NCBI RefSeq assembly: GCF_009905255.1
Contig: NZ_CP047602.1
Span: forward strand, 1,909,501-1,973,500
DNA from: Thermoanaerobacterium aotearoense
Lineage (GTDB): Bacteria; Bacillota; Thermoanaerobacteria; Thermoanaerobacterales; Thermoanaerobacteraceae
Length of the DNA stretch: 64,000 bases
Direction of reading: 5' to 3'
The first letter of the stretch is position 1; every line of letters begins with the position of its first letter. The notes under the pieces were generated by a model. It searched no databases. It was not told where the DNA came from and saw only the letters and a program-made list of their open reading frames with translations. The position numbers were made by a program, and so were the translations under genes. Positions 1 to 64,000 of the stretch are shown here, piece after piece.

Positions 1-440
1 TGAAAATCAGTAAAGCTTCCAAAGTATGGATTTGTTCTCTTAAAATCACGAGCCCAATAACCATGGTACGATGTACTTCCACCAAAAGTTGAATCAGGTA
101 AGACTGCATAAATATTTTCTACAGGCTGAGATATCCAAATTGCTGTTACACCCATTCCTGTTAGATAGCCATCATTTATCTTGTTAATAATACCCTGCCA
201 GTCTCCACCAAAGTACTTTTTCAAACTTGTATGTGTTGGATCATACAAATCACCAGTTGGATTGTTGCTGGTATTTCCATCAACAAATCTATCAGTGACA
301 ATCTGATAAATTACATCCGTCGAGTAATTGACAACATTACTTACTGCTGTATCAGAAGCTGCCTGTATTGGTGCTGTCAATCCAAAAACAAGTGTAAGTG
401 AAAGCATCAGCACCAATATCAATTTAAACGTTTTTTTCAT
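1..440 (-). CDS. Cyclodextrin glucanotransferase, N-terminal part (cut by window edge)
   Basis: Secreted GH13 enzyme that converts starch to cyclodextrins; only the first 146 codons lie in the window. The translation begins with a signal peptide ([20 protein letters not shown], continuing to a likely cleavage after APIQA near residue 27). It then shows the start of the GH13 barrel: [16 protein letters not shown], the [15 protein letters not shown] segment and [13 protein letters not shown], all hallmarks of CGTases. I recognise it as very close to the Thermoanaerobacterium thermosulfurigenes enzyme, from memory. The ATG at 438-440 is preceded by GGAGGG at a good distance. It lies downstream of the importer permeases but has its own promoter, so it may be expressed separately. 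CGTase and maltogenic amylase are near relatives; the N-terminus favours CGTase. Confidence 0.93.
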
Positions 441-518
441 GTAAGACCCTCCTTTTAATTATTTTTTTGATTAGCGAGTTGTTTAATAATTTATTGGTTT
501 TCAATCACTCCTTTCTGT

Positions 519-567
519 TATATAAAAGCAATCGATATTAATGTCAAAATACTTTTATATCGATTGC
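519..567 (-). promoter_or_regulatory. CGTase promoter overlapping an 11-bp inverted repeat
   Basis: On the minus strand TTGACA (542-547) and TATATA (519-524) are separated by exactly 17 bases, 79 bases before the CGTase start. An inverted repeat GCAATCGATAT (528-538) / ATATCGATTGC (557-567) with an 18-base loop brackets the -35 box and is followed by TTTTATAT. The same bases could form a terminator for the permease operon or serve as an operator. The GCAACCGGTT core found at the other two starch promoters is absent here. Confidence 0.65.
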
Positions 568-616
568 ATATCGTCTATAATTTTAAATTAACTTGTTTTA
601 AATACAAATATTCATC

Positions 617-1441
617 TTACTGTTTAACAGCACCAGCTATTATGGCTGTAACCAATTTTCTCTGCGCCAAGAAGTAGAAAATTACAACGGGTAAAATTGC
701 TATAGTTAGCCCTGCCATACCGAGATTCCATTGCTTTGTGTATTGACTAAAGAAGTAAAAAATCATTAATGGGAGAGTCCTATAACCAACTTTGTTTATG
801 ACTAAAGATGGCAATAAGTAGTCATTCCATATCCACATGATATCCAATACAGCCAAAGTAATCGTAGTAGGATTTAATAAAGGCAATATAATATTCCAGT
901 AAATTCTAAATCTACTGCAACCATCTATTAATGCTGCTTCATCTAAAGATGTCGGTATTCCTTTTAATGCACCATAGTATAAAAACACTCCTAAGCTTGA
1001 TCCAAATCCCAAATACATAAACACAAGCCCTGACCTTGTAAGAAAATGAAATTTGCCAAATTCCGCTACTAATGGAATCATAACTGATTGAAACGGGATC
1101 AACATAGCCACTGTAAAAATCATATATATAATTACACTGCTTTTTCTTTTTACTCTTTGAAGTGCATATGCCGTCATAGATGAAAATATTGCAATAATCA
1201 ATATGCTAAAAACCGTTATTATTAATGTATTTGAAAATGCTTCACTTAAATTTAAATTTGCGGCTGCCGTTTTATAATTATCCAGCATCAAACTTTTTGG
1301 AAGTGACAATGTATTTGTAAACAGCTCTAATTTTGTCTTGAAAGAGTTGACAAGTATTATATAAAAAGGAGATATCCATAAAAGCGAAAGCACAATTCCT
1401 AAAAATGTCAATAAATATTTTTGAACATGAACTTTTCTCAT
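617..1441 (-). CDS. ABC sugar importer permease, MalG type
   Basis: Inner-membrane permease (274 aa) of a carbohydrate ABC importer. It has about six hydrophobic segments and the EAA-loop motif (DEAALIDGCSRFRIYWNIILP, split here as DEAALIDGCSRF then RIYWNIILPL) that docks on the ATPase. The family normally works as a MalF-MalG pair with a binding protein, both encoded just upstream. I chose the ATG at 1441, which overlaps the stop of the preceding gene as TGATG; a GTG three bases upstream is the alternative. An AGAGG site lies within the end of the upstream gene. No ATPase gene is present, so a shared MsmX-type ATPase elsewhere is expected. I recall the homologous pair being called amyC/amyD in the related strain EM1. 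Confidence 0.92.
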   Translation of the reverse strand: MRKVHVQKYLLTFLGIVLSLLWISPFYIILVNSFKTKLELFTNTLSLPKSLMLDNYKTAAANLNLSEAFSNTLIITVFSILIIAIFSSMTAYALQRVKRKSSVIIYMIFTVAMLIPFQSVMIPLVAEFGKFHFLTRSGLVFMYLGFGSSLGVFLYYGALKGIPTSLDEAALIDGCSRFRIYWNIILPLLNPTTITLAVLDIMWIWNDYLLPSLVINKVGYRTLPLMIFYFFSQYTKQWNLGMAGLTIAILPVVIFYFLAQRKLVTAIIAGAVKQ

Positions 1442-2319
1442 CACATCTCAACCTCTCTTTTCTGTGTCAAGTAAACTTGAATGACAGAAATAACAGCAAT
1501 TATTAAGAACATTATTACCGCTTTTGCCTGTCCTACAGCCATTTCCTGAGCTGAAAAAGCCGTTTGGTATATATTAAGTGTTATCATTTGTGTGGTATTG
1601 CCAGGCGCTCCAGCAGTTAATGATAAGTTTTGATCAAATAGTTTAAATGAATTTGAAAGCGTAATAAACAAACTCACTGTAAACGCTGGCGCTATAAGCG
1701 GAAATACGACATTCCTAAATTGTTGCCATGAATTTGCGCCATCAATCTTTGAAGCTTCTATTAAATCAGTAGGAATGCTTTCAATATATGCTATATAAAT
1801 CACCATAACATAGCCTATCATTTGCCATGATGTCACAATCACAAGCCCCCAAAAGCCAGTATTAGTTGTGGATAACCAGCCTCCAAGCCATCCAATATGT
1901 GTAGCGTCTGAAATTGTTTGAAACACATCCACAAAAATGAAATTCCATATAAATCCTAATATGAGTCCACCTATTAGATTAGGCAAGTAAAATGCTGTAC
2001 GCATGAAATTTCTGGCAAATATTTTTCTTGTTACAAGCATGGCAAGACTCAAGCCTACCACATTTATGATCACGATACACGCGACTGCAAATTTAGCTGT
2101 AAAAATTATTGAATTCCAAAACTCAGCATCGTCTCTAAGTGTCATGAAATTTTTTAATCCAATAAATACAGGTTGATTTATTCCATTCCAATCTGTAAAT
2201 GAATAATATATTCCTATAATAAATGGTATTAATACGACAATAATAAGTGACAATAGTGTTGGTGCTATAAAAAGCCAATACCAAATCCCGTTTTTAAAAA
2301 ATTTCGCTTTTTTTGCCAT
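1441..2319 (-). CDS. ABC sugar importer permease, MalF type
   Basis: Inner-membrane permease (292 aa from the chosen start). It has about six hydrophobic segments and the EAA-loop (DLIEASKIDGANSWQQF) characteristic of binding-protein-dependent importers. It pairs with the MalG-type permease that overlaps its stop codon. The reading frame is open to an ATG at 2343, but GAAGGAAGG sits eight bases before the ATG at 2319, so the protein most likely begins MAKKAKFFK. The substrate is probably maltodextrin or other starch oligosaccharides, inferred from the flanking amylopullulanase and CGTase. It is transcribed leftward behind the binding-protein gene. Confidence 0.92.
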   Translation of the reverse strand: MAKKAKFFKNGIWYWLFIAPTLLSLIIVVLIPFIIGIYYSFTDWNGINQPVFIGLKNFMTLRDDAEFWNSIIFTAKFAVACIVIINVVGLSLAMLVTRKIFARNFMRTAFYLPNLIGGLILGFIWNFIFVDVFQTISDATHIGWLGGWLSTTNTGFWGLVIVTSWQMIGYVMVIYIAYIESIPTDLIEASKIDGANSWQQFRNVVFPLIAPAFTVSLFITLSNSFKLFDQNLSLTAGAPGNTTQMITLNIYQTAFSAQEMAVGQAKAVIMFLIIAVISVIQVYLTQKREVEM

Positions 2320-2392
2320 TGTATTACCTTCCTTCTTGTTCATATTTGCAAAGTGGGAGAATACAATTATACTCTCCCACTACAATTTTTAA

Positions 2393-3733
2393 TTATTTTC
2401 TCGCATCTGCCCAAGCCTGTTTAGCATGTGAAATCACTTTATCCCAACTTAATGAACCATTCACATAAAGCTGTATATCAGCACCAAGGACATTTTGACC
2501 CCAATTGTTTGGATACCCCATGAATACCCATCCATATGTCTTGCCTTGACTTGCTGCCACAAAAAGCTGCATTCCAAGCGGATCAGATATGCTATTTGAA
2601 TTGTACCCAGTATATGCTGGGACAAACTTAAACTGCTGAGTAACTATCTGTTTTCCTTCATCTGATGTATACAACCAATCTAAGAAATCTTTAGCAGCTT
2701 TTTGAACATCCGCTGGTTTGTCGCTGTTAACTGCCCAATACATTGGGACACCTTCGGGATATGAGTCTTCTTTATATCCTGGAACAGGGTATGGCAACAT
2801 GCCAATATCATTTTGTGCAAAGTTCTTATCAAGTGACTCTAATGTAGGATATACCCAGTTACCTTGCTGAATCATCGCAACTTTTCCAGTTCCAAAAAGC
2901 TTTTCAACTTGCGTGCTGTAGTCAAGACTTGCTGTAGGTTGTACTGAATACTTATTCTGAAGATCAATCATCTGCTTCATTGCATCACCATATTTGAAGT
3001 CTACTGTCTTAGAATTAAATGCTTTCATGACATCTCCATCAAATTCTGGTGACAAGAATGCATTAGATAGATGGAGTCCAGTAACCCAAGTTTCTTTTGC
3101 CGGGAATGCGAAAACAGCTTCGATGCCTAACTCTTTCTTCTTTGAATCCAAAGTCTTTACAGCATTCACCAATGCATCAAAAGTTTTAATGCTGGATGGA
3201 TCAATACCTGCTTTGCTGAATATCTGTTTGTTGTAGATTAATCCATATCCCTCTAAATCAAATGGTAAACCATAAATTTTACCGTCCTGCGTCACACCAG
3301 TAAGAGTACCAGGAAGAGCGGCTTTTGCAGCTTTTGTATCTGACAGATCAGCCAATTTTGGCTTCCATGTAGCAACATCCTGTGGTCCACCTACATTGTA
3401 TATTGCTGGCTCTGAACCTGAATTGAATTTAGCTTTTAATGCAGCACCGTAATCTTGTCCTCCGCCTACAGTTTCTAAATTGATCTTAACATTAGGATTT
3501 TCTTTCATGTAAGTATTTATAGCATTTTGAAGAGCATCTTTTATTTCAACTTTAAATTGGAAAATGTCTAATGTTACAGGTTGGCTTGTAGTCTCAGTCT
3601 TATTTTGAGTTGAACTATTTTCTGAAGTTTTGCTTTGATCAGATTTTGTACTATTTCCGCATCCTGTTATAAGCACTGAAAATGCCATTAAAAGCACTAA
3701 AAGCAGCGCAATTACTTTTGAGGTTTTCCTCAT
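2393..3733 (-). CDS. Extracellular maltodextrin-type solute-binding lipoprotein
   Basis: Family 1 solute-binding protein (446 aa) that would capture starch oligosaccharides for the two downstream permeases. The N-terminus has a basic start, a hydrophobic run and a lipobox ITGC with Cys25, so it is a membrane-tethered lipoprotein. A Ser/Thr/Gln-rich linker (about residues 28-55) leads into the binding fold (VTLDIFQFKVEIKDALQNAI). The frame opens at 3772, but AGGAGG nine bases before the ATG at 3733 decides the start. It is the first gene of the importer operon and has its own promoter, operator and cre-like site upstream. Substrate specificity is inferred from context. Confidence 0.92.
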   Translation of the reverse strand: MRKTSKVIALLLVLLMAFSVLITGCGNSTKSDQSKTSENSSTQNKTETTSQPVTLDIFQFKVEIKDALQNAINTYMKENPNVKINLETVGGGQDYGAALKAKFNSGSEPAIYNVGGPQDVATWKPKLADLSDTKAAKAALPGTLTGVTQDGKIYGLPFDLEGYGLIYNKQIFSKAGIDPSSIKTFDALVNAVKTLDSKKKELGIEAVFAFPAKETWVTGLHLSNAFLSPEFDGDVMKAFNSKTVDFKYGDAMKQMIDLQNKYSVQPTASLDYSTQVEKLFGTGKVAMIQQGNWVYPTLESLDKNFAQNDIGMLPYPVPGYKEDSYPEGVPMYWAVNSDKPADVQKAAKDFLDWLYTSDEGKQIVTQQFKFVPAYTGYNSNSISDPLGMQLFVAASQGKTYGWVFMGYPNNWGQNVLGADIQLYVNGSLSWDKVISHAKQAWADARK

Positions 3734-3867
3734 AATCAAAATCCTCCTCTTCAATAAGCCAATTTTTTCCATTGACTTATGTGATTTTTAATTATAAAAT
3801 TTATGCAGTTCCATATTGATAAAAAATGTTTAATGAATCTTATCAATCTTTTATTTTTTCTTTTTAT

Positions 3868-3883
3868 CTACATATATAAGCGT
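3868..3883 (-). promoter_or_regulatory. cre-like catabolite repression site
   Basis: The minus strand reads ATGAAAACGCTTATA in the leader between the operator and the binding-protein gene. It matches the Firmicute CcpA cre consensus (TGWAANCGNTNWCA) except at the penultimate C. A downstream roadblock position fits glucose repression of the importer. The call is based on consensus only. Confidence 0.5.
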
Positions 3884-3948
3884 TTTCATGTAATTTAATT
3901 TAAAGTTAACAGACATCCCTCCTTATCATAGTATTTCATAGAATATTT

Positions 3949-3960
3949 GCAACCGGTTGC
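3949..3960. promoter_or_regulatory. LacI-type operator of the importer operon
   Basis: GCAACCGGTTGC is a perfect 12-bp palindrome with the central CG expected of LacI/GalR-family operators. It lies just downstream of the importer -10 box, over the predicted transcription start. Its core recurs at the promoter upstream of the amylopullulanase (11789-11800). No LacI-family regulator gene is adjacent. Confidence 0.72.
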
Positions 3961-3975
3961 GCTTTGCTTAATTAT

Positions 3976-4004
3976 ATTTTATATCCTTTGATTACAAAAG
4001 TCAA
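3976..4004 (-). promoter_or_regulatory. Promoter of the sugar importer operon
   Basis: Minus-strand TTGACT (3999-4004) and TAAAAT (3976-3981) are spaced by 17 bases, a near-consensus sigma-A promoter. The LacI-type palindrome begins 15 bases downstream of the -10 box. The 5' leader to the binding-protein start is long (over 200 bases) and contains the cre-like site and an unused-looking AAGGAGG. Confidence 0.75.
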
Positions 4005-4059
4005 TAGACTTATTTATTAAATCAAAAAAATTTAAAAAGGTTATCTTAAATTATATTTT

Positions 4060-4101
4060 GAGAAAGATATAAAAGTAAACAATTAAAATCATATCTTTCT
4101 C
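4060..4101 (-). terminator. Inverted repeat after the amylopullulanase gene
   Basis: GAGAAAGATAT (4060-4070) and ATATCTTTCTC (4091-4101) form an 11-bp stem with a 20-base loop just past the amylopullulanase stop. The tail downstream is AT-rich rather than a clean T-run, so this may be a weak terminator or an mRNA-stabilising hairpin. Confidence 0.45.
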
Positions 4102-4123
4102 ATCATAACTAATTTATACAATT

Positions 4124-7100
4124 TTATATGTTTCCGCTTTTTTCTAATGAGCCGTATATGATAGCTGCTGCTTCTGCTCTCGTGGCATTTCCTTTAGGTA
4201 CAAATACGTTATTTGGCTCACCATTTACTATTCCTAATTTCGCTGCATTTGCCACTACATTTCTTGCCCAATCGCTTATGGATTTGTCATCGCTAAATGT
4301 TGTCGCACCTATATTATCTTCTTTGTACTGTGTCAGCATCTCGTATGCCCTCATGGCTATTGCTGTCATTTCTTCTCTTGTTATGCTGTCATTGGGCCTT
4401 GCGTTCTTTCCGTCACCTTCGATTATCCCTGCTTTGTATGCTGCTTCTATTGCGTTTGCATACCAGTCTCCACTTTTTACATCGCTAAATTCTCCGCTGT
4501 ATGCTTCTTCTTTTATGTTTAGAAGCCTCAGTATCATTGCTGTGAATTCTGCTCTCGTCACTGTCTTGTTTGGTTCATACTGTGTATCTGTCATCCCTTC
4601 TACTATGTGCCTTGATGCTAATACTTCTATTACATCTTTCGCCCAATTGTCTTTTATGTCATTAAATGTCTTGTCGTACTCAAATGCTGCATATTGTGAG
4701 AAGTGCGTCGCATTGAATGTTATTGTTCCAGATGATGCGTCTACTTTACCACCTACGTACTCCCATTGATTTGTCGTTGGGTTGTAGTAGTAAACTGCTA
4801 CTTTTCTTGGATCGTTAGCTTTTGATATATTTAATGTTACCTCTACTGGTTTTGCCAATGCTACATTCCCACTGCTACCGTTTATTGTTATGTCTACTAC
4901 ATTAGAAAGCGGCACATAATTTGTCACATTAGGCTTTCCATTGTCTTTTATTGATACATTGACACCGTTTTGTATCTGGTCTTGGTTAAGTGCATCTTTC
5001 GTAAGTGCTATCGATGCATTGTCTGATTTTATGACGATGTCTTTGTCGTTGGCAGCACTTGAGTCTAAAATGTCCTTAGAAATCTGCACGACTTTTTGTT
5101 GTCCTTCACCTATTGTTGTTATGTCAAATACGATTTTCTTGTCTTTTGAATTTACTATAAGGTCTTTAGCTTTTCCCGCATCAAGCGTCAATGTGATAAT
5201 GTTGCCATTTTTATTGACTGTTCCAATTGTATTGTTCGTATTGCTGCTATTGCCGCTTGTAGTACTTGTTGTGCTTGTACCTGTACTTTCAGTGTTACCG
5301 CTCCCTGCGCTGCTTGAATTGCTTCCACTTGTGCCTGTATTATTATTTCCTATGCCGCTTCCACTATTATTCTCTTGTCTAATTACATCAATCTCAATAT
5401 CCTTTGTAAGTTCAGTTATTCTGCCTTGATCGTTACCATAAACACTACCATCATTTGGTTCAACATGTATCTTAATCGTATTTATCCCATAATTTAAAGA
5501 AACATCTTTAGTAAATACACCATTTTCATCTTGGACAAAACCATCACCGTTTATTATGACTTTAGCACCTTTATACGTGTTACCTTTGATTTCCATTGTA
5601 CTTATATTAGAATCAACTGTCATATTGCTACTTGGAGAATATATAAATATTGGAATATCCCTCCACCTATAAACCGTATCATTTATCGTCATTTCATTGT
5701 TGCCTTGATTTACAATCGTTACTTTTCTGTTTGATGCAAGCTCATTTCCGTATTCGTCTTTTTCAACCTTATCCCAACTACCTCTGGCATATTTGTATTC
5801 TATTTGTGTTCCTTCTTCAAGCGTAAGTGTAATGCTATAAGTATTATTATCTATTTTTGTCATCTGTTGTGCTGATGGATCCCAAGTAGCATTAGGAAAT
5901 GTTCCTGCCAAATTAACAGCATCTGGTGTATAATCAGGTACAGTTACATTAAAAATAACTTTTATAGGTACTACATCTGGTTTTATTGTAACCACATTAG
6001 ATTCTGTCCTATTAAATGATAGATCAACAGCAACAACTTTATAATTGTAAGTTACACCATTAATTACGCTCGTATCAATATAATTATAAACTTCATTTGA
6101 TACAGTAGCTATTTTATTAAATGTTCCACCATCGGACCTATAAATTTCATAATCGTATATACCGACATTGTCGGTAGATGGATTCCATGTAAGCGAGACT
6201 CTCGATGATTCTGTACCTGGCTGATTCAAATAAGGTGCAGTTGGCTTTATTAAATCGTCAGAAGGAACAACATAAAATGATAATGTGCTTGTGGTAATCC
6301 AGTCTTGCCCTTGATTGTCGGAAAATCTCATCAAATATTCCCATTGACCTATTTTATCAGGTGTAAAACTTGCTTTGTACTGATCATTATTTCCTATGTC
6401 TCCAACATATTGAGCATTTACCCAGGTAAAGCCACTATCATCTACGCCATATACGCTGTTATATACACTTCCATATACTGAATCATAAATAGTACCGCCA
6501 ACATATTTATATCCTAATTGCGCTATCATATTTGGACCTTGACCAGTGCTATTTGTAAGTCCATCTGCCCAAACTTCCGCATAAATATCTTCTGTTGGTT
6601 TATCAACACCTATTATATGATTATCAGATACTTGTGTAAGATTTCCTACCCACCCTATAGGATACGCTGGATATGCTACTGCATCATTACTAATTCCGCT
6701 TTCATTGCCTAATTCATCAATTGCTGATATTGCATATACATATTTTAATCCATTTGTAACATTGGCATCTTCAAACGTTGTTTCAGTTACATTTGATGCT
6801 ATTTTTTCATATAAACCACCTTCTACTGACGAACGATATATATTGTATCCTGTTGCACCATCAGATTGCGACCACGATAAATCAACTTTACCATTGCCGG
6901 AAGTAACAACAACATTTGAAGGAGCTTGTGGAGCAGTTAAATCTTGCCCATCATCTGATATAAGCATTACACCGCTCATAGCAGGTACATCTATAACTAT
7001 CTGTCCATTACTTATTGAATACGATACATTGTTGTTAATTAAATCTTTAAAAGTAACTCCATCTCTTAAAAACTTTGTAGTATCAATAGCTATTTGTTTA

Positions 7101-9721
7101 TCTGACTTGCTTCTATTTATTGCAACAATTGCAGCGCTATCAGGGTATGAAGTGCCAAAAGCATCTTTACCATTTATAATTCTCCTACCAATGGCATAAA
7201 CATCATTTTGTGCATATAAAGTCTCCAAATCACCAGTTTTTAATACTTGATTGTTATTTCTTATGCTTGATATATTTTTAAAGAAATCTTGTAATGTCGT
7301 ATCTTCATTTCCCCACGGGAATGTTCTTCTATCATCTGGATCTTTACCGCCAGAAACTCCTGCTTCATCGCCATAGTAAATATCCGCCATACCAGGATAT
7401 CCCATCTGCAAAATTGTTGCTAATTTTAGCTTTTGTTCTGCCAGTTGTTTAGCAGCGTCTGAGTTTTCGTTAGGATCTGCAGAGTTATATCCAAACACTG
7501 TTAATATTCTCATTGTATCATGAGAACCAAGCAAATTCATCGTTGAATAAAAAGCAGGCAACGGATATCTTTCATATATGCTCATCAGCCTTTGGTCAAG
7601 TTTTGCTGCATCTATAGGATTGTGTTGACCATTTCCATCATCGAAAGATTGCCCAATCAAAAAATCTATGATGTCATTTCTAAACTGATAATTCATAACT
7701 GAATTAAAAGAATCGCCAAGTAAATCAAGGGACGCATCTCCCCAATTTTCTGCTATCATTGGCGCTTCAAATTTTACGGTATTAATAGCATTCCTAAAAT
7801 GTGTCCAGAAATCATGTGCAACTTCATTTTCCACATCCAAACGCCAACCATCAGCACCATCATTTAAATTCCCATCTGAATTTAGCCAATACTTGGAAAT
7901 GGCATTTTCATTGTTTATTATAAAGTTGGCCCAACTTGTAACGTTATATTCACTACCATTTAATGATTTTATAACAGGCAAACTGTCATAACCCCACCAG
8001 CACTCGTAAGTACCGTCGGAATTTATAGTATACCAATCACCATACGGCGATAAAGACTGATTTCCTTCTTTCCAAGCTTGATATGCACCTAATCCCGGAT
8101 ATTTGCCGTATCTATTAAAATATATACTATCATCACTGGTGTGATTGAATACACCATCAAGAATTATTTTTATACCTTTAGCATGTGCATCACTCATTAA
8201 CTTTTCAAAATCTTGTGTAGTACCAAACATTTCATCAATCTTTGTATAATCAGCAGTATCATACTTATGATTTGAAGGTGATTCAAATATTGGATTTAAG
8301 TAAATTACAGATACTCCAAGTCCTTTCAGATAATCAAGTTTATCATCGATTCCTTTTAAATCACCACCAAAAAAGTCGTTTGACCAAATACCATCGCCAG
8401 TATAACCTGGAGTTCCAGCATTATTAGGGTTATCCGGCAGATCATTCCAATTATTATGGAACTCTATTGGATCATTGCCACGGCTTAATGTCTTTGCATG
8501 ATCATTAGATGTATCGCCATTATAAAACCTGTCAGGGAAAATTTGATACATGACAGCGCCTTTCATCCAATCAGGCGTATCAAAATTTTTATCATATACA
8601 GTTAATTCAAAATCCTTATTTACAGTATCTGTTGCTTTTCCAACACCACCAAGTTGATCATCATTGTCGCCATAATAAGCTGTTTTAGTTCCATCTTTTA
8701 ATATAAAGTAATACCAAATTCTCGTTGGATGATCAAAACTCAACTTTATTTCCCAATATTCATAATTACCATCAGGACTTTCACCTATTCTTGTCATAGG
8801 TAATTCTGTCCTAATCTTATTTATATCGTCCCAATACGATATTCTGGCAGACTCGAGATCATGATTTTTTGCTTGAATTCTTAATGTGACAGTTTGCCCT
8901 ACTTTTATAGCGCCAAAAGGATTCCTAAAAAACGAATCATGTGTATCATGCTTTAGGTCATCATAATATATGTTGTTATCTAAACCAGTGAGGATGGGAC
9001 TATAATTGGTCCAAATATTATGAGTATTTGCATCATAATAAAACGTTATATCGGCATCGTTTGTGACATTTATTTGTATATTTGAACCATCTTTCACACC
9101 ATTTGCACCATAATTTTCATCCCATGTATTTCCTAATGTCACCTTGTATTGATAGTCACCCTTTGGGACATGCGCAGTGTATGAATAAACGTTGTCAAAA
9201 TTATCATCTGTCATTATTGCTGTCGATGTTCCAGGATCCCAATCATTACCTGCTCCAATAGCTGATTGAATTGTTCCAACTAATCTGGGCAATTTGTCAT
9301 TAGCTATTGGAGTATATTTAGTAGAATCAGTTACAGATTGTGTATTATAGTCAAACCAAAATGTAACATATGAATCATTTGCTAAGTTCAGCGTTAGATT
9401 TCCTTGAGATGGGACACCTCCACCATCCCATGAATGGTTTAATGCAACTTTATACTGATAGCTACCAGCTTTTAGTTGAGTTGGCGTAGTAAATTCATAC
9501 AGTCCATTTCCCATATACTGCATTATGGTAATGTTACTATCAATATTCCAGTTAGAATCACCCAGTTGATCTTGAAATTCCCCTACGATATTTGCTACAA
9601 CGCTTGCATTATCAGCAGCATGTACACTGTGAAGTGGTATTGAAGAAAATACCGCTGTCAATACTAATAAAAGCGACATATTAAAGCTTATGAATCTGTT
9701 GGTAAAAAGCTTTTTATTCAT
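4124..9721 (-). CDS. apu: S-layer-anchored amylopullulanase
   Basis: Giant secreted GH13 enzyme (1865 aa) that cleaves both alpha-1,4 and alpha-1,6 bonds of starch and pullulan. Order of parts: signal peptide 1-35 (ending SVHA); two related beta-domains at about 40-130 and 145-240; an N-terminal starch-binding-like domain at 245-375; the catalytic barrel at about 385-920; fibronectin III repeats near 930-1020 and 1160-1248; a starch-binding-like domain at 1253-1360; a Ser/Gly/Thr/Asn-rich linker at 1452-1498; and three SLH repeats at about 1685-1865 for S-layer attachment. Visible GH13 motifs are DGVFNH (522-527), GWRLDV with nucleophile Asp629, acid/base Glu658 in MIAENWG, and His734-Asp735. 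Subtracting the 35-residue signal gives 594/623/700, the triad I recall for the T. saccharolyticum enzyme. A GAGGGAGG site precedes the ATG. An IS110 element separates the gene from its apparent promoter. Confidence 0.96.
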
Positions 9722-9989
9722 ATCAAAGCCTCCCTCTATAATCTTTGATTTTCTTTTAATATCTCACTCATTCTCAGATTCTCACGATCTTCAAAGAAGC
9801 CCTCATGTATATCAATGCTATTTATTCATGAATTTGACATGTGATATGTAACCCAAATAAGCTTCTATTGTTCTTTCCATATTTTGGCCTATGGATTCCA
9901 CTTAAGCTCATGTGGCATACCCTCCCATGTCTCACAGGATCTTTGTCCTTAATTCCTTCGTTCTGCCTTACATGAGGTGGATGTCAATT
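9722..9989. other. Amylopullulanase leader and insertion-sequence flank
   Basis: No convincing gene. The part next to the amylopullulanase holds its ribosome binding site. From about 9840 upward the sequence becomes more GC-rich and structured, including a stem formed by 9907-9917 and 9964-9976. I could not fix where chromosomal leader ends and the mobile element begins. Confidence 0.5.
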
Positions 9990-10215
9990 ATGCTCCCATG
10001 CTGGGTCTTATGCCCTTATGGTAAAATTACCAACCTGACAATTCCGGCTCTCTTTGTCAATCTTCGAATTTTTAAATTGAGTTTTAAATCTTTATTTGCT
10101 TTATTTTTGGCACCGCTTAATTATCCAAACCATCGCAGGAGCGAGGCTGTCAAGGGTCAGCTTTGTGAAGTGAAACGCAGCAAAGCTGAGACGTGGTCCT
10201 TGCCCTTGACTGACG
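9900..10215 (-). ncRNA. Candidate bridge RNA region of the IS110-family element
   Basis: Long structured non-coding stretch directly 3' of the transposase on its own strand, where the IS1111-type subgroup of IS110 elements carries its bridge RNA. Visible structure: GTCAAGGG/CCCTTGAC (10149-10156 with 10203-10210) enclosing TCAGCTTTG/CAAAGCTGA (10157-10165 with 10181-10189), leaving a one-sided 13-base internal loop at 10190-10202. A second stem pairs 9907-9917 with 9964-9976 and encloses AGGA/TCCT (9936-9939 with 9946-9949). The location and the paired-loop architecture support the call. The guide sequences and ends were not established. Confidence 0.5.
9990..9999. repeat. 10-bp direct repeat, left copy (possible IS boundary)
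   Basis: ATGCTCCCAT occurs here and again at 11644-11653, bracketing the transposase and its non-coding ends. It may mark core or target sequence at the element ends. Chance cannot be excluded for a 10-mer. Confidence 0.4.
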
Positions 10216-10251
10216 AGTGACTGCGGTGTATCATCACCACGGCGGTGCAAT

Positions 10252-11535
10252 TTATGCAGCATTCCTAATCTCTGGTCTTTTTATGTCTCTTAACATCTTA
10301 TTTCCGTTGTATTTTACTCCTTTTTTCAGTATGACAAAAAATACTCTAATTAGCTTGCAGCATAAAACTATCATGGACTGTTTCTTTTTTAGCGGGTTTT
10401 CTTTTCTTGTGGTGTAGTATTTGTGCAATTCCTGAAATTCTTTATTGTTTGCAAGTATGGGCATCATCATTTTGTATAAAGTACTTCTTAGCCGCCTTCT
10501 TCCTCTTTTGCTTATGGTGGTTTGCCCTTTATGCTGCCCTGAACTATTCTCAACCAGATTGTAACCCGCAAGCTTCTGGATTTGTTTTGGATGCTCATAT
10601 CTTGTTATATCGCTAACTTCAGCAATAAATGTTGCTGCTGTTATTACTCCTACACCTTTTATACCTAGCATTTCACTAGCATCAGATACTTGCATAAAAA
10701 GCTCTTCTATTTTGCTTTCTATTTCTTTAAACTGCTTTACTAGCATTTCGTACTGTTCAAGTATAATTTTTATCTCTATCTCTGCCATCTCAATGCCATC
10801 TCTTTTACCCACACTTCGACTGGCAGCTTCTATAAGCTTTAAAGCCCTCTTTATACCTACAGCACGGTTAACTTCCTTCTTCCAGGCTGCAAGTATTTCT
10901 TTGGCTCCAATACCTAATATCTTTGCAGGCGTTGGAAATTCTTTCAATGTTATCAGTGCCGCTTTCCCTTCCCAATCTGCAAAAACTTTATTAAACTCAG
11001 GAAAGTATATATCAAGCCATCTTGCAACCCGGTTCTTTATCTTATTTAAGTCTTTTGTAAGCATTTCCCTTATGTCCACTGCAATTCTAAGCTCGCTGTA
11101 TATACCCTCAGGTATATTAGGTTCAACATATCTTCCATCTTTAACTAGCATTGCAATTGTCTTAGGGTCTTTTCTGTCATTTTTAGTTGGCGAGTTATCA
11201 TCAAATTCCTTACTTCTTTTTACGTGGAATGGATTTACCAGCACCACCTTATGGTTCTTATCTTTAAGAAACTGTGCAAAGCAGAGCCAATAATGGCCTG
11301 TTGGTTCCATGCCAACCATTAAATGCTCTTTGTTGCTTTTATTCATAATCTCTGCAGCCCATTTAAAGAATCTTTCCATTCCATCAATGTCATTGCTAAA
11401 TTCAATACGCTTACCGTATTCTATTCCTCTAAAATCAAAAGCTCTAGCGTGATGTGTCTCTTTAGCAATGTCTACACCTACAATTAATGTCTTTTCTGTT
11501 ATTTGCAATATCTTTAAATTTTGGTTATACTTCAT
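10252..11535 (-). CDS. IS110-family transposase (DEDD/serine recombinase)
   Basis: 427-aa recombinase that moves the element without transposon-like hairpin chemistry. The N-terminal RuvC-like domain shows the DEDD set: Asp22 (GVDIAKETHHA), Glu77 (VGMEPTGHYW), Asp120 and Asp123 (NDRKDPKTIAML). A helical middle (about 150-290) leads to the Transposase_20 domain with GIKGVGVITA (291-300), and the serine motif NSSGQHKGQTTISKRGRR supplies the likely nucleophile at Ser331/332. The length is full for the family and no stop or frameshift is seen, so it is probably active. The start has AAGGAGG eight bases upstream, and that site can pair with an upstream anti-SD repeat. Confidence 0.95.
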   Translation of the reverse strand: MKYNQNLKILQITEKTLIVGVDIAKETHHARAFDFRGIEYGKRIEFSNDIDGMERFFKWAAEIMNKSNKEHLMVGMEPTGHYWLCFAQFLKDKNHKVVLVNPFHVKRSKEFDDNSPTKNDRKDPKTIAMLVKDGRYVEPNIPEGIYSELRIAVDIREMLTKDLNKIKNRVARWLDIYFPEFNKVFADWEGKAALITLKEFPTPAKILGIGAKEILAAWKKEVNRAVGIKRALKLIEAASRSVGKRDGIEMAEIEIKIILEQYEMLVKQFKEIESKIEELFMQVSDASEMLGIKGVGVITAATFIAEVSDITRYEHPKQIQKLAGYNLVENSSGQHKGQTTISKRGRRRLRSTLYKMMMPILANNKEFQELHKYYTTRKENPLKKKQSMIVLCCKLIRVFFVILKKGVKYNGNKMLRDIKRPEIRNAA

Positions 11536-11540
11536 ATTAG

Positions 11541-11607
11541 GTACCTCCTTGTTATTTGAGAGTCGTGTTCATGAACAATCGACATCTTGTATTTTATCAG
11601 GAGGTAC
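11541..11607 (-). promoter_or_regulatory. Hairpin that can mask the transposase ribosome binding site
   Basis: GTACCTCC (11541-11548) and GGAGGTAC (11600-11607) are an 8-bp perfect inverted repeat. In the leftward transcript the upstream arm can pair with the AAGGAGGTAC that serves as the transposase ribosome binding site. A 12-bp palindrome TGTTCATGAACA (11566-11577) extended by GTCG/CGAC lies inside the loop. Read-through mRNA from outside would fold this way and translate poorly. Confidence 0.55.
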
Positions 11608-11643
11608 TTTTTATTTCAAATCTTATATTTTTTTATTACAGGA

Positions 11644-11653
11644 ATGCTCCCAT
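11644..11653. repeat. 10-bp direct repeat, right copy (possible IS boundary)
   Basis: ATGCTCCCAT, identical to 9990-9999; it sits between the transposase 5' region and the promoter region of the amylopullulanase. Confidence 0.4.
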
Positions 11654-11788
11654 TATTTTTTGAATTGAAACAAATTTAAATTAACGTATTGTCCTACAAT
11701 TGACCTCCTTTCAAAATCGTTTATTTACTGAAATTAGAACAAAATAGTTTGAGATTGCTGTAACGAAATGAATGTGCAAAAAATTTGC

Positions 11789-11841
11789 GCAACCGGTTTT
11801 CCTTTGAGTAATATTATATTATCTTTACTAAAGAATGTCAA
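11789..11841 (-). promoter_or_regulatory. Amylopullulanase promoter and LacI-type operator, stranded upstream of the IS
   Basis: Minus-strand TTGACA (11836-11841) and TATAAT (11813-11818) are 17 bases apart, a perfect sigma-A consensus. GCAACCGGTT (11789-11798 on the plus strand, in the context GCGCAACCGGTTTTCC) lies just downstream over the predicted start, as at the importer promoter. The only genes downstream on this strand are the transposase and the amylopullulanase. The latter begins about 2.07 kb away, so the promoter appears to have belonged to it before the insertion. Confidence 0.75.
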
Positions 11842-11961
11842 TAATGTCAATCAAATTTTAATGCGTGAAGTATTTAATAATTTTCAAACTCTATTCATAC
11901 CCTTTTTATAAGAATAAATTTATTATCATTTTTATTGTTAAAAAAAAGGACCTTGAATAAA

Positions 11962-12933
11962 TCACTCAAGTAGTCCCATTAGTATCTCTGCAAGCTTTTG
12001 CTCATCATGTCTTATATAATTGTTTCTTATTGCTAACACATCTTTTTCGATGACTTTTATTCCCTTTTGCTTAAAGCTTTCTACATCATAACTTACAGGT
12101 TGCGACATGTCTTCTTTATATCTATCTTTGTACTCATAAGGAATTTCACCATTATTTACGATGACATAGTCAAGAGATTTTAACCCATGCAGAAAAAGCG
12201 CATCAACGTGTGCATTGGCATCGTAGCCAATTGTCTCACCAGGCTGTGTCATTATATTGCACACATATACCTTAATTGCTTTTGAATCTTCTATTGCTTC
12301 ACACACATCATTGACTAATAGATTTGGTATTATACTGGTGTATAAACTCCCAGGGCCTAATATAATTTCATCAGCATCCATGATATCTGTTAAGGCTTCT
12401 TTTACTGGTTTTGCATCTTTCGGCTCCAAAAATATTCTTTCTATCGGGCTTTTTTCTTTCATTTGAAGTTTCGGTATTAAAGACTCTCCATCTATGACTA
12501 TACCGTTTTTTAACTTAGCTTTTAGTTTGACATCATCCAATGTGACAGGCAAAACCTTTCCTGACACAGCTAAAACTTCACTCATTTTCTTTACAGCTTC
12601 TTCAAAACTATTTGATATGCCATTCATAGCAGCTAAAAAAAGATTTCCAAAGCTTTGCCCTTTAAGCATACCATCAGTAAACCTGTATTGTAAAAGCTTT
12701 TCCATTGTAGGTTCAGTATTTGCTAACGCCAGTATACAGTTTCTTATATCACCAGGCGGCAACATGCCTAAATCCTCTCTTAATACACCAGAACCTCCTC
12801 CATCATCTGCAACTGTTACGATTGCAGTAATGTTATGGGTGTACTTCTTAAGTCCTCTAAGCATTGTTGATAATCCTGTACCACCACCAATAACCACGAC
12901 TTTTGGTCCATTTAAGTAAGCAAAATTCTTCAT
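11962..12933 (-). CDS. yvcK: YvcK-family gluconeogenesis factor
   Basis: 323-aa UDP-sugar-binding regulator of central carbon use and cell-wall synthesis. The N-terminal GGGTGLSTMLRGLK loop, the VADDGGGSG motif and PPGDIRNC are diagnostic of the YvcK/CofD-like fold. The frame is open to 12960, but AAAGGGG about eight bases before the ATG at 12933 gives the start MKNFAYLNG. It follows rapZ by 44 bases in the conserved murB-PHP-rapZ-yvcK order. whiA, usually next, is not here; the next sequence is the amylopullulanase promoter. Confidence 0.94.
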   Translation of the reverse strand: MKNFAYLNGPKVVVIGGGTGLSTMLRGLKKYTHNITAIVTVADDGGGSGVLREDLGMLPPGDIRNCILALANTEPTMEKLLQYRFTDGMLKGQSFGNLFLAAMNGISNSFEEAVKKMSEVLAVSGKVLPVTLDDVKLKAKLKNGIVIDGESLIPKLQMKEKSPIERIFLEPKDAKPVKEALTDIMDADEIILGPGSLYTSIIPNLLVNDVCEAIEDSKAIKVYVCNIMTQPGETIGYDANAHVDALFLHGLKSLDYVIVNNGEIPYEYKDRYKEDMSQPVSYDVESFKQKGIKVIEKDVLAIRNNYIRHDEQKLAEILMGLLE

Positions 12934-12977
12934 ACAAGCAACCCCTTTGCAATAAGTCATATAAAGGAAAATATCGG

Positions 12978-13832
12978 TTATTCTTCTCTAATATCCCTAT
13001 GATTTATTATAGCTGTGTAATCCCTTTTTCTAAGCAGATCGTACAGTGCATTTGCAATAGTCACAGATCTATGCTTACCGCCTGTGCACCCAACAGCTAT
13101 TACAAGCTGTGATTTGCCTTCCCTTATATAAAATGGCAGTAAAAACTCTATCATGTCTTCCAACTTATTTAAAAATTGTTTTGCTTCTTCCCACTTCATG
13201 ACATAATCCATTACTTTTTTATCATTTCCTGTAAGTGGTCTAAGTTCATCTATATAATAAGGATTCGGCAAAAACCTCACATCGAATACAAGATCGGCAT
13301 CAAGTGGTATACCGTATTTAAATCCAAATGACATTACATTTACGATTAAACCTTTGAATTTTCTTCCTTCGATGAAAATATTGTACAATTCCTGTTTAAG
13401 CTGAGCTGCAGTTAAATTCGTCGTGTCAATGATGCTGTTTGCCATTTTTCTTATTTCCGCAAGTTTTTGCCTTTCGTCTTTTATTCCGTTTATTATTGAT
13501 CCGCCATCTGTAAGTGGATGTCGTCTCCTTGTTTCCTTAAATCTCTTTATCAAAGCTTCATCTGAAGCCTCCAAAAAGATTATTTCATAATCGTACTTAT
13601 TTTTCTTTAAATAGTCTATAGCAGAAAAAATATCTTTAAATAGTTGTCCACCTCTAAGATCCATACCGAGCGCCACTTTATCTATGTCTTTAGAACCATA
13701 AAAGAGATCAGCCAACTTCGGTATCAATGCTGGAGGAAAATTGTCAATGCAAAAGAATCCGATGTCCTCCATAGATTTCAATGCTTGGCTTTTCCCGGCG
13801 CCCGAAAGACCGGTAATTATCACAAATCTCAT
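12978..13832 (-). CDS. rapZ: RapZ/YvcJ nucleotide-binding protein
   Basis: 284-aa P-loop ATP/GTP-binding protein. In other bacteria this family acts as an RNase adapter or links competence and envelope metabolism. Walker A is GLSGAGKSQ near the start, and the C-terminal domain ends with GCTGGKHRSV and the NHRDI motif. Start chosen at the ATG at 13832 with AAGGAG eight bases upstream, rather than the upstream GTG. It is five bases downstream of the PHP gene. Confidence 0.95.
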   Translation of the reverse strand: MRFVIITGLSGAGKSQALKSMEDIGFFCIDNFPPALIPKLADLFYGSKDIDKVALGMDLRGGQLFKDIFSAIDYLKKNKYDYEIIFLEASDEALIKRFKETRRRHPLTDGGSIINGIKDERQKLAEIRKMANSIIDTTNLTAAQLKQELYNIFIEGRKFKGLIVNVMSFGFKYGIPLDADLVFDVRFLPNPYYIDELRPLTGNDKKVMDYVMKWEEAKQFLNKLEDMIEFLLPFYIREGKSQLVIAVGCTGGKHRSVTIANALYDLLRKRDYTAIINHRDIREE

Positions 13833-13837
13833 TTGTA

Positions 13838-14572
13838 TCACTCCTTAGCATTTATTATATCATTTGTTGTAAGTCCTGCTTTTTTCGCAATTTCGATTCC
13901 TCTCGCAAAATCGCCAACTCTCGATGGTGTATGTGCATCGCTGTCAATTACGAATTTTGCACCAACAGATTTTGCTATTTTTACGTATTCTACAGTCATG
14001 TATCCGTGGCTTGAGTTTATCTCAAGAGCCGTTCCTCTTGCTTTAGCCGCCAAAGCAAGTCTTTTAGTATCTATATCGACTTTTGCTCCAGGATGTGTAA
14101 TTATATTTATATCGTATTTATTTATGGCTTTTATCATCGCATCTGTGTTCTGTTCTCTAACGACTGGTTTTAAAGATATAAAATATTTGCTGGCTGCATT
14201 TTTCCCAAACAAATTGACAAGGTTATAGAAATCAAATGGCGAAACACCTGTGTGATAACCCATAAGCAGTATATCTATATATTTTAAAAGCTCATCATCG
14301 ACATCAATATCACCATTTAAACTTATAAGATTTGCTTCTACTCCCATTAAAACCTTTATATCAGGAAATTTATCGTTCACTCTATCTATTTCGTCTCTTA
14401 TTTTCCTGTAATTGCGACTTCTTATGCCAAAAAATATATGCCTCGGTCCATGATCAGTGATAGCAATTTCTTTAAGTCCTTTTTGTATCGCAGCTTTTAC
14501 ATTGTCTTCGATTGTACCTTTTCCATGGCTAAATACAGTGTGTGTGTGATAATCAGCAAAAATTTCCATCAT
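13838..14572 (-). CDS. PHP-domain phosphoesterase
   Basis: 244-aa PHP-family hydrolase. The first metal-binding motif DYHTHTVFSHGKGT and later ITDHGP, MGYHTG, ITHPG, EINSS and DSDAH provide the histidine/aspartate ligands of the trinuclear metal site. The substrate is unknown; histidinol-phosphatase-like and DNA-polymerase-associated PHP proteins share the fold. It overlaps the end of the murB frame region only by spacing: the ATG at 14572 with AAAGG upstream starts just after the murB stop. This PHP gene is a regular member of the murB-rapZ-yvcK block in clostridia. Confidence 0.88.
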   Translation of the reverse strand: MMEIFADYHTHTVFSHGKGTIEDNVKAAIQKGLKEIAITDHGPRHIFFGIRSRNYRKIRDEIDRVNDKFPDIKVLMGVEANLISLNGDIDVDDELLKYIDILLMGYHTGVSPFDFYNLVNLFGKNAASKYFISLKPVVREQNTDAMIKAINKYDINIITHPGAKVDIDTKRLALAAKARGTALEINSSHGYMTVEYVKIAKSVGAKFVIDSDAHTPSRVGDFARGIEIAKKAGLTTNDIINAKE

Positions 14573-14576
14573 CGAA

Positions 14577-15482
14577 TTACCTTTCACCAATTATTTTTAC
14601 TTCCGTCTCCAGATCTACGCCAAATTTATCTTTGACTGTTCTCTTTATATGTGCGATTAGATTTAAAACGTCGTCTGCAGTCGCATTGCCTCTATTTATT
14701 ATAAAACCACAATGTTTTTCAGACACTTGTGCACCACCGATTGCATACCCTTGAAGTCCAGCATCCTGAATCAATTTCCCTGCATAAAATCCTTCTGGCC
14801 TTTTAAATACACTTCCAGCGCTTGGATATTCCAATGGTTGCTTCATTTTCCTTAATCCATTCAATTCATCCATTTTTGCCTTTATATCCTTATAATTCCC
14901 TTTTTTTAAGTGAATCCACGCTCTTATTGCAATCAGATTATCTGACTGTATTAAACTGCTTCTATATCCAAACCTCATATTGCCATTTTTCACTTCATAT
15001 ATAGAACCATCTTTATCGATAACCTCTACTTTTTCAACTACATCTTTTATTTCAGGGCCGTAAGCACCAGCATTCATAGTTATAGCACCACCTAATGTGC
15101 CTGGTATCCCGCTGGCAAATTCAAAGCCTGTAAGCTCATTGTCAAGAGCAGTATTGGCAATTACTGAAAGCAATGCACCAGCCTCCGACACAATTATCTC
15201 ACCGTCTACAGAAATTTTCCTAATAGCAGTCAGTTTTACCACCACGCCCCTTATTCCCTTATCTGAGACTATGATATTTGTTCCGTTGCCAAGTATAAAA
15301 TAAGGAATATTTTCAGCTTTTATTAAGCCCATAACTTTTATCAGTTCATCCACGCTTTGAGGTATAATCAGTACGTCCGCCGGACCACCAATCCTAAAAG
15401 ATGTATGCCTTGACATAGGTTCATTTATATATATATTCTCATCCGAAACCACTTTCCTTAATGTTTCTACAATCTTTTCCAA
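14577..15482 (-). CDS. murB: UDP-N-acetylenolpyruvoylglucosamine reductase
   Basis: 301-aa FAD enzyme completing UDP-MurNAc synthesis for peptidoglycan. FAD-binding features are RIGGPADVLIIP and LGNGTNIIVSD, then ASGIPGTLGGAITMNAGAYG. The catalytic serine motif PSAGSVFKRPEG and the C-terminal GGAQVSEKHCGFIIN mark a type II MurB. It starts with TTG at 15482, preceded by GGGAG; no better ATG exists without losing the FAD domain. It is the first gene of the murB-PHP-rapZ-yvcK block. Confidence 0.95.
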   Translation of the reverse strand: MEKIVETLRKVVSDENIYINEPMSRHTSFRIGGPADVLIIPQSVDELIKVMGLIKAENIPYFILGNGTNIIVSDKGIRGVVVKLTAIRKISVDGEIIVSEAGALLSVIANTALDNELTGFEFASGIPGTLGGAITMNAGAYGPEIKDVVEKVEVIDKDGSIYEVKNGNMRFGYRSSLIQSDNLIAIRAWIHLKKGNYKDIKAKMDELNGLRKMKQPLEYPSAGSVFKRPEGFYAGKLIQDAGLQGYAIGGAQVSEKHCGFIINRGNATADDVLNLIAHIKRTVKDKFGVDLETEVKIIGER

Positions 15483-15610
15483 TATATCAACTCCCTACAT
15501 GTATTTACAGGAAACCTTCATTCAGTAATATTTTATCAACTATTATCATGTTTAATTCCATTTTGTTTTCCATTTAAGAGTATAACACTTTTTTTAAACA
15601 TAAAAAAGAC

Positions 15611-15637
15611 AAAAAAATAGAAGGCCTGTAAGCCTTC
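15611..15637 (-). terminator. Intrinsic terminator of the copper operon
   Basis: GAAGGC (15620-15625) pairs with GCCTTC (15632-15637). On the minus strand the hairpin is followed by TATTTTTTTGTCTTTTTT. It starts right at the stop codon of the small zinc-ribbon gene. Confidence 0.8.
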
Positions 15638-15638
15638 A

Positions 15639-15809
15639 TCAAACATTGTAACATACTTTAAATCTTTTACTAATGCAGCCCTCAGAGTCATAAACACTAA
15701 CAACAGCCGTACATTTCTTAATCTTAATCTCACAATTGCAATCCCTACAAAAATATAGGTTATTGCCTATCTTGCCCACATTAGTGCTTTTGCAATTTGG
15801 GCATTCCAT
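15639..15809 (-). CDS. Small zinc-ribbon protein downstream of copA
   Basis: A 56-aa protein starting MECPNCKSTNVGKIG with a CxxC-x17-CxxC zinc ribbon (Cys3, Cys6 and Cys21, Cys24) and further cysteines at 26, 33, 45 and 53. GAGGTG lies six bases before the ATG, and the gene ends at a strong terminator. The start is 14 bases after the copA stop, so it is almost certainly translated from the copper mRNA. I do not recognise the family. Its C-terminal cysteines could bind copper or zinc, or it could be a transposase-type zinc ribbon relic, but the operon position favours a metal role. Confidence 0.75.
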   Translation of the reverse strand: MECPNCKSTNVGKIGNNLYFCRDCNCEIKIKKCTAVVSVYDSEGCISKRFKVCYNV

Positions 15810-15822
15810 ATAACTCACCTCA

Positions 15823-18219
15823 CTAATTAGCTGATCTGAACCTCCTCAGCCTTAAGGCGTTTGATACAACTGATACTGAGCTAAATGCCATTGCACCCCC
15901 TGCAATAGCTGGATTCAAAAGACCTGCTGCAGCAAATGGTATTCCTATCGTGTTGTAAATAAAAGCCCAAAACAGATTCTGGTAGATATTTCTCATAGTA
16001 GCTCTGCTTAATTTTATGGCTGTCACCAAACTCATGAGACTGCCACTTATAAGTGTAATGTCTGATGTTTCTATAGCCACGTCTGTCCCTGTGCCTATAG
16101 CAATACCTAAATCTGACTGTGCTAATGCTGGAGCGTCATTTATCCCATCTCCAACCATTGCAACTATTTTACCCTGTTTTTGTAATTTTATGACTTCTTC
16201 CGCCTTTTTTTCTGGCAAAACTTCTGCTAACACGTGTGCAATACCTACTTGCTTTGCAATGGCCTCAGCAGTTTTTGCGTTGTCACCAGTTATCATGTAT
16301 ACATCTATGTTTAAAGCTTTTAATTCTTGTATAGCCTTTGCTGAATCTTCCTTAGGCACATCCGCAACCGCTATTACACCCAAAACTTTGCCTTCAGATG
16401 ATAAAATCATAACGGTTTTGCCTTCGCTCTCAAGATCTTCTAAATAATGTTTTATGTCAGATATATCTACACTTTGCCTATCCATCAACCTTCTATTGCC
16501 AATATAATATTCTTTTTCGTTAATTATAGCACAAATACCGTAGCCTGGTATAGTCTCAAATTTGCTCGGATCTGGCAATTTTTCGCATTTTTCCTTTGAT
16601 TTATTCACAATTGCTTTACCAAGCGGATGCTCAGAATTTTTTTCAGCTATTCCAGCAATATACAGCAAATCATCCTCTTTCAATTGGCTGAACGAAATGA
16701 CATCAGTGACTACTGGTTCTCCTTTTGTAATAGTACCAGTTTTGTCTAATACAATAGCATTAATCTCTTTTGCTTTTTGCAAATATTCCCCACCTTTTAT
16801 AAGTATGCCATTTTCTGCTCCTTTGCCTGTACCTACCATAACAGAGGTTGGTGTTGCAAGGCCTAATGCACAAGGACATGCAATTACAAGCACAGATACA
16901 GCACTTATTACACCTGCATTAAGATTTCCTAAAACAAGATACCATATCAAAAATGTGATTACTGCTATTCCTATAACCACAGGTACAAAAACTCCTGACA
17001 CTTTATCGGCAATCTCTTGGATAGGCGCTTTTGAGCCCTGTGCATCCTCAACCATCTTTATTATCTGTGATAAGACAGTATCTTTCCCAACCTTAGTCGC
17101 TTTAAACTTAAATGTGCCCGTTTTATTTATTGTAGCACCTATTACTTCGTCATTGACATTTTTATCAACAGGAATAGACTCTCCTGTTATCATAGATTCA
17201 TCTATAGCAGAACTTCCTTCTACAATTACACCGTCTACAGGTATTTTTTCACCCGGCCTTACTATAACTACATCTCCGACTTTTACTTCTTCAATAGGTA
17301 TGTCTATTTCTTCTCCGTTTCTTATGACTCTTGCAGTTTTCGCCTGAAGTCCCATAAGTTTTTTTATTGCTTCAGATGTTTTGCCTTTCGCTATAGCTTC
17401 AAGCATTTTCCCCAATGTAATAAGAGTGATTACAACAGCCGACGCTTCAAAATATAAATAATTGTGTACCTCTGACATAGGCTTAGTAAAAACATTGTAC
17501 AAGCTATAGAAGTATGCAGCAGACGTGCCAAGAGCCACCAATGTATCCATGTTAGCTGACATATTTTTTAAATTATGCCAAGCACCTTTGTAATATCTAT
17601 ATCCAATAATAAATTGAACTGGCGTTGCTAAAAGTATTTGAAACCACGGAACCTCCAAAATTCCTGCAGGCAATTTAAAAACTTTTAATATCATAGCCAG
17701 AAGAAGTGGGAAAGTCAAAATCGAAGATATAATCACCATGGTTTTTGTCCTTTTTATCTCGGCATCTCTCTCATCCTTTTCATAGTCTAATGCATTATCT
17801 TTTTTTTCTTTCGCATCATAGCCGATGTCTCTTATAGCTTTTGCCATCTGTTCTACACTTATTGCGTCTGAATTATATTCTACAGATGCCTCCTCTGTAG
17901 CAAAATTAACGTTGGCTTTATATACACCGGGCAATTTATTCAAAGTCTTTTCTATTTTAGTAGCGCATGAAGCACATGACATACCAATCAATACAAGATC
18001 TGCTTTGTCCCTTACTACACCATACCCTAAATCTTCAATTTTTTTCGTCATATCATCAATATTAACTTTAGTCGGGTCGTATACAACTGTTGCCTTTTCC
18101 ACAGCCAAGTTGACATTGGCTTCATCAATTCCTTCTAAATTTTTAAGACCTTTTTCTATGTGAGCGGCACAAGATGCACAAGTCATGCCAGTAATTTTTA
18201 AAGTAGCTTTTTCAGGCAT
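15823..18219 (-). CDS. copA: Copper-exporting P1B-type ATPase
   Basis: 798-aa Cu(I) efflux pump. Two N-terminal heavy-metal domains carry GMTCASC (Cys14, Cys17) and GMSCASC (about residue 80). The membrane metal site CPC lies near residue 446 ([13 protein letters not shown]). The phosphorylation motif DKTGT begins near Asp491, followed by the SEHPLG motif and [15 protein letters not shown] nine bases before the ATG at 18219 fixes the start; the ATG at 18228 touches the ribosome binding site and is unlikely. It follows a thioredoxin-like gene in one operon under a CsoR-like operator. Confidence 0.96.
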
Positions 18220-18237
18220 ATAAATCATCTCCTTAAA

Positions 18238-18558
18238 TTATATTGCCAATGCCTCATCAATAGCTTTTGAAATCATTTCTTTCGGTGGCACACCGGAATT
18301 ATGTCCATTCACTTTATACACTCTGCATCCATAAAGAGGTTCATCATTCCTTCTCTCTTTTTCGATGTCTTCTCCATTGATATGAATTGACGGTGAACCT
18401 AAAAATTTATATCTATATGCGTCTTCTTCAGACTCTATCTTTACTATGTCTATATCATCTTTAATATTTTTTTCTGATAAAACCTCTTTTAACATTTTTA
18501 ATGCTGGTTCTGAGTTAGGACATCCTTCGAAATATAAAAAGCGAATATGCATTTTCAT
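18238..18558 (-). CDS. Thioredoxin-like small protein of the copper operon
   Basis: 106-aa protein of thioredoxin/glutaredoxin-like fold. It starts MKMHIRFLYFEGCPNSEPAL, with a single redox-type Cys in the GCP motif and a cis-proline-like segment LGSPSIHING. A further YGCRVYKVNG is typical of short proteins next to metal-transport genes. GAGGAG five bases before the ATG at 18558 defines the start. It is the first gene of the operon and precedes copA by 18 bases. It may deliver or reduce metal ions or thiols, but the function is not established. Confidence 0.7.
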   Translation of the reverse strand: MKMHIRFLYFEGCPNSEPALKMLKEVLSEKNIKDDIDIVKIESEEDAYRYKFLGSPSIHINGEDIEKERRNDEPLYGCRVYKVNGHNSGVPPKEMISKAIDEALAI

Positions 18559-18582
18559 CCATTCTCCTCTTTTAAACATATT

Positions 18583-18637
18583 ATACCCCTTATGGGTATT
18601 GCAATTTTATTATATAATTCCGATATGTTTATGTCAA
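18583..18637 (-). promoter_or_regulatory. Copper operon promoter with CsoR-like operator
   Basis: Minus-strand TTGACA (18632-18637) and TATAAT (18609-18614), 17 bases apart, are followed by the 17-bp palindrome ATACCCATAAGGGGTAT (18583-18599). GC-rich TACCC...GGGTA palindromes are typical CsoR operators. A 16/17 match lies at 31406-31422 before copZ. No csoR gene is in the window. Confidence 0.75.
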
Positions 18638-18729
18638 TATTATTTTAACGCTTTTTCACAAGCTTATGTATAACTACATCCTTTATGCAAATAATAATTT
18701 TTGATTAAAATCAATTGGAGGTGTTCTTT

Positions 18730-18882
18730 ATGAATGCAGAAAGCGTAGTAAAATGTGGTGTTAACACATGCACATATTGGAAAGATATGAGATGCCATGC
18801 ACAATCAATCGAAGTAAATCCAAAGACCCCGACAGCAAAGACCAGCGCAGAAACTGAATGTACCACATTCAGGTCAAGATAA
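18730..18882 (+). CDS. DUF1540-like small cysteine-rich protein
   Basis: 50-aa protein starting MNAESVVKCGVNTCTYWKDM with four cysteines (VKCGVNTCTYW, MRCHAQ, TECTTF), the pattern of DUF1540 proteins common in spore formers. These are presumed small metal-binding proteins of unknown role. GGAGGTG precedes the ATG, and a very strong hairpin terminator follows. It stands alone between the copper operon and the sigY-type operon. Confidence 0.8.
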   Translation: MNAESVVKCGVNTCTYWKDMRCHAQSIEVNPKTPTAKTSAETECTTFRSR

Positions 18883-18899
18883 AAAATAGTCTATTTTTA

Positions 18900-18950
18900 G
18901 TGTTAAAAGAAAGCGTATATACAACGCTTTCTTTTAACACTTAATTTTAT
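18900..18950 (+). terminator. Strong intrinsic terminator after the DUF1540 gene
   Basis: GTGTTAAAAGAAAGCG (18900-18915) and its exact complement (18925-18940) form a 16-bp stem with a 9-base loop, followed by TTAATTTTAT. Confidence 0.9.
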
Positions 18951-19061
18951 TAAAATTTTCCTACTTATCAGTTTATCACATTAATACACTATACCATCAA
19001 CATCGGTATTGCTTTTACTAAACGATACAACTATTTTGTTTGGGAGGCAAACAATGATTTT

Positions 19062-19814
19062 TTACATTTCAATTTTGTTCATTCTAATTATAGAAATGAT
19101 ATAAAATACTATGCTTAACATTAAAGTAGATATTAGCGGTTTTATAATATCTGATGTATTAAATGTACTTGCTAATGCAATAAGCTTATTTGGTATATAT
19201 ACGGATAATTTTTCAATATTCATTAGTGCTGAAGCCGCAAAATTTATAATCAACAATGCGACAGCTGCAACGATTGATTTCTTAAAAAGACTGCTCAAAA
19301 ATGTAAGCAATATTACTGTATAGATATAAAAAAGTGATATCAATGTTGCAGAAAACATGATTTTACTAAAAGGTATTGTATTATCTTTAAATAAGGTATC
19401 TGCATAATAATAGTTAATGGAAAATCCCAAAAATATGAATATTATCAATACAATTGAATAATGCAATATTTTTGATGCGACCATTGCAGCAGGATTCAAG
19501 CCCTTTGAATATGGAAAAAGTAATTTATGCGATGATATCTCATCACTTAATATCCCCATCAATGTCAATATTACGATTAGAAAAGATATTTGGCTTAAAT
19601 CCTTTATATAGTTTTGAATAGCAGTACTAAAGTTTATTTTTATTAATGCACTGATATCACCTGGAATCTTATTCTTAAGCATCAATGGTAACATCTTTAA
19701 CATGATAGGGTCGAGCATCGCAAAAAGTATTATACCAATGGCAAGAATAAGGTATTTATATTGTCTTATTGACTCAATTATTTCCTTCTTAAAATATGCA
19801 TTAAATGTTGGCAT
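19062..19814 (-). CDS. yxlG: ABC-2 type permease (YxlG-like)
   Basis: 250-aa membrane protein with about six hydrophobic segments and no signal peptide. It is the permease partner of the ATPase encoded upstream; the two genes overlap by 14 bases. Its place as last gene after an ECF sigma factor, a small regulator-like protein and an ATPase matches Bacillus subtilis sigY-yxlCDEFG, where yxlG is the permease. The substrate is unknown; a toxic peptide exporter is a common guess. A TGTTTG/CAAACA hairpin at 19039-19053 just beyond the stop may terminate the operon. Confidence 0.82.
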   Translation of the reverse strand: MPTFNAYFKKEIIESIRQYKYLILAIGIILFAMLDPIMLKMLPLMLKNKIPGDISALIKINFSTAIQNYIKDLSQISFLIVILTLMGILSDEISSHKLLFPYSKGLNPAAMVASKILHYSIVLIIFIFLGFSINYYYADTLFKDNTIPFSKIMFSATLISLFYIYTVILLTFLSSLFKKSIVAAVALLIINFAASALMNIEKLSVYIPNKLIALASTFNTSDIIKPLISTLMLSIVFYIISIIRMNKIEM

Positions 19815-20721
19815 TTTGCTTCACCATCCTTATAAATATATCTTCTAAACTTGCTTCACGGATTTTATATGAGATTACAGGATTATCAAGTTTTGCGATT
19901 TCTCTTATCAGTTTTGTCTTTGCTTCATAAATGTCATTTACATATATACTTACAGTATTTTTATTTATTCTTATGCTATCAATCCACTTTATATCAGCAA
20001 ATCTATTACTTAAATCACCACATGGATTTTCAAATTCAATGTCATAAATAGGCTGGATATATTTCTTTTTAAGCTCATTCAGATTTTGAGATATGATGAT
20101 TTCACCTTTATCCAGTATACTTATATAATCACAAACTCTTTCAACATCATTTAAAATATGTGTTGATAAAAACACTGTTTTCCCTCGCTTTTTCAATTCA
20201 GCTATTATTTCCAATACTTCAATTCTGCCTTCTGGGTCAAGTGCAGATGTTGGTTCATCGAGAAATATTATCTCTGGATCATTCAACAATGCTGCAGCTA
20301 TACCAAGTCTCTGCTTCATACCCCTCGAATATTCCCCAATTTTCTTTTTTTTTGCATATTTTAGATTTACACTTTCAAGAATGGTCTCAATACGTTTATC
20401 TTTGCTTTTCATATTGCTTAATTCACCTATGAAGTTTAAGTATTCTTCTGAGTTCATATAGTTATAAAACTCGGGATTTTCAGGCAGATAACCGATTTTT
20501 TTTAATAGTTTTCTTTTATTTTCACTAAATTTTAGACCATCAATATATATTTCGCCACTATCATATCTGGTAAAACCTGTAAGAATATTCATTGTTGTTG
20601 TCTTACCAGCACCATTTTTCCCTAAAAAACCATAAATTGAGCCTCTATCGATTTTGAAAGATATTTGTTTCAAAACTGTGTTATTTCCATAGCTTTTAGT
20701 TAAATTATTTACTTCAATCAT
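19801..20721 (-). CDS. yxlF: ABC transporter ATPase (YxlF-like)
   Basis: 306-aa ABC ATPase with Walker A GKNGAGKTT, signature YSRGMKQRLGIAAAL, Walker B IIFLDEPTSALD and the switch STHIL. A C-terminal extension of about 85 residues is typical of ABC-2 exporters. AGAGG precedes the ATG. It energises the overlapping permease. Synteny with the sigY operon supports the YxlF name. Confidence 0.92.
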   Translation of the reverse strand: MIEVNNLTKSYGNNTVLKQISFKIDRGSIYGFLGKNGAGKTTTMNILTGFTRYDSGEIYIDGLKFSENKRKLLKKIGYLPENPEFYNYMNSEEYLNFIGELSNMKSKDKRIETILESVNLKYAKKKKIGEYSRGMKQRLGIAAALLNDPEIIFLDEPTSALDPEGRIEVLEIIAELKKRGKTVFLSTHILNDVERVCDYISILDKGEIIISQNLNELKKKYIQPIYDIEFENPCGDLSNRFADIKWIDSIRINKNTVSIYVNDIYEAKTKLIREIAKLDNPVISYKIREASLEDIFIRMVKQNANI

Positions 20722-20844
20722 ATAAAAAACATTCCTCTCTAATCAATTTATAACTTCTACATTCATTGTGATCAAATATTCTTCACCTATTTGCATTGGG
20801 AATCAGAATAATATGATGGATAGATAGATCGATTGACAAATTGT

Positions 20845-21051
20845 CTACTCTTTTTCCCTTCCGATGATGAGAAACATAAGTGGTCCTAAAATTTCTCCAA
20901 GCACTATAATTATAAGCCAGGCCCATTTCGGCAAAAATCTGACTTTATCCTTTGTAAGACGATATATTGAGAAAATCATAAGACCTAATTGAATAATTAT
21001 TAATGGAGCAAAAAGTCTTATTATTTCAGATGTACTTAAATTATCATACAT
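20845..21051 (-). CDS. yxlE: PLDc_N-type two-helix membrane protein (YxlE-like)
   Basis: 68-aa protein with two hydrophobic helices (about 12-28 and 42-62) and a Trp-rich junction (FLPKWAWLIIIVLGEILGP), the PLDc_N motif found in B. subtilis YxlD/YxlE. There these proteins restrain SigY activity. It lies three bases downstream of the zinc-ribbon gene in the same operon. The antisigma role is inferred from synteny. Confidence 0.8.
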   Translation of the reverse strand: MYDNLSTSEIIRLFAPLIIIQLGLMIFSIYRLTKDKVRFLPKWAWLIIIVLGEILGPLMFLIIGREKE

Positions 21052-21054
21052 AAT

Positions 21055-21390
21055 TTATTCCTCCCTCAATTTTTTTGAGCAATTAGGGCAATATACCCAT
21101 TCATCTTTAATCTCCCTGCCACAATGCGGACATAATGAAGTCTTTAACATATTGCCGCAGTATGGACAATACTTGTAACTTTTTTTTATCAACGCACCGC
21201 ATTTCGAACATTTGGAAACTTCATAGCGGGTCACCAAAATATAGATTATTAACGATGATGGCACATTTAAAAGTCCAAACAACCCCCAAAGCCAATAATA
21301 TTTTTCGCCTCTTTTTTTTGCATCTATAAATATCCATGTCGCCTGTAATACAAGTAATATAATCAATAGAACAAATAATAGATACTTCAT
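21055..21390 (-). CDS. Membrane-anchored double zinc-ribbon protein in the sigY-type operon
   Basis: 111-aa protein with two N-terminal hydrophobic segments (1-18 and about 32-52). Two zinc ribbons follow: CSKCG with CPYCG, then CPHCG with CPNCS. It occupies the position where B. subtilis has yxlD. The membrane part (WIFIDAKKRGEKYYWLWGLFG) resembles PLDc_N-like proteins, so it may be a PLDc_N relative fused to zinc ribbons. It is closely packed with its neighbours, so it belongs to the operon and could be a sensor controlling the ECF sigma factor. Confidence 0.8.
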   Translation of the reverse strand: MKYLLFVLLIILLVLQATWIFIDAKKRGEKYYWLWGLFGLLNVPSSLIIYILVTRYEVSKCSKCGALIKKSYKYCPYCGNMLKTSLCPHCGREIKDEWVYCPNCSKKLREE

Positions 21391-21398
21391 TTTAGCCT

Positions 21399-21770
21399 CT
21401 ACTCCTCTCTAAATTTTAATAACGGCACAACAGTTAACGGCAAAGATAAATAAATTATAATTTGACAAATGATTATTAACTTAAAATCTTTAAATGCAAC
21501 TAAAATCAAAAATGCTATAAACGTAATTGAAACAAGCATGAAGATTGCAAGCTCTTTTCTATTTCTTTTTTTATTACGTATTTCATTAGCTTTTTGGATA
21601 AATTCAAATGCATTAATTTTTACGTTAGGTTCATTAAAAATATCAAACATATCTGAAATTTTGTTGAGTTTATTAAATGCATCATTATCTATGTTTTTAT
21701 TATCTGACTCATTATAAAAAGAATCTATAAGCTTAGGGTCTATATCATTATGATATTTCTTCATATCCAT
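21399..21770 (-). CDS. yxlC: YxlC-like putative anti-sigma factor
   Basis: 123-aa protein with an acidic cytoplasmic N-half (about 1-70) and two C-terminal membrane helices (about 72-115). It overlaps the sigma-factor gene and matches the place, size and layout of YxlC, the negative regulator of SigY in B. subtilis. Sequence identity was not tested; the call rests on architecture and order. Cytoplasmic residues FNKLNKISDMFDIF could contact the sigma factor. Confidence 0.72.
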   Translation of the reverse strand: MDMKKYHNDIDPKLIDSFYNESDNKNIDNDAFNKLNKISDMFDIFNEPNVKINAFEFIQKANEIRNKKRNRKELAIFMLVSITFIAFLILVAFKDFKLIIICQIIIYLSLPLTVVPLLKFREE

Positions 21771-22291
21771 TTCCTTCTTTCCATCTCATTCATAATATAC
21801 TTAATGCAGTAGTGCAACCTTGAACGCACCGTTCCAACTGGACAATTCATTATTTTAGAAATTTCTTCGTATTTATATCCATAATAGTGTTTCAATATAA
21901 ATACCGCCCTTTTTTCATATGGAAGGTTTAACAATATTTTCATAACTTCCTTATAATGGACCTTGTTTATAATGTCATCTTCTACATTACTTTCAGAAAA
22001 TATATCTATATCATCTATACATTCAGCTATTTTGTTTTTTCTTAAAAAATCTTTGTAAATATTGATGGCAATCCTTATTAACCAAGAAGAAAATTTAAAA
22101 TCCGGTGTAAACTTATTAATATTTAATACAGCTTTCAACATAGCCTCCTGTGCTATGTCCTGGGCAAGTGACATATTCCCCGTCATTTTAATGCAATATC
22201 CAAGAACAATATTATAATTTTCAGTTATAAGCAGATTTAATGCATATTTATCGCCGTTTTTTGCATCATTTATAAGTTTGCTCTCATCCAT
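21761..22291 (-). CDS. sigY: ECF RNA polymerase sigma factor (SigY-like)
   Basis: 176-aa ECF sigma factor. Region 2 is seen in QDIAQEAMLKAVLNINKF and SSWLIRIAINIYKDFLRK. Region 4 is seen in LPYEKRAVFILKHYYGYKYEE followed by ISKIMNCPVGTVRSRL, the helix-turn-helix that reads the -35 box. GAGGTGG seven bases before the ATG at 22291 selects this start over 22309. It is the first gene of a six-gene operon and is preceded by an ECF-type promoter, so it likely autoregulates. Confidence 0.92.
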   Translation of the reverse strand: MDESKLINDAKNGDKYALNLLITENYNIVLGYCIKMTGNMSLAQDIAQEAMLKAVLNINKFTPDFKFSSWLIRIAINIYKDFLRKNKIAECIDDIDIFSESNVEDDIINKVHYKEVMKILLNLPYEKRAVFILKHYYGYKYEEISKIMNCPVGTVRSRLHYCIKYIMNEMERRKWI

Positions 22292-22315
22292 CACATGCCC
22301 ACCTCTCATAAATAT

Positions 22316-22340
22316 AACGCATAAATTTTAAAAAAGTTCA
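22316..22340 (-). promoter_or_regulatory. ECF-type autoregulatory promoter
   Basis: Minus-strand TGAAC (22336-22340) and CGTT (22316-22319) are 16 bases apart, matching the AAC/CGT pattern and spacing of ECF promoters including SigY. It lies 24 bases before the sigma-factor start. Confidence 0.65.
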
Positions 22341-22409
22341 CATTTATTTTAACAGATTTATCAGAAAAATAGATTTAGGTATAATATTGCATGAAGGAGT
22401 TGATTCAAT

Positions 22410-23036
22410 ATGGGAAGCTCAACGAATAGAACTGAAATTATTAAAAGAAGATATGAAAGAATTGCAAAATATTATGATCTGATGGAAAGCCTTATGGAGT
22501 CTTCAGGTGGTAAAAGGTGGAGAAATATGCTTTGGTCCGAGGTTTCAGGAAACACTATACTTGAAGCAGGTATTGGCACTGGCAGTAATATTTTATATTA
22601 TCCTGAAGGTAAAAATATTTATGGTATTGATTTTTCACCTAAAATGGTAGAAATAGCAAAAGATAAAGCCAAAAGATATGGCAAAGATGTCGATATTAGA
22701 GTAATGGATATAGAAAGCCTTGAGTTTAATGATAATACATTTGATGCTGTCGTAACAAGCTGTGTGTTTTGTTCTGTGCCGGATCCTATAAAAGGATTAA
22801 AAGAACTTAAAAGAGTATTAAAAAATGATGGGAAGCTTTTTATGCTTGAGCACGTAAGAAGCAAAAAACTAATCTTAGGTACACTAATGGATATACTCAA
22901 TCCTCTTACAGTAAACACATGGGGTGCAAACATAAATAGAGATACTGTAAAAAATTTGAAGATTTCAGGATTTAAAATACTCAAAGAAGAAAACCTGGCT
23001 CTTGACATAATGAAACTTATAATTGCAGGCAAATAA
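22410..23036 (+). CDS. SAM-dependent methyltransferase, class I
   Basis: 208-aa methyltransferase. Motif I is LEAGIGTGSNILYYP, motif II is GIDFSPKMVEIAK, then VMDIESLEF and VVTSCVFCSVPDP. The fold and the C-terminal layout resemble phospholipid N-methyltransferases and UbiE-type enzymes, but the substrate cannot be told. AAGGAG nine bases before the ATG supports the start. It is divergent from the sigma-factor operon with TATAAT near 22380. Confidence 0.85.
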   Translation: MGSSTNRTEIIKRRYERIAKYYDLMESLMESSGGKRWRNMLWSEVSGNTILEAGIGTGSNILYYPEGKNIYGIDFSPKMVEIAKDKAKRYGKDVDIRVMDIESLEFNDNTFDAVVTSCVFCSVPDPIKGLKELKRVLKNDGKLFMLEHVRSKKLILGTLMDILNPLTVNTWGANINRDTVKNLKISGFKILKEENLALDIMKLIIAGK

Positions 23037-23149
23037 AAAAGTCGATATGTGAAATAAAAAAGTTCTATAAAAAGTTTCTCAATCTTCATAAGATCTTTAT
23101 AATTGCATTGTATAATAAAATCACAATAAAAAACAAGGAGGAATCTTAA

Positions 23150-23440
23150 ATGAGAAAGAAAGTTATAGCTATATTCGCAGGCGTGCTAATAATAGGTGCT
23201 ATAGCATTTACGCAAATAACTGCATTAAGAGCAAAAGCCGATACAATTAATAACGGCTATGGGTTTAACATGATGGGTTCAAATTTCAACTATAGTGCCA
23301 TGTACAACTACATGAAAGGACTGACAGCAAAAGATGTGCAAAATATGATGGGTGGAAATATAGATGAAAAAGATGCGCAAAATATGTTAAATGCATGCAC
23401 AAATGCGCTAAAGAACGAAATCAATGAACAGCAAAAGTAA
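23150..23440 (+). CDS. Small secreted protein of unknown function
   Basis: 96-aa protein with a signal peptide (MRKKVIAIFAGVLIIGAIAF, cleavage likely after ALRAKA near residue 30). It continues in a short Met/Asn/Gly-rich region (GYGFNMMGSNFNYSAMYNYM) and a helical tail with an imperfect repeat, AKDVQNMMGGNID and EKDAQNMLNACT. AAGGAGG precedes the ATG and a terminator follows, so it is a real monocistronic gene. The Met-rich segment hints at metal binding. I do not recognise the family. Confidence 0.75.
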   Translation: MRKKVIAIFAGVLIIGAIAFTQITALRAKADTINNGYGFNMMGSNFNYSAMYNYMKGLTAKDVQNMMGGNIDEKDAQNMLNACTNALKNEINEQQK

Positions 23441-23444
23441 TTTA

Positions 23445-23466
23445 GGAGCCAAATGGCTCCTTTTTT
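23445..23466 (+). terminator. Intrinsic terminator
   Basis: GGAGCC (23445-23450), AAAT loop, GGCTCC (23455-23460), then six T residues, directly after the small secreted protein gene. Confidence 0.9.
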
Positions 23467-23489
23467 ACACAGTTAATTCATATTTAAAA

Positions 23490-24761
23490 TCATATCTGAA
23501 ACAATGTAAGAATTCCTAAAGAACATACAAGTACGTATATTATCGCAAGCACGATTTTTTCCCAATTTTTTAATTTATATTTTTCAGGTAATGCCTTCCA
23601 TCCCAGTGCTATCAAAAAACCAAGGACAATTGGCAAAAGCAACGAATTCATTATTTCAACCGAAATTGTCAATGTTACAAGGGGTACTCCTGATAAAACG
23701 ATAATGGCGGAAACAATAATGCCTGCAGCATATAATCCATAAAATATTGGAGCTTCTTTCCACGATGAATTAAGGCTTCGCTTAAAATCCATAACTTCAC
23801 CTAACGACCATGAAGTTGCCAATGAAACAACGACAGCTGCTATCAAGGAAGCACCGATAATACCTGCTGAAAATAAGATTTTGCCACCAACCTGACCTAC
23901 AAATGGTATAAGTGAATCAGCAATCTGCTGAATATTCGTAAGTGAAACATTTGGATTTATCCGTCCAATAGTAGCAGCCGTTAATACAAGTACAACCGCC
24001 ATGATTACCTGAGTCACAACTGAGCCGGCAGCAGTGTCAATTCGGCTAAACCTTATGGATTTTTCTGTTAATTTTTTGTCTATCACAGCGCCTTGTTGGT
24101 AAAATATCATCCAAGGCATTATTACCGCTCCAACATTTGCTGCTATAAGAAGCCTATAAGATTCATCGTAGAAAGGCTTCTGTCCGATAATCCCATTTAT
24201 TATTGACGAAGTATCGGGATGTGCAAGTACAACCGCTGGTATAAAGCTTAGTTCAAATAGTCCAATAAATATAGCTATGCGTTCAACAATAGTATAACGT
24301 CCAAAGCCTGTTATTAATATTAAGGAGATTGATGCAAGTGATATGCTTATCCACTTCGGTATGCCAAACAATAAGCCAACGCTGGCAATGCCGGAAAATT
24401 CTGTGACTAAAGCACCTATAGCAGAAACCACAAGTGTTAAAACTGAGAACCATGCCCAACCTGCACCAAACTTTTCTTTGATCAATTCACCATGCCCTTT
24501 ACCAGTTGTTATTCCAATACGCGTTGTAAGCTCCTGCACAAAATACAAAATCGGGATAAGTAAAAATTGCAGCCACAACAAACTATAACCCCATCTTGCA
24601 CCAGATTGCGCCGATGTTATAATAGATCCTGCATCAGTATCTGCTAACATGACAGTAAGCCCAGGACCTATTGTTGCAAGTAGTAATAAAATAGCAGATT
24701 TTTTCTTTTTTGATCCTTCAAATTCATGAGATAGTGTAAGTTCGTTTTCGTTTAAAGACAT
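23490..24761 (-). CDS. NRAMP-family metal transporter with atypical ion-site motifs
   Basis: 423-aa multi-spanning protein of the NRAMP/MntH fold, about 11 membrane segments. The first-helix motif, normally DPGN, reads ADTDAGSI here. The sixth-helix motif, normally MPHN, reads IMPWMIFYQQGAVID, so the His is replaced by Trp. The scaffold (GPGLTVMLAD, TTGKGHGELI, LTRIGITTGKG) is otherwise well kept. Substrate may therefore differ from Mn/Fe; NRAMP-related magnesium transporters are one documented divergent branch. It starts at the ATG at 24761 and stands alone. Confidence 0.85.
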   Translation of the reverse strand: MSLNENELTLSHEFEGSKKKKSAILLLLATIGPGLTVMLADTDAGSIITSAQSGARWGYSLLWLQFLLIPILYFVQELTTRIGITTGKGHGELIKEKFGAGWAWFSVLTLVVSAIGALVTEFSGIASVGLLFGIPKWISISLASISLILITGFGRYTIVERIAIFIGLFELSFIPAVVLAHPDTSSIINGIIGQKPFYDESYRLLIAANVGAVIMPWMIFYQQGAVIDKKLTEKSIRFSRIDTAAGSVVTQVIMAVVLVLTAATIGRINPNVSLTNIQQIADSLIPFVGQVGGKILFSAGIIGASLIAAVVVSLATSWSLGEVMDFKRSLNSSWKEAPIFYGLYAAGIIVSAIIVLSGVPLVTLTISVEIMNSLLLPIVLGFLIALGWKALPEKYKLKNWEKIVLAIIYVLVCSLGILTLFQI

Positions 24762-24894
24762 TTAAGCACCCCTTATACATAAGTTTTTTATGAATTCAAT
24801 AAAGCAATAAGAAATGTAAACTTATTTTTACAATTCTTTGATTTTGAAATTCATTATCAATTAGATTATACAATATATTTCCCTATATTGCAAT

Positions 24895-24927
24895 AATAAA
24901 TAGAACCCTTTTAGAGTTCTATTTATT
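24895..24927 (-). terminator. Hairpin terminator after the PspA-partner gene
   Basis: AATAAATAGAAC (24895-24906) and GTTCTATTTATT (24916-24927) form a 12-bp stem overlapping the stop codon of the coiled-coil gene. Flanks are AT-rich on both sides, so it may act in both directions. Confidence 0.7.
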
Positions 24928-25573
24928 TATTCATATCCTTTATATCAAATTTTAAGTCATTTAGCATGTCTCTTTGCTTTAATGATTTTAATTCAAGGAT
25001 TTTAAGGTTTAACTCATTTTTAAGTTCATCTATGTCAGAAATATCTTTTTCAAGATCTTGTTTTCTCTTTTCAAGAGTCGATATTCTACTCTCAATTTCT
25101 ATTTTTTCTTTAATATAATCTTTTGTTGAAGCCTCGTCTACAGAAATCATCGTTTCTGCAGCTTTCTCTAATCTTTCAGATCTTCTTTTCAAATTCTCAA
25201 TCTCTGATAATAAATCATTTTTTATCTTCTCTGATTCTTCTTTGGCCTTATCAATTCGATTCAACTTATCATAATATTTGTTTAATTCTGGATCTATATC
25301 TTTGTATTCACGGCTTAATTTCTTTTGGCTATTAATCTCAATTCTCATTAAATCGTCCATCGTTAGATTGCCAATAGCAGCTTCTTTCCTCAATCTTTGG
25401 TAGTATTCAGTATCTATTTTACCCTCTGCGTACAATCTATCTATTACAGCTATCATTTCATCGTATTTGTCGTATTCGTAATGTCTTTCATGGTAGAATC
25501 CTCTATTTCCACAGCATCCAAAATCATCAATTAAGTCAAAGAACCTATAAAAACCTCTTCCGCCGCATCCCAC
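24923..25573 (-). CDS. Coiled-coil protein co-transcribed with PspA
   Basis: 216-aa protein. The first 35 residues are Gly/Phe/Cys-rich (GCGGRGFYRFFDL, then GCCGNRGFYHE). A short helical segment resembling a SHOCT domain follows (MIAVIDRLYAEGKIDTEYYQ), and then a long coiled coil from about 95 to 205. It starts with GTG at 25573, with AAGGAG nine bases upstream inside the end of pspA. The tight coupling to pspA suggests a PspA-binding or membrane-stress role. I do not recognise an exact family. Confidence 0.75.
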   Translation of the reverse strand: MGCGGRGFYRFFDLIDDFGCCGNRGFYHERHYEYDKYDEMIAVIDRLYAEGKIDTEYYQRLRKEAAIGNLTMDDLMRIEINSQKKLSREYKDIDPELNKYYDKLNRIDKAKEESEKIKNDLLSEIENLKRRSERLEKAAETMISVDEASTKDYIKEKIEIESRISTLEKRKQDLEKDISDIDELKNELNLKILELKSLKQRDMLNDLKFDIKDMNK

Positions 25574-25579
25574 TATAGC

Positions 25580-26299
25580 TCACTCCTTAATTGCTTGATT
25601 CTTTGCAGCTACTCTCTTTTTAAGTTCTTCAAATTCTTCTTCAGCTCTTTTTTGCTTTTCAATTTCTTTTAATTCTTTTTCTACATTATCTTCATCATCT
25701 AATATGTTATCAAGCATGCCTGCATCAACCATATAATCAATGGCTTGTGATTTTGCATATTTTTCTTTAATTTTTTCTTCTGCATTTCTTATTCTTTCAC
25801 CTAAATCACTTGTATCATTTGCAATACCTGTCAGCGTTTCTTTTATCATTACCTGTGCATCCGATACTTTTTTCATAGTGATAAGTTCTTCTTTTTTGCT
25901 CTGTAATTTTATTAAATTGTCTTCCATTTGTTCCTTACTTTTTTCTATATTCTTAAGCTGCTCCTCTATGCTTTTTATCTGTGATTCAAGGTTTGTCTTT
26001 TTTTCTATTAAATCATTTTTATTTTGTATTGACGCTTTTGCTAAATCCTCTCTACCGCTTTCTAAAGCTAATTCAGCATTTTTGCCGTATTCTGATATTT
26101 TAATATTGATGCCGCTTAATTCATTTTCTAATTTTTTCTTTAATGTTGCCACATCTATCATAGATTTTTTTATTTTAGATAAATTTTCTCTCATCTCTAC
26201 TAATGAGTAATTTAAAGTGTCTTCAGGATCCTCCATCTTTTCTACTATGTCATTTGCTTTAGCTCTAAAAATATTAGATATGCGTTTTACTAAACTCAT
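25580..26299 (-). CDS. pspA: PspA/IM30-family membrane stress protein
   Basis: 239-aa, almost entirely alpha-helical/coiled-coil protein. The amphipathic N-terminus MSLVKRISNIFRAKANDIVE and the following EDPEDTLNYSLVEMRENL are diagnostic of PspA/IM30/Vipp1, which polymerise on damaged membranes (ESCRT-III superfamily). A good ribosome binding site (AGGAGAG) precedes the ATG. It is followed by a coiled-coil partner gene in the same transcript. No PspF or PspBC homologues lie nearby. Confidence 0.93.
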   Translation of the reverse strand: MSLVKRISNIFRAKANDIVEKMEDPEDTLNYSLVEMRENLSKIKKSMIDVATLKKKLENELSGINIKISEYGKNAELALESGREDLAKASIQNKNDLIEKKTNLESQIKSIEEQLKNIEKSKEQMEDNLIKLQSKKEELITMKKVSDAQVMIKETLTGIANDTSDLGERIRNAEEKIKEKYAKSQAIDYMVDAGMLDNILDDEDNVEKELKEIEKQKRAEEEFEELKKRVAAKNQAIKE

Positions 26300-26374
26300 A
26301 ATTAATCTCTCCTTTACAATTTTATATTTTAATATTACCTTAAAAATGTGAAGATCTTGTGAAAAATATCTATT

Positions 26375-26420
26375 TTGCTAAAAAATATCAAGAGCCCTCT
26401 TCTATTGTGAAGAAAGCTCT
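26375..26420 (-). terminator. Terminator of metY
   Basis: AGAGCCCTCTTC (26391-26402) and GAAGAAAGCTCT (26409-26420) form an imperfect stem just past the metY stop. On the minus strand it is followed by TTGATATTTTTT. Confidence 0.75.
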
Positions 26421-26427
26421 ATAATAT

Positions 26428-27720
<1,293 letters not shown>

Positions 27721-27805
27721 CTAAATCTCTCCTCTATTTTAATTTAATTTTAAAAAATTGAAATGCTCTTTCTTTACAATTCACCCCTCTTCACTTTTTT
27801 AGAAT

Positions 27806-27838
27806 ATTAAAAAGCCCTCTTCGATGTAGAAGAGGGCT
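27806..27838 (-). terminator. Riboswitch-controlled terminator of metY
   Basis: AGCCCTCTTC (27813-27822) and GAAGAGGGCT (27829-27838) form a 10-bp stem with a 6-base loop. On the minus strand TTTTTAATATTC follows. It lies between the SAM aptamer and metY. Confidence 0.88.
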
Positions 27839-27853
27839 AAATTTACGCCGCTC

Positions 27854-27956
27854 CTCTCATCTCTCAGGTTTCCCTGCAGGATTTGGCACCAAACGCATAA
27901 TATATGCCGGTTGCCGGGTTTCATCGGGCCAGTCCCTCCACCACTCTTGATAAGAG
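27854..27956 (-). promoter_or_regulatory. SAM-I riboswitch (S-box) upstream of metY
   Basis: Aptamer of about 103 bases. P1 is formed by CTCTTATC (27949-27956) and GATGAGAG (27854-27861). The conserved core is GGTGGAGGGACTGGCCC, then GATGAAACCCGGCAACC, and GGTGCCAAATCCTGC near the 3' side. Binding of SAM favours the downstream terminator. The terminator arm CCTCTTC can pair with the GATGAGAGG region, giving the antiterminator. Confidence 0.96.
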
Positions 27957-27983
27957 GTTTCATATTCTATTTTATTTTTATTT

Positions 27984-28012
27984 ATATTAACACTTTAAAT
28001 CATTAATGTCAA
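27984..28012 (-). promoter_or_regulatory. Promoter of the metY riboswitch transcript
   Basis: Minus-strand TTGACA (28007-28012) and TAATAT (27984-27989), 17 bases apart, ending about 28 bases before the aptamer. Confidence 0.75.
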
Positions 28013-28029
28013 TATGTTTTCTTGGAATT

Positions 28030-29742
28030 TTATTTTAAAACCATTTTTAATTCATCAAAATCATACGTATTTATCACATCTTTCGCTTCAAGCCAGCCTT
28101 TACGAGCAATGCCTATACCATATTTTACATCATCAAGCCCTTCTATCCTATGTGCATCTGGACAGATTGCAAATTTTACACCTTTTTCTTTTGCATATTT
28201 TATGTATCTCCAATCAATATCCAGTCTATAAGGGCTCGAATTTATTTCAATTATTTTGCCATATTCAGCAGCACTATCTATAACTTTATACACATCGATG
28301 TCATAACCATCTCTTGCAAGGAGGAGTCTCCCTGTCATGTGTCCAATGATTTTTGTGTATCTATTTTTTATAGCTTTTATTATTCTCTCTGTCATGTCGT
28401 CTTTGTTCATTTTAAAGTTGGAATGAACAGATGCGATGACAAAGTCAAATCTTCTCAATATATCTTCGTCATAATCAAGAGAGCCATCTCTTAATATATC
28501 AGATTCTATGCCTTTTAATATCTTTATATCACTGTATTTGCTATTCAATTCATCTATTTCATCCAATTGCCTTAAAACATCTTCTTCTTTAAGTCCATTC
28601 GCATAAAATGCAGATTTACTGTGATCTGTGATACCAATGATTTTATAACCGCGATCTCTTGCCGCATTCACCATCTCAAAAAGTGTATTTGCACCATCGC
28701 TGTATATCGTATGTACATGAAAAACCCCTTTGATGTCTTTTTCCTCTATTAATACTGGAAGTAGCCCTTTTTCCGCTGCTTCAATTTCACCCATATTTTC
28801 ACGAAGTTCTGGAGGAATATACGATAAATTGAGACTATTAAATATCTCTTCTTCATCACGGCATTTAATAGGCAGTTCATCTTTAAATAGACCATATTCG
28901 TTCATCTTTATTCCCATTTGCTTTGCCCTATGCCTCATAGCTGTATTATGCTCTTTGCTGCCTGTAAAATGGTGCAATGCATATGGAAATTCTTCATCTT
29001 TGACAACCCTTAAGTCTACATTTATGCCAGATCTCAATGTTATGCTGGTCTTAGTTTCACCCTTAGCTACAATATCCCTTATACCTTCATATTTTGTAAA
29101 TACATCCATAAGCTTCTCAGGGCTTTCTGTGGTAGCAAGAACATCTATGTCCTTAACTATCTCTTTTCTTCGCCTTAAACTTCCAGCAATCTCGCATCTT
29201 ATTGTCAATCCACTATCAACAAGGTATTGTTTTAATGATGTAGCCTCTATATATGCATCCATAAATAGATGCTTACCACTAAACTGTTTTATAAATTGTA
29301 TGCCTTCCAAGATTTTTTTCTGCGTCTTTTCACCAAATCCCGGCAATTCTACAAGTCTATTTTCAATACAGGCATATTCCAGCTCACCAACCGTCTTTAT
29401 ATCAAGTTTGTCATACAATGTTTTTATCTTTTTAGGTCCAAGACCTGGTATTTTTAACATCTCAATGAGGCCCTCAGGTATTGATGCTTTAAGATTTTCG
29501 TAGTATTCAAGTCTACCTGTAGTAACAAGCTCAGTAAGCTTTTTATTAATCGCATCACCTATACCCTTTACATCTTTTAATCTATCTTCTTTTATTAATT
29601 TTTCAATATCGTCATCAAGGACTTCTATTGTACGAGCAGCATTATAATACGCTCTCGACTTAAAAGGATTTTCACCCTTTAATTCTAATAAAAGCCCTAT
29701 TTCATTAAGTATATTGACAACGGTTTTCTTATCCACACTCAT
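28030..29742 (-). CDS. polX: Family X DNA polymerase with C-terminal PHP domain
   Basis: 570-aa repair polymerase. The N-terminal 8-kDa-like domain has the helix-hairpin-helix motifs VKGIGDAINKKL and IPGLGPKKIKTLY. The nucleotidyltransferase motif GSLRRRKEIVKDIDVLATT carries two catalytic aspartates and LRVVKDEEFPYALHHFTGS supplies the third. From about residue 330 a PHP domain (FHVHTIYSDGANT, GITDHS, IGHMTGR, EINSS, CPDAHR) gives 3'-5' exonuclease/AP-endonuclease activity in Bacillus PolX. The start at 29742 has AGAG upstream; the GTG at 29766 directly abuts its putative site and is less likely. It is a stand-alone gene. Confidence 0.93.
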   Translation of the reverse strand: MSVDKKTVVNILNEIGLLLELKGENPFKSRAYYNAARTIEVLDDDIEKLIKEDRLKDVKGIGDAINKKLTELVTTGRLEYYENLKASIPEGLIEMLKIPGLGPKKIKTLYDKLDIKTVGELEYACIENRLVELPGFGEKTQKKILEGIQFIKQFSGKHLFMDAYIEATSLKQYLVDSGLTIRCEIAGSLRRRKEIVKDIDVLATTESPEKLMDVFTKYEGIRDIVAKGETKTSITLRSGINVDLRVVKDEEFPYALHHFTGSKEHNTAMRHRAKQMGIKMNEYGLFKDELPIKCRDEEEIFNSLNLSYIPPELRENMGEIEAAEKGLLPVLIEEKDIKGVFHVHTIYSDGANTLFEMVNAARDRGYKIIGITDHSKSAFYANGLKEEDVLRQLDEIDELNSKYSDIKILKGIESDILRDGSLDYDEDILRRFDFVIASVHSNFKMNKDDMTERIIKAIKNRYTKIIGHMTGRLLLARDGYDIDVYKVIDSAAEYGKIIEINSSPYRLDIDWRYIKYAKEKGVKFAICPDAHRIEGLDDVKYGIGIARKGWLEAKDVINTYDFDELKMVLK

Positions 29743-29833
29743 CACATCTCTATATTTTAATATCACCCAACCTAAATAATTGCCGATGTATTCTTAATAT
29801 ATTATATCATTTTAACTGTAAAACAAAAATAAT

Positions 29834-29863
29834 AAAGTATGGTTCATGTGTAAACCATACTTT
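29834..29863 (-). terminator. Hairpin terminator between cysK and polX
   Basis: AAAGTATGGTT (29834-29844) and AACCATACTTT (29853-29863) form an 11-bp stem. On the minus strand ATTATTTTTGTTTTAC follows. It lies about 200 bases beyond the cysK stop. Confidence 0.7.
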
Positions 29864-30070
29864 GATTTATAGTTTGTTTACTTTTCTATCCTAAAGATAG
29901 TTATAAAAATTACAGCTAATATTGAGCATACTCCATCATTTACAACCTTGACATTGTCTTGCATTATTGGCAAAATCAGAAAGCCCAAAAGTTCTCATTT
30001 AGATTTTTGAGTTTTGCTGTAAAAGTCAGGGTATTATACCATTTTATTCCTCTATGTTAAAGTATTTTGT
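29864..30070. other. Gene-free stretch beyond cysK
   Basis: No supported gene or RNA. A minus-strand frame of about 38 codons (ending AVIFITIFRIEK) lacks a plausible start and ribosome binding site. It may be a decayed coding relic. Confidence 0.4.
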
Positions 30071-31003
30071 TCAATCTTGGTACAATGATGTGGAAAGGTA
30101 TCTTTCCCCTGTATCAGGAAGCAATACGACTATCGTCTTGCCTTTGTTTTCTGGCCTCTTTGCAATCTGAGTCGCTGCAAATGCGGCTGCACCTGATGAT
30201 ATGCCAACTAATAAGCCTTCAGATTTTGCCAATGCCCTTGAAGTTTCAAATGCTTCATTGTTCTTGACTTGGTATATTTCATCAATGATCTCTCTATTCA
30301 AAACATCAGGCACAAATCCAGCTCCTATTCCTTGTATCTTATGCGGGCCAGGTTTTCCACCAGATAAAACTGGAGAATCAGCAGGCTCAACTGCTACAAT
30401 CTTTACATCAGGTTTTCTTGATTTTAAAACTTCACCAACACCTGTTATTGTCCCACCTGTGCCAATGCCTGCAACAAATATATCTACATTGCCATCAGTG
30501 TCTCTCCATATTTCTTCTGCTGTCGTCTTTCTGTGTATCTCTGGATTGACGGGATTTTTAAACTGTTGCGGTATAAATGCATTGCCATACTGTTTAGCCA
30601 ACTCTTCAGCTTTTCTCACAGCTCCAGACATGCCTTCTGGACCAGGTGTCAACACTATTTCAGCGCCAAGCGCTTTAAGCAAATTTCTTCTTTCAATGCT
30701 CATGGTTTCAGGCATAGTCAATATTAATCTGTATTTTTTAGCCGCTGCAACAAAAGCCAATGCTATTCCTGTATTGCCGCTTGTTGGCTCAATTATAACA
30801 GTGTCTTTATTTATAAGCCCTTTTTCTTCTGCATCCTTTATCATAGCATATCCGATTCTGTCCTTTACACTGCTTAACGGATTAAAATACTCTAATTTTG
30901 CTATAAGCCTTGCTTCAATGTTATTTTCTTTATTGTAGTTTGACAATTCTAATAGCGGCGTATTGCCTATTAAATCCGTAAGATTTTTTGCAATCTTTGA
31001 CAT
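30071..31003 (-). CDS. cysK: Cysteine synthase A
   Basis: 310-aa PLP-dependent O-acetylserine sulfhydrylase making cysteine. The PLP lysine is in [15 protein letters not shown]. The phosphate loop [14 protein letters not shown], the [13 protein letters not shown] loop and the VGISSGAA motif are all present. The length is typical of CysK. AAAGGAGAGG precedes the ATG. It is monocistronic with no S-box or T-box leader visible, so any control differs from that of metY and metA. Confidence 0.96.
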
Positions 31004-31113
31004 TGTATCCTCTCCTTTTAAAATATACTATTCCGATTGGATTTTATGTATTTATTATATATCAAATGAAGCTTTTTGTAAACAACATTTTTCAATTTTA
31101 TTATACATTAAAC

Positions 31114-31140
31114 ATAAAAAAATAACCGCATTAGCGGTTA
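31114..31140 (-). terminator. Terminator of copZ
   Basis: TAACCGC (31123-31129) and GCGGTTA (31134-31140), 4-base loop, followed on the minus strand by TTTTTTTATG. Confidence 0.88.
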
Positions 31141-31162
31141 ATTAATCATATAATAAAAAATA

Positions 31163-31387
31163 TTAAGCTTCATATCCTGCATCAATTATCGCTTTTTTCA
31201 TGTCATCTATAGTAACTTTTTTAGGATCGTATGTTACGGTGACATTGGCCTTATCTAAGTCTACTGTCGCTTTTGACACTCCATCAAGGCCTTTTAATGC
31301 TTTTTCTACAGTCATTTTGCAATGATTGCACGACATACCTCTTACATCGATCGTCACAGTTTCACCTTTTGGACCAAATAAACTCAT
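31163..31387 (-). CDS. copZ: CopZ-like copper chaperone
   Basis: 74-aa single heavy-metal-associated domain with the Cu(I) site GMSCNHC (Cys20 and Cys23 approximately) and the full beta-alpha-beta-beta-alpha-beta pattern, ending DDMKKAIIDAGYEA. It would pass copper to CopA. It is encoded 13 kb away from copA but carries nearly the same operator, so the two units form one regulon. A good AAGGAGAG site precedes the ATG. Confidence 0.92.
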   Translation of the reverse strand: MSLFGPKGETVTIDVRGMSCNHCKMTVEKALKGLDGVSKATVDLDKANVTVTYDPKKVTIDDMKKAIIDAGYEA

Positions 31388-31405
31388 GTTTAAACTCTCC
31401 TTTCT

Positions 31406-31422
31406 ATACTCATAAGGGGTAT
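31406..31422. promoter_or_regulatory. CsoR-like operator before copZ
   Basis: ATACTCATAAGGGGTAT matches the copper-operon palindrome at 18583-18599 at 16 of 17 positions. On the minus strand TTGACT-N17-TAAACT lies upstream (about 31430-31460), placing the operator just after the start site. Confidence 0.72.
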
Positions 31423-31480
31423 TACCTATACATAGTTTAATTTAACTGAACATGAAAGTCAATTATTTTATGATATCATC

Positions 31481-32626
31481 TCATTCTACTTTGATTTTCG
31501 TCTTAGAGTTCATTATACGCAGTGAATACATTGGAACCTTTACCTTAAAATTCTTATATGTATTATCACCCATCATTATATCTACAAAGTATGATAGCAC
31601 ATTAGGAAAATGCCTTACAGATTTCTCTATGAAGTCCATATTATTGTATGTGAATTGCGCTAATCTGTATGCCCAACCGATATCTGGCACAATTTCTCTA
31701 TTGAGTCTAAGAGTGTATTCATTCAATCCACATTCTCCATCGAAATGCTTTTTTATAACGTCAAAAGAGATGTCTGCAGTAAGCAAAGCATTGTATATCC
31801 CTTCACCTGTAAATGGATCGGCAAGCCTTGTAGCATCTCCAATTAGTATTACTTTATCATCATTAAATACCCCATCGCTTCCATCAGGAAACGACAATTG
31901 ATGACCGTAAATTTTACAGTCTTTTATATTTTCGTCCACATTTCCCTCTATCATTTTAGACAGTATTTCCTTTATATTTGAAATTTTATTTAAAAAAGTC
32001 CCGACACCAATAGACAATCTATCACCTTTAGGAAATACCCATCCATATCCATATTTTATCGCATTAAAATCCACCACAACTTTTCCTTTTAATCCATCTA
32101 TTAAGCTATTATCGACATATACTTCACCTTCAAGCGCTATACCTTTTTTACCGTTTATTAATCTTGTTTTATAAGCCACGTTGCTGTTTATCCCATCTGC
32201 ACCTACTAAAATCTTCGTTTCATATTCGCCTTTGTCTGTCATCACAACAAGACTTTTTCCATTATCATAAAAGTCATAAAATGTTTCCCCATCATGTATT
32301 TCACACCCGTAATAAGCTGCCATATCGATCAAATATTTGTCAAATTTAACCCTGTCTACCTGATATATTATAGGTTCATCGGTTTGTAAAACAGTCTGTT
32401 TGCCGTTTGGAAATTTAAAGACAATTTCATTGGTAATATCTTCTACATATTGGCTTATATCAATATCTAATAACTTATAACACCTTTTCGTTATTCCGCC
32501 ACCGCAGGCTTTGTACCTTGGAAAAACATGCTTTTCTATCAACAATGCCTTATATCCTTCTTTAGACAGCTTTCTTCCTAATGTGGATCCTGCAGGTCCT
32601 CCACCTATTATTATTGCATCATACAT
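31481..32626 (-). CDS. FAD-dependent oxidoreductase, geranylgeranyl reductase family
   Basis: 381-aa flavoprotein. The N-terminal Rossmann motif is DAIIIGGGPAGSTLGRKLSK, then KACGGGITKRC (the family cysteine motif), VGADGINSNVAY and the C-terminal FAD motif ILIGDATRLADPFTGEGIYNAL. Family members reduce polyprenyl chains or act as other FAD monooxygenase-like enzymes; the substrate is unknown. AGAGGTG before the ATG at 32626 decides the start over the upstream TTG. It is divergent from metA. Confidence 0.88.
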   Translation of the reverse strand: MYDAIIIGGGPAGSTLGRKLSKEGYKALLIEKHVFPRYKACGGGITKRCYKLLDIDISQYVEDITNEIVFKFPNGKQTVLQTDEPIIYQVDRVKFDKYLIDMAAYYGCEIHDGETFYDFYDNGKSLVVMTDKGEYETKILVGADGINSNVAYKTRLINGKKGIALEGEVYVDNSLIDGLKGKVVVDFNAIKYGYGWVFPKGDRLSIGVGTFLNKISNIKEILSKMIEGNVDENIKDCKIYGHQLSFPDGSDGVFNDDKVILIGDATRLADPFTGEGIYNALLTADISFDVIKKHFDGECGLNEYTLRLNREIVPDIGWAYRLAQFTYNNMDFIEKSVRHFPNVLSYFVDIMMGDNTYKNFKVKVPMYSLRIMNSKTKIKVE

Positions 32627-32756
32627 TTTTTTCACCTCTAAGTTCAATTATAATTGCAAAATATGCTAAATAAAAGCTGCAAATTGGATTATTTTAATCT
32701 ATTTATAATTAAACAGTTGTTGATACAAGGAACGATGGAAAATACCTTTCACGTTA

Positions 32757-32785
32757 TTGACATCATCAATTAATGAATATATAAT
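32757..32785 (+). promoter_or_regulatory. Promoter of the metA riboswitch transcript
   Basis: TTGACA (32757-32762) and TATAAT (32780-32785) with a 17-base spacer, a perfect consensus about 30 bases before the aptamer. Confidence 0.8.
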
Positions 32786-32816
32786 TATTTTAACAATTTA
32801 AAATCGTAAATCAAAA

Positions 32817-32920
32817 CTCATCAAGAGCGGTGGAGGGACTGGCCCTATGAAACCCGGCAACCGTCATGTTTTATGAAAATGGTGCTAATTCCTGCAAAGC
32901 GTATAGCTTTGGGAGATGAG
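32817..32920 (+). promoter_or_regulatory. SAM-I riboswitch (S-box) upstream of metA
   Basis: Aptamer of about 104 bases. P1 is CTCATC (32817-32822) with GATGAG (32915-32920). The core has GCGGTGGAGGGACTGGCCC, then ATGAAACCCGGCAACC and GGTGCTAATTCCTGC. GAGATGAG at the P1 3' strand is complementary to CTCATCTC (32940-32947) in the following terminator, a clear antiterminator. It shares its core with the metY leader. Confidence 0.96.
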
Positions 32921-32935
32921 TAGATGTGAGTATCT

Positions 32936-32966
32936 ACGCCTCATCTCTGAGGCGTTTTATTTTTAC
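32936..32966 (+). terminator. Riboswitch-controlled terminator of metA
   Basis: ACGCCTCA (32936-32943) and TGAGGCGT (32948-32955), 4-base loop, followed by TTTATTTTT, just before the metA ribosome binding site. Confidence 0.9.
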
Positions 32967-32984
32967 ATTGAAGGAGGTTTGCAA

Positions 32985-33902
32985 ATGCCCATCAATATAC
33001 CAAATGGCCTACCTGCCATCGATATTTTAGCTAAAGAAAATATATTCGTAATGGCTGAAGAAAGGGCTATTCATCAAGATATACGCCCCCTTAAAATCGC
33101 CATCTTAAACTTGATGCCTACAAAAAGTGTGACAGAAACACAGCTATTAAGGTTACTTAGCAATAATCCACTGCAAATTGATCTAAAATTTCTCTATGCG
33201 GCATCACATAAATCTAAGAACACCGCGCCAGAGTATTTAGAAGCTTTTTATAAAACGTTTGATGATGTAAAATACGAAAAATTTGATGGCCTCATAATAA
33301 CCGGAGCACCTGTAGAAACTTTAGACTTTTCAGATGTAGATTATTGGCATGAGCTTAAAGAAATAATGGAATGGAGCAAACACAATGTATTTTCAACATT
33401 CCACATTTGCTGGGGTGCTCAAGCTGGTCTTTATTATCACTACGGCGTACCAAAATACCCGCTGAAAGAGAAGATGTTTGGCGTGTTTTTGCATAAGGTT
33501 TCCAAGAAAAATGTCGATTTATTAAGAGGTTTTGACGATGAATTTTATGCGCCCCATTCAAGGTACACAGAAGTCAGAAAAGAAGATATAGAGCTTGTAG
33601 ATGACCTTGAAATACTTTCTGAATCTGACGAAGCAGGCGTATACATAGTATCATCAAAATCTGGAAGACAGATATTTGTGACAGGCCACTCTGAATACGA
33701 CCCTTTGACGTTAAAATCAGAATACGAAAGGGATTTAAAAAAAGGCATACCCATAAAAATACCAAAACATTATTTCCCGGGAGATGACCCCAATAATGAG
33801 CCAATTGTGAAATGGAGAAGCCATGCAAATCTATTATTTTCTAATTGGTTAAACTACTATGTATATCAAAAAACTCCATACGATGTAAATTCAATTGAAT
33901 AA
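32985..33902 (+). CDS. metA: Homoserine O-acetyltransferase (MetA family)
   Basis: 305-aa enzyme activating homoserine for methionine synthesis. The catalytic triad is visible at family positions: Cys142 ([10 protein letters not shown]), His235 and Glu237 (VTGHSEYDP). Residue 111 is Glu ([10 protein letters not shown]), the residue that in studied MetA proteins specifies acetyl-CoA; Gly there specifies succinyl-CoA. Hence O-acetylhomoserine is the likely product, matching the MetY encoded at 26 kb. AGGAGG seven bases before the ATG at 32985 sets the start; the open frame further upstream lies in the riboswitch terminator. Confidence 0.95.
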
Positions 33903-34045
33903 GCGCAATTTAAGCAGGTATAAAGCTAAATTTTATATCCTGCATTTTTTATATCATTTTTGCAAAATTATTCATTGACTTTTTCACTTTCCTGTGCTAA
34001 TTTAATTATGCTATTTCAAAAATTTATAGAAAGGAATTGTACTAT

Positions 34046-35385
34046 ATGGACAAAACACAAAAGCTTAAAAAAGACATTGGCCTATTTATCGCTACAGCGC
34101 TTGTGACAGGCAACATGATGGGTTCCGGCATATTCATGCTTCCTGCTACACTTGCATCTAAATCAGGCCCAGGCGCAACAATACTGGCATGGCTTGTTAC
34201 AGGCATTGGATCAATATTGTTGGCATTGTCATTTGCAAATTTAGGTTCAAGGATTCCAAAAGCTGGTGGCCCGTACGAATACTCAAAATTAGCTTTTGGA
34301 GACTTTATAGGTTTTATCAATGCGTGGCTATACTGGAATGGTTCTTGGATCGGAAACGCTGCCGTTGTCATTGCAGTTGCCAGTTATTCAAGCGCTTTAT
34401 TCCCGATTTTATCGCAAAATCATTTAGCTGCTTTTCTGTACACCAGTGGAATCTTATGGATTTTATAATAGGTGTAAAAAAGGCTGGATCAACTCAAACA
34501 ACAATAACTGTTTTTGAAGTATGTCTTTTTTTGTTCTTCATAATCGTATCAGCAGTGCATTTCAAGTCAAGCAATGTAATGCCATTATTCCCTGCAGGAA
34601 AAGGCATGAATACTTTATCTGCAGCAGCCACTTCAACGCTGTGGGCATTTGTAGGACTTGAAACTGCGTCAATAACTGCTGAAGAAATCAAAAACCCTGA
34701 AAGAAACGTAAAATTAAGCACAATATTGGGGATATTAATAGCAGTAGTAATGTACCTTGCCATAAACCTCTCGGCAATGGGTGCAATGCCGCAAAGCCAG
34801 CTTGCAAAAAGTGCTTCTCCTATAGCTGACATCCTTAAACAGTTTTTAGGAAAAAACATTGCAAATGTCATAATAGTAGGCTCTGTAGTAAGTGTGCTCG
34901 GCACAACTGTCGGATGGCTTTTATCTACAGCTCGTGTGGCTTATGCGGCAGGTAAAGACGGCCTATTTCCAGAAATCTTTTCAAAAGTACATCCTAAATA
35001 CAAGACTCCTCACGTGTCATTGATTATAGGATCGGTACTTGTAAATTTGCTATTGCTGATGAACTATACAAAATCTCTTGTTTCTGCGTTTAATTTCATA
35101 ATATTGCTGGCAACTCTATCTTTCCTGCCCGTATACGCTTTTACAGCCGCATCTGAAATGATGCTTCTTATAAAAAGAGACAAAAATGTCAGCGTATTAG
35201 GCTTTATAAAAAATTCCATTGTTCCGCTTTTAGGATTTGCATACGCTATGTGGACAATATACGGATCTGGAGCCGAGACTGTCATGTACGGATTCATAAT
35301 GCTTATGTGCGGCATACCATTCTATATATACATGAAGTACAAAAATAGCACAAAACTAAGCGAGATTCGAAAAGTCTTAGAATAA
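34046..35385 (+). pseudogene. APC-family amino-acid permease, frameshifted
   Basis: Two overlapping frames together encode a normal-sized (about 445 aa) APC permease. The first, 34046-34468, has the family start GLFIATALVTGNMMGSGIFM and ends ...TSGILWIL at a TAA. The second continues from about 34465 with IIGVKKAGSTQTTITVFEVC and runs to LSEIRKVLE. At the junction about four residues expected in this loop are missing, so a deletion of 3n+1 bases (10 or 13) is the simplest cause. AAAGGA precedes the ATG. Unless this is a sequencing error, the transporter is inactive. Substrate class is basic or polar amino acids, not determinable. Confidence 0.8.
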
Positions 35386-35396
35386 TTATAAAATAT

Positions 35397-35420
35397 AGGC
35401 TGCAAAATGCAGCCTTTTTT
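35397..35420 (+). terminator. Intrinsic terminator between converging genes
   Basis: GGCTGCA (35398-35404), AAA loop, TGCAGCC (35408-35414), then six T residues. It ends the permease transcript and lies just before the acyltransferase stop on the other strand. Confidence 0.88.
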
Positions 35421-35428
35421 ACATAGCT

Positions 35429-37336
35429 TTAATTTTCTTCTTTTACTGCGTTTGCTATAAGTGAAGCAAAATACTTAGCACCACTGGGCTCTAAGTGAAC
35501 CGCATCGGGTGAAAAGAATGAATCGTGTCCATAACTGGCTTTATACCAGTCGACTAAAGTAGTATGTGGATATTCTGAAGACACTTTTGACAATGTCTCA
35601 TTTACGATGCTTTCCCAGGGCCGTGGGACGCGAACATTTACCAATATTACGTGTTTTACGGGCTCTGCACTCTTTAAAAGCGACAAAAGCTGGTCTTCAG
35701 TGAAAGGCCCATTTGTTCCCAACTCAACTATCAAAGTATCTATTTTTCCCTTTGCTTTAAGGCTTTTCACGACATCTTTTGCCTGATACATTTGCCTGCC
35801 TACTTTGCCATCGATGGTGATTCCCGGCAGCATCTCCTCCAAATAAGGCTTCGTATCTATCAATATTGAGTCACCTATTATGGTTATGCCCTTTCCATCC
35901 TGTACAGGGCTGATTGTGGAATTACCGCTACTTGAGGCCGCTGAGCTGGGATTCCCTCCTTTATACGGATAGTATTTAATATCCCTTCTATTATCTGGCA
36001 GATTATCATTGTATCCCTGTAAATCACTGCTATTACTATTACCGCTTTCTACATAAGATGGTGAATCTGAAGCAGCATTTGCCGCACCTGAATTTAATGA
36101 AACTGATGCGCTGGCAGGTATGATTCCACTCATGCCCGCAATAAAAATACCCATTAAGCATACGGATAATGAAACTAAAGCAGATGTTTTAAGTGTAGGT
36201 AGTATTTTACCTTTTTCAAATCTCAATGATTTTAAGTCGTTTATGATTTTTTTAAGTGCCCCGTGCCTTATTGGATCCTCCACGTATTTCCATGACAAGG
36301 CAGAAATAACGATGATCATAAATACCTGCAATAGCGCCCGAATAGGGTCTAAGCCTTTCGTATCTACAGTTGGCGTCGTCAAAATAAGCACTGGAAAGTA
36401 CCAAAGGTACACTCCATACGACCTTGCCCCCAACCATCTTAATGGACCGCATCCTAATATTTTTCCTAACAAGCTTTTAGGATGTGCTGACACAGCCACC
36501 ACTACAGCAGTTATTATAGATAGCAAGTACATGCCGCCTTTATATACAAAAGAATCGTATTGATTGACGTACATAAGCATAGCAAAAACCGAAGCTATTG
36601 CCAAAAAGCCAATCGCATCATAAATCAATACTTTTCTTTTAGCCTCAGTGTGAGAAAATTTGTTGCTGGGCAGAATCAGTGCTAAAGCTGAACCTAAAAG
36701 AAGCCCAAAAGCGCGAGTATCGGTGCCATAATACACACGGCTGGGATCCATTCCTGGAATGTACATCATACCCATTGCTAAGGCAGAAAGCGCAGAAAGC
36801 AGCAAAGTGATAATAAAAATGTGCTTTTTCTTCTTTATATACTTAAATGCCGCAATCAAAGCTAATGGCCAAATAAGGTAAAACTGTCCTTCAACAGCCA
36901 GTGACCATAGATTGCCAAACGTTGATTGTGGCCCAAATTTAGCAAAGTAAGATACCTTGTGGAATATAAGCCACCAATTGTTGACATAAAGCAAACTTGT
37001 TATAGCATCACCTTTAATAGATGAAAGCCTTGAAGCGTCGAAAAGCGTAACATAAGAGACGACTACAATTATCATGATAAAGAGGGCTGGAAACAGCCTC
37101 AACATCCTGCGCTTCCAAAAATTTTTTAAATCAACTTTATTGTTTTTCTCCCATTCTGATGCAATTATATTTGTTATCAAGTATCCTGACAACACAAAAA
37201 ATATGCTGACGCCAAAAAAACCACCTTGCAAAAAAGTCAGATTAAGATGATACCCAATGACAGCAAGTACAGCTAAAGCCCGTAGCCCGTCAAGTCCTGC
37301 CATGTATCTTGCGTTTTCGTTTAAAGGCTTTGGCAC
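35429..37336 (-). CDS. oatA: OatA-like membrane acyltransferase with SGNH domain
   Basis: 635-aa peptidoglycan or cell-surface polymer O-acetyltransferase. Residues about 10-370 form the acyltransferase-3 membrane domain with about ten helices, with YMAGLDGLRALAVLAVIGYH at the start and WSLAVEGQFYLIWP. A Ser/Asn-rich linker (about 415-475) leads to an extracellular SGNH esterase domain with GDSILID, ELGTNGPF and the DAVHLEPSGAKYF Asp/His pair. It starts with GTG at 37336; AGGAGG is seven bases upstream. The acetyl acceptor is probably muramic acid, inferred from OatA. Confidence 0.88.
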   Translation of the reverse strand: MPKPLNENARYMAGLDGLRALAVLAVIGYHLNLTFLQGGFFGVSIFFVLSGYLITNIIASEWEKNNKVDLKNFWKRRMLRLFPALFIMIIVVVSYVTLFDASRLSSIKGDAITSLLYVNNWWLIFHKVSYFAKFGPQSTFGNLWSLAVEGQFYLIWPLALIAAFKYIKKKKHIFIITLLLSALSALAMGMMYIPGMDPSRVYYGTDTRAFGLLLGSALALILPSNKFSHTEAKRKVLIYDAIGFLAIASVFAMLMYVNQYDSFVYKGGMYLLSIITAVVVAVSAHPKSLLGKILGCGPLRWLGARSYGVYLWYFPVLILTTPTVDTKGLDPIRALLQVFMIIVISALSWKYVEDPIRHGALKKIINDLKSLRFEKGKILPTLKTSALVSLSVCLMGIFIAGMSGIIPASASVSLNSGAANAASDSPSYVESGNSNSSDLQGYNDNLPDNRRDIKYYPYKGGNPSSAASSSGNSTISPVQDGKGITIIGDSILIDTKPYLEEMLPGITIDGKVGRQMYQAKDVVKSLKAKGKIDTLIVELGTNGPFTEDQLLSLLKSAEPVKHVILVNVRVPRPWESIVNETLSKVSSEYPHTTLVDWYKASYGHDSFFSPDAVHLEPSGAKYFASLIANAVKEEN

Positions 37337-37499
37337 TGAAATCCCCTCCTAAGATCCCTCACAATAAAAAGCAATTTGCAACAAAATTCTTCATCATTCA
37401 TCTAAAACAGCCATTTTTCTATGAATCCATTATATATTATCAATATTACAACAGCATTACAACTGATAAACAAAATATAAATATCTTATAAATATTTAT

Positions 37500-37545
37500 T
37501 AATAAAAAGAGCCCTTTATACGTTAAAGAGCTCTTTAAAACTTTT
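37500..37545 (-). terminator. Terminator of the isochorismatase-type gene
   Basis: On the minus strand AAAGAGCTC and GGCTCTTT form an imperfect stem about 20 bases after the stop, followed by TTATT. Confidence 0.6.
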
Positions 37546-37549
37546 TATT

Positions 37550-38296
37550 TTATTCTTCCAGCAGTTCTTTGACTATATTTATGCCATTAAGCTTCATGTG
37601 GTATAGAAACATAGTATGTGTTAAGTCGCCATCGTGTGGAACTATTTTCAGCCTTTCCGCCGTCTTCACACTTATATCATAAGTCTCAACACAATTTTCA
37701 GGCACAATCACATTGGCACTTAAATTATTGGCATTTGCAATCATCTTTATAGAAATCGCCGTCTGATATACACACAAATCAGTGCAATTACCTACGATGA
37801 TAAATGTAGATTTGCCTCCTTTTATCATATCAAATATCTTTCTCAAAAACTCATTCCCATCGCCATCTTCTCCGCCGAAAAAAACATTTAGCGAATTTTT
37901 CTCGTACACATTCGGCTTGTCCTTGACTACTTCTAAAAGCTCCTCTACAATACGGCTTTCATCAGTTCCTTTGACACAATGTTCTGGATAATTCGCAAAT
38001 TCTGCAGCGCCTTTGACATGTGCATCATTTACAAACATCACATTCTTTATGCCCATTCTGTATGAAGCTTTAATGAGGCTCTTTATATGTTCTATAATCC
38101 CTCCTATTCGAGGACTTGACAAAGCTCCATTTTTGCAAAAACCATTTATCATGTCAACGACTATAATCGACACATTGTCAGCACTTCCGGCATCTTTTAT
38201 GACGGTGCTTAACTTCATGTCATCTAAGTTGCTATAAAAATCAAACAAATAATTCAAAAAAGGTCTTGTATTGTACAAAAAGCTATCAAAATTCAT
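37550..38296 (-). CDS. Isochorismatase-family cysteine hydrolase
   Basis: 248-aa amidohydrolase of the nicotinamidase/isochorismatase superfamily. The catalytic Asp is in IIVVDMINGFCKNG, a lysine follows in VYEKNSLNVF, and the nucleophilic cysteine is in VGNCTDLCVYQTA. An N-terminal extension of about 40 residues precedes the fold. GGAGG eight bases before the ATG at 38296 is better placed than for the ATG at 38302. Nicotinamide is a likely but unproven substrate. Confidence 0.85.
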   Translation of the reverse strand: MNFDSFLYNTRPFLNYLFDFYSNLDDMKLSTVIKDAGSADNVSIIVVDMINGFCKNGALSSPRIGGIIEHIKSLIKASYRMGIKNVMFVNDAHVKGAAEFANYPEHCVKGTDESRIVEELLEVVKDKPNVYEKNSLNVFFGGEDGDGNEFLRKIFDMIKGGKSTFIIVGNCTDLCVYQTAISIKMIANANNLSANVIVPENCVETYDISVKTAERLKIVPHDGDLTHTMFLYHMKLNGINIVKELLEE

Positions 38297-38336
38297 TTTC
38301 ATGGCCTCCTTTCATCTTATATTTATTGTATACCAT

Positions 38337-38759
38337 TTAATCTATGCAGTAAAATGTCTCACGGGAAGACCCCACAAGTTTGCCATCTTGATTGTATGCA
38401 TCACATACTGCAACAGCAGTCGTCTTGCCCATGTGGATGATCTTCCCTATTGCCTTGATCCTGTCTTTGTCTTTTAATGGCTTTATATAGTTTATGTTCA
38501 TCTCGAGAGTCACCATGTTTTTCCCCATCGTCTTTGCAGCAATTCCCATAGCTGTATCCATGAGAGAAAAAAGTACACCGCCGTGAGCAATCCCAAAGAT
38601 ATTTAGATGTTTCTCGGAAATCGTCATTTCCATCGTCACTTTACCACTGCCAAGCTCAGCAATCTCCATGCCGATTAGATTGTGAAACTGAGCTTTTTGG
38701 TTCAACTCGATTATTTCTTTGAATAATTCTTCATTTATACCGAGATTTTTAGCTTCCAA
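38337..38759 (-). CDS. PaaI-type hotdog thioesterase
   Basis: 140-aa acyl-CoA thioesterase of the hotdog fold. The motif FGIAHGGVLFSLMDTAMGIAA contains the HGG and Asp residues of PaaI-like enzymes, followed by VTLEMNINYIKPL. It begins at TTG 38759, with AAAGGATG about nine bases upstream. Substrate unknown. It lies directly downstream of the broken sigma-factor gene in the same direction. Confidence 0.87.
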   Translation of the reverse strand: MEAKNLGINEELFKEIIELNQKAQFHNLIGMEIAELGSGKVTMEMTISEKHLNIFGIAHGGVLFSLMDTAMGIAAKTMGKNMVTLEMNINYIKPLKDKDRIKAIGKIIHMGKTTAVAVCDAYNQDGKLVGSSRETFYCID

Positions 38760-38784
38760 GTATACATCATCCTTTCAAGCCGTT

Positions 38785-39351
38785 TTACATAATTATATCA
38801 TTTTTTATCAAAAATCTTAATCTATCTAAAGCCCTGTCTTTAAGTTTAACAACACTTTGGTAACCTACTCCTAATTCTTTCGATATTTCAACAAGCGTTT
38901 TTCTCTCGAAAAAGTAAAGCATTATTATGTTTTTCTGCTTTGCAGTAAGTCTATTCAAGGCTTATTTTAAATCCTTTTTCATGATATCATCAAAAAATTT
39001 TTCTTCCGGCGTAAGTCCATCGCTTTCAATCAAATCGATGATCTCATCTTCATCATCATCTGCCTTTGCATTCAAAGAAAGAAATGGCTTTTTCTTTCTA
39101 TAGACATTTAAAAAGTAAAATTTAAGCTGCATACTGCCATATGCTATAAATTCTTTGCCTTTTTTCTCATCAAACTGATGAATAGCAGTAATGAGCACTT
39201 CTCTTCCATCCTGAATCATATCATCAAAACTGTCGTATGGAAACTTCTTTGCTAATTTTATCAAAAGAGGATTGAATTTTTTTAAAATCTCATAGACAGA
39301 ATCTTTATCACCACTTTTAGCCTTAAAGCACAGTTCATTATAGCTTATCAT
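38785..39351 (-). pseudogene. Sigma-70-type factor interrupted by an in-frame TAA
   Basis: The first frame (39351-38962, 129 aa) encodes a sigma region 2 (DSFDDMIQDGREVLITAIHQF). It ends at TAA (38962-38964) after MKKDLK. The same frame then continues with ALNRLTAKQKNIIMLYFFER and KTLVEISKELGVGYQSVVKLK, a region 4 helix-turn-helix, to a stop at 38785-38787. Without the TAA this would be an ordinary 188-aa factor resembling UviA-type or phage-like sigma factors. A TTG two codons after the stop, with AAAGGA about 15 bases before it, could restart translation, so a split two-subunit factor is possible. A point mutation is simpler. Confidence 0.78.
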
Positions 39352-39617
39352 CTACTACACACCCCACATAAAGTGAGGACCGGTCCCTTTCAGTGCAGCA
39401 CTGTGCTTTAATTATATTAAACGAACAAATGTTTTTGTAATTGCGAGTTATAAAAAGTCAATGGAGAAAATTTATAATAATCAGTTATTTATGGCATTAC
39501 TTACTGGCAAAACAAAGATTTCCCTTTAGGACTTTATGGAATTTCCAAAAATAAAAGAGACACATATGTTAAATCAAAAAACACATGCGCCTCTATGTAG
39601 ATCTTCTCTTTTAAATT
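39352..39617. other. Gene-free stretch between sigma pseudogene and NlpC gene
   Basis: It holds the GGGGTG site of the sigma gene, a GGACCGGTCC palindrome, a CAGTGC/GCACTG hairpin near 39391-39403, and an AAAAGAGA/TCTCTTTT-flanked inverted repeat (about 39550-39615) that probably terminates the NlpC/P60 transcript. No coding potential seen. Confidence 0.45.
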
Positions 39618-40298
39618 TTAATAATATCTTCTTGCACCAATATAGTACGTCCTAAACCAACCGCTGAAATCTGCGATAGCAGCCTTACCAAGTGAATCGC
39701 TCATGTGTATCAAGCGATTACCTCCTATGTATATGCCTTCATGTGTAGGACCACCGCCTGATGTAGAGAAAAACAATATATCGCCTGGTTGAAGATCAGA
39801 TAAGCTTATAGCCCTTCCACCTGCATATTGGTCATACGTAGTTCTACCGATGCTTTTTCCAGCTTGCCTAAACACATATTGAACAAATCCAGAACAATCA
39901 AAACCTGCAGGTGTAGTACCACCGAAAACATACGGTACTCCAAGATATCTTTCTGCAATGTTTACTATATCAAAATTTGATGGGCGATCATAACCACCCC
40001 TTGATGAAACGCCAGTTACAGTCGTCCTATTTAGTACAGCCTCTGTAGCTGGTCCTACAATCCCATCTGGAGATAAGCCATACCTTTTTTGCAATGCGAT
40101 CACTGCACTTTTTGTCTTGCTGCCAAATATTCCGTCAATACCACCTGTGCTATAGCCAAGCCTGTTTAACGTTTGCTGCAGGCTAACCACTGCTTGTCCT
40201 TTCGAGCCGTATTTTAAAAGTTCCATTGCAAATGCACTTGGCGCTTGCATAAGCGTTATTGACACAACCGCTGTTGCCACTATTTTTTTGTAATTCAA
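39618..40298 (-). CDS. Secreted NlpC/P60 peptidoglycan hydrolase with binding domain
   Basis: 226-aa cell-wall endopeptidase. A signal peptide ends near SAFA, followed by a PG_binding_1 domain (about 30-95, LKYGSKGQAVVSLQQTLNRLG and GIDGIFGSKTK) and an NlpC/P60 domain with the catalytic Cys in GFDCSGFVQYVF and His in PTHEGIYIGG. The ribosome site AGAGAGG directly touches the ATG at 40307 but lies nine bases before the TTG at 40298, so I prefer TTG. A cyclic-di-AMP riboswitch fills the leader, the usual partner of such hydrolases. Confidence 0.92.
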   Translation of the reverse strand: MNYKKIVATAVVSITLMQAPSAFAMELLKYGSKGQAVVSLQQTLNRLGYSTGGIDGIFGSKTKSAVIALQKRYGLSPDGIVGPATEAVLNRTTVTGVSSRGGYDRPSNFDIVNIAERYLGVPYVFGGTTPAGFDCSGFVQYVFRQAGKSIGRTTYDQYAGGRAISLSDLQPGDILFFSTSGGGPTHEGIYIGGNRLIHMSDSLGKAAIADFSGWFRTYYIGARRYY

Positions 40299-40315
40299 TT
40301 CATTCATCCTCTCTT

Positions 40316-40413
40316 TATGCCTACGAGGTTAGTTGACGGGTTCGGTAAAGAGAAACCCTACCGCATACGCGGATTCACCCCAAAGATATCCCCCGCTCTT
40401 TCGATTAGGCATA
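40316..40413 (-). promoter_or_regulatory. Cyclic-di-AMP riboswitch (ydaO/yuaA type)
   Basis: The minus-strand leader carries the class signature: TATGCC (40408-40413) pairing with GGCATA (40316-40321), GGGGTGAATCCGC, GCGGTAGGG, CCGAACCCGTCA and CTAACCTCGTAGGC. c-di-AMP would turn off the cell-wall hydrolase. The aptamer ends only about 9 bases before the start region and I see no separate terminator, so control may be translational. Confidence 0.93.
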
Positions 40414-40463
40414 TTTTTTAAATAAATTTAATAAAAAATTTATATTTTTAATAATTAATTAAT

Positions 40464-40492
40464 ATTATAAAGGTAAATTGTATCGAAGTCAA
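40464..40492 (-). promoter_or_regulatory. Promoter of the riboswitch-NlpC transcript
   Basis: Minus-strand TTGACT (40487-40492) and TATAAT (40464-40469), 17 bases apart. Confidence 0.78.
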
Positions 40493-40511
40493 CCACATTC
40501 CATAAATTACC

Positions 40512-40542
40512 TGAAGATTGTGAGTTTTTCATGGTTATACTA
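40512..40542 (+). promoter_or_regulatory. Possible sigma-G promoter of ku-ligD
   Basis: TGAAGA (40512-40517) and TATACTA (40536-40542), 18 bases apart, each differ at one position from the sigma-G pattern TGAATA / CATACTA. The ku-ligD pair of B. subtilis is forespore-specific, so this would fit. It is a weak-consensus call. Confidence 0.4.
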
Positions 40543-40571
40543 ATTAATAAATATCGAAAGAAGGTGAAAAA

Positions 40572-41381
40572 ATGCGTTCAATGTGGAAAGGAGCCATTAG
40601 TTTCGGCCTTGTCAGCATCCCCATAAAACTCTATGCAGCCACAGAAGACAACTCTATCCATTTTAGACAGCTTCACAAGGACTGCAAATCACCCATAAAA
40701 TACGAGAAGATTTGTCCTGTGTGCAATAAAGAAGTTTCTGATGAAGAAATCGTAAGAGGCTATGAATATGAGCCAGGAAAATTTGTCATCATAGATGAAG
40801 AAGACTTAGAGAGAATTCCAAAGTCAACAGTTAAAACGATAGACATTATCGATTTTACAGATTTAAGACAAATAGACCCTATATATTTCGATAGGACATA
40901 CTACATCGCACCAGATGAAATAGGTGCAAAACCATACGTACTTTTAAGAGATTCTATGAAGAAATTAAACCGTGTTGCAGTTGCAAGAGTCGTCATACGC
41001 TCAAGGCAAGATTTAGCCTGCATAAGAGTTTTCAATGACAACTACATGGTAATGGAAACAATGCACTTCCCTGATGAAATAAGAAGTACAAACGAGCTTC
41101 CGCCTATCCGCAATGTAGATCTTCATGAAAATGAGGTGAAAATGGCTATAAAGCTTGTGGATACTCTGACATCTGATTTTTCTCCAGAAAAATACGATGA
41201 CAATTACAGAAAAGCTCTAATTGAAATAATCGAGTCGAAAATTCAAGATAGAAAAATCGAAATACCCGAATCGCCAAAGGAAGAAAATGTCCTGGATCTT
41301 GTAAGTGCATTAAAAGCCAGCATCGAGTCAGTAAAAGAAGAAAACATGGCAAAAAAAACAAAAAAGAAAAAAGGTGCATAA
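40572..41381 (+). CDS. ku: Ku DNA end-binding protein
   Basis: 269-aa bacterial Ku that binds double-strand ends for non-homologous end joining. The start MRSMWKGAISFGLVSIPIKL is diagnostic, followed by the zinc-free core with CKSPIKYEKICPVCNKEV and the MKLVDTL-like segment EVKMAIKLVDTL. A basic Lys-rich tail (AKKTKKKKGA) ends the protein, as in many Ku proteins. GAAGGTG precedes the ATG. Three bases separate it from the ligase gene. Confidence 0.96.
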   Translation: MRSMWKGAISFGLVSIPIKLYAATEDNSIHFRQLHKDCKSPIKYEKICPVCNKEVSDEEIVRGYEYEPGKFVIIDEEDLERIPKSTVKTIDIIDFTDLRQIDPIYFDRTYYIAPDEIGAKPYVLLRDSMKKLNRVAVARVVIRSRQDLACIRVFNDNYMVMETMHFPDEIRSTNELPPIRNVDLHENEVKMAIKLVDTLTSDFSPEKYDDNYRKALIEIIESKIQDRKIEIPESPKEENVLDLVSALKASIESVKEENMAKKTKKKKGA

Positions 41382-41384
41382 AGA

Positions 41385-42308
41385 TTGTCCATGATGGATG
41401 AAAAAATTCCTCCTATGCTGGCTATATCGGGAAATGTATTTGACGATCCGAATTGGGTATATGAAATCAAATGGGATGGTTCAAGGACAATAGCATTTCT
41501 TTCATCTTCTACAAAGCTTCAAGACAGAAGACTTGTAAATATAAGCCACCAATTTCCAGAACTTATGAACATAAATAAATGTCTAAAATCAAATGAAGCC
41601 ATACTTGACGGTGAATTGATCGTTCTAAAAGACAATAAACCAAGCTATAGAAACATAATGATGCGAAAACACCAACAAAACAAACTAAGAATCGAACTTT
41701 TAAGTAAATCCAATCCCGCAATATTTATAACATGGGATGTAATATATGTTGATGGAAAAGAGTTATTAAACTACCCACTGATTGAGCGCAGAGAAATTTT
41801 AAGTAAAATCGTCAGTGAAAGCAATCTAATAAGGATATCTGATTACATATTTGGACACGGCAAAACTTTATTTGCGGAAACTGGCAAAAAACAATTGGAA
41901 GGAGTAATGGCTAAAAAAGCAGACTCAAAATATTATTTAGGAAAAAGAAGCAGTCTGTGGCAAAAATTCAAACACCACATAGTGCTAAATGCTGTAATAT
42001 TAGGTTATATGATAGACAAAACTGCGTTAGTCTTGGGCCTTTACAACGAGGAGGACAAACTTGTGCACATTGGAAATGTAGAATCTGGAATATCACAAAA
42101 AGAATTATCATCGTTCTTATATGTCGCCAATGATCTGAAGGTCGGATCGGAATTTTACGGTCTTGCCATTAACAACGTTCAATGGATAATGCCTTTTATT
42201 GTATGTAAGGTTAAATTCATGGAATGGTCAGAAAATTTCAAAATGAGAGCACCATCTTTCTTAGAATTTGCCTTAGATGTGAAACCTACCGAATGCAGAT
42301 TCATGTAA
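41385..42308 (+). CDS. ligD: ATP-dependent DNA ligase of the LigD type (ligase domain only)
   Basis: 307-aa ligase sealing Ku-bound ends. The adenylation motif EIKWDGSR has the nucleophilic Lys29. LDGELIVLKDN and FITWDVIYVDGKEL are downstream ligase motifs, MAKKADSKYYLGKRS and WQKFKHHIV complete the adenylation domain, and an OB-fold tail follows. The polymerase and phosphoesterase modules of full LigD are absent. It starts with TTG at 41385, with AAAGGTG eight bases upstream at the end of ku; ATG codons at 41391 and 41394 are worse placed. Confidence 0.93.
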   Translation: MSMMDEKIPPMLAISGNVFDDPNWVYEIKWDGSRTIAFLSSSTKLQDRRLVNISHQFPELMNINKCLKSNEAILDGELIVLKDNKPSYRNIMMRKHQQNKLRIELLSKSNPAIFITWDVIYVDGKELLNYPLIERREILSKIVSESNLIRISDYIFGHGKTLFAETGKKQLEGVMAKKADSKYYLGKRSSLWQKFKHHIVLNAVILGYMIDKTALVLGLYNEEDKLVHIGNVESGISQKELSSFLYVANDLKVGSEFYGLAINNVQWIMPFIVCKVKFMEWSENFKMRAPSFLEFALDVKPTECRFM

Positions 42309-42375
42309 ACCAATTGAAATGTACACATTATTGATTTAAAATAAAATTATAAACGTACAAGGGGGATACTTTCAA

Positions 42376-44037
42376 TTGGCATCAATAAATAAAAAGCGCA
42401 TTTTGCTCGTATTAATAACATTTTTATTTTTAATCGCATGTCTTGTAGCACGATTAATATGGCTACAGGTTGTCATGGCTCCAAAATATTCACTGGCCGT
42501 AAAAAATCAGACAACATCTAAGATAGTATTAAAGCCACAGAGAGGAATTATTTACGATGCAAATGGAAATATCCTGGCCACTAATGTAAGCGGCGGCGAT
42601 GTATATGCTGCACCTAAAAATATAACACATCCAGATGCAGTCGCAGACAAATTGTACAGCTTATTAGGCATGAAAAAAGATTCACTGTACAAGCTTCTCA
42701 GCAATAAAAATTCTGAGTGGACTGTCCTTAAAAAAAATGTCTCACTGGACAATGTAAACAAGATAAAAAAGTTAAACCTTGCAGGCATATACGTAGAAGA
42801 TACCAACATTAGAAGCTATCCAGACGGCAGTCTATTGTCACAGACATTAGGATTCACTGGTGTAGACGGAAATGGTCTATACGGTTTAGAATACTCATTT
42901 GATAAATACTTAAAAGGAACATCGGGATTAGAAGTAGCCACAACTGACGAAGTAGGTCATGTCATAGGACTTCCCGAAAAATTGTATGAGCCAGAAAAAG
43001 GCGATGATTTAGTCCTTACTGTCGACTCAGTTATTCAGGGATATGCAGAAACAGCCATAGAAAAAGCTTATGAAACTTACAGCCCTGCTAATGGCATTTC
43101 TGCAATCGTGATGAATCCGAAGACAGGCGATATCTTAGCCATGGCAAATATTCCTGATTTTGATCCAAATGAGCCAAATAAGGTCAGCTCCATCGACACA
43201 TGGTCAAATCCTGCTGTATCTTATCTGTACGAACCAGGATCAGTATTTAAAGTAGTAACAGCATCTGCTGCATTAGAAGAATCTTTAGTCACGCCAAATG
43301 AGCAATTTTACGATCCCGGTTACTACATAGTATCAGGCCACAGGATAAATAGCTGGACAAAATTAGGAAATATCGATTTTTCACAAGCAGTGGCAATGTC
43401 CAGCGATACTGTATTCATGAAGATAATCGTAGAACGGCTTAAATTAAATACATTGTACAAGTACATAAACGCCTTTGGGTTCGGAAGCCCGACTGGAATA
43501 CAGCTTCCAGGCGAAGCATCTGGCATGATAATACCAGAGAAAAATGTTCATCCTGTAGACCTTGCATCCATGTCTTTTGGACAAGGCATAGCAGTGACAC
43601 CACTTCAAATGATAGATGCTTTTTCGGCAACTATAAATGGTGGATACTTGATGAAACCAAACATAGTAAAAGAAATAAAGTCAGGCGATAAAGTCATAAA
43701 AGAATTTAAACCTCAAGTCATACGACAAGTAATATCACAAGATACGTCAAACACAATGAAAGAGTTGCTTAAAAAAGTCGTCGATGAAGGAACAGGAACA
43801 GCATGTCAAATATCCGGCTTTACAGTAGGAGGAAAATCAGGCACAACTGAAAATTATTCGCCTGGGAAATACACAGCATCTTTTGCCGCATTCGCACCTG
43901 TGGACAACCCTCAAGTAGCCGTCTTAGTGGTCATAAGAAATCCTACTAAAAACGGCCACATGGGTGGCGAAATCGCAGCACCTGTCGTAAAAGACATACT
44001 TTCAAATACGTTAAGATATCTGATGATAAAGAAATAG
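42376..44037 (+). CDS. Class B penicillin-binding protein (SpoVD/FtsI type)
   Basis: 553-aa transpeptidase for peptidoglycan cross-linking. One N-terminal membrane helix (about 8-30) is followed by a dimerisation domain (RGIIYDANGNILATN). The transpeptidase domain has SxxK in EPGSVFKVVTAS, an SxD variant of the SxN motif in AMSSDTVFMK, and KSG in VGGKSGTTEN. No PASTA domain is present at the C-terminus. TTG start at 42376 with AGGGGG upstream. Its role could be sporulation or elongation; the stand-alone context does not decide. Confidence 0.92.
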   Translation: MASINKKRILLVLITFLFLIACLVARLIWLQVVMAPKYSLAVKNQTTSKIVLKPQRGIIYDANGNILATNVSGGDVYAAPKNITHPDAVADKLYSLLGMKKDSLYKLLSNKNSEWTVLKKNVSLDNVNKIKKLNLAGIYVEDTNIRSYPDGSLLSQTLGFTGVDGNGLYGLEYSFDKYLKGTSGLEVATTDEVGHVIGLPEKLYEPEKGDDLVLTVDSVIQGYAETAIEKAYETYSPANGISAIVMNPKTGDILAMANIPDFDPNEPNKVSSIDTWSNPAVSYLYEPGSVFKVVTASAALEESLVTPNEQFYDPGYYIVSGHRINSWTKLGNIDFSQAVAMSSDTVFMKIIVERLKLNTLYKYINAFGFGSPTGIQLPGEASGMIIPEKNVHPVDLASMSFGQGIAVTPLQMIDAFSATINGGYLMKPNIVKEIKSGDKVIKEFKPQVIRQVISQDTSNTMKELLKKVVDEGTGTACQISGFTVGGKSGTTENYSPGKYTASFAAFAPVDNPQVAVLVVIRNPTKNGHMGGEIAAPVVKDILSNTLRYLMIKK

Positions 44038-44063
44038 CCGTGCACAAAAATGCGCGGCTATTT
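44032..44063. terminator. Bidirectional terminator between converging genes
   Basis: AAATAGCCG (44032-44040) and CGGCTATTT (44055-44063) form a 9-bp stem covering the stop codons of the PBP gene and the NusG-II gene, with A/T-rich flanks on both sides. Confidence 0.75.
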
Positions 44064-44430
44064 AATATACTACATCATCCACTTCTCCTTTTTTACCACC
44101 TGTAACTCTTACAACTACTCTATTGGGAAGACATACTATCTGCTGGCCTTCCTTATCTATCCAGCCAGTCCTGACACATATCTGATCTGGGCAATTGGCT
44201 TCTTTCATTCTGACCTTGCCATCTTTTATCTCAACGACATTTAAATGCTGGCCATTGTGGATTGTCACTGTTTTATCAACGTTTAAAGGCAATTCTTGAT
44301 ATTTAGAACCATTTACTTCAATTACAACATCTGTGCCAGTTCTTGATAGCGCCTTGTCATAAGTAAAATAGGCAGAAACAAGAGAAATAATCAAAAGAAC
44401 ACCTATTAAAATCTTATCACCTATTTTCAT
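44062..44430 (-). CDS. NusG domain II-like membrane-anchored protein
   Basis: 122-aa protein with an N-terminal membrane helix (about 7-25) and an extracytoplasmic domain of the NusG domain II type. The diagnostic piece is KEANCPDQICVRTGWI with two cysteines and the following IVCLPNRVVVRV. It overlaps the end of the ApbE gene by 14 bases. Such pairs occur with flavin-based redox or electron-transfer systems; no other partners are visible here. Function unknown. Confidence 0.82.
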   Translation of the reverse strand: MKIGDKILIGVLLIISLVSAYFTYDKALSRTGTDVVIEVNGSKYQELPLNVDKTVTIHNGQHLNVVEIKDGKVRMKEANCPDQICVRTGWIDKEGQQIVCLPNRVVVRVTGGKKGEVDDVVY

Positions 44431-45469
44431 ATAGCTTAAACCTCGAATCTGTTATCTTTAATTTACCTTTAAGGCCTGATGTTGCATATACTTTATAGTC
44501 CGGTGTGACAAAAATCGCGTCTACGCCAGGCATACTCTCTATCAATTTCATCCCTTTGTCAACGCCTAAAATAAAGGTAATCGTAGATAAAGCATCAGCA
44601 TCAATAGACTTAATATTAGAAGAAACTATTGTCGTACTGACGACGCCGCTTTCTGCAGGATACCCTGTAAAAGGATTTAATATATGATGGTACCTTTTGC
44701 CGTTTTGAATAAAGTACCTTTCATAATTGCCAGATGTATCAATAAGCATGTCTTTGCCTGAAACAATAGCAAAATACGTACCTTTATCTCCAAAAGGATT
44801 CTGTATGCCTATATTCCAGTTGGAGCCATCTGGCTTTGAACCATAAAGGTATACGCTGCTGCCGCCTAAGTTTATAAGCGCGTGCTTTATACCATTTTCT
44901 TTCATAATGTTTTCTACTTCGTCTGCGGCAAAACCCTTGGCAATTCCTCCCAAGTCAATTGCCATGCCTTTTCTGCTTAATTTCACCTCATCGTTCTTTT
45001 CATCCAGCAATACATCTTTGTAATTTATGTATTTCATGGCATCCTTAATCTGGCTTTCCGTCGGAACATGGGCATGGTCAGTACCGATACCCCATAAATT
45101 CACCAATGGAGCGACAGTTATATCGAAATACCCGTCGCTTATTTTACTGTACTTTAAAGCCGTCTTTATGACGTAAAACGTCTCAGGATTTACTTTCACA
45201 TACTTTACACCAGCATTGTCGTTTATCTTTTGTACATCGCTGCCGCTTTTCTGACTGCTCATAAGATTGTCGATTTCTCTCAATTTGTTCATAGACTCAT
45301 CAACTGCTTTTTTGGCATTCCTGCCGTATGCAGTGACTTGCATGACAGTATCCATCATAAAATCAGTACGCGTATACTGTTGATCGTTGTTGCCACACCC
45401 TACAACGGATACAGCGATAAGCATTGTCACAATAATTGCCACAACTTTTTTTATCAAATGATTCATCAT
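44417..45469 (-). CDS. apbE: FAD:protein FMN transferase, lipoprotein
   Basis: 350-aa ApbE enzyme that attaches FMN to threonines of exported flavoproteins. Lipobox VVGCGN with Cys25 directs it to the outer face of the membrane. Family motifs are TDFMMDTVMQVTAYG, AIDLGGIAKGFAADEV, LINLGGSSVYLYG and the C-terminal SIDADALSTITFILG. AGAGG nine bases before the ATG at 45469 supports the start. It is co-transcribed with the NusG-II-like gene. Its flavoprotein target is not in the window. Confidence 0.93.
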   Translation of the reverse strand: MMNHLIKKVVAIIVTMLIAVSVVGCGNNDQQYTRTDFMMDTVMQVTAYGRNAKKAVDESMNKLREIDNLMSSQKSGSDVQKINDNAGVKYVKVNPETFYVIKTALKYSKISDGYFDITVAPLVNLWGIGTDHAHVPTESQIKDAMKYINYKDVLLDEKNDEVKLSRKGMAIDLGGIAKGFAADEVENIMKENGIKHALINLGGSSVYLYGSKPDGSNWNIGIQNPFGDKGTYFAIVSGKDMLIDTSGNYERYFIQNGKRYHHILNPFTGYPAESGVVSTTIVSSNIKSIDADALSTITFILGVDKGMKLIESMPGVDAIFVTPDYKVYATSGLKGKLKITDSRFKLYENR

Positions 45470-45576
45470 CTAAACAATCCTCTCAATATAAGTTAAATTC
45501 ACCTCTTCTATTATAAATTTTTTTTCTAAACTCTTCAAGCAAAATGCTATTAGCATTCATTTCAAGCTCTATAAAC

Positions 45577-45605
45577 TTGTAAGATTCATTTTTTACGTAT
45601 ATAAT
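45577..45605 (+). promoter_or_regulatory. Promoter of the polysaccharide deacetylase gene
   Basis: TTGTAA (45577-45582) and TATAAT (45600-45605), spacer 17. A 13-bp palindrome ATGCTATTAGCAT lies just upstream (45544-45556), between the divergent apbE and deacetylase units. Confidence 0.6.
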
Positions 45606-45631
45606 CTTATTGTAAGGGGGAAATTAGCGGA

Positions 45632-46342
45632 ATGATAAAATTCATGATAAAAATTTACATACTTTACTTAGTTTTAGTAGCATTGCTTCCTACTATGCTG
45701 GGTCGTATTTTCCATTATAATGTCATCTATACAAGCAGAAAAAAGAAAGTGCCATGGATAGCGATTACTTTTGATGACGGTCCAGATCCTGAGTACACGC
45801 CTACACTTTTGTCCCTTTTGGATAAATACAATGTTAAAGCGTGCTTTTTTTTGTTGGCAGACAAAGTTGAAAAGTATCCAGATTTAGCCAAAGAAATCGT
45901 AAATAGAGGTCACGAGATAGGCATACACGGTTATAAGCATCACATAAACTGGTTCTTAGGACCTATTGCCACATACAAGGAATTATTAAAATCAGTCGAA
46001 ATTATCTCTCAGATTACCGGAAAGTATCCTTCATATTATAGGCCACCGTGGGGACTATTTACAACTTTTATCTACCAATATTCAAAAAAATTAGGCATCA
46101 AAATAATTTTATGGAGCTACATGAGCTGGGATTGGAAAGTAAAAGATCCAAATCTGATAGTTAATCGCGTATTAAACAAAGTAAAAGGTGGAAACATTTT
46201 GATATTTCACGATAGCAGCGACAACATAGGGTCAGACAAAGAAGCTCCTGAGACAATGCTTATAGCTCTTGATAAGATAATAAGCGGGATAAAAGAGAAA
46301 AACTTAGAAATTGTCGACATAAATAAATTTATCTTTTCGTAA
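45632..46342 (+). CDS. Polysaccharide deacetylase (NodB domain)
   Basis: 236-aa membrane-anchored deacetylase of the carbohydrate esterase 4 family. An N-terminal hydrophobic helix (about 5-22) precedes the NodB domain with the metal motifs TFDDGPDPEYT and HEIGIHGYKHH, then RPPWGLF and ILIFHDSS. The likely substrate is peptidoglycan or a surface glycan. AAGGGGG precedes the ATG. The YkoP-like gene follows 14 bases later. Confidence 0.92.
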   Translation: MIKFMIKIYILYLVLVALLPTMLGRIFHYNVIYTSRKKKVPWIAITFDDGPDPEYTPTLLSLLDKYNVKACFFLLADKVEKYPDLAKEIVNRGHEIGIHGYKHHINWFLGPIATYKELLKSVEIISQITGKYPSYYRPPWGLFTTFIYQYSKKLGIKIILWSYMSWDWKVKDPNLIVNRVLNKVKGGNILIFHDSSDNIGSDKEAPETMLIALDKIISGIKEKNLEIVDINKFIFS

Positions 46343-46356
46343 ACGGGGTAATCATT

Positions 46357-46902
46357 ATGAAAAAGATTTTTATGTACATTTGGTCTTTGTGGGAATTTGT
46401 ATTTGCAAAATTAAATAATATCCACACAGTAGGTGGAGATGATTCTGAAATAAGAATCGCAATAAAAAGATACAGAGGCAAAAAGATCGTGCTGAAAGAT
46501 GGCACAGTTTTAGATAAAGGCGATAAATTTGCTGAGCTTCACTTAAACAACAAAGTCCTTACCGAAATAACATCCAGCAGCAGTTCACCTATTGCTATAG
46601 GCATCATAGTACTAAAAAGGTTTAAAAAATCTTTAAAGGCATTAAAAGCTTACATCAATGAAAATCACGATTTTGATGATGTAAATGTATTTATGGGATA
46701 CACACTTTTCAATCAAGGTGTGGAAATGCTGGGCTTTGAAGTAATGGACATGAAATCACCTCTTGAAAGATTCATAATCACTCATTATGAAAGCTTTCTT
46801 CTGGGCATATTTCACCCTGAAGGATTTAAGCGGCTTCGCAACAATAAATTTACGGCAAAGATGGTTTTGATTACAAAAAAGACGATAAACAACCGCTACT
46901 AA
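46357..46902 (+). CDS. ykoP: YkoP-like protein of unknown function
   Basis: 181-aa protein that I recognise as resembling B. subtilis YkoP, which is also encoded beside sugar-related envelope genes. It has no clear membrane helix or signal and contains a segment GIIVLKRFKKSLKALKAYI and FMGYTLFNQGVEMLGFEV. It follows the deacetylase in one operon. The last four bases overlap the stop of the convergent solute-binding protein gene. No catalytic motif seen. Confidence 0.68.
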   Translation: MKKIFMYIWSLWEFVFAKLNNIHTVGGDDSEIRIAIKRYRGKKIVLKDGTVLDKGDKFAELHLNNKVLTEITSSSSSPIAIGIIVLKRFKKSLKALKAYINENHDFDDVNVFMGYTLFNQGVEMLGFEVMDMKSPLERFIITHYESFLLGIFHPEGFKRLRNNKFTAKMVLITKKTINNRY

Positions 46903-48182
46903 TTTAATGCTTTTTTGATTTTTTCCAAAATCACTTTTTCACTTTCTTTATCTTTTAATCCATCTATTAATGCTTTATTAAACATGATATTTTTATCATG
47001 CCAATTCTTCGGTATATTATCAGTGTATTTCACTGCCATGTCAATTTTTTTCATAAGTTCATCGGTTATAGGCACATCCTTCTTCACTGGAATATACCCT
47101 ATCTTTTCTACGCTTTCTTGAGAATCTGTAATGAATTTTACAAATTTAACTGCCATATCCAACTTCTTTTTGTCGCTCTGCTTTGTGATGCCATAACCGT
47201 AAATTTTTGGAGATATTGTTATAGGCACATCGCCATCTCCTTCTGGATACAGCGCAACATCAAACTGAAAAAGTTTATTCTTGTTTTCAAGGTATTTAAG
47301 GTATTGAACTTTGTAACTTTCATCAACCAAAACAGCGCTTTCTTTATTCGCTGTAAAACTGTCCCACACTTTGCTGTAATCACCACCAAAAGACACAGGA
47401 TCTATTGTCCCTTTTGCATATAATTCTATCAATTTTTTAAGGCCAGACTCCGCCTGCGGTCCTTTAAATGAAACTATCCCTTTATCATCGATTATGTTTA
47501 AGCCATCAGCCATCAAAAATCCCCAAATATTATAACTTCTTTCTATATACATAGTTACTCCGTAGAAATTCTTTTTTTCTTTTTTGCCTTCTTGATAAGT
47601 AAGCTTATCCATATCATTTAAAAACTCCTCATAGCTCCACTCTCCATTTTGGGGAACTTCCACTTCTTTTTTGCTGAATAAATCGCTGTTAATGTAAATG
47701 ACACTTGTGTACATCCCTAAAGGAATGCCATAAACGCTATTGTCGTACATGAATCCATTGAGGACATTCTCTCTTAATGACTTCTTATAGTTTTTATCTA
47801 TATATTTGTCAAGGGGATTTAATTTGCCATTGTAGATAAATGGGCTGTCTGAAGTTATAGGGATTATATCGGGTTTGCCATTGCCAATTATATCATTGAC
47901 ATTATAATAAAAATTTCCACTTTTAATTGGCTCAAATTCAATTATAACCCCTGGATGCAAATATTCAAAATCCTGTATCTTTTTCTTTATAAAATTAAAA
48001 CCTATCGGATCATCAGTTGACCAATGGGGAAAATCGCAAAATGTAATTATCCCTCTATAGTCTTCGTCATTAACTTCTGTAAAGTTTATTTTGCCTGTTT
48101 CATACAAGTACATGTAATATGGCCATATGACTAAAAAAGCAACAATCAATAAAATTAAAAAAAGAGCAAAAGGTTTTTTCAT
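46899..48182 (-). CDS. Orphan membrane-anchored solute-binding protein
   Basis: 427-aa extracellular binding protein of the sugar type (SBP_bac_1-like). It has an uncleaved-looking N-terminal helix (MKKPFALFLILLIVAFLVIW) without a lipobox cysteine, unlike the importer protein at 2.4 kb. Binding-fold segments include DIIPITSDSPFIYNG and YGIPLGMYTSVIYINSDLF. No permease or ATPase gene is near. AGAGGTG before the ATG at 48182 sets the start. It might serve a distant importer or act as a ligand sensor. Confidence 0.82.
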   Translation of the reverse strand: MKKPFALFLILLIVAFLVIWPYYMYLYETGKINFTEVNDEDYRGIITFCDFPHWSTDDPIGFNFIKKKIQDFEYLHPGVIIEFEPIKSGNFYYNVNDIIGNGKPDIIPITSDSPFIYNGKLNPLDKYIDKNYKKSLRENVLNGFMYDNSVYGIPLGMYTSVIYINSDLFSKKEVEVPQNGEWSYEEFLNDMDKLTYQEGKKEKKNFYGVTMYIERSYNIWGFLMADGLNIIDDKGIVSFKGPQAESGLKKLIELYAKGTIDPVSFGGDYSKVWDSFTANKESAVLVDESYKVQYLKYLENKNKLFQFDVALYPEGDGDVPITISPKIYGYGITKQSDKKKLDMAVKFVKFITDSQESVEKIGYIPVKKDVPITDELMKKIDMAVKYTDNIPKNWHDKNIMFNKALIDGLKDKESEKVILEKIKKALN

Positions 48183-48228
48183 AAGATTCACCTCTTACTC
48201 TATCTATATTCACGTTAAACATTCCATA

Positions 48229-48864
48229 TCACTCTTTATTTTTACTAAGTTCACTTATTTCTTTTTCTAATGCATCCATTCTCGCTTTTAGATCCTGTGC
48301 TTCTTTTAAGGCTGCATCCCTTTGATTCTGAAGCTCTTCTATGATGCTTTTTGCGATCTCATCGCTATCACTTCTCATTTTCGACAACTGCTCGTCTTTG
48401 TACTTTACAGCATCTTTTGCTATGCCATCGATGTTTTGTTTTGCTGCATCTGCTAAATTCTTCATCTTTTCAGATACTGTCATCGCACCAGAGACAGCAC
48501 CAACAGCTACTGGCTTCAAAGCCCTTTTTATATTTGGCCCTATAGATGCAAGTATAAATGCAGCGCTTATTCCCAGTAAAAAGCCTTTTGTAGTATTTGT
48601 ACCCATAAAATTGCTTAGCATTTTAAATCTCATCGACACATTGTCTTGCCATGTAAGCTCATTGTTGCGAGTCTTACCAAAAAAATCATAGGCTCTCCTA
48701 AAGCTATTTTGATGTGATTTTTCATCAAACAGCACTTTTTTAAAGATGTTTCTCACATAAGGATTGCGAATCTTGTCTAAATCAGCCATGTACTGTTCAA
48801 TCGCCAGAGCCTCACTATTTATGCCATCTGATAAAACTTTCATTAAGCTTTCCTTATTTTCCAT
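48229..48864 (-). CDS. EncFtn-like ferroxidase domain fused to membrane helix and coiled coil
   Basis: 211-aa protein of unusual layout. Residues 1-65 form two helices with Glu18, Glu48 and His51 (INSEALAIEQY and FDEKSHQNSF). The spacing of 30 then 3 residues equals that of Glu32/Glu62/His65 which I recall for encapsulated ferritin (EncFtn). Residues about 92-112 form a hydrophobic, glycine-containing membrane segment (GFLLGISAAFILASIG) followed by an amphipathic module like those at 54821-55180 and 57643-57879. Residues about 170-208 form a coiled coil. GGAAGGAG precedes the ATG. I infer an iron-oxidising membrane protein; rubrerythrin-like folds are the alternative. Confidence 0.7.
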   Translation of the reverse strand: MENKESLMKVLSDGINSEALAIEQYMADLDKIRNPYVRNIFKKVLFDEKSHQNSFRRAYDFFGKTRNNELTWQDNVSMRFKMLSNFMGTNTTKGFLLGISAAFILASIGPNIKRALKPVAVGAVSGAMTVSEKMKNLADAAKQNIDGIAKDAVKYKDEQLSKMRSDSDEIAKSIIEELQNQRDAALKEAQDLKARMDALEKEISELSKNKE

Positions 48865-48878
48865 ATATCTTTCGCTCC

Positions 48879-48929
48879 TTCCATAATGTGTAATATAAGC
48901 TAACGTTAGTTATATTATCCATTATGGAA
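48879..48929. repeat. 51-bp near-perfect palindrome before the EncFtn-like gene
   Basis: TTCCATAATG (48879-48888) and CATTATGGAA (48920-48929) flank TAATATAA (48891-48898), CTAACGTTAG (48900-48909) and TTATATTA (48910-48917), all centred near 48904. It ends at the ribosome binding site of the EncFtn-like gene. It could be a terminator for the YesL-like gene, an mRNA hairpin covering that site, or a protein-binding operator. Confidence 0.75.
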
Positions 48930-48941
48930 AGTTTTATACAT

Positions 48942-49667
48942 CTACTGATTTTCAGGTTTATCTTCCATTTTTTTATCTCCTTGATTGACTCTGCTGTCAA
49001 TGTACTTCTCGAACACGCTTCTGTCATACACATTTATGGCAAGCCCGACTAAGCTAAATCCAATGACAATAAGCGGAATAAACGCGAACAAAATGCAAAG
49101 TCCAAACAATAATAAGCTTAATAGCACAATGCCTATCGTCTGAGGCAACTTTATGATTGAAAATATCAAAGCATTTTTATATATATGCTTTATCTTTAAA
49201 TCATACGTAACCATCAAAGGATAAATATACACATTCATGAGAACAAGTATAAAGCCAATAAATATAGTAATATAGCTGCCTGCAATCTTTATAAAGCCTG
49301 TACTGTATGAAGAATAAATCTTGTAATTATTGATTAATATAAAAGCTGCTAAAGCGTTTATCAACGTAATTATAAAGCTTTGCTTAAAATTCTTAACAAA
49401 CCCATCTTTGAAATCATTCCAAAGCCACACATTTCTATTAAGTGCATGATTCCTAAGCACATTATTAAACCCCGCCAAAGCAGGTCCTATCGTCACAATA
49501 GGTATGCACGACACAATCAATAAAAGATTAAGGCTTATAAGCTGCCAGAAATTGTTCTTTAAAATATCAAAAAACAATGAAACACCTTTCTTGGGTATAT
49601 CATCAGCTTTTAAATCAGGTCTCCGCGGATCACCATAGTACATTCTATTAAAAAAATTTCCAAACAT
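48942..49667 (-). CDS. YesL/DUF624-family membrane protein
   Basis: 241-aa integral membrane protein with about five hydrophobic helices, beginning MFGNFFNRMYYGDPRR and containing SLNLLLIVSCIPIVTIGPALAG, the typical YesL-like segment. These proteins accompany sugar-utilisation genes; their role is unknown. AGGAGAGG precedes the ATG. It follows the ROK regulator by 84 bases on the same strand, so it may belong to the gal operon. Confidence 0.85.
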   Translation of the reverse strand: MFGNFFNRMYYGDPRRPDLKADDIPKKGVSLFFDILKNNFWQLISLNLLLIVSCIPIVTIGPALAGFNNVLRNHALNRNVWLWNDFKDGFVKNFKQSFIITLINALAAFILINNYKIYSSYSTGFIKIAGSYITIFIGFILVLMNVYIYPLMVTYDLKIKHIYKNALIFSIIKLPQTIGIVLLSLLLFGLCILFAFIPLIVIGFSLVGLAINVYDRSVFEKYIDSRVNQGDKKMEDKPENQ

Positions 49668-49750
49668 CGTTTACCTCTCCTATATCAGTCTATACTTCAA
49701 TTATAAATGGTATGCAGAGAATTTTCAATGATAAAAAATATTAGATAGCA

Positions 49751-50941
49751 TTACAAAATACTATCTAATATTATATTCGATATACCCATCAGGGCCGTAT
49801 TGTAATCTGGATTTGAAAAAGCAATGCTGCATGATGAATAGTTTGCTTCAAAAGAGCGCTTTTTGATGGTTTCCAATACAACGTCTTCTATAAACTTTCG
49901 ACCTCTCACTATTCCTCCTGATATGAGCACCAACTCAGGGCTAAAGATATTGACTATATTCGCAATGCCTATGCCTAAGTAAATGGCGATCTTGTTTAAC
50001 TCTGACAAGGCAACTTCATCGCCTTCTTCTGCAGCTTTGTACACAAATCTTGTTGTTATATTTTCTAAATCTCCGTTGACGTATTCAGATACGAGAGAAT
50101 AAGATCCCTCTTTTATCCTTTTTACCACATTGTTTACCAGCGCTTTCTCAGATGCCAAAGCTTCAAAGCATCCATAATTACCACAACTGCATTTAGGACC
50201 TGCAACATCAATTGTAGTATGTCCTATCTCACCAGCCATGTCATTAATTCCTCTGTATATTTTCCCATCCAATATTATTGTAGAGCCTATTCCGTGTCCC
50301 ACCTTTAAAAACACAACATTGCCGACATTTTTAGCAATTCCGTTGTAAAATTCACCTAAAGCCATGGCTCTAACATCATTTTCAACAAACGTAGGAATCC
50401 CAAATTCTTTTTCTATCATATCCTTTATAGGCACATTTCTCCATCCTATGTTAGGAGAAAATACAGATATGCCTTCGCTTGACTTTACAGGACCTCTAAC
50501 TACTATGCCGATGCCAGCTATCTCTTTCTTTGAAATATCTTTTAAATACCTTATTCTGTCAAACAAAAGTTTGAATATGCTTTCCGCATCTTCTTTTTTT
50601 ATGTTGTCAACTTTTGATTCTTTTATTGTGAGTTCAGCGTCCAATAGGTACTCTTCCATTATATCTGTCCCGATTATTATCACGATTATATCAAAAGCTT
50701 CGTTATTTATCTTCAATATGACAGGCGGCCTGCCACCGCTGGATTCCCCTAATTTGTCCTCTTTCACAAGCCCATCTTCTAAGAGCTTGTTTATGATATT
50801 CGTAACTGTAGGTGGCGTCAAATTCGTTATCTTTGCTATTTCAGACCTTGATACGTATTTGTTGTGACGTATCACATTCAATATGAGACTTTCATTCATT
50901 CCTTTCAATAACTTGTAACTTACTGGAATCAAATCTGCCAA
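49751..50941 (-). CDS. ROK-family transcriptional regulator
   Basis: 396-aa NagC/XylR-type repressor. The N-terminal winged helix is VSRSEIAKITNLTPPTVTNI. The C-terminal ROK sugar-kinase-like fold has VVRGPVKSSEG, the ENDVRAMALGEFYNG segment, GHTTIDVAGP and the zinc motif CSCGNYGCFEA. It starts at TTG 50941, where AGAGG is eight bases upstream. It directly follows galE, so it probably controls the galactose operon. The effector is unknown. Confidence 0.88.
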   Translation of the reverse strand: MADLIPVSYKLLKGMNESLILNVIRHNKYVSRSEIAKITNLTPPTVTNIINKLLEDGLVKEDKLGESSGGRPPVILKINNEAFDIIVIIIGTDIMEEYLLDAELTIKESKVDNIKKEDAESIFKLLFDRIRYLKDISKKEIAGIGIVVRGPVKSSEGISVFSPNIGWRNVPIKDMIEKEFGIPTFVENDVRAMALGEFYNGIAKNVGNVVFLKVGHGIGSTIILDGKIYRGINDMAGEIGHTTIDVAGPKCSCGNYGCFEALASEKALVNNVVKRIKEGSYSLVSEYVNGDLENITTRFVYKAAEEGDEVALSELNKIAIYLGIGIANIVNIFSPELVLISGGIVRGRKFIEDVVLETIKKRSFEANYSSCSIAFSNPDYNTALMGISNIILDSIL

Positions 50942-50952
50942 AATTACCACCT

Positions 50953-51942
50953 CTATTTATCGCTAAATCCATAAGGATTTGATTTATGCCATTTCCACGC
51001 AGACTCTATAATCTCCTCAAGTGAATCGTGCTTAGGATTCCAGCCTAACTCATTTATAATCTTGTCTGATGATGCTACCAGTTTAGCAGGATCTCCAGGG
51101 CGCCTTGCTGCAATTTTTGCTGGTATTGGATGTCCAGTCACTTTTCTTGCTGTTTCAACAACTTCATTGACTGTAAACCCTTCTCCATTTCCCAAATTGT
51201 ATATTGCACTGCTCTTATCCTTTCTTAGCTTATCTAATGCCAAAATATGAGCATCAGCAAGGTCTGTAACGTGTATATAATCTCTTACACATGTACCATC
51301 TTTTGTGTCGTAGTCGTCACCGTAGATTTCTATGAATTCTCTTTTCCCTAATGGCACTTGCAAGATAAGTGGTATAAGATGGGTTTCTGGATTATGATCT
51401 TCCCCTATGACTCCGCTTTCATCAGCACCGGCCACATTAAAATACCTAAGCACAACATGCTTTATTCCATAAGCATTGTCACACCACTTAAGCATTTTCT
51501 CTACAGCCAATTTAGTTTCACCATAAGGATTTGTAGGAAATGTCTTGTCGTCTTCTTTTATGGGAATTCTTTCAGGTTCTCCATATGTGGCAGCAGTAGA
51601 TGAAAACACTATCTTATCAACTCCAAACTCAACCATTTTCTTAAGTAAACACATTGTCCCATATACATTGTTTTCATAGTAATCCAATGGCTTGCCAACA
51701 CTTTCACCTACTAAAGAATATGCCGCAAAGTCAATGACGGCTTCTATGTCATTTTCTTCAAAAACTTTGTCCATAAATTCGCTGTCCCTAAGATCCCCAA
51801 CGTAAAGCTTGCCTCCAATTACCGCTTTTTTATGGCCTGTTATCAAACTGTCAACTACTATTACATCTTCTCCTCTTTTAAAAAGCTCATAGGCAGTATG
51901 GCTGCCAATGTATCCAGCACCACCGCACACTAAAATAGACAT
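50953..51942 (-). CDS. galE: UDP-glucose 4-epimerase
   Basis: 329-aa short-chain dehydrogenase of the Leloir pathway, interconverting UDP-galactose and UDP-glucose. The NAD motif GGAGYIGSHTAYEL is at the start. The catalytic Ser/Thr lies in FSSTAATYGEP and Tyr/Lys in NPYGETKLAVEK. The length is normal. AAGGGG precedes the ATG. It is third in the galT-galK-galE-ROK order. Confidence 0.96.
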   Translation of the reverse strand: MSILVCGGAGYIGSHTAYELFKRGEDVIVVDSLITGHKKAVIGGKLYVGDLRDSEFMDKVFEENDIEAVIDFAAYSLVGESVGKPLDYYENNVYGTMCLLKKMVEFGVDKIVFSSTAATYGEPERIPIKEDDKTFPTNPYGETKLAVEKMLKWCDNAYGIKHVVLRYFNVAGADESGVIGEDHNPETHLIPLILQVPLGKREFIEIYGDDYDTKDGTCVRDYIHVTDLADAHILALDKLRKDKSSAIYNLGNGEGFTVNEVVETARKVTGHPIPAKIAARRPGDPAKLVASSDKIINELGWNPKHDSLEEIIESAWKWHKSNPYGFSDK

Positions 51943-51959
51943 ACAATATATACCCCTTT

Positions 51960-53117
51960 CTATTTTATTTCTTTTGCTCCATCTCCTACACCCGTCACAT
52001 ACATGGACGGTTCATAACCTATTCTTTCCTTGTATCCTTTTGTCACTTCTTTAATGAAATCTTCTACAAATTCTTCTTTGACGATGCTTACGGTACATCC
52101 ACCAAACCCTGCACCTGTCATTCTGGAGCCTAAGACGTAATCTAATTTAAGCGCTTCATCGACTAAAGCATCCAATTCCTTGCCGGTAACTTCGTAGTCA
52201 TCCCTTAACGAATTGTGAGACTGTACCATCAGTTGGCCAAATCGTTTAATATCATTATTCTTTAACGCCTCTACAGCATCCAAAACTCTCTCATCTTCTG
52301 TCACCACATGTCTTGCCCTCTTTACTAAAACATCGTCTGGTATCAAATATCTGTATCTATCGAATTCTTCCAGTGTAACCTGTCCAAGATTGTCTACATC
52401 CAATTTCTTCTTAAGGTAGCTTAATGCAGCCTCGCACTGACTCCTTCTCTCGTTGTACTTAGAATCTTGAAGCCCCCTTCGCTTATTTGTATTTGATATA
52501 ACTATCCTGTAACCATCTAATTTAAGTGGAACGTATTTATAATCAATTGTATCACATTTTAAAAATATAGCATAGTCAGCTTTGCCCATTCCTACAGCAA
52601 ATTGATCCATTATGCCGCAATTGACACCAACAAAAATATTTTCGGCTTTTTGACACATTTTGACTAATTCAACCCTATCAATTCCAAGATTCAAAATTTC
52701 ATTCATGGCCACAGCAGTTACAAGCTCTATGGATGCAGAAGAAGAAAGTCCTGCTCCATTTGGTATATTTCCTTCGTACAGCGCTTCAAACCCTCTTAGC
52801 TTATAACCTTCATCTTGCAAAACTTTCAATACGCCCTTTGGATAATTTGCCCAGTCATCTTTTCTATCATAAATTAATTCGTCTATGTCCACTTCGACTT
52901 TAAGATCAAAATTCAGTGAAGAAAGGCGTACCTTTCCATCATCCCTCATTCTTATGGCCATAAACGTCCCAAAGTCAAGAGCACATGGAAATACATATCC
53001 TCCATTGTAATCTGTGTGCTCCCCTATTAAATTTACCCTGCCTGGCGAATAGAATAACCTTACTCCTTCGCTACTGCCATAGATTCTTTTAAATTCTTCC
53101 ACAATTTTTGTTGCCAT
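51960..53117 (-). CDS. galK: Galactokinase
   Basis: 385-aa GHMP kinase phosphorylating galactose. The signature is [19 protein letters not shown] near the start, the ATP loop is [13 protein letters not shown], the catalytic Asp is in [13 protein letters not shown], and motif 3 is [16 protein letters not shown] good ribosome site precedes the ATG. It lies 17 bases before galE and 17 bases after galT. Confidence 0.96.
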
Positions 53118-53134
53118 TTAATCCCTCTCCTTTA

Positions 53135-54694
53135 TTAAATTTTTTTAAAATGTATGCTATCTAAAAACTTATCGAATGCCGCTTTTCCCTTCTCATCCCG
53201 CTTAAAGACGCCTGCATCCATCAGCACTTTTAAGAAAATTTTACCCACCTCATCTTTTACTACAACTTCTGCCTCTTCCCTCTTAAGATTCATACCATAT
53301 TTATTTACAAGCTCATCAATCCATGGCACATGCTTAAAAAGCGGATCATCTGCAGAAATCTCTTTTTTGTCGTATTTTCTGTCACCTGATAATATCATTT
53401 CTATATCATCAAGTTCATTTTTAAGTCTTCCAGGAAGAACAGCAAGCCCCATAACTTCAATAAGCCCTATATTTTCCTTCTTTACATGGTGGAGCTCCTC
53501 ATGTGGATGAAAAATACCATAAGGGTATTCATCGGTTGTCCTGTTGTTCCTCAGGACTAAATCCATCTCATACACACCATCACCATTTTTCCTTGCAATA
53601 GGTGTTATGGTATTATGTGGTATTTCACTTCCAGAAACTGTACTATACGCAATTACATCAATAGATGGATCGCTGTAATTTCTCCACTCTCTTAAAATCA
53701 TGGATGATGCCTTCAGCAATTCATCTCTGTTTTTACTTGAAAGCCTTATTACTGATAGAGGCCACTTCAATATTCCAGCGTCCACATCTTTAAACATTTC
53801 ACTTTTATAACGCTTTTCTACCTTTGCTTCCTCCATAGGAAACACATGACGTCCACCTTGAAAGTGCTCATGGGATAAGATAGAACCACCTACTATCGGC
53901 AAATCAGCATTAGAACCTATAAAATAGTGTGGAAATTGATCTATGAAGTCCAATAACCTTATAAACGTCTTTTCTGATATTTGCATCGGCACATGCTTTT
54001 CGTAAAATAATATGCAATGTTCATTGTAGTAAACATAAGGCGAATACTGAAAATACCACTGCTCTCCCGCAACCTTTACTGGTATCACCCTATGATTTTG
54101 CCTCGCTGGATGATTCAAATTGCCGCTAAAGCCTACATTCTCCAGGCACAAAAGGCATTTAGGATAGTTTGTCTCTTTTAATGCTTTAGCTGCCGCTATG
54201 TCTTTTGGATCCTTTTCAGGCTTTGAAAGGTTGATGGTAATCTCTAAACTGCCGTACTCTGTATCTGTTCTCCAGTATTTATTTTTCGCAATTCTATCCA
54301 TCCGTATATAATATGAATCTTTTGACAAGCTGTAAAAATAGTCTGTGGCTTTTTCAATGCCTGCTGATCTTTCTATATCATCAAACCTTCTAATGACTTC
54401 AGACTGTCTTGGCATCAACAAACCCATAATCCTTGTATCAAAAAGATCTCTATTTGTAATCGTATTTTCCTCAAAAAAACCTTTTTCGTATGCATAATCT
54501 AAAAGAGAATTGAGAATATCATGTGGATCGTCTAAATTGACATCATCTACAGGCCCATTGTACGGCTCCTGTATCTCAAACAAATCCAGCAGTGAATTGC
54601 GACATTGGATATAGTCTGTACTTTCTATTATGCCATGCTTTAAGGCATATAAAAGCAGTTCTTCGATTTTTAGCGAAGCAGTAGTAACATCCAT
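53135..54694 (-). CDS. galT: Galactose-1-phosphate uridylyltransferase (class II, Firmicute type)
   Basis: 519-aa enzyme of the larger class II family found in low-GC Gram-positives. Motifs: CLLCLENVGFSGNLNHPARQNH, the active-site SHEHFQGGRH, and the long C-terminal domain. AAAGGA nine bases before the ATG at 54694 sets the start over 54724. It is the first gene of the galactose operon, with its own promoter. Confidence 0.95.
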   Translation of the reverse strand: MDVTTASLKIEELLLYALKHGIIESTDYIQCRNSLLDLFEIQEPYNGPVDDVNLDDPHDILNSLLDYAYEKGFFEENTITNRDLFDTRIMGLLMPRQSEVIRRFDDIERSAGIEKATDYFYSLSKDSYYIRMDRIAKNKYWRTDTEYGSLEITINLSKPEKDPKDIAAAKALKETNYPKCLLCLENVGFSGNLNHPARQNHRVIPVKVAGEQWYFQYSPYVYYNEHCILFYEKHVPMQISEKTFIRLLDFIDQFPHYFIGSNADLPIVGGSILSHEHFQGGRHVFPMEEAKVEKRYKSEMFKDVDAGILKWPLSVIRLSSKNRDELLKASSMILREWRNYSDPSIDVIAYSTVSGSEIPHNTITPIARKNGDGVYEMDLVLRNNRTTDEYPYGIFHPHEELHHVKKENIGLIEVMGLAVLPGRLKNELDDIEMILSGDRKYDKKEISADDPLFKHVPWIDELVNKYGMNLKREEAEVVVKDEVGKIFLKVLMDAGVFKRDEKGKAAFDKFLDSIHFKKI

Positions 54695-54733
54695 TTCACA
54701 CATTCCTTTCGTATTCATTGTCATCTTAATAAC

Positions 54734-54762
54734 ATGATACTACATTCTTCAACTTTTTTCAA
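54734..54762 (-). promoter_or_regulatory. Promoter of the galactose operon
   Basis: Minus-strand TTGAAA (54757-54762) and TATCAT (54734-54739), spacer 17, 40 bases before galT. Confidence 0.65.
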
Positions 54763-54786
54763 TATTTTAATAAAGTTAATTTACAC

Positions 54787-54817
54787 TAAAAAAAGCCCAA
54801 CGTTTAGTTGGGTTTTT
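54787..54817 (-). terminator. Terminator of the P1B-ATPase operon
   Basis: CCCAAC and GTTGGG flank a five-base loop. On the minus strand CTTTTTTT follows; on the plus strand TTTTTT also follows, so it can work in both directions. It separates the ATPase operon from the gal promoter. Confidence 0.88.
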
Positions 54818-54820
54818 TAA

Positions 54821-55180
54821 TCATTCAGCAGTTTTTAATCTGCTTAACTCACTTTCTAACATTTCTATCCTGCTTTTAAGCTCATTTACTTCTCTTATTG
54901 CCTTCTCTCTTTCTTCTTCTAAGTTGTCTATCTCGCTTTGATACAAGTTTTCATCTGCTTTGTCATTTCTTTCATTGTCGCTAAACATTTTCGCTATTCT
55001 GTCTTTGCCTTTATTGATTGCCGAAGATGCCTTATCAGCCATATCATAAGTGCTTTTTACGCCATTTATTAGAACTGGCTTTACTTTCTCTTTTGCTTTT
55101 GGAAATAAAATATAACTTAATGCAGCAACACCAATTCCCCAGAAAAAGCTTCTACTTCCTAAAGTTTTAACGATACCCAT
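54821..55180 (-). CDS. Small membrane-module/coiled-coil protein of the ATPase operon
   Basis: 119-aa protein. The hydrophobic helix FFWGIGVAALSYILFPKAK (about 12-30) is followed by an amphipathic stretch KPVLINGVKSTYDMADKASS, and then a coiled coil (about 78-117). The first two parts resemble those at 57643-57879 and in the EncFtn-like protein: an aromatic-x-GIG/GVG helix, Pro-Lys-rich turn and (A)DK motif. It is last in a four-gene operon before a terminator, with GGGAGG upstream. It resembles YtxH/DUF5132-like proteins; function unknown. Confidence 0.8.
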   Translation of the reverse strand: MGIVKTLGSRSFFWGIGVAALSYILFPKAKEKVKPVLINGVKSTYDMADKASSAINKGKDRIAKMFSDNERNDKADENLYQSEIDNLEEEREKAIREVNELKSRIEMLESELSRLKTAE

Positions 55181-55245
55181 TGAAGTTTCCTCCCTTCATA
55201 GGTTCTTCTATTATTTTATCCCGAAAAAAATATATTATTAAATCG

Positions 55246-55473
55246 CTATTTTCCAAAAATGAGTGCTCTTGCAATTGATTTGTACAATTCTTTAGCCTGA
55301 TGTTTTTCGCTCATCTTTACCGCATATTGTAAAAAATCGTTAATTGTTAACTGCCACAATTTTACAATTTCATTTTTAGTTGATTTGTCTTTTGAATACT
55401 CTGTAAATGATATGTCAACCGTCTGTCGTAAAACTTTCGAAGCTTCTTCGAATTTCTTTTTCATTTCTTCCAT
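55246..55473 (-). CDS. Small helical protein overlapping the P1B-ATPase gene
   Basis: 75-aa, all-helical, soluble-looking protein (MEEMKKKFEEASKVLRQTVD ... KELYKSIARALIFGK) of no family I know. AGGAGG precedes its ATG at 55473, inside the ATPase gene, giving a 59-base overlap in another frame. It is therefore translationally linked to the ATPase, and could be a subunit or scaffold. Confidence 0.72.
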   Translation of the reverse strand: MEEMKKKFEEASKVLRQTVDISFTEYSKDKSTKNEIVKLWQLTINDFLQYAVKMSEKHQAKELYKSIARALIFGK

Positions 55474-57610
55474 CAGAAATAATCCTCCTTGATGAATATT
55501 TATAGACTTTAAGCGAATTGGCCAACACGATCATCTGATTAATGCTGTGCAGCATTGCTGCCATAAATGGATTCACTTTGCCAAAAAGCGTCATGATGTA
55601 TTCTACATAGCTCATCATCGATGCTATAACATGATTTTGATTTATCACTTCCTTTGAATACCTTGATAGCTCTATCAAATACGGTATTTTTAAAGGGTTT
55701 TCGTCGATTACAGCCACATCGAGGGCTTTTAATATCTTCTTACTTATGGGCCTTCCCAAAATGATTCCAACATCAGCGCTTCTCATCGCCTTCACATCAT
55801 TTAGTCCATCGCCGACCATTACGACAGTTCTGCCATCATCCTTTTGCCTTTTTACAAAATTCTTCTTCTCATCAGGCGATACACTGCTAAACGCATTTAC
55901 TATACCTAATTCATAAGCCACTCTATCTGTGGGTTCTTTATCATCACCTGATAAAATATAGATACCATCATCGTTAAAGCCTAATGATCGTGTAAATTCT
56001 ACTGCAGCTTTGCTTTTCTTCTTAAGCACGTCTTTCATTCCGATGACGCCAATAGCATTCCCATCAACAGCAACGTATATCACACCTCTATTTAGGTTTT
56101 TTAAAACATTGCTGAGATCCTCCACATCATGTAGATCAATGTTGTTTATCTCCATAAACCTTTCGTTGCCAACGTGCAATTGTTTCCCATCTACATAAGC
56201 AAAAGCACCCATGCTTTTGACTTCTTTGCCATGAGAAAAATCTTCTACTTTTATTCCCATATCATCTGCTTTTTTAATTATAGACAATGCTACAGGATGT
56301 ATGACACCAGATTCTGCAGACGCAGCTATCTTTAATATATGATTTTTGTCAGTATTTGATGACGGCAAAATTTCGCTTACAATAGGTCTGCCTTCCGTAA
56401 GAGTTCCCGTTTTGTCAAAAATCAGCACATCAGCTTTTGCCATATTTTCGATTGCAGATGAACTTTTTATCAATATACCTCTCTTCGCCGCATTTTTGAC
56501 AGCTATGCCGTAGACACCAGTAGAACCATGTGCAAAAGTACATGGACATAAAACAAGCATTGATGATATTCCCTTCAATATATCATTTGTATAAAGCGCC
56601 ACAAGCCCTGTAATGATAAAAGACAGCGGTATAATTTTGTTGATATATACATCAGCAGTATTTGTAATATACTTCTCCTTTGATTCTAATTCCACAATCT
56701 TGTACAGATCTTCTATGCTTTCATTTGCCTCAATATCAGTTATTCTGCCCTTTACTTCTCCATCGACGATCAAAGATGATTCTACGATTTTATCGCCTTT
56801 TTGCTTTTTGACGTACTTTACTTTTCCTCGTATATACTTTTCATCTACAATTGCACTGCCTTCAACTACTTCGCATTCATACGGCGCCACATCACCTTTT
56901 TTAAGCGAAATCACATCGCCTTCATTAAGCTCCTCTACAGGCACTTCTATTTCTCTTCCTTCTAATGCCATCCACACTTTACCTGGCTTTAATTTAAGGA
57001 AGCTTTCAAGTGCTTTTTTATTATAGTGTATGTTTAACGAGTGAATAAGGACACTTAAATTGACGAGAAAAATTACCACAAGCCCTAATATGCTTTCTCT
57101 TATAAAAAGCATTATAGTTGTAGCAACTGTTATCATCAAATCGCCATTTATTTTGTGTTCCTTAAACAGTGTATTTATGCCACTTCTAAATATTGGGTAT
57201 CCAGCCACAATCGACACAATTGATGACATGCTTAATAACCCATAATGGCCGCTTAACGGCGATTTACCAGCAAATATGCGCTTTAATGCGGTGTAAATCG
57301 TAGCAGCCAATGGCATAAATACCATCACAAATTGAGTCTTAAGCGGTAAATCTTCTGGTTCATACGGCTTTACATTATCATCTACATTATCTTTGAAAAT
57401 AGCATTTATGATTTCTCTTTTTATTTCTTCTATTGTCTTGCCTTCGTATTTGACAAGCACTTTTCCAGTAACACTGCTGGCACTTATATATTTGATCCCT
57501 TTAGATCTTTTTAAATAATGATTAATCTTTTTCTCAATGGATTTGTCTTTGTAAAGTACATCAAAGCTTAATCGTGCTAATCCAGGCAGCGAAAAAATCT
57601 CTCTTATCAT
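55415..57610 (-). CDS. P1B-type ATPase with degenerate metal-binding N-terminus
   Basis: 731-aa heavy-metal ATPase. Residues about 1-70 have the heavy-metal-domain-like pattern but no CxxC (KGIKYISASSVTGKVLVKYE). About eight membrane helices follow. The membrane metal site CPC is at 355-357 (VLCPCTFAHGSTG). The phosphorylated Asp399 lies in FDKTGTLTEG, with GVIHPVALS and GDGLNDVKAM present. GGAGG seven bases before the ATG at 57610 decides the start. The gene lies in an operon with single-helix proteins. The ion is unknown: CPC alone is seen in copper pumps, but the absent CxxC and the GSTGVYG sequence after CPC differ from CopA. A ferrosome-type (P1B-6) role is one hypothesis. Confidence 0.85.
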   Translation of the reverse strand: MIREIFSLPGLARLSFDVLYKDKSIEKKINHYLKRSKGIKYISASSVTGKVLVKYEGKTIEEIKREIINAIFKDNVDDNVKPYEPEDLPLKTQFVMVFMPLAATIYTALKRIFAGKSPLSGHYGLLSMSSIVSIVAGYPIFRSGINTLFKEHKINGDLMITVATTIMLFIRESILGLVVIFLVNLSVLIHSLNIHYNKKALESFLKLKPGKVWMALEGREIEVPVEELNEGDVISLKKGDVAPYECEVVEGSAIVDEKYIRGKVKYVKKQKGDKIVESSLIVDGEVKGRITDIEANESIEDLYKIVELESKEKYITNTADVYINKIIPLSFIITGLVALYTNDILKGISSMLVLCPCTFAHGSTGVYGIAVKNAAKRGILIKSSSAIENMAKADVLIFDKTGTLTEGRPIVSEILPSSNTDKNHILKIAASAESGVIHPVALSIIKKADDMGIKVEDFSHGKEVKSMGAFAYVDGKQLHVGNERFMEINNIDLHDVEDLSNVLKNLNRGVIYVAVDGNAIGVIGMKDVLKKKSKAAVEFTRSLGFNDDGIYILSGDDKEPTDRVAYELGIVNAFSSVSPDEKKNFVKRQKDDGRTVVMVGDGLNDVKAMRSADVGIILGRPISKKILKALDVAVIDENPLKIPYLIELSRYSKEVINQNHVIASMMSYVEYIMTLFGKVNPFMAAMLHSINQMIVLANSLKVYKYSSRRIISDGRNEKEIRRSFESFTTDG

Positions 57611-57642
57611 GTCAAATCCTCCAAATACACGCATAATCCCTC

Positions 57643-57879
57643 TTATGAGGGATTATCTGCTGTTTCAGGCTGTGTCTTTATTTTTGATTGAGTATGTTGA
57701 TACTGGGCTTCGGCTATTATGTCTTCTACTTCTTCTTTCACGTTTATAGCCAATTCTTTGCCTTTATCGGCAAGAATCATGGCAGTGCCTACAAGCCCTA
57801 CCGCTAATTTCTTTGCCGGCTTCGCCAATAAAAGTGCTATTCCCAATGCTCCTACGCCAATCCAAAATTCTTTGCTCAT
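57643..57879 (-). CDS. Small one-helix membrane protein, first gene of ATPase operon
   Basis: 78-aa protein: helix EFWIGVGALGIALLLAKPAK, basic turn, second hydrophobic/amphipathic part LAVGLVGTAMILADKGKELA, and an acidic/Gln-rich tail. It resembles DUF5132-like proteins and shares its module with 54821-55180 and the EncFtn-like protein. GGAGG seven bases before the ATG at 57879 fixes the start; codons upstream of this are not needed. The ATPase gene starts 32 bases beyond its stop. Likely membrane scaffold; not established. Confidence 0.75.
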   Translation of the reverse strand: MSKEFWIGVGALGIALLLAKPAKKLAVGLVGTAMILADKGKELAINVKEEVEDIIAEAQYQHTQSKIKTQPETADNPS

Positions 57880-58036
57880 CTTAAAAACCTCCTGTCTATT
57901 TTTATTTATTTTAACCGCCATTTACAAATAATATTAATGAAAGTCATCGAAAGCTGTCATTCATAATTTTTCCTTCTGTGAAATAAAAAATTTTGGACAA
58001 AATATTTTTATTATAAGACGTTCTGGAGGTATGAAG

Positions 58037-60898
58037 ATGGAACTCATAAGAAAATATACATCATATACGAAGCGAATCAGGTTCTCCGTAAACGGCCTAT
58101 ACAGAAATGAATTATTAGCGAAAAGGCTGGAAAAAAATCTATCCCTCAAAAGTGGAATATTAAGCGTAACAGCAAACCCAATGACAGGAAATATAATCGT
58201 TGCTTTTGACAGCAGTTTAAAAGTCGAAGACATAAAGAAAGAAATATACAAGATAAAATTCAATATAAGAGATGGTAAAGATATTTTCCCTATGAAACAA
58301 CAAGCTCAATACCCTTGGCACATCATGACAAAGAGGCAAATAGAAAAAGTCCTAAACTCAGATATTGACAATGGGCTATCAACAGTTGAAGCTAAAAAAA
58401 GACTGAGTACATACGGTTTGAACCAACTGATAAGCGGAAATAAACCATCCTTCTTTAAAATGATGTTAAGTCAAGTTAACAACTACCTATTTAAGATACT
58501 TCTTTTTGCAGGCGGTATTTCTTTTTTGATTGGAGATGTAGCTGATTCTATCGTGATAATATCGATTGTCGTAATAGAATCAAGCCTTGGAGTGCTTCAA
58601 GAGTACAATGCGGAAAAATCTTTAGAATCGCTGCACAAGTTGACATCGCCTCGATCATCTGTTTTAAGAGACGGTAAAATATCATTGTTAAGCTCATCAG
58701 AACTTGTACCAGGAGATGTAGTGATCGTAAATCCAGGAGACATTGTTCCTGCGGATGGTCGCATCGTTGAATGTAAAAATCTTGAGACTGATGAAAGCTG
58801 TTTGACAGGTGAGTCCCATCCATCGTCAAAGCACGATTTGGTGATACTAAAAGATGATATCCCATTAGCTGAACGAAAAAACATGGCTTACATGGGAACA
58901 AGCATCACCAAAGGATACGGCAAGCTTATCATAGTCTCAACCGGAATGTCAACAGAAATAGGCAAAATTGCAAAAATGCTAAATGAAGAAAGAAATGTTT
59001 TATCGCCACTTAACAAAAGCCTTGAAGTTTTAGGAAAAAACATAACAGTAGCAATCATAATTATCAGCTTCAGCATTTTCTTAAGCGGAATAATAAGAGG
59101 CAAATCCTTCTCGCAGATGCTTGGAATAGGCATAAGCCTTGCTATAGGAGCCATACCAGAAGGCTTATCTACAATCGTGACGATAGCTTTAGCTTACGGT
59201 GTACAGCGAATGGCAAAAAGAAATGCTATAGTGAGAAAACTTAATTCTGTAGAAACATTGGGAGTAGCCAATGTAATATGTACCGATAAAACTGGTACAC
59301 TTACAAAAAACGAAATGACAGTAAAAGAAATACGGACTCTCGATAAAATATGGATCATATCAGGAATTGGGTATTCGCCATTAGGTAGTTTTTATCATGA
59401 CAATGTCAAGATAAATCCAAAAGATGATAAAGACCTATATTCAATCTTACAATACGGTGCTATGTGCAGCAATTCAAAATTGATAAAAAAAGAAAATGAT
59501 TGGACAGTATCTGGTGATCCAACAGAAGGTGCTATAATCGTTGCTGCAGCAAAAGCTGGCATTGAGAATAAACAATACGAGAGAATTGATGAGATACCTT
59601 TCGACTCGTCAAACAAATTCATGACTGTCGTAGTCGATACTGCTTCATACAAGTTGGCCATATCAAAAGGAGCTCCTGATGTGATATTAAACAAATGCAG
59701 CTACTTTTTAAGGTCAGGCAAAGCTATAAAATTAGGAAAAATAAACAAAAACAAGATCATCAGGCAAAACGATGAAATGTCTAACAAAGCATTAAGAGTC
59801 TTAGCTGTTTCTTACAAGATTTTAAACGATGAAGACAATAACGTTGACAGTGATTTCATATTTGCTGGTCTTATAGGCATGGAAGATCCGCCAAAGGATG
59901 AAGTCAGTCAGACTATTGAAGAATGCCTTAGAAGTGGGATTAACGTTGTCATGATAACAGGAGACCAAAAAAACACTGCTGTGTCAATAGGAAAGAGAAT
60001 CGGACTTTTAAAAGGCAAAAAAGCAATTTCAGGCCAAGAGCTTGATAAAATGGATGACGATGAGTTAATAAACCTTATAGATGACGTAAACATATTTTAC
60101 AGAACTTCTCCGCATCACAAGCTAAAGATCGTCAGAGCTTTGAGAAAAAAAGGGTACATCGTTGCCATGACAGGAGATGGCATCAACGATGCACCAGCAG
60201 TAAAAGAGGCAAATATCGGCATTGCAATGGGTAAAGGCGGAACAGACGTTACAAGAAATGCCTCCGATATAACACTGGCTGATGACAATTTCACTACCAT
60301 TGTCATGGCTATAAAAGAAGGTCGCGGCATCAACGAAAACATAAAAAAATTTTTAAGATACGTTTTGTCAGGAAATGTTGGCGAAATAATAGCTTTAGCC
60401 ATGGCATCCATGACAGGCATGGAAATGCCGCTTACATCAAGCCAGATTTTAAGCATAAATCTTGTCACTGAAGGAATACCTGCTCTGGCATTAGGAGTAG
60501 AACCATCATCATTAAAACTTAAAAAGAATGAAAATGCACAATTGCTTGACAGCAAACTATACAACTACATACTCAAAAGAGGCTCTTTAATAGGATTTAC
60601 GACGCTATTTGCCTTTAAATACGGTGAAGCACTTAGAAATCCAGTCATCGCCAAAACCATGGCATACTCAAACTTAGTCATGGCACAGATGTTCAATGTA
60701 TTTGACGCAAGACGTGCAGAAATGCCTACACCAATATCACAAAATAAATTGTTGGTGCCATCTGTAGCCATATCTATCGCAACGCTATTGGCAACCATAT
60801 ACGTAAACCCTATTGCAAATATATTTGGAAATGCAAAGCTTAGCCTTATGGATTGGCTCATCGTTCTTTTAAGCTCCGGCATCATCAGCAGAATTTAA
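58037..60898 (+). CDS. P2-type cation ATPase with heavy-metal-domain-like extension
   Basis: 953-aa pump related to Ca2+/Mn2+ ATPases. An N-terminal domain of about 80 residues (LEKNLSLKSGILSVTANPM, TGNIIVAFDSS) resembles a heavy-metal domain without CxxC and matches that of the ATPase on the other side. A cation ATPase N-domain starts with HIMTKRQIEKVLNSD. PEGL (374-377) in helix 4 and NLVTEGIPALALG in helix 6 are P2A-like ion-site motifs. The phosphorylated Asp417 is in CTDKTGTLTKN and [10 protein letters not shown] completes the hinge. GGAGG seven bases before the ATG at 58037 sets the start. It is divergent from the operon at 54821-57879. Confidence 0.9.
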   Translation: MELIRKYTSYTKRIRFSVNGLYRNELLAKRLEKNLSLKSGILSVTANPMTGNIIVAFDSSLKVEDIKKEIYKIKFNIRDGKDIFPMKQQAQYPWHIMTKRQIEKVLNSDIDNGLSTVEAKKRLSTYGLNQLISGNKPSFFKMMLSQVNNYLFKILLFAGGISFLIGDVADSIVIISIVVIESSLGVLQEYNAEKSLESLHKLTSPRSSVLRDGKISLLSSSELVPGDVVIVNPGDIVPADGRIVECKNLETDESCLTGESHPSSKHDLVILKDDIPLAERKNMAYMGTSITKGYGKLIIVSTGMSTEIGKIAKMLNEERNVLSPLNKSLEVLGKNITVAIIIISFSIFLSGIIRGKSFSQMLGIGISLAIGAIPEGLSTIVTIALAYGVQRMAKRNAIVRKLNSVETLGVANVICTDKTGTLTKNEMTVKEIRTLDKIWIISGIGYSPLGSFYHDNVKINPKDDKDLYSILQYGAMCSNSKLIKKENDWTVSGDPTEGAIIVAAAKAGIENKQYERIDEIPFDSSNKFMTVVVDTASYKLAISKGAPDVILNKCSYFLRSGKAIKLGKINKNKIIRQNDEMSNKALRVLAVSYKILNDEDNNVDSDFIFAGLIGMEDPPKDEVSQTIEECLRSGINVVMITGDQKNTAVSIGKRIGLLKGKKAISGQELDKMDDDELINLIDDVNIFYRTSPHHKLKIVRALRKKGYIVAMTGDGINDAPAVKEANIGIAMGKGGTDVTRNASDITLADDNFTTIVMAIKEGRGINENIKKFLRYVLSGNVGEIIALAMASMTGMEMPLTSSQILSINLVTEGIPALALGVEPSSLKLKKNENAQLLDSKLYNYILKRGSLIGFTTLFAFKYGEALRNPVIAKTMAYSNLVMAQMFNVFDARRAEMPTPISQNKLLVPSVAISIATLLATIYVNPIANIFGNAKLSLMDWLIVLLSSGIISRI

Positions 60899-60899
60899 T

Positions 60900-60931
60900 A
60901 AAGAATTGAGAGCTTTTGGCCTCAATTCTTT
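60900..60931. terminator. Convergent terminator
   Basis: AAAGAATTGAG (60900-60910) and CTCAATTCTTT (60921-60931), 10-base loop, lying over the stop of the AraM-like gene and just after the P2-ATPase stop. Confidence 0.78.
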
Positions 60932-62208
60932 ATCGCCATGTCAAATATCTTCTCGATGTTTATGTCTTCAGCAAGCCTTAAAATGGTATACCTTTTTCTT
61001 ACCTCTTTTGCATTCAATAAGATATCTTTAAGGTCATCATATTTAAGTTCAAGATATGCAACATCATTTGGTGCGCCGGCGTCATTTAAAAGCTCATCAA
61101 CATACTCCACCGTCGGTACATTTTCTGATACCCACTCCTTCATCGTATCCCAATTGTCCAAAATCCTATCCTGTCTCATTCTTCTCTCAGCTTCATCCAA
61201 ATAGTAATAACCTATATCGTCAAAAATCTCAGATGATAATTTTCCAAAATTTCTATTTATCCTACATTCAAACTCATCTTTTGATTCACTCTTTCTTTCC
61301 TTCATCATTTCAATAATATCATCTCTGTCAAAAGAAAATACAGTATTGTAAAGTTTGACAGCGATTTTCGTCATTATGCCTACTTTTGCGCCATGGGAGT
61401 GATGAATTTCCCCGTTTGAAAGCTCTTTCATCTCGATGAAATGTGACAGATGATGCTCTGCACCCGATGCAGGCCTGGAATTTCCAAACTTAAGCATCGA
61501 TATGCCTGACAAAATTAACGCATCCATAAGCTTACTTACAGCACTTTCATCCTTGTTTTTTAAGCTTTTGCTGACATCTACACATTTATAAAGGGACTTT
61601 TTCACATCATCTGCGATTTCCTCAGAATAGTCCTCTCCCGTTATGATGTTACTTACATACCAATCCGCTAATGATGTGAATTTGCCGATTATATCTCCAA
61701 ATCCTGATGCAATCATGTCATATGGTGCATCTTTAAGCACTTTAGTATCACCCACAATAAATATTGGATACGTAGCATCGTAAGTCCTTTTGAAGCCATT
61801 TACGATAAGAGGCGACACAGATGACGCATATCCATCCATCGATGGAGCTGTTGCAACTATGCCATACGGTATTTTAGCTCTGCTGCTTACAAATTTCACA
61901 ACATCGTTTATTGTGCCTGAACCAACGGCAATTAAAGCCTCAATGCCATCATTAAGATGTATCAACACTTCACCTACTGCCCTTTCATCAGGCACTAAAT
62001 TTCCAGTTCTATTCAGATTGCACAACAGCACATCGTACTTTTTATCTTCCAATACATTTTTTAGAGTCAATCCTGCAGCTTCGTAAGTATTTTTATCACA
62101 TACGATCAATACTTTAGAATTTATACCTACCTTATTCAATATATTCGGAACATCATGCAAGGCGCCACTGCAAATTTCTATCTCCTTTATCTTTGTGCCA
62201 TCATTCAT
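60922..62208 (-). CDS. araM: AraM-like sn-glycerol-1-phosphate dehydrogenase
   Basis: 428-aa NAD(P)-dependent, metal-using dehydrogenase that in B. subtilis makes glycerol-1-phosphate from DHAP. The Rossmann-like loop is VGSGTINDVVKF, then APSMDGYASSVSPL, GFGDIIGK and the metal-binding His residues in SGAEHHLSHFIE and HHSHGAKVGI. Its ATG overlaps the last bases of the regulator gene (ATGA), so they are translationally coupled. The araM gene also lies in the arabinose operon of B. subtilis. Confidence 0.9.
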   Translation of the reverse strand: MNDGTKIKEIEICSGALHDVPNILNKVGINSKVLIVCDKNTYEAAGLTLKNVLEDKKYDVLLCNLNRTGNLVPDERAVGEVLIHLNDGIEALIAVGSGTINDVVKFVSSRAKIPYGIVATAPSMDGYASSVSPLIVNGFKRTYDATYPIFIVGDTKVLKDAPYDMIASGFGDIIGKFTSLADWYVSNIITGEDYSEEIADDVKKSLYKCVDVSKSLKNKDESAVSKLMDALILSGISMLKFGNSRPASGAEHHLSHFIEMKELSNGEIHHSHGAKVGIMTKIAVKLYNTVFSFDRDDIIEMMKERKSESKDEFECRINRNFGKLSSEIFDDIGYYYLDEAERRMRQDRILDNWDTMKEWVSENVPTVEYVDELLNDAGAPNDVAYLELKYDDLKDILLNAKEVRKRYTILRLAEDINIEKIFDMAIKN

Positions 62209-63323
62209 CGCACTTCCTCCAATTCGATCTCCTTAGTAGAATTTCTAATCCTTATTTCAGGTTTTATGCGAATATTTACAGGATTTGCAAAAGCCTTTTT
62301 CCCTTTTTTTATTAGGTCAAATAGAGTCGAAGCAGCAAGCCTTCCCATTTCTTCTTTAGGATGTATGATGGATGTAAGTTTTACATTGGAAAGCTCTGCA
62401 TAATCAGAGTCATCAAAGCTTACAATCGAAATATCATCAGGCACGCTGTAGCCCAATTCTCTTATCGGATCTAAGATCCACATGGCAATTTGATCGTTGT
62501 AGCTGACAATAGCCGTCGGTTTATTGACCCACTTCGAGTATATCTCGTATATTTTTTCCCTTGGTTTTGTCTTCATCTCTTCCGTCGTATAAAAGATTAT
62601 GTTGTCCTCTTTGATTTTAATATTGTGCTCCCTTAAGGCTTTCACATATCCTTTATACCTATTAAGCCCCTGGTTATCGTCGCTTTTAAATATGCCTATT
62701 ATGTTTTTGTGCCCAAGTTTTATAAGATGGTCTGTTGCCATGTATCCTCCACCTTCATCATCCTGAATGATGTAAGATGGATTTAATTCTTCATAAAAGC
62801 TATTGATAAAAATGTACGGTATCCCTTTGTTTTTTAACTCATCAAAATAATTTAGATTGATATGGGGTAGTGCGCTTTTTGTAGGCTCGATGATCAGTCC
62901 TCTAATGTCTTTCGCCAAGACGTTCTCCAATATGTCCATTTCAGTCTCAATGCGGTTATTCGTATTGAAAAGCAATATGGAGTATCCATTTTTAGCTAAT
63001 ATTTGATCAATTCCTTTTATGATCCTTGGAAATATATAGTCGTTTATATACGTCGTTATGACTGCAATATTTTTATTATCATAGCTTTTCACAGAATTCC
63101 TATCTGCGCAAAAAGTCCCCAGACCTTGCTTCCTGTAAAGCCACCCTTCATTTTCAAGGTCATCAAGAGCTTTCCTAATAGTATGTCTGCTTACACCGAA
63201 TATTTCCATCAGTTCGCTTTCCGTCGGCAGTGGATCATCTATGTTTATATTGTTCTTTATTATTAAATTGGTAATATAGTCTTTTACTATTTGATATTTT
63301 GGTACATTTTCTTCCAAAATCAA
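62205..63323 (-). CDS. araR: AraR-like transcriptional repressor
   Basis: 372-aa chimeric regulator: a GntR-type winged helix (about 8-72, with PLPTESELMEIFGVSRHTIR) fused to a LacI/GalR-type sugar-binding domain (about 85-360, NIAVITTYINDYIFPRII, TDHLIKLGHKNIIGIF, IVSFDDSDYAELS). This is the layout of AraR, the arabinose repressor. It begins at TTG 63323 behind GGGAGG; the TTG at 63317 is an alternative. The 3' end overlaps araM. The partial isomerase gene upstream fits an arabinose role. Confidence 0.9.
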   Translation of the reverse strand: MILEENVPKYQIVKDYITNLIIKNNINIDDPLPTESELMEIFGVSRHTIRKALDDLENEGWLYRKQGLGTFCADRNSVKSYDNKNIAVITTYINDYIFPRIIKGIDQILAKNGYSILLFNTNNRIETEMDILENVLAKDIRGLIIEPTKSALPHINLNYFDELKNKGIPYIFINSFYEELNPSYIIQDDEGGGYMATDHLIKLGHKNIIGIFKSDDNQGLNRYKGYVKALREHNIKIKEDNIIFYTTEEMKTKPREKIYEIYSKWVNKPTAIVSYNDQIAMWILDPIRELGYSVPDDISIVSFDDSDYAELSNVKLTSIIHPKEEMGRLAASTLFDLIKKGKKAFANPVNIRIKPEIRIRNSTKEIELEEVR

Positions 63324-63456
63324 ACATCCTCCCTCACATCATATCTACCTATATATAATTATATCGCTTACTCAGAATATAACTAAATTCCAAATCCGAC
63401 AAAATATTTATTAAATATTCGTCACAATTATTTTATTATTTAAAATAAGGTAATAA

Positions 63457-63492
63457 AATTATCACCTGAAATTATCTAAACAGGTGATAATT
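63457..63492 (-). terminator. Hairpin between isomerase gene and araR
   Basis: AATTATCACCTG (63457-63468) and CAGGTGATAATT (63481-63492), a perfect 12-bp stem with a 12-base loop starting 11 bases after the isomerase stop. On the minus strand TTATTACC follows, so it is a terminator with a modest T-tract. Confidence 0.7.
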
Positions 63493-63502
63493 TAAAAACA
63501 TC

Positions 63503-64000
63503 TTATTTAAATGGGTTCTCGTTTTTGTACAACATTGAAGCTGGCTGATTAAATGAAACATCATCTACGCCTAATAACTTCATAGCGGCGTACAAGACTT
63601 TACCTGCATGTTTAAATGCAACGCCAACATGATGCGGGAAATTCTTTTCTATCAATACATGCCTGTAAAAGCGAGCCATCTCTTTAACCGCAAACACTCC
63701 AATGCTTCCAAATGACATAGGATCTATATCAAGCACTTCGCCTTCTGCTACATAACTTCTAAGCTTAGTATCTGCAGTGCTTTGCAGCCTAAACAAAGTT
63801 ATGTCGCCAGGCCTTATAGTGCCTTCTAATGTACCTCTCGTTATATCAGGCTCTTTGTCTGGCTCCAGCAACCTGTGCATTATTCTTTGATACTTCATAG
63901 AGAAATTTTTCATCATGCAACTGCTGGTATTGCCACAGTGAAATCCCATAAAAAGATCGCTATTTTTATAATCTCCTATGATTTCCTTATTGTTTTCGTA
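63503..64000 (-). CDS. Fucose/arabinose isomerase family protein, C-terminal part (cut by window edge)
   Basis: The last 166 codons of an aldose isomerase-like protein (COG2407-type, L-fucose/L-arabinose isomerase family). The frame is open to the window edge. Visible parts: FMGFHCGNTSSCMM, TRGTLEGTIRPGDITLFRLQ, and near the end FPHHVGVAFKHAGKVLYAAM, with the His pair typical of the C-terminal metal/substrate region. The adjacent AraR-like regulator suggests arabinose use. Substrate assignment needs the missing N-terminus. Confidence 0.8.
   Translation of the reverse strand, partial: YENNKEIIGDYKNSDLFMGFHCGNTSSCMMKNFSMKYQRIMHRLLEPDKEPDITRGTLEGTIRPGDITLFRLQSTADTKLRSYVAEGEVLDIDPMSFGSIGVFAVKEMARFYRHVLIEKNFPHHVGVAFKHAGKVLYAAMKLLGVDDVSFNQPASMLYKNENPFK

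Follow-up and report, generated by a model that had tools for sequence, protein, structure and literature searches.

The evidence supports FtnPac, PacC, PacN, a P1B-type ATPase, and a P2-type ATPase of Thermoanaerobacterium aotearoense as parts of one conserved system. Together, these proteins probably build a PacL-like membrane platform that gathers metal pumps and a tethered iron-binding or ferroxidase domain. The gene set appears related to the Mycobacterium tuberculosis efflux platforms, with iron handling as its likely function, and does not look like a copy of the ferrosome system.

Gene content and organization

The window (i.e., the whole stretch of DNA analyzed) covers 64,000 nucleotides of contig NZ_CP047602.1. 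The original prediction described an operon divergent from a P2-type ATPase, and every gene of this arrangement is present:

48229-48864 (-): FtnPac, with an EncFtn-type two-helix ferritin-like domain, a hydrophobic segment (residues 94-110), and an amphipathic/coiled-coil tail
54794-54819: terminator-like hairpin directly after PacC, read in the sequence (GCCCAAC..GTTGGG with T/A runs)
54821-55180 (-): PacC, scaffold-like, with a hydrophobic segment (residues 11-27) and a coiled coil (from the ORF, module HMM, and homologs)
55246-55473 (-): HEL, 75 aa, three helices, an undescribed family, with a 59 bp overlap with P1B
55415-57610 (-): P1B-type ATPase, with an N-terminal HMA_2-like domain and CPC in M4 (from TIGR01525, the motif table, and trees)
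57643-57885, alternative start 57921 possible (-): PacN, a small PacL-like protein (from DUF5132/DUF6110 matches and profile comparison)
57886-58030: divergent promoter region between PacN and P2, conserved in congeners
58031-60898 (+): P2-type ATPase, SPCA/PMR1-like, with an N-terminal HMA_2-like domain (from the SPCA1 match and motifs)

On the minus strand the order is PacN–P1B–HEL–PacC, and P2 is transcribed divergently. The hairpin is also kept in congeners, and inspection of the promoter region together with that of congeners revealed no strong operator palindrome. FtnPac is located 6 kb from the pumps within a sugar-transport operon, with gal genes in between; this location counts against the platform. 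All parts examined for dN/dS are under purifying selection (FtnPac, 0.07; HEL, 0.05-0.09; P1B, 0.10; P2, 0.11; and PacC, 0.13-0.14), and for PacC this constraint holds in pump-less species too.

Conservation of the gene set

The co-occurrence of these gene families, on which the original prediction depended, extends beyond the family that contains T. aotearoense. In an unrelated family (L187), a single locus holds a contiguous PacN–P1B–PacC–FtnPac run with P2 divergent from it. In a third family (L188), P1B, FtnPac, and a scaffold gene are contiguous, and this P1B retains CPC, HN, and TGES. Among the non-seed loci with a recognizable HMA_2 ATPase other than P1B-6, a scaffold gene adjoins the ATPase in 12 of 12 and HEL adjoins the pump in 11 of 12. 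Absence is shared as well: FtnPac and the pumps are jointly missing, with PacC retained, in four genomes (G001, G004, G005, and G007) and in one genome of a second genus (G405). The co-occurrence of FtnPac and pumps within the genus (5/5 versus 0/4) was judged to be weak because it may reflect one event; the pattern became convincing when L187, L188, and G405 were added.

It is very improbable that these genes are unrelated neighbors that have a broad membrane-protein look in common and no joint function. That explanation would account for the gal genes separating FtnPac from the pumps in the window and for HEL and PacC occurring alone, but it is largely refuted already by the FtnPac-P1B adjacency in two other families, the repeated joint absence, and the 12/12 and 11/12 neighborhoods.

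FtnPac and the small scaffold proteins

The EncFtn-like protein originally noted 6 kb from the pumps is FtnPac, in which E18, Y25, E48, and H51 have exactly the spacing of EncFtn E32, Y39, E62, and H65. All four of these ferroxidase ligands are invariant across three families. FtnPac scores over the cut-off of Pfam Rubrerythrin and under that of NCBIfam EncB_fam (1.7e-5). Its homologs in L187 and L188 match EncB_fam (7e-8 and 3e-8, respectively) and also TIGR04535 (encapsulin-associated ferritin), all under the curated cut-offs. A phmmer search of FtnPac against PDB gave weak matches to ferritin and designed diiron proteins. A profile search of the genome for encapsulin (PF04454) found no match, with positive controls.

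The C-terminal half of FtnPac is homologous to PacC (residues 89-206, E=2e-11, coiled coil included). The module proposed to be shared by FtnPac and two small proteins is thereby confirmed for FtnPac and PacC, whereas the likeness between PacC and PacN is weak (E=0.025). Against Pfam, PacN stays below threshold for both DUF5132 (21.8 bits; cut-off 25) and DUF6110 (17 bits; cut-off 26). Its family profile matches that of DUF6110 (93%, E=3.5e-7) and, weakly, that of PacL itself (E=0.024). The sub-threshold Pfam matches and the E-value of the PacL match count against the platform. PacN carries an AE-rich segment (EDIIAEA). The PacL-type C-terminal metal-binding motif, seen as VGHDHEH in the PacL of L093, is absent from the sequences of PacN and PacC, another point that counts against the platform.

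For HEL, an AlphaFold2 model has three helices (pLDDT 93), and a fold search against PDB gave no match. Matches to the HEL model are present in 27 of 398 genomes; its use as a strict pump marker was rejected, as most genomes newly found by this model have no adjacent pump. HEL-PacC pairs without pumps are found in congeners and one sister genus. These pairs count against the platform, and their persistence indicates that HEL and PacC do something else as well.

The two ATPases

The P1B protein matches TIGR01525 at 375 bits, which is over the family cut-off, and keeps DKTGTLT, SGD, and GDGLND, with LCPCTF in M4 of both the window protein and its orthologs. However, its A domain has RGK instead of the TGE motif, a change that the original prediction did not mention, and its last transmembrane helix has HS instead of the HN found in the P1Bs of L060a, L063, L064, L074, L188, L189, and L093. 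In this genus, TGE was lost from P1B under strong constraint. Without the TGE phosphatase loop, this protein is less likely to cycle as a normal pump than to serve as a scaffold or as a partner that senses metal.

The P2 protein is closest to SPCA1 (563 bits, with alignment over residues 103-946). Its catalytic motifs TGES, DKTGTLT, and PEGL are intact, M5 has NxxE, and M6 reads NLVTEG, with the Asn retained and the Asp replaced by Glu. The similar non-canonical heavy-metal-like N-domains originally attributed to both pumps correspond to Pfam HMA_2 (28.8 and 26.9 bits; cut-off 30), which a separate search detected in P1B at 33 bits. The N-domains of P1B and P2 are homologous (E=7e-11).

In L062, L063, L064, L068, and L069, P2 carries a fused degenerate P1B half, giving proteins of ~1,540-1,640 aa. 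In L066 and L067 the degenerate half is a separate protein, and the one from L067 shares 46% identity with its fused counterpart in L069. The recurrence of such partners, fused or separate, in related clusters counts for the platform. It also fits a rival model, a P2 pump complex for Ca2+/Mn2+. In this model, the P1B without TGE would act as a pseudo-pump with a regulatory function, and the role of the ferritin-like domain would be peroxide protection or Mn/Zn binding rather than iron storage. In favor of this model, no ATPase of the set other than the SPCA/PMR1-like P2 has its full catalytic motifs. We consider such a complex distinctly unlikely. The FtnPac of L188 is paired with a P1B that retains CPC, HN, and TGES, which places the FtnPac link on the P1B side, and the EncFtn ligands are those expected of a ferroxidase with a diiron site.

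Phylogenetic placement of P1B

An initial tree placed the window P1B with other TGE-less P1Bs. Because this grouping may reflect long-branch attraction, it was not relied on, and a new tree was built without those sequences. The window P1B then joined the CPC/HN P1Bs (support 97/96), and a CtpC-like pump, encoded beside a true DUF1490 PacL (E=4e-40), joined this grouping at 86/86. In a second tree, the CtpC-like row is just outside the clade that holds the window P1B, which counts against the platform. The L093 locus came from a contig scan with the patterns DKTGTLT and GDGxND; because of these patterns, the other matches were mostly generic P1B pumps.

A classic Cu/Zn/Cd exporter was rejected as an identity for the window P1B, which is in a clade separate from the CopA/ZntA-like pumps (100/99); the clustering with copper/zinc exporters against which the original prediction had been set was not seen. 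P1B-6 (FezB) membership was also rejected, since the protein is outside the P1B-6 clade (98/95; this clade was labeled from its linkage to DUF6110 and from its HN motif) and has CPC rather than [FY]SC in M4. Kinship with the ferrosome pump is not supported. The window P1B falls among the CPC/HN "P1B6-like" ATPases, and M. tuberculosis CtpC is assigned to this type as well. This grouping makes the PacL/Ctp efflux platform the nearest known system.

The same placement argues against a ferrosome-like, lipid-bounded iron store, in which the pumps would load Fe(II), the module proteins would shape the membrane, and FtnPac would oxidize the iron inside. The PacN family is profile-related to DUF6110, which adjoins P1B-6 pumps, and in L081 the DUF6110 locus also has an iron-dependent repressor. 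This combination of DUF6110, P1B-6, and an iron repressor is the arrangement of fezXAB and speaks for such a store, as does the fact that ferrosomes also have a redox partner, the cytochrome FezC. A scan of the cluster proteins, however, found neither an iron repressor nor a FezC-like gene. As for iron-responsive control by Fur or FezX, no repressor gene adjoins the cluster, and the promoter region has no strong palindrome. An N-out/C-in topology of FtnPac would place the ferritin domain lumenally, but its charged 90-residue N-terminal domain has no signal peptide, which makes membrane crossing unlikely; the flanking charges are not decisive. Overall, such a store is unlikely.

Proposed membrane platform and its significance

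For the PacL-like platform, we infer complex formation, iron as the substrate, the direction of transport, and ferroxidase activity. Three parts would be seated in the membrane and associate via helices and coiled coils: PacN, PacC, and the C-terminal half of FtnPac. These scaffolds may gather both ATPases through the HMA_2-like N-domains, as PacLs do with CtpC, CtpG, and CtpV. FtnPac would bring its EncFtn-type diiron domain beside the pumps, where it would bind and probably oxidize Fe(II), filling the role of the metal-binding tail of PacL1. P2 would export a divalent cation from the cytosol, and P1B of this genus would more likely act as the scaffold or sensing partner. The most likely role of the system would be to protect the cytosol when Fe(II), or a divalent metal like it, is in excess.

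If true, this would couple ferritin chemistry directly to a platform of membrane pumps, without a protein shell. The gene set is experimentally accessible and allows one to ask whether PacL-like proteins outside Actinobacteria organize pumps. The repeated occurrence of degenerate P1B partners also leads to an idea that can be tested, namely that long CtpH/CtpI-type P2 ATPases have a built-in pseudo-pump. A bolder and rather doubtful possibility is a second, independent bacterial membrane iron store, in which a PacL-like scaffold and a tethered EncFtn ferroxidase at or inside a compartment would mineralize iron supplied by P-type ATPases that include a TGE-less pseudo-pump.

Comparison with known systems

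FtnPac shares with EncFtn/EncB the ferroxidase ligand set at native spacing and the sub-threshold EncB_fam and TIGR04535 matches, but its domain is fused to a scaffold module for the membrane where EncFtn has an encapsulin targeting tail, and the genome has no PF04454. P2 resembles SPCA/PMR1-type P2A ATPases in the aligned region and in its catalytic motifs, and differs in the N-terminal HMA_2 domain and the M6 Asp-to-Glu change. The fused relatives have the length of mycobacterial CtpH/CtpI, whereas the partner P1B of the window is a separate gene. CtpI/CtpH are listed as an uncharacterized isolated branch (PMC10654040).

DUF6110 "PacL-like" proteins are tied to P1B6 pumps (PMC9374683, PMC13043812). 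The DUF6110 and P1B-6 loci, including Fez/ferrosome, also combine a small membrane protein related in profile to the PacN family with a P1B ATPase. However, the P1B-6 pumps form their own clade with [FY]SC in M4, and neither HEL nor a P2 ATPase was seen in the fetched P1B-6 loci.

The PacL/Ctp efflux platforms are a closer precedent than ferrosomes. In M. tuberculosis, PacL proteins (DUF1490) gather CtpC, CtpG, and CtpV into metal efflux platforms or "effluxosomes" (PMC9374683, PMC13043812). Compared with these, the window set adds a P2 ATPase, HEL, and the coiled-coil PacC, fuses an EncFtn domain to the scaffold in place of the PacL metal-binding tail (HDHDH-type), and has a P1B without TGE and with HS replacing HN. 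Both systems encode a small single-helix membrane protein with a CPC-bearing P1B6-like ATPase, have several PacLs and several pumps per genome, and share an HMA-type N-domain as the docking site, putatively so here, and an AE-rich segment.

Gene content and organization

The original prediction placed two divergent P-type ATPases, small helical proteins, and a ferritin-like gene in this region, and our gene check confirmed all of these genes at the coordinates below (the names PacN, PacC, HEL, and FtnPac were coined in this work).

57643-57885, minus strand: PacN, small scaffold-like membrane protein, first in transcription order
55415-57610, minus strand: P1B ATPase, second
55246-55473, minus strand: HEL, 75-aa three-helix protein, third, with a 59-bp overlap with the P1B gene
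54821-55180, minus strand: PacC, small scaffold-like membrane protein, last
58031-60898, divergent from the PacN-P1B-HEL-PacC run: P2 ATPase
48229-48864: FtnPac, EncFtn-type domain with a PacC-like tail, flanked by a DUF624 gene and a gene for a sugar-binding protein

A terminator-like hairpin after PacC closes the four-gene run, and FtnPac lies 6 kb from the pump cluster, with gal genes in between. The P1B scores above the threshold of the heavy-metal P1B model TIGR01525, and the best match of P2 among solved structures is human SPCA1 (563 bits). Both pumps have an HMA_2-like N-domain, and these domains match each other (E = 7e-11). PacC is a paralog of the C-terminal half of FtnPac (E = 2e-11), and its likeness to PacN is weak. 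The window's own matches to HMA_2, DUF6110, DUF5132, and EncFtn are mostly under curated cut-offs, and their weight comes solely via homologs. A second P1B ATPase in the window (15823-18228) is classic CopA-like, with CPC and TGES.

Residues 1-65 of FtnPac match Pfam Rubrerythrin and, under that model's cut-off, NCBIfam EncB_fam. E18, Y25, E48, and H51 are spaced exactly like the ferroxidase ligands in Rru-EncFtn, namely Glu32, Tyr39, Glu62, and His65 (PMC5012862, PMC11202242). The four FtnPac residues are unchanged across homologs from three families, and the N-domains of these homologs give stronger matches to EncB_fam and TIGR04535 than the window FtnPac does, yet under curated cut-offs. 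A ferritin-like fold is thus predicted from sequence for this domain. No encapsulin was found in the genome.

Conservation and linkage

P1B, P2, PacN, and FtnPac were looked for in nine genomes of the genus. Five of them have P1B and FtnPac in full, except that the G003 P1B contains a single in-frame stop; these five congeners form one clade and are not independent evidence. In G003 (locus L051), P2 is broken across several frames (3279-6145) and P1B has a single in-frame TGA (6563-8755), which may reflect either assembly error or early decay. FtnPac is absent from the other four genomes searched (G001, G004, G005, and G007), where the corresponding site, flanked by galT and a G1P-dehydrogenase-like gene (galT side unseen in G004), keeps only P1B scraps together with intact HEL and PacC. 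This joint absence of P1B and FtnPac could be a single event. Short P1B remnants with intact, constrained HEL and PacC were seen at this site in L049, L052, L053, and L055.

The persistence of constrained HEL and PacC beside P1B remnants (pump-less dN/dS of 0.09 and 0.14, respectively) argues for a HEL–PacC role independent of these pumps. As a caution on the link of HEL to pumps, a HEL model trained on pump-linked copies newly recovered genomes that mostly have no pump adjoining HEL, which indicates that HEL–PacC is a unit able to exist without pumps.

Evidence independent of the genus pattern came from a wider search. Locus L187, from another family, has P2 beside a PacN–P1B–PacC–FtnPac row within about 7.5 kb, and its FtnPac is 38% identical to that of the window over the full length. 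In L188, from a third family, the order is P1B–FtnPac–scaffold. In G405, which belongs to the same genus as the L187 genome, PacC is kept at the same site, with the pumps and FtnPac missing. In an HMA_2 survey of 299 genomes (samples were a few hundred genomes per search), a scaffold protein adjoins the ATPase in all 12 non-seed loci with a recognizable non-P1B-6 ATPase, and HEL is present in 11 of them; HEL was not found in the fetched P1B-6 loci. Conserved co-occurrence, on which the original prediction depended, is therefore seen in the L187 and L188 neighborhoods and in the survey loci. In two scaffold proteins (L060, 9546-10625; L074, 8435-9343), the tails are long and of low complexity (Asn/Tyr/Gly-rich; PGQMGTPGGYGT repeats), which hints at clustering or condensate formation.

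Degenerate P1B partners

The A domain of the window P1B has RGK where TGE, the built-in phosphatase motif (PMC10654040), is expected. This replacement is common to three further orthologs, and all retain DKTGTLT, SGD, and GDGLND. Despite the in-frame stop in G003, the P1B is not simply dying, since its constraint equals that of P2 (dN/dS of 0.10 and 0.11). Other clusters contain further TGE-less P1Bs (L060b and L068b) and the following proteins.

Degenerate P1B half fused to a complete P2 ATPase in a single protein:
L062, 10258-15168
L063, 9938-14524
L064, 10235-14854
L068, 2980-7695
L069, 7140-11786

Separate P1B-like protein without any DKTG motif:
L065, 8243-10144
L066, 10627-12399 (cluster with intact P2 ATPase)
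L067, 6880-8721 (cluster with intact P2 ATPase)
L078, 8123-9904

The fused proteins have 1,528-1,636 aa, the length of mycobacterial CtpH/CtpI. The fused half in L069 and the separate protein in L067 share 46% identity. Among FtnPac-linked P1Bs, that of L188 retains CPC, HN, and TGES, and that of L187 retains TGE and has lost CPC. The TGE-less, fused-degenerate, and separate degenerate P1Bs of other clusters indicate that a P1B partner, catalytically weakened as judged by its motifs, next to an intact P2 pump is a recurring feature.

Relationship to known metal-transport systems

In a P1B tree with other long branches left out, the window P1B and the CPC/HN P1Bs of related clusters form one group (97/96), joined at 86/86 by a Mycobacteriaceae CtpC-like pump whose gene adjoins a true PacL (DUF1490, E = 4e-40). 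In a second tree including L187-L189, the CPC/HN group is at 99/98, with the CtpC-like row just outside. P1B-6 pumps (identified by an [FY]SC motif in M4, an HN motif in the final helix, and neighboring DUF6110 genes) form a separate clade (98/95), and by this feature, the one tested, the window set does not qualify as a ferrosome (Fez) locus. Clustering with copper/zinc exporters, which would have spoken against the original prediction, was not seen; Cu/Zn/Cd pumps form another clade (100/99). L081 (7571-10430; same phylum) is fezXAB-like, with consecutive genes for an iron-dependent repressor-like protein, a DUF6110 protein, and a P1B-6 ATPase. In L083-L091, P1B-6 ATPases with [FY]SC are found alongside pairs of small proteins made of HMA_2 domains, one of about 110 aa and the other of about 215 aa.

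CtpC has been termed 'P1B6-like' for the same CPC and HN combination, and DUF6110 proteins are PacL relatives encoded with P1B6 pumps and proposed to build membrane platforms too (Boudehen et al., PMC9374683). One PacL platform is common to several pumps (2026 follow-up, PMC13043812). At profile level, our module families match DUF6110 (93%, E = 3.5e-7), with weaker kinship to PacL directly. Among the open-licence PMC papers searched, we found no description of the present two-pump set or of a fusion between a PacL-like module and a ferritin-like domain.

Following the PacL precedent, the small proteins would associate via their helices and would hold the pumps by the pump N-domains. P2, judging from its family, would export a divalent cation (Ca, Mn, or Fe-like) from the cytosol, and the ligand spacing of FtnPac suggests that its domain would bind and oxidize Fe(II). 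Whether the end result would be efflux or storage hinges on FtnPac topology, and its charge flanks are compatible with either. The window set probably resembles the PacL/Ctp platform in its mode of working, but it lacks HN and the metal-binding tail and has P2, HEL, and FtnPac in addition; the EncFtn domain would take the place of the metal-binding tail of PacL1.
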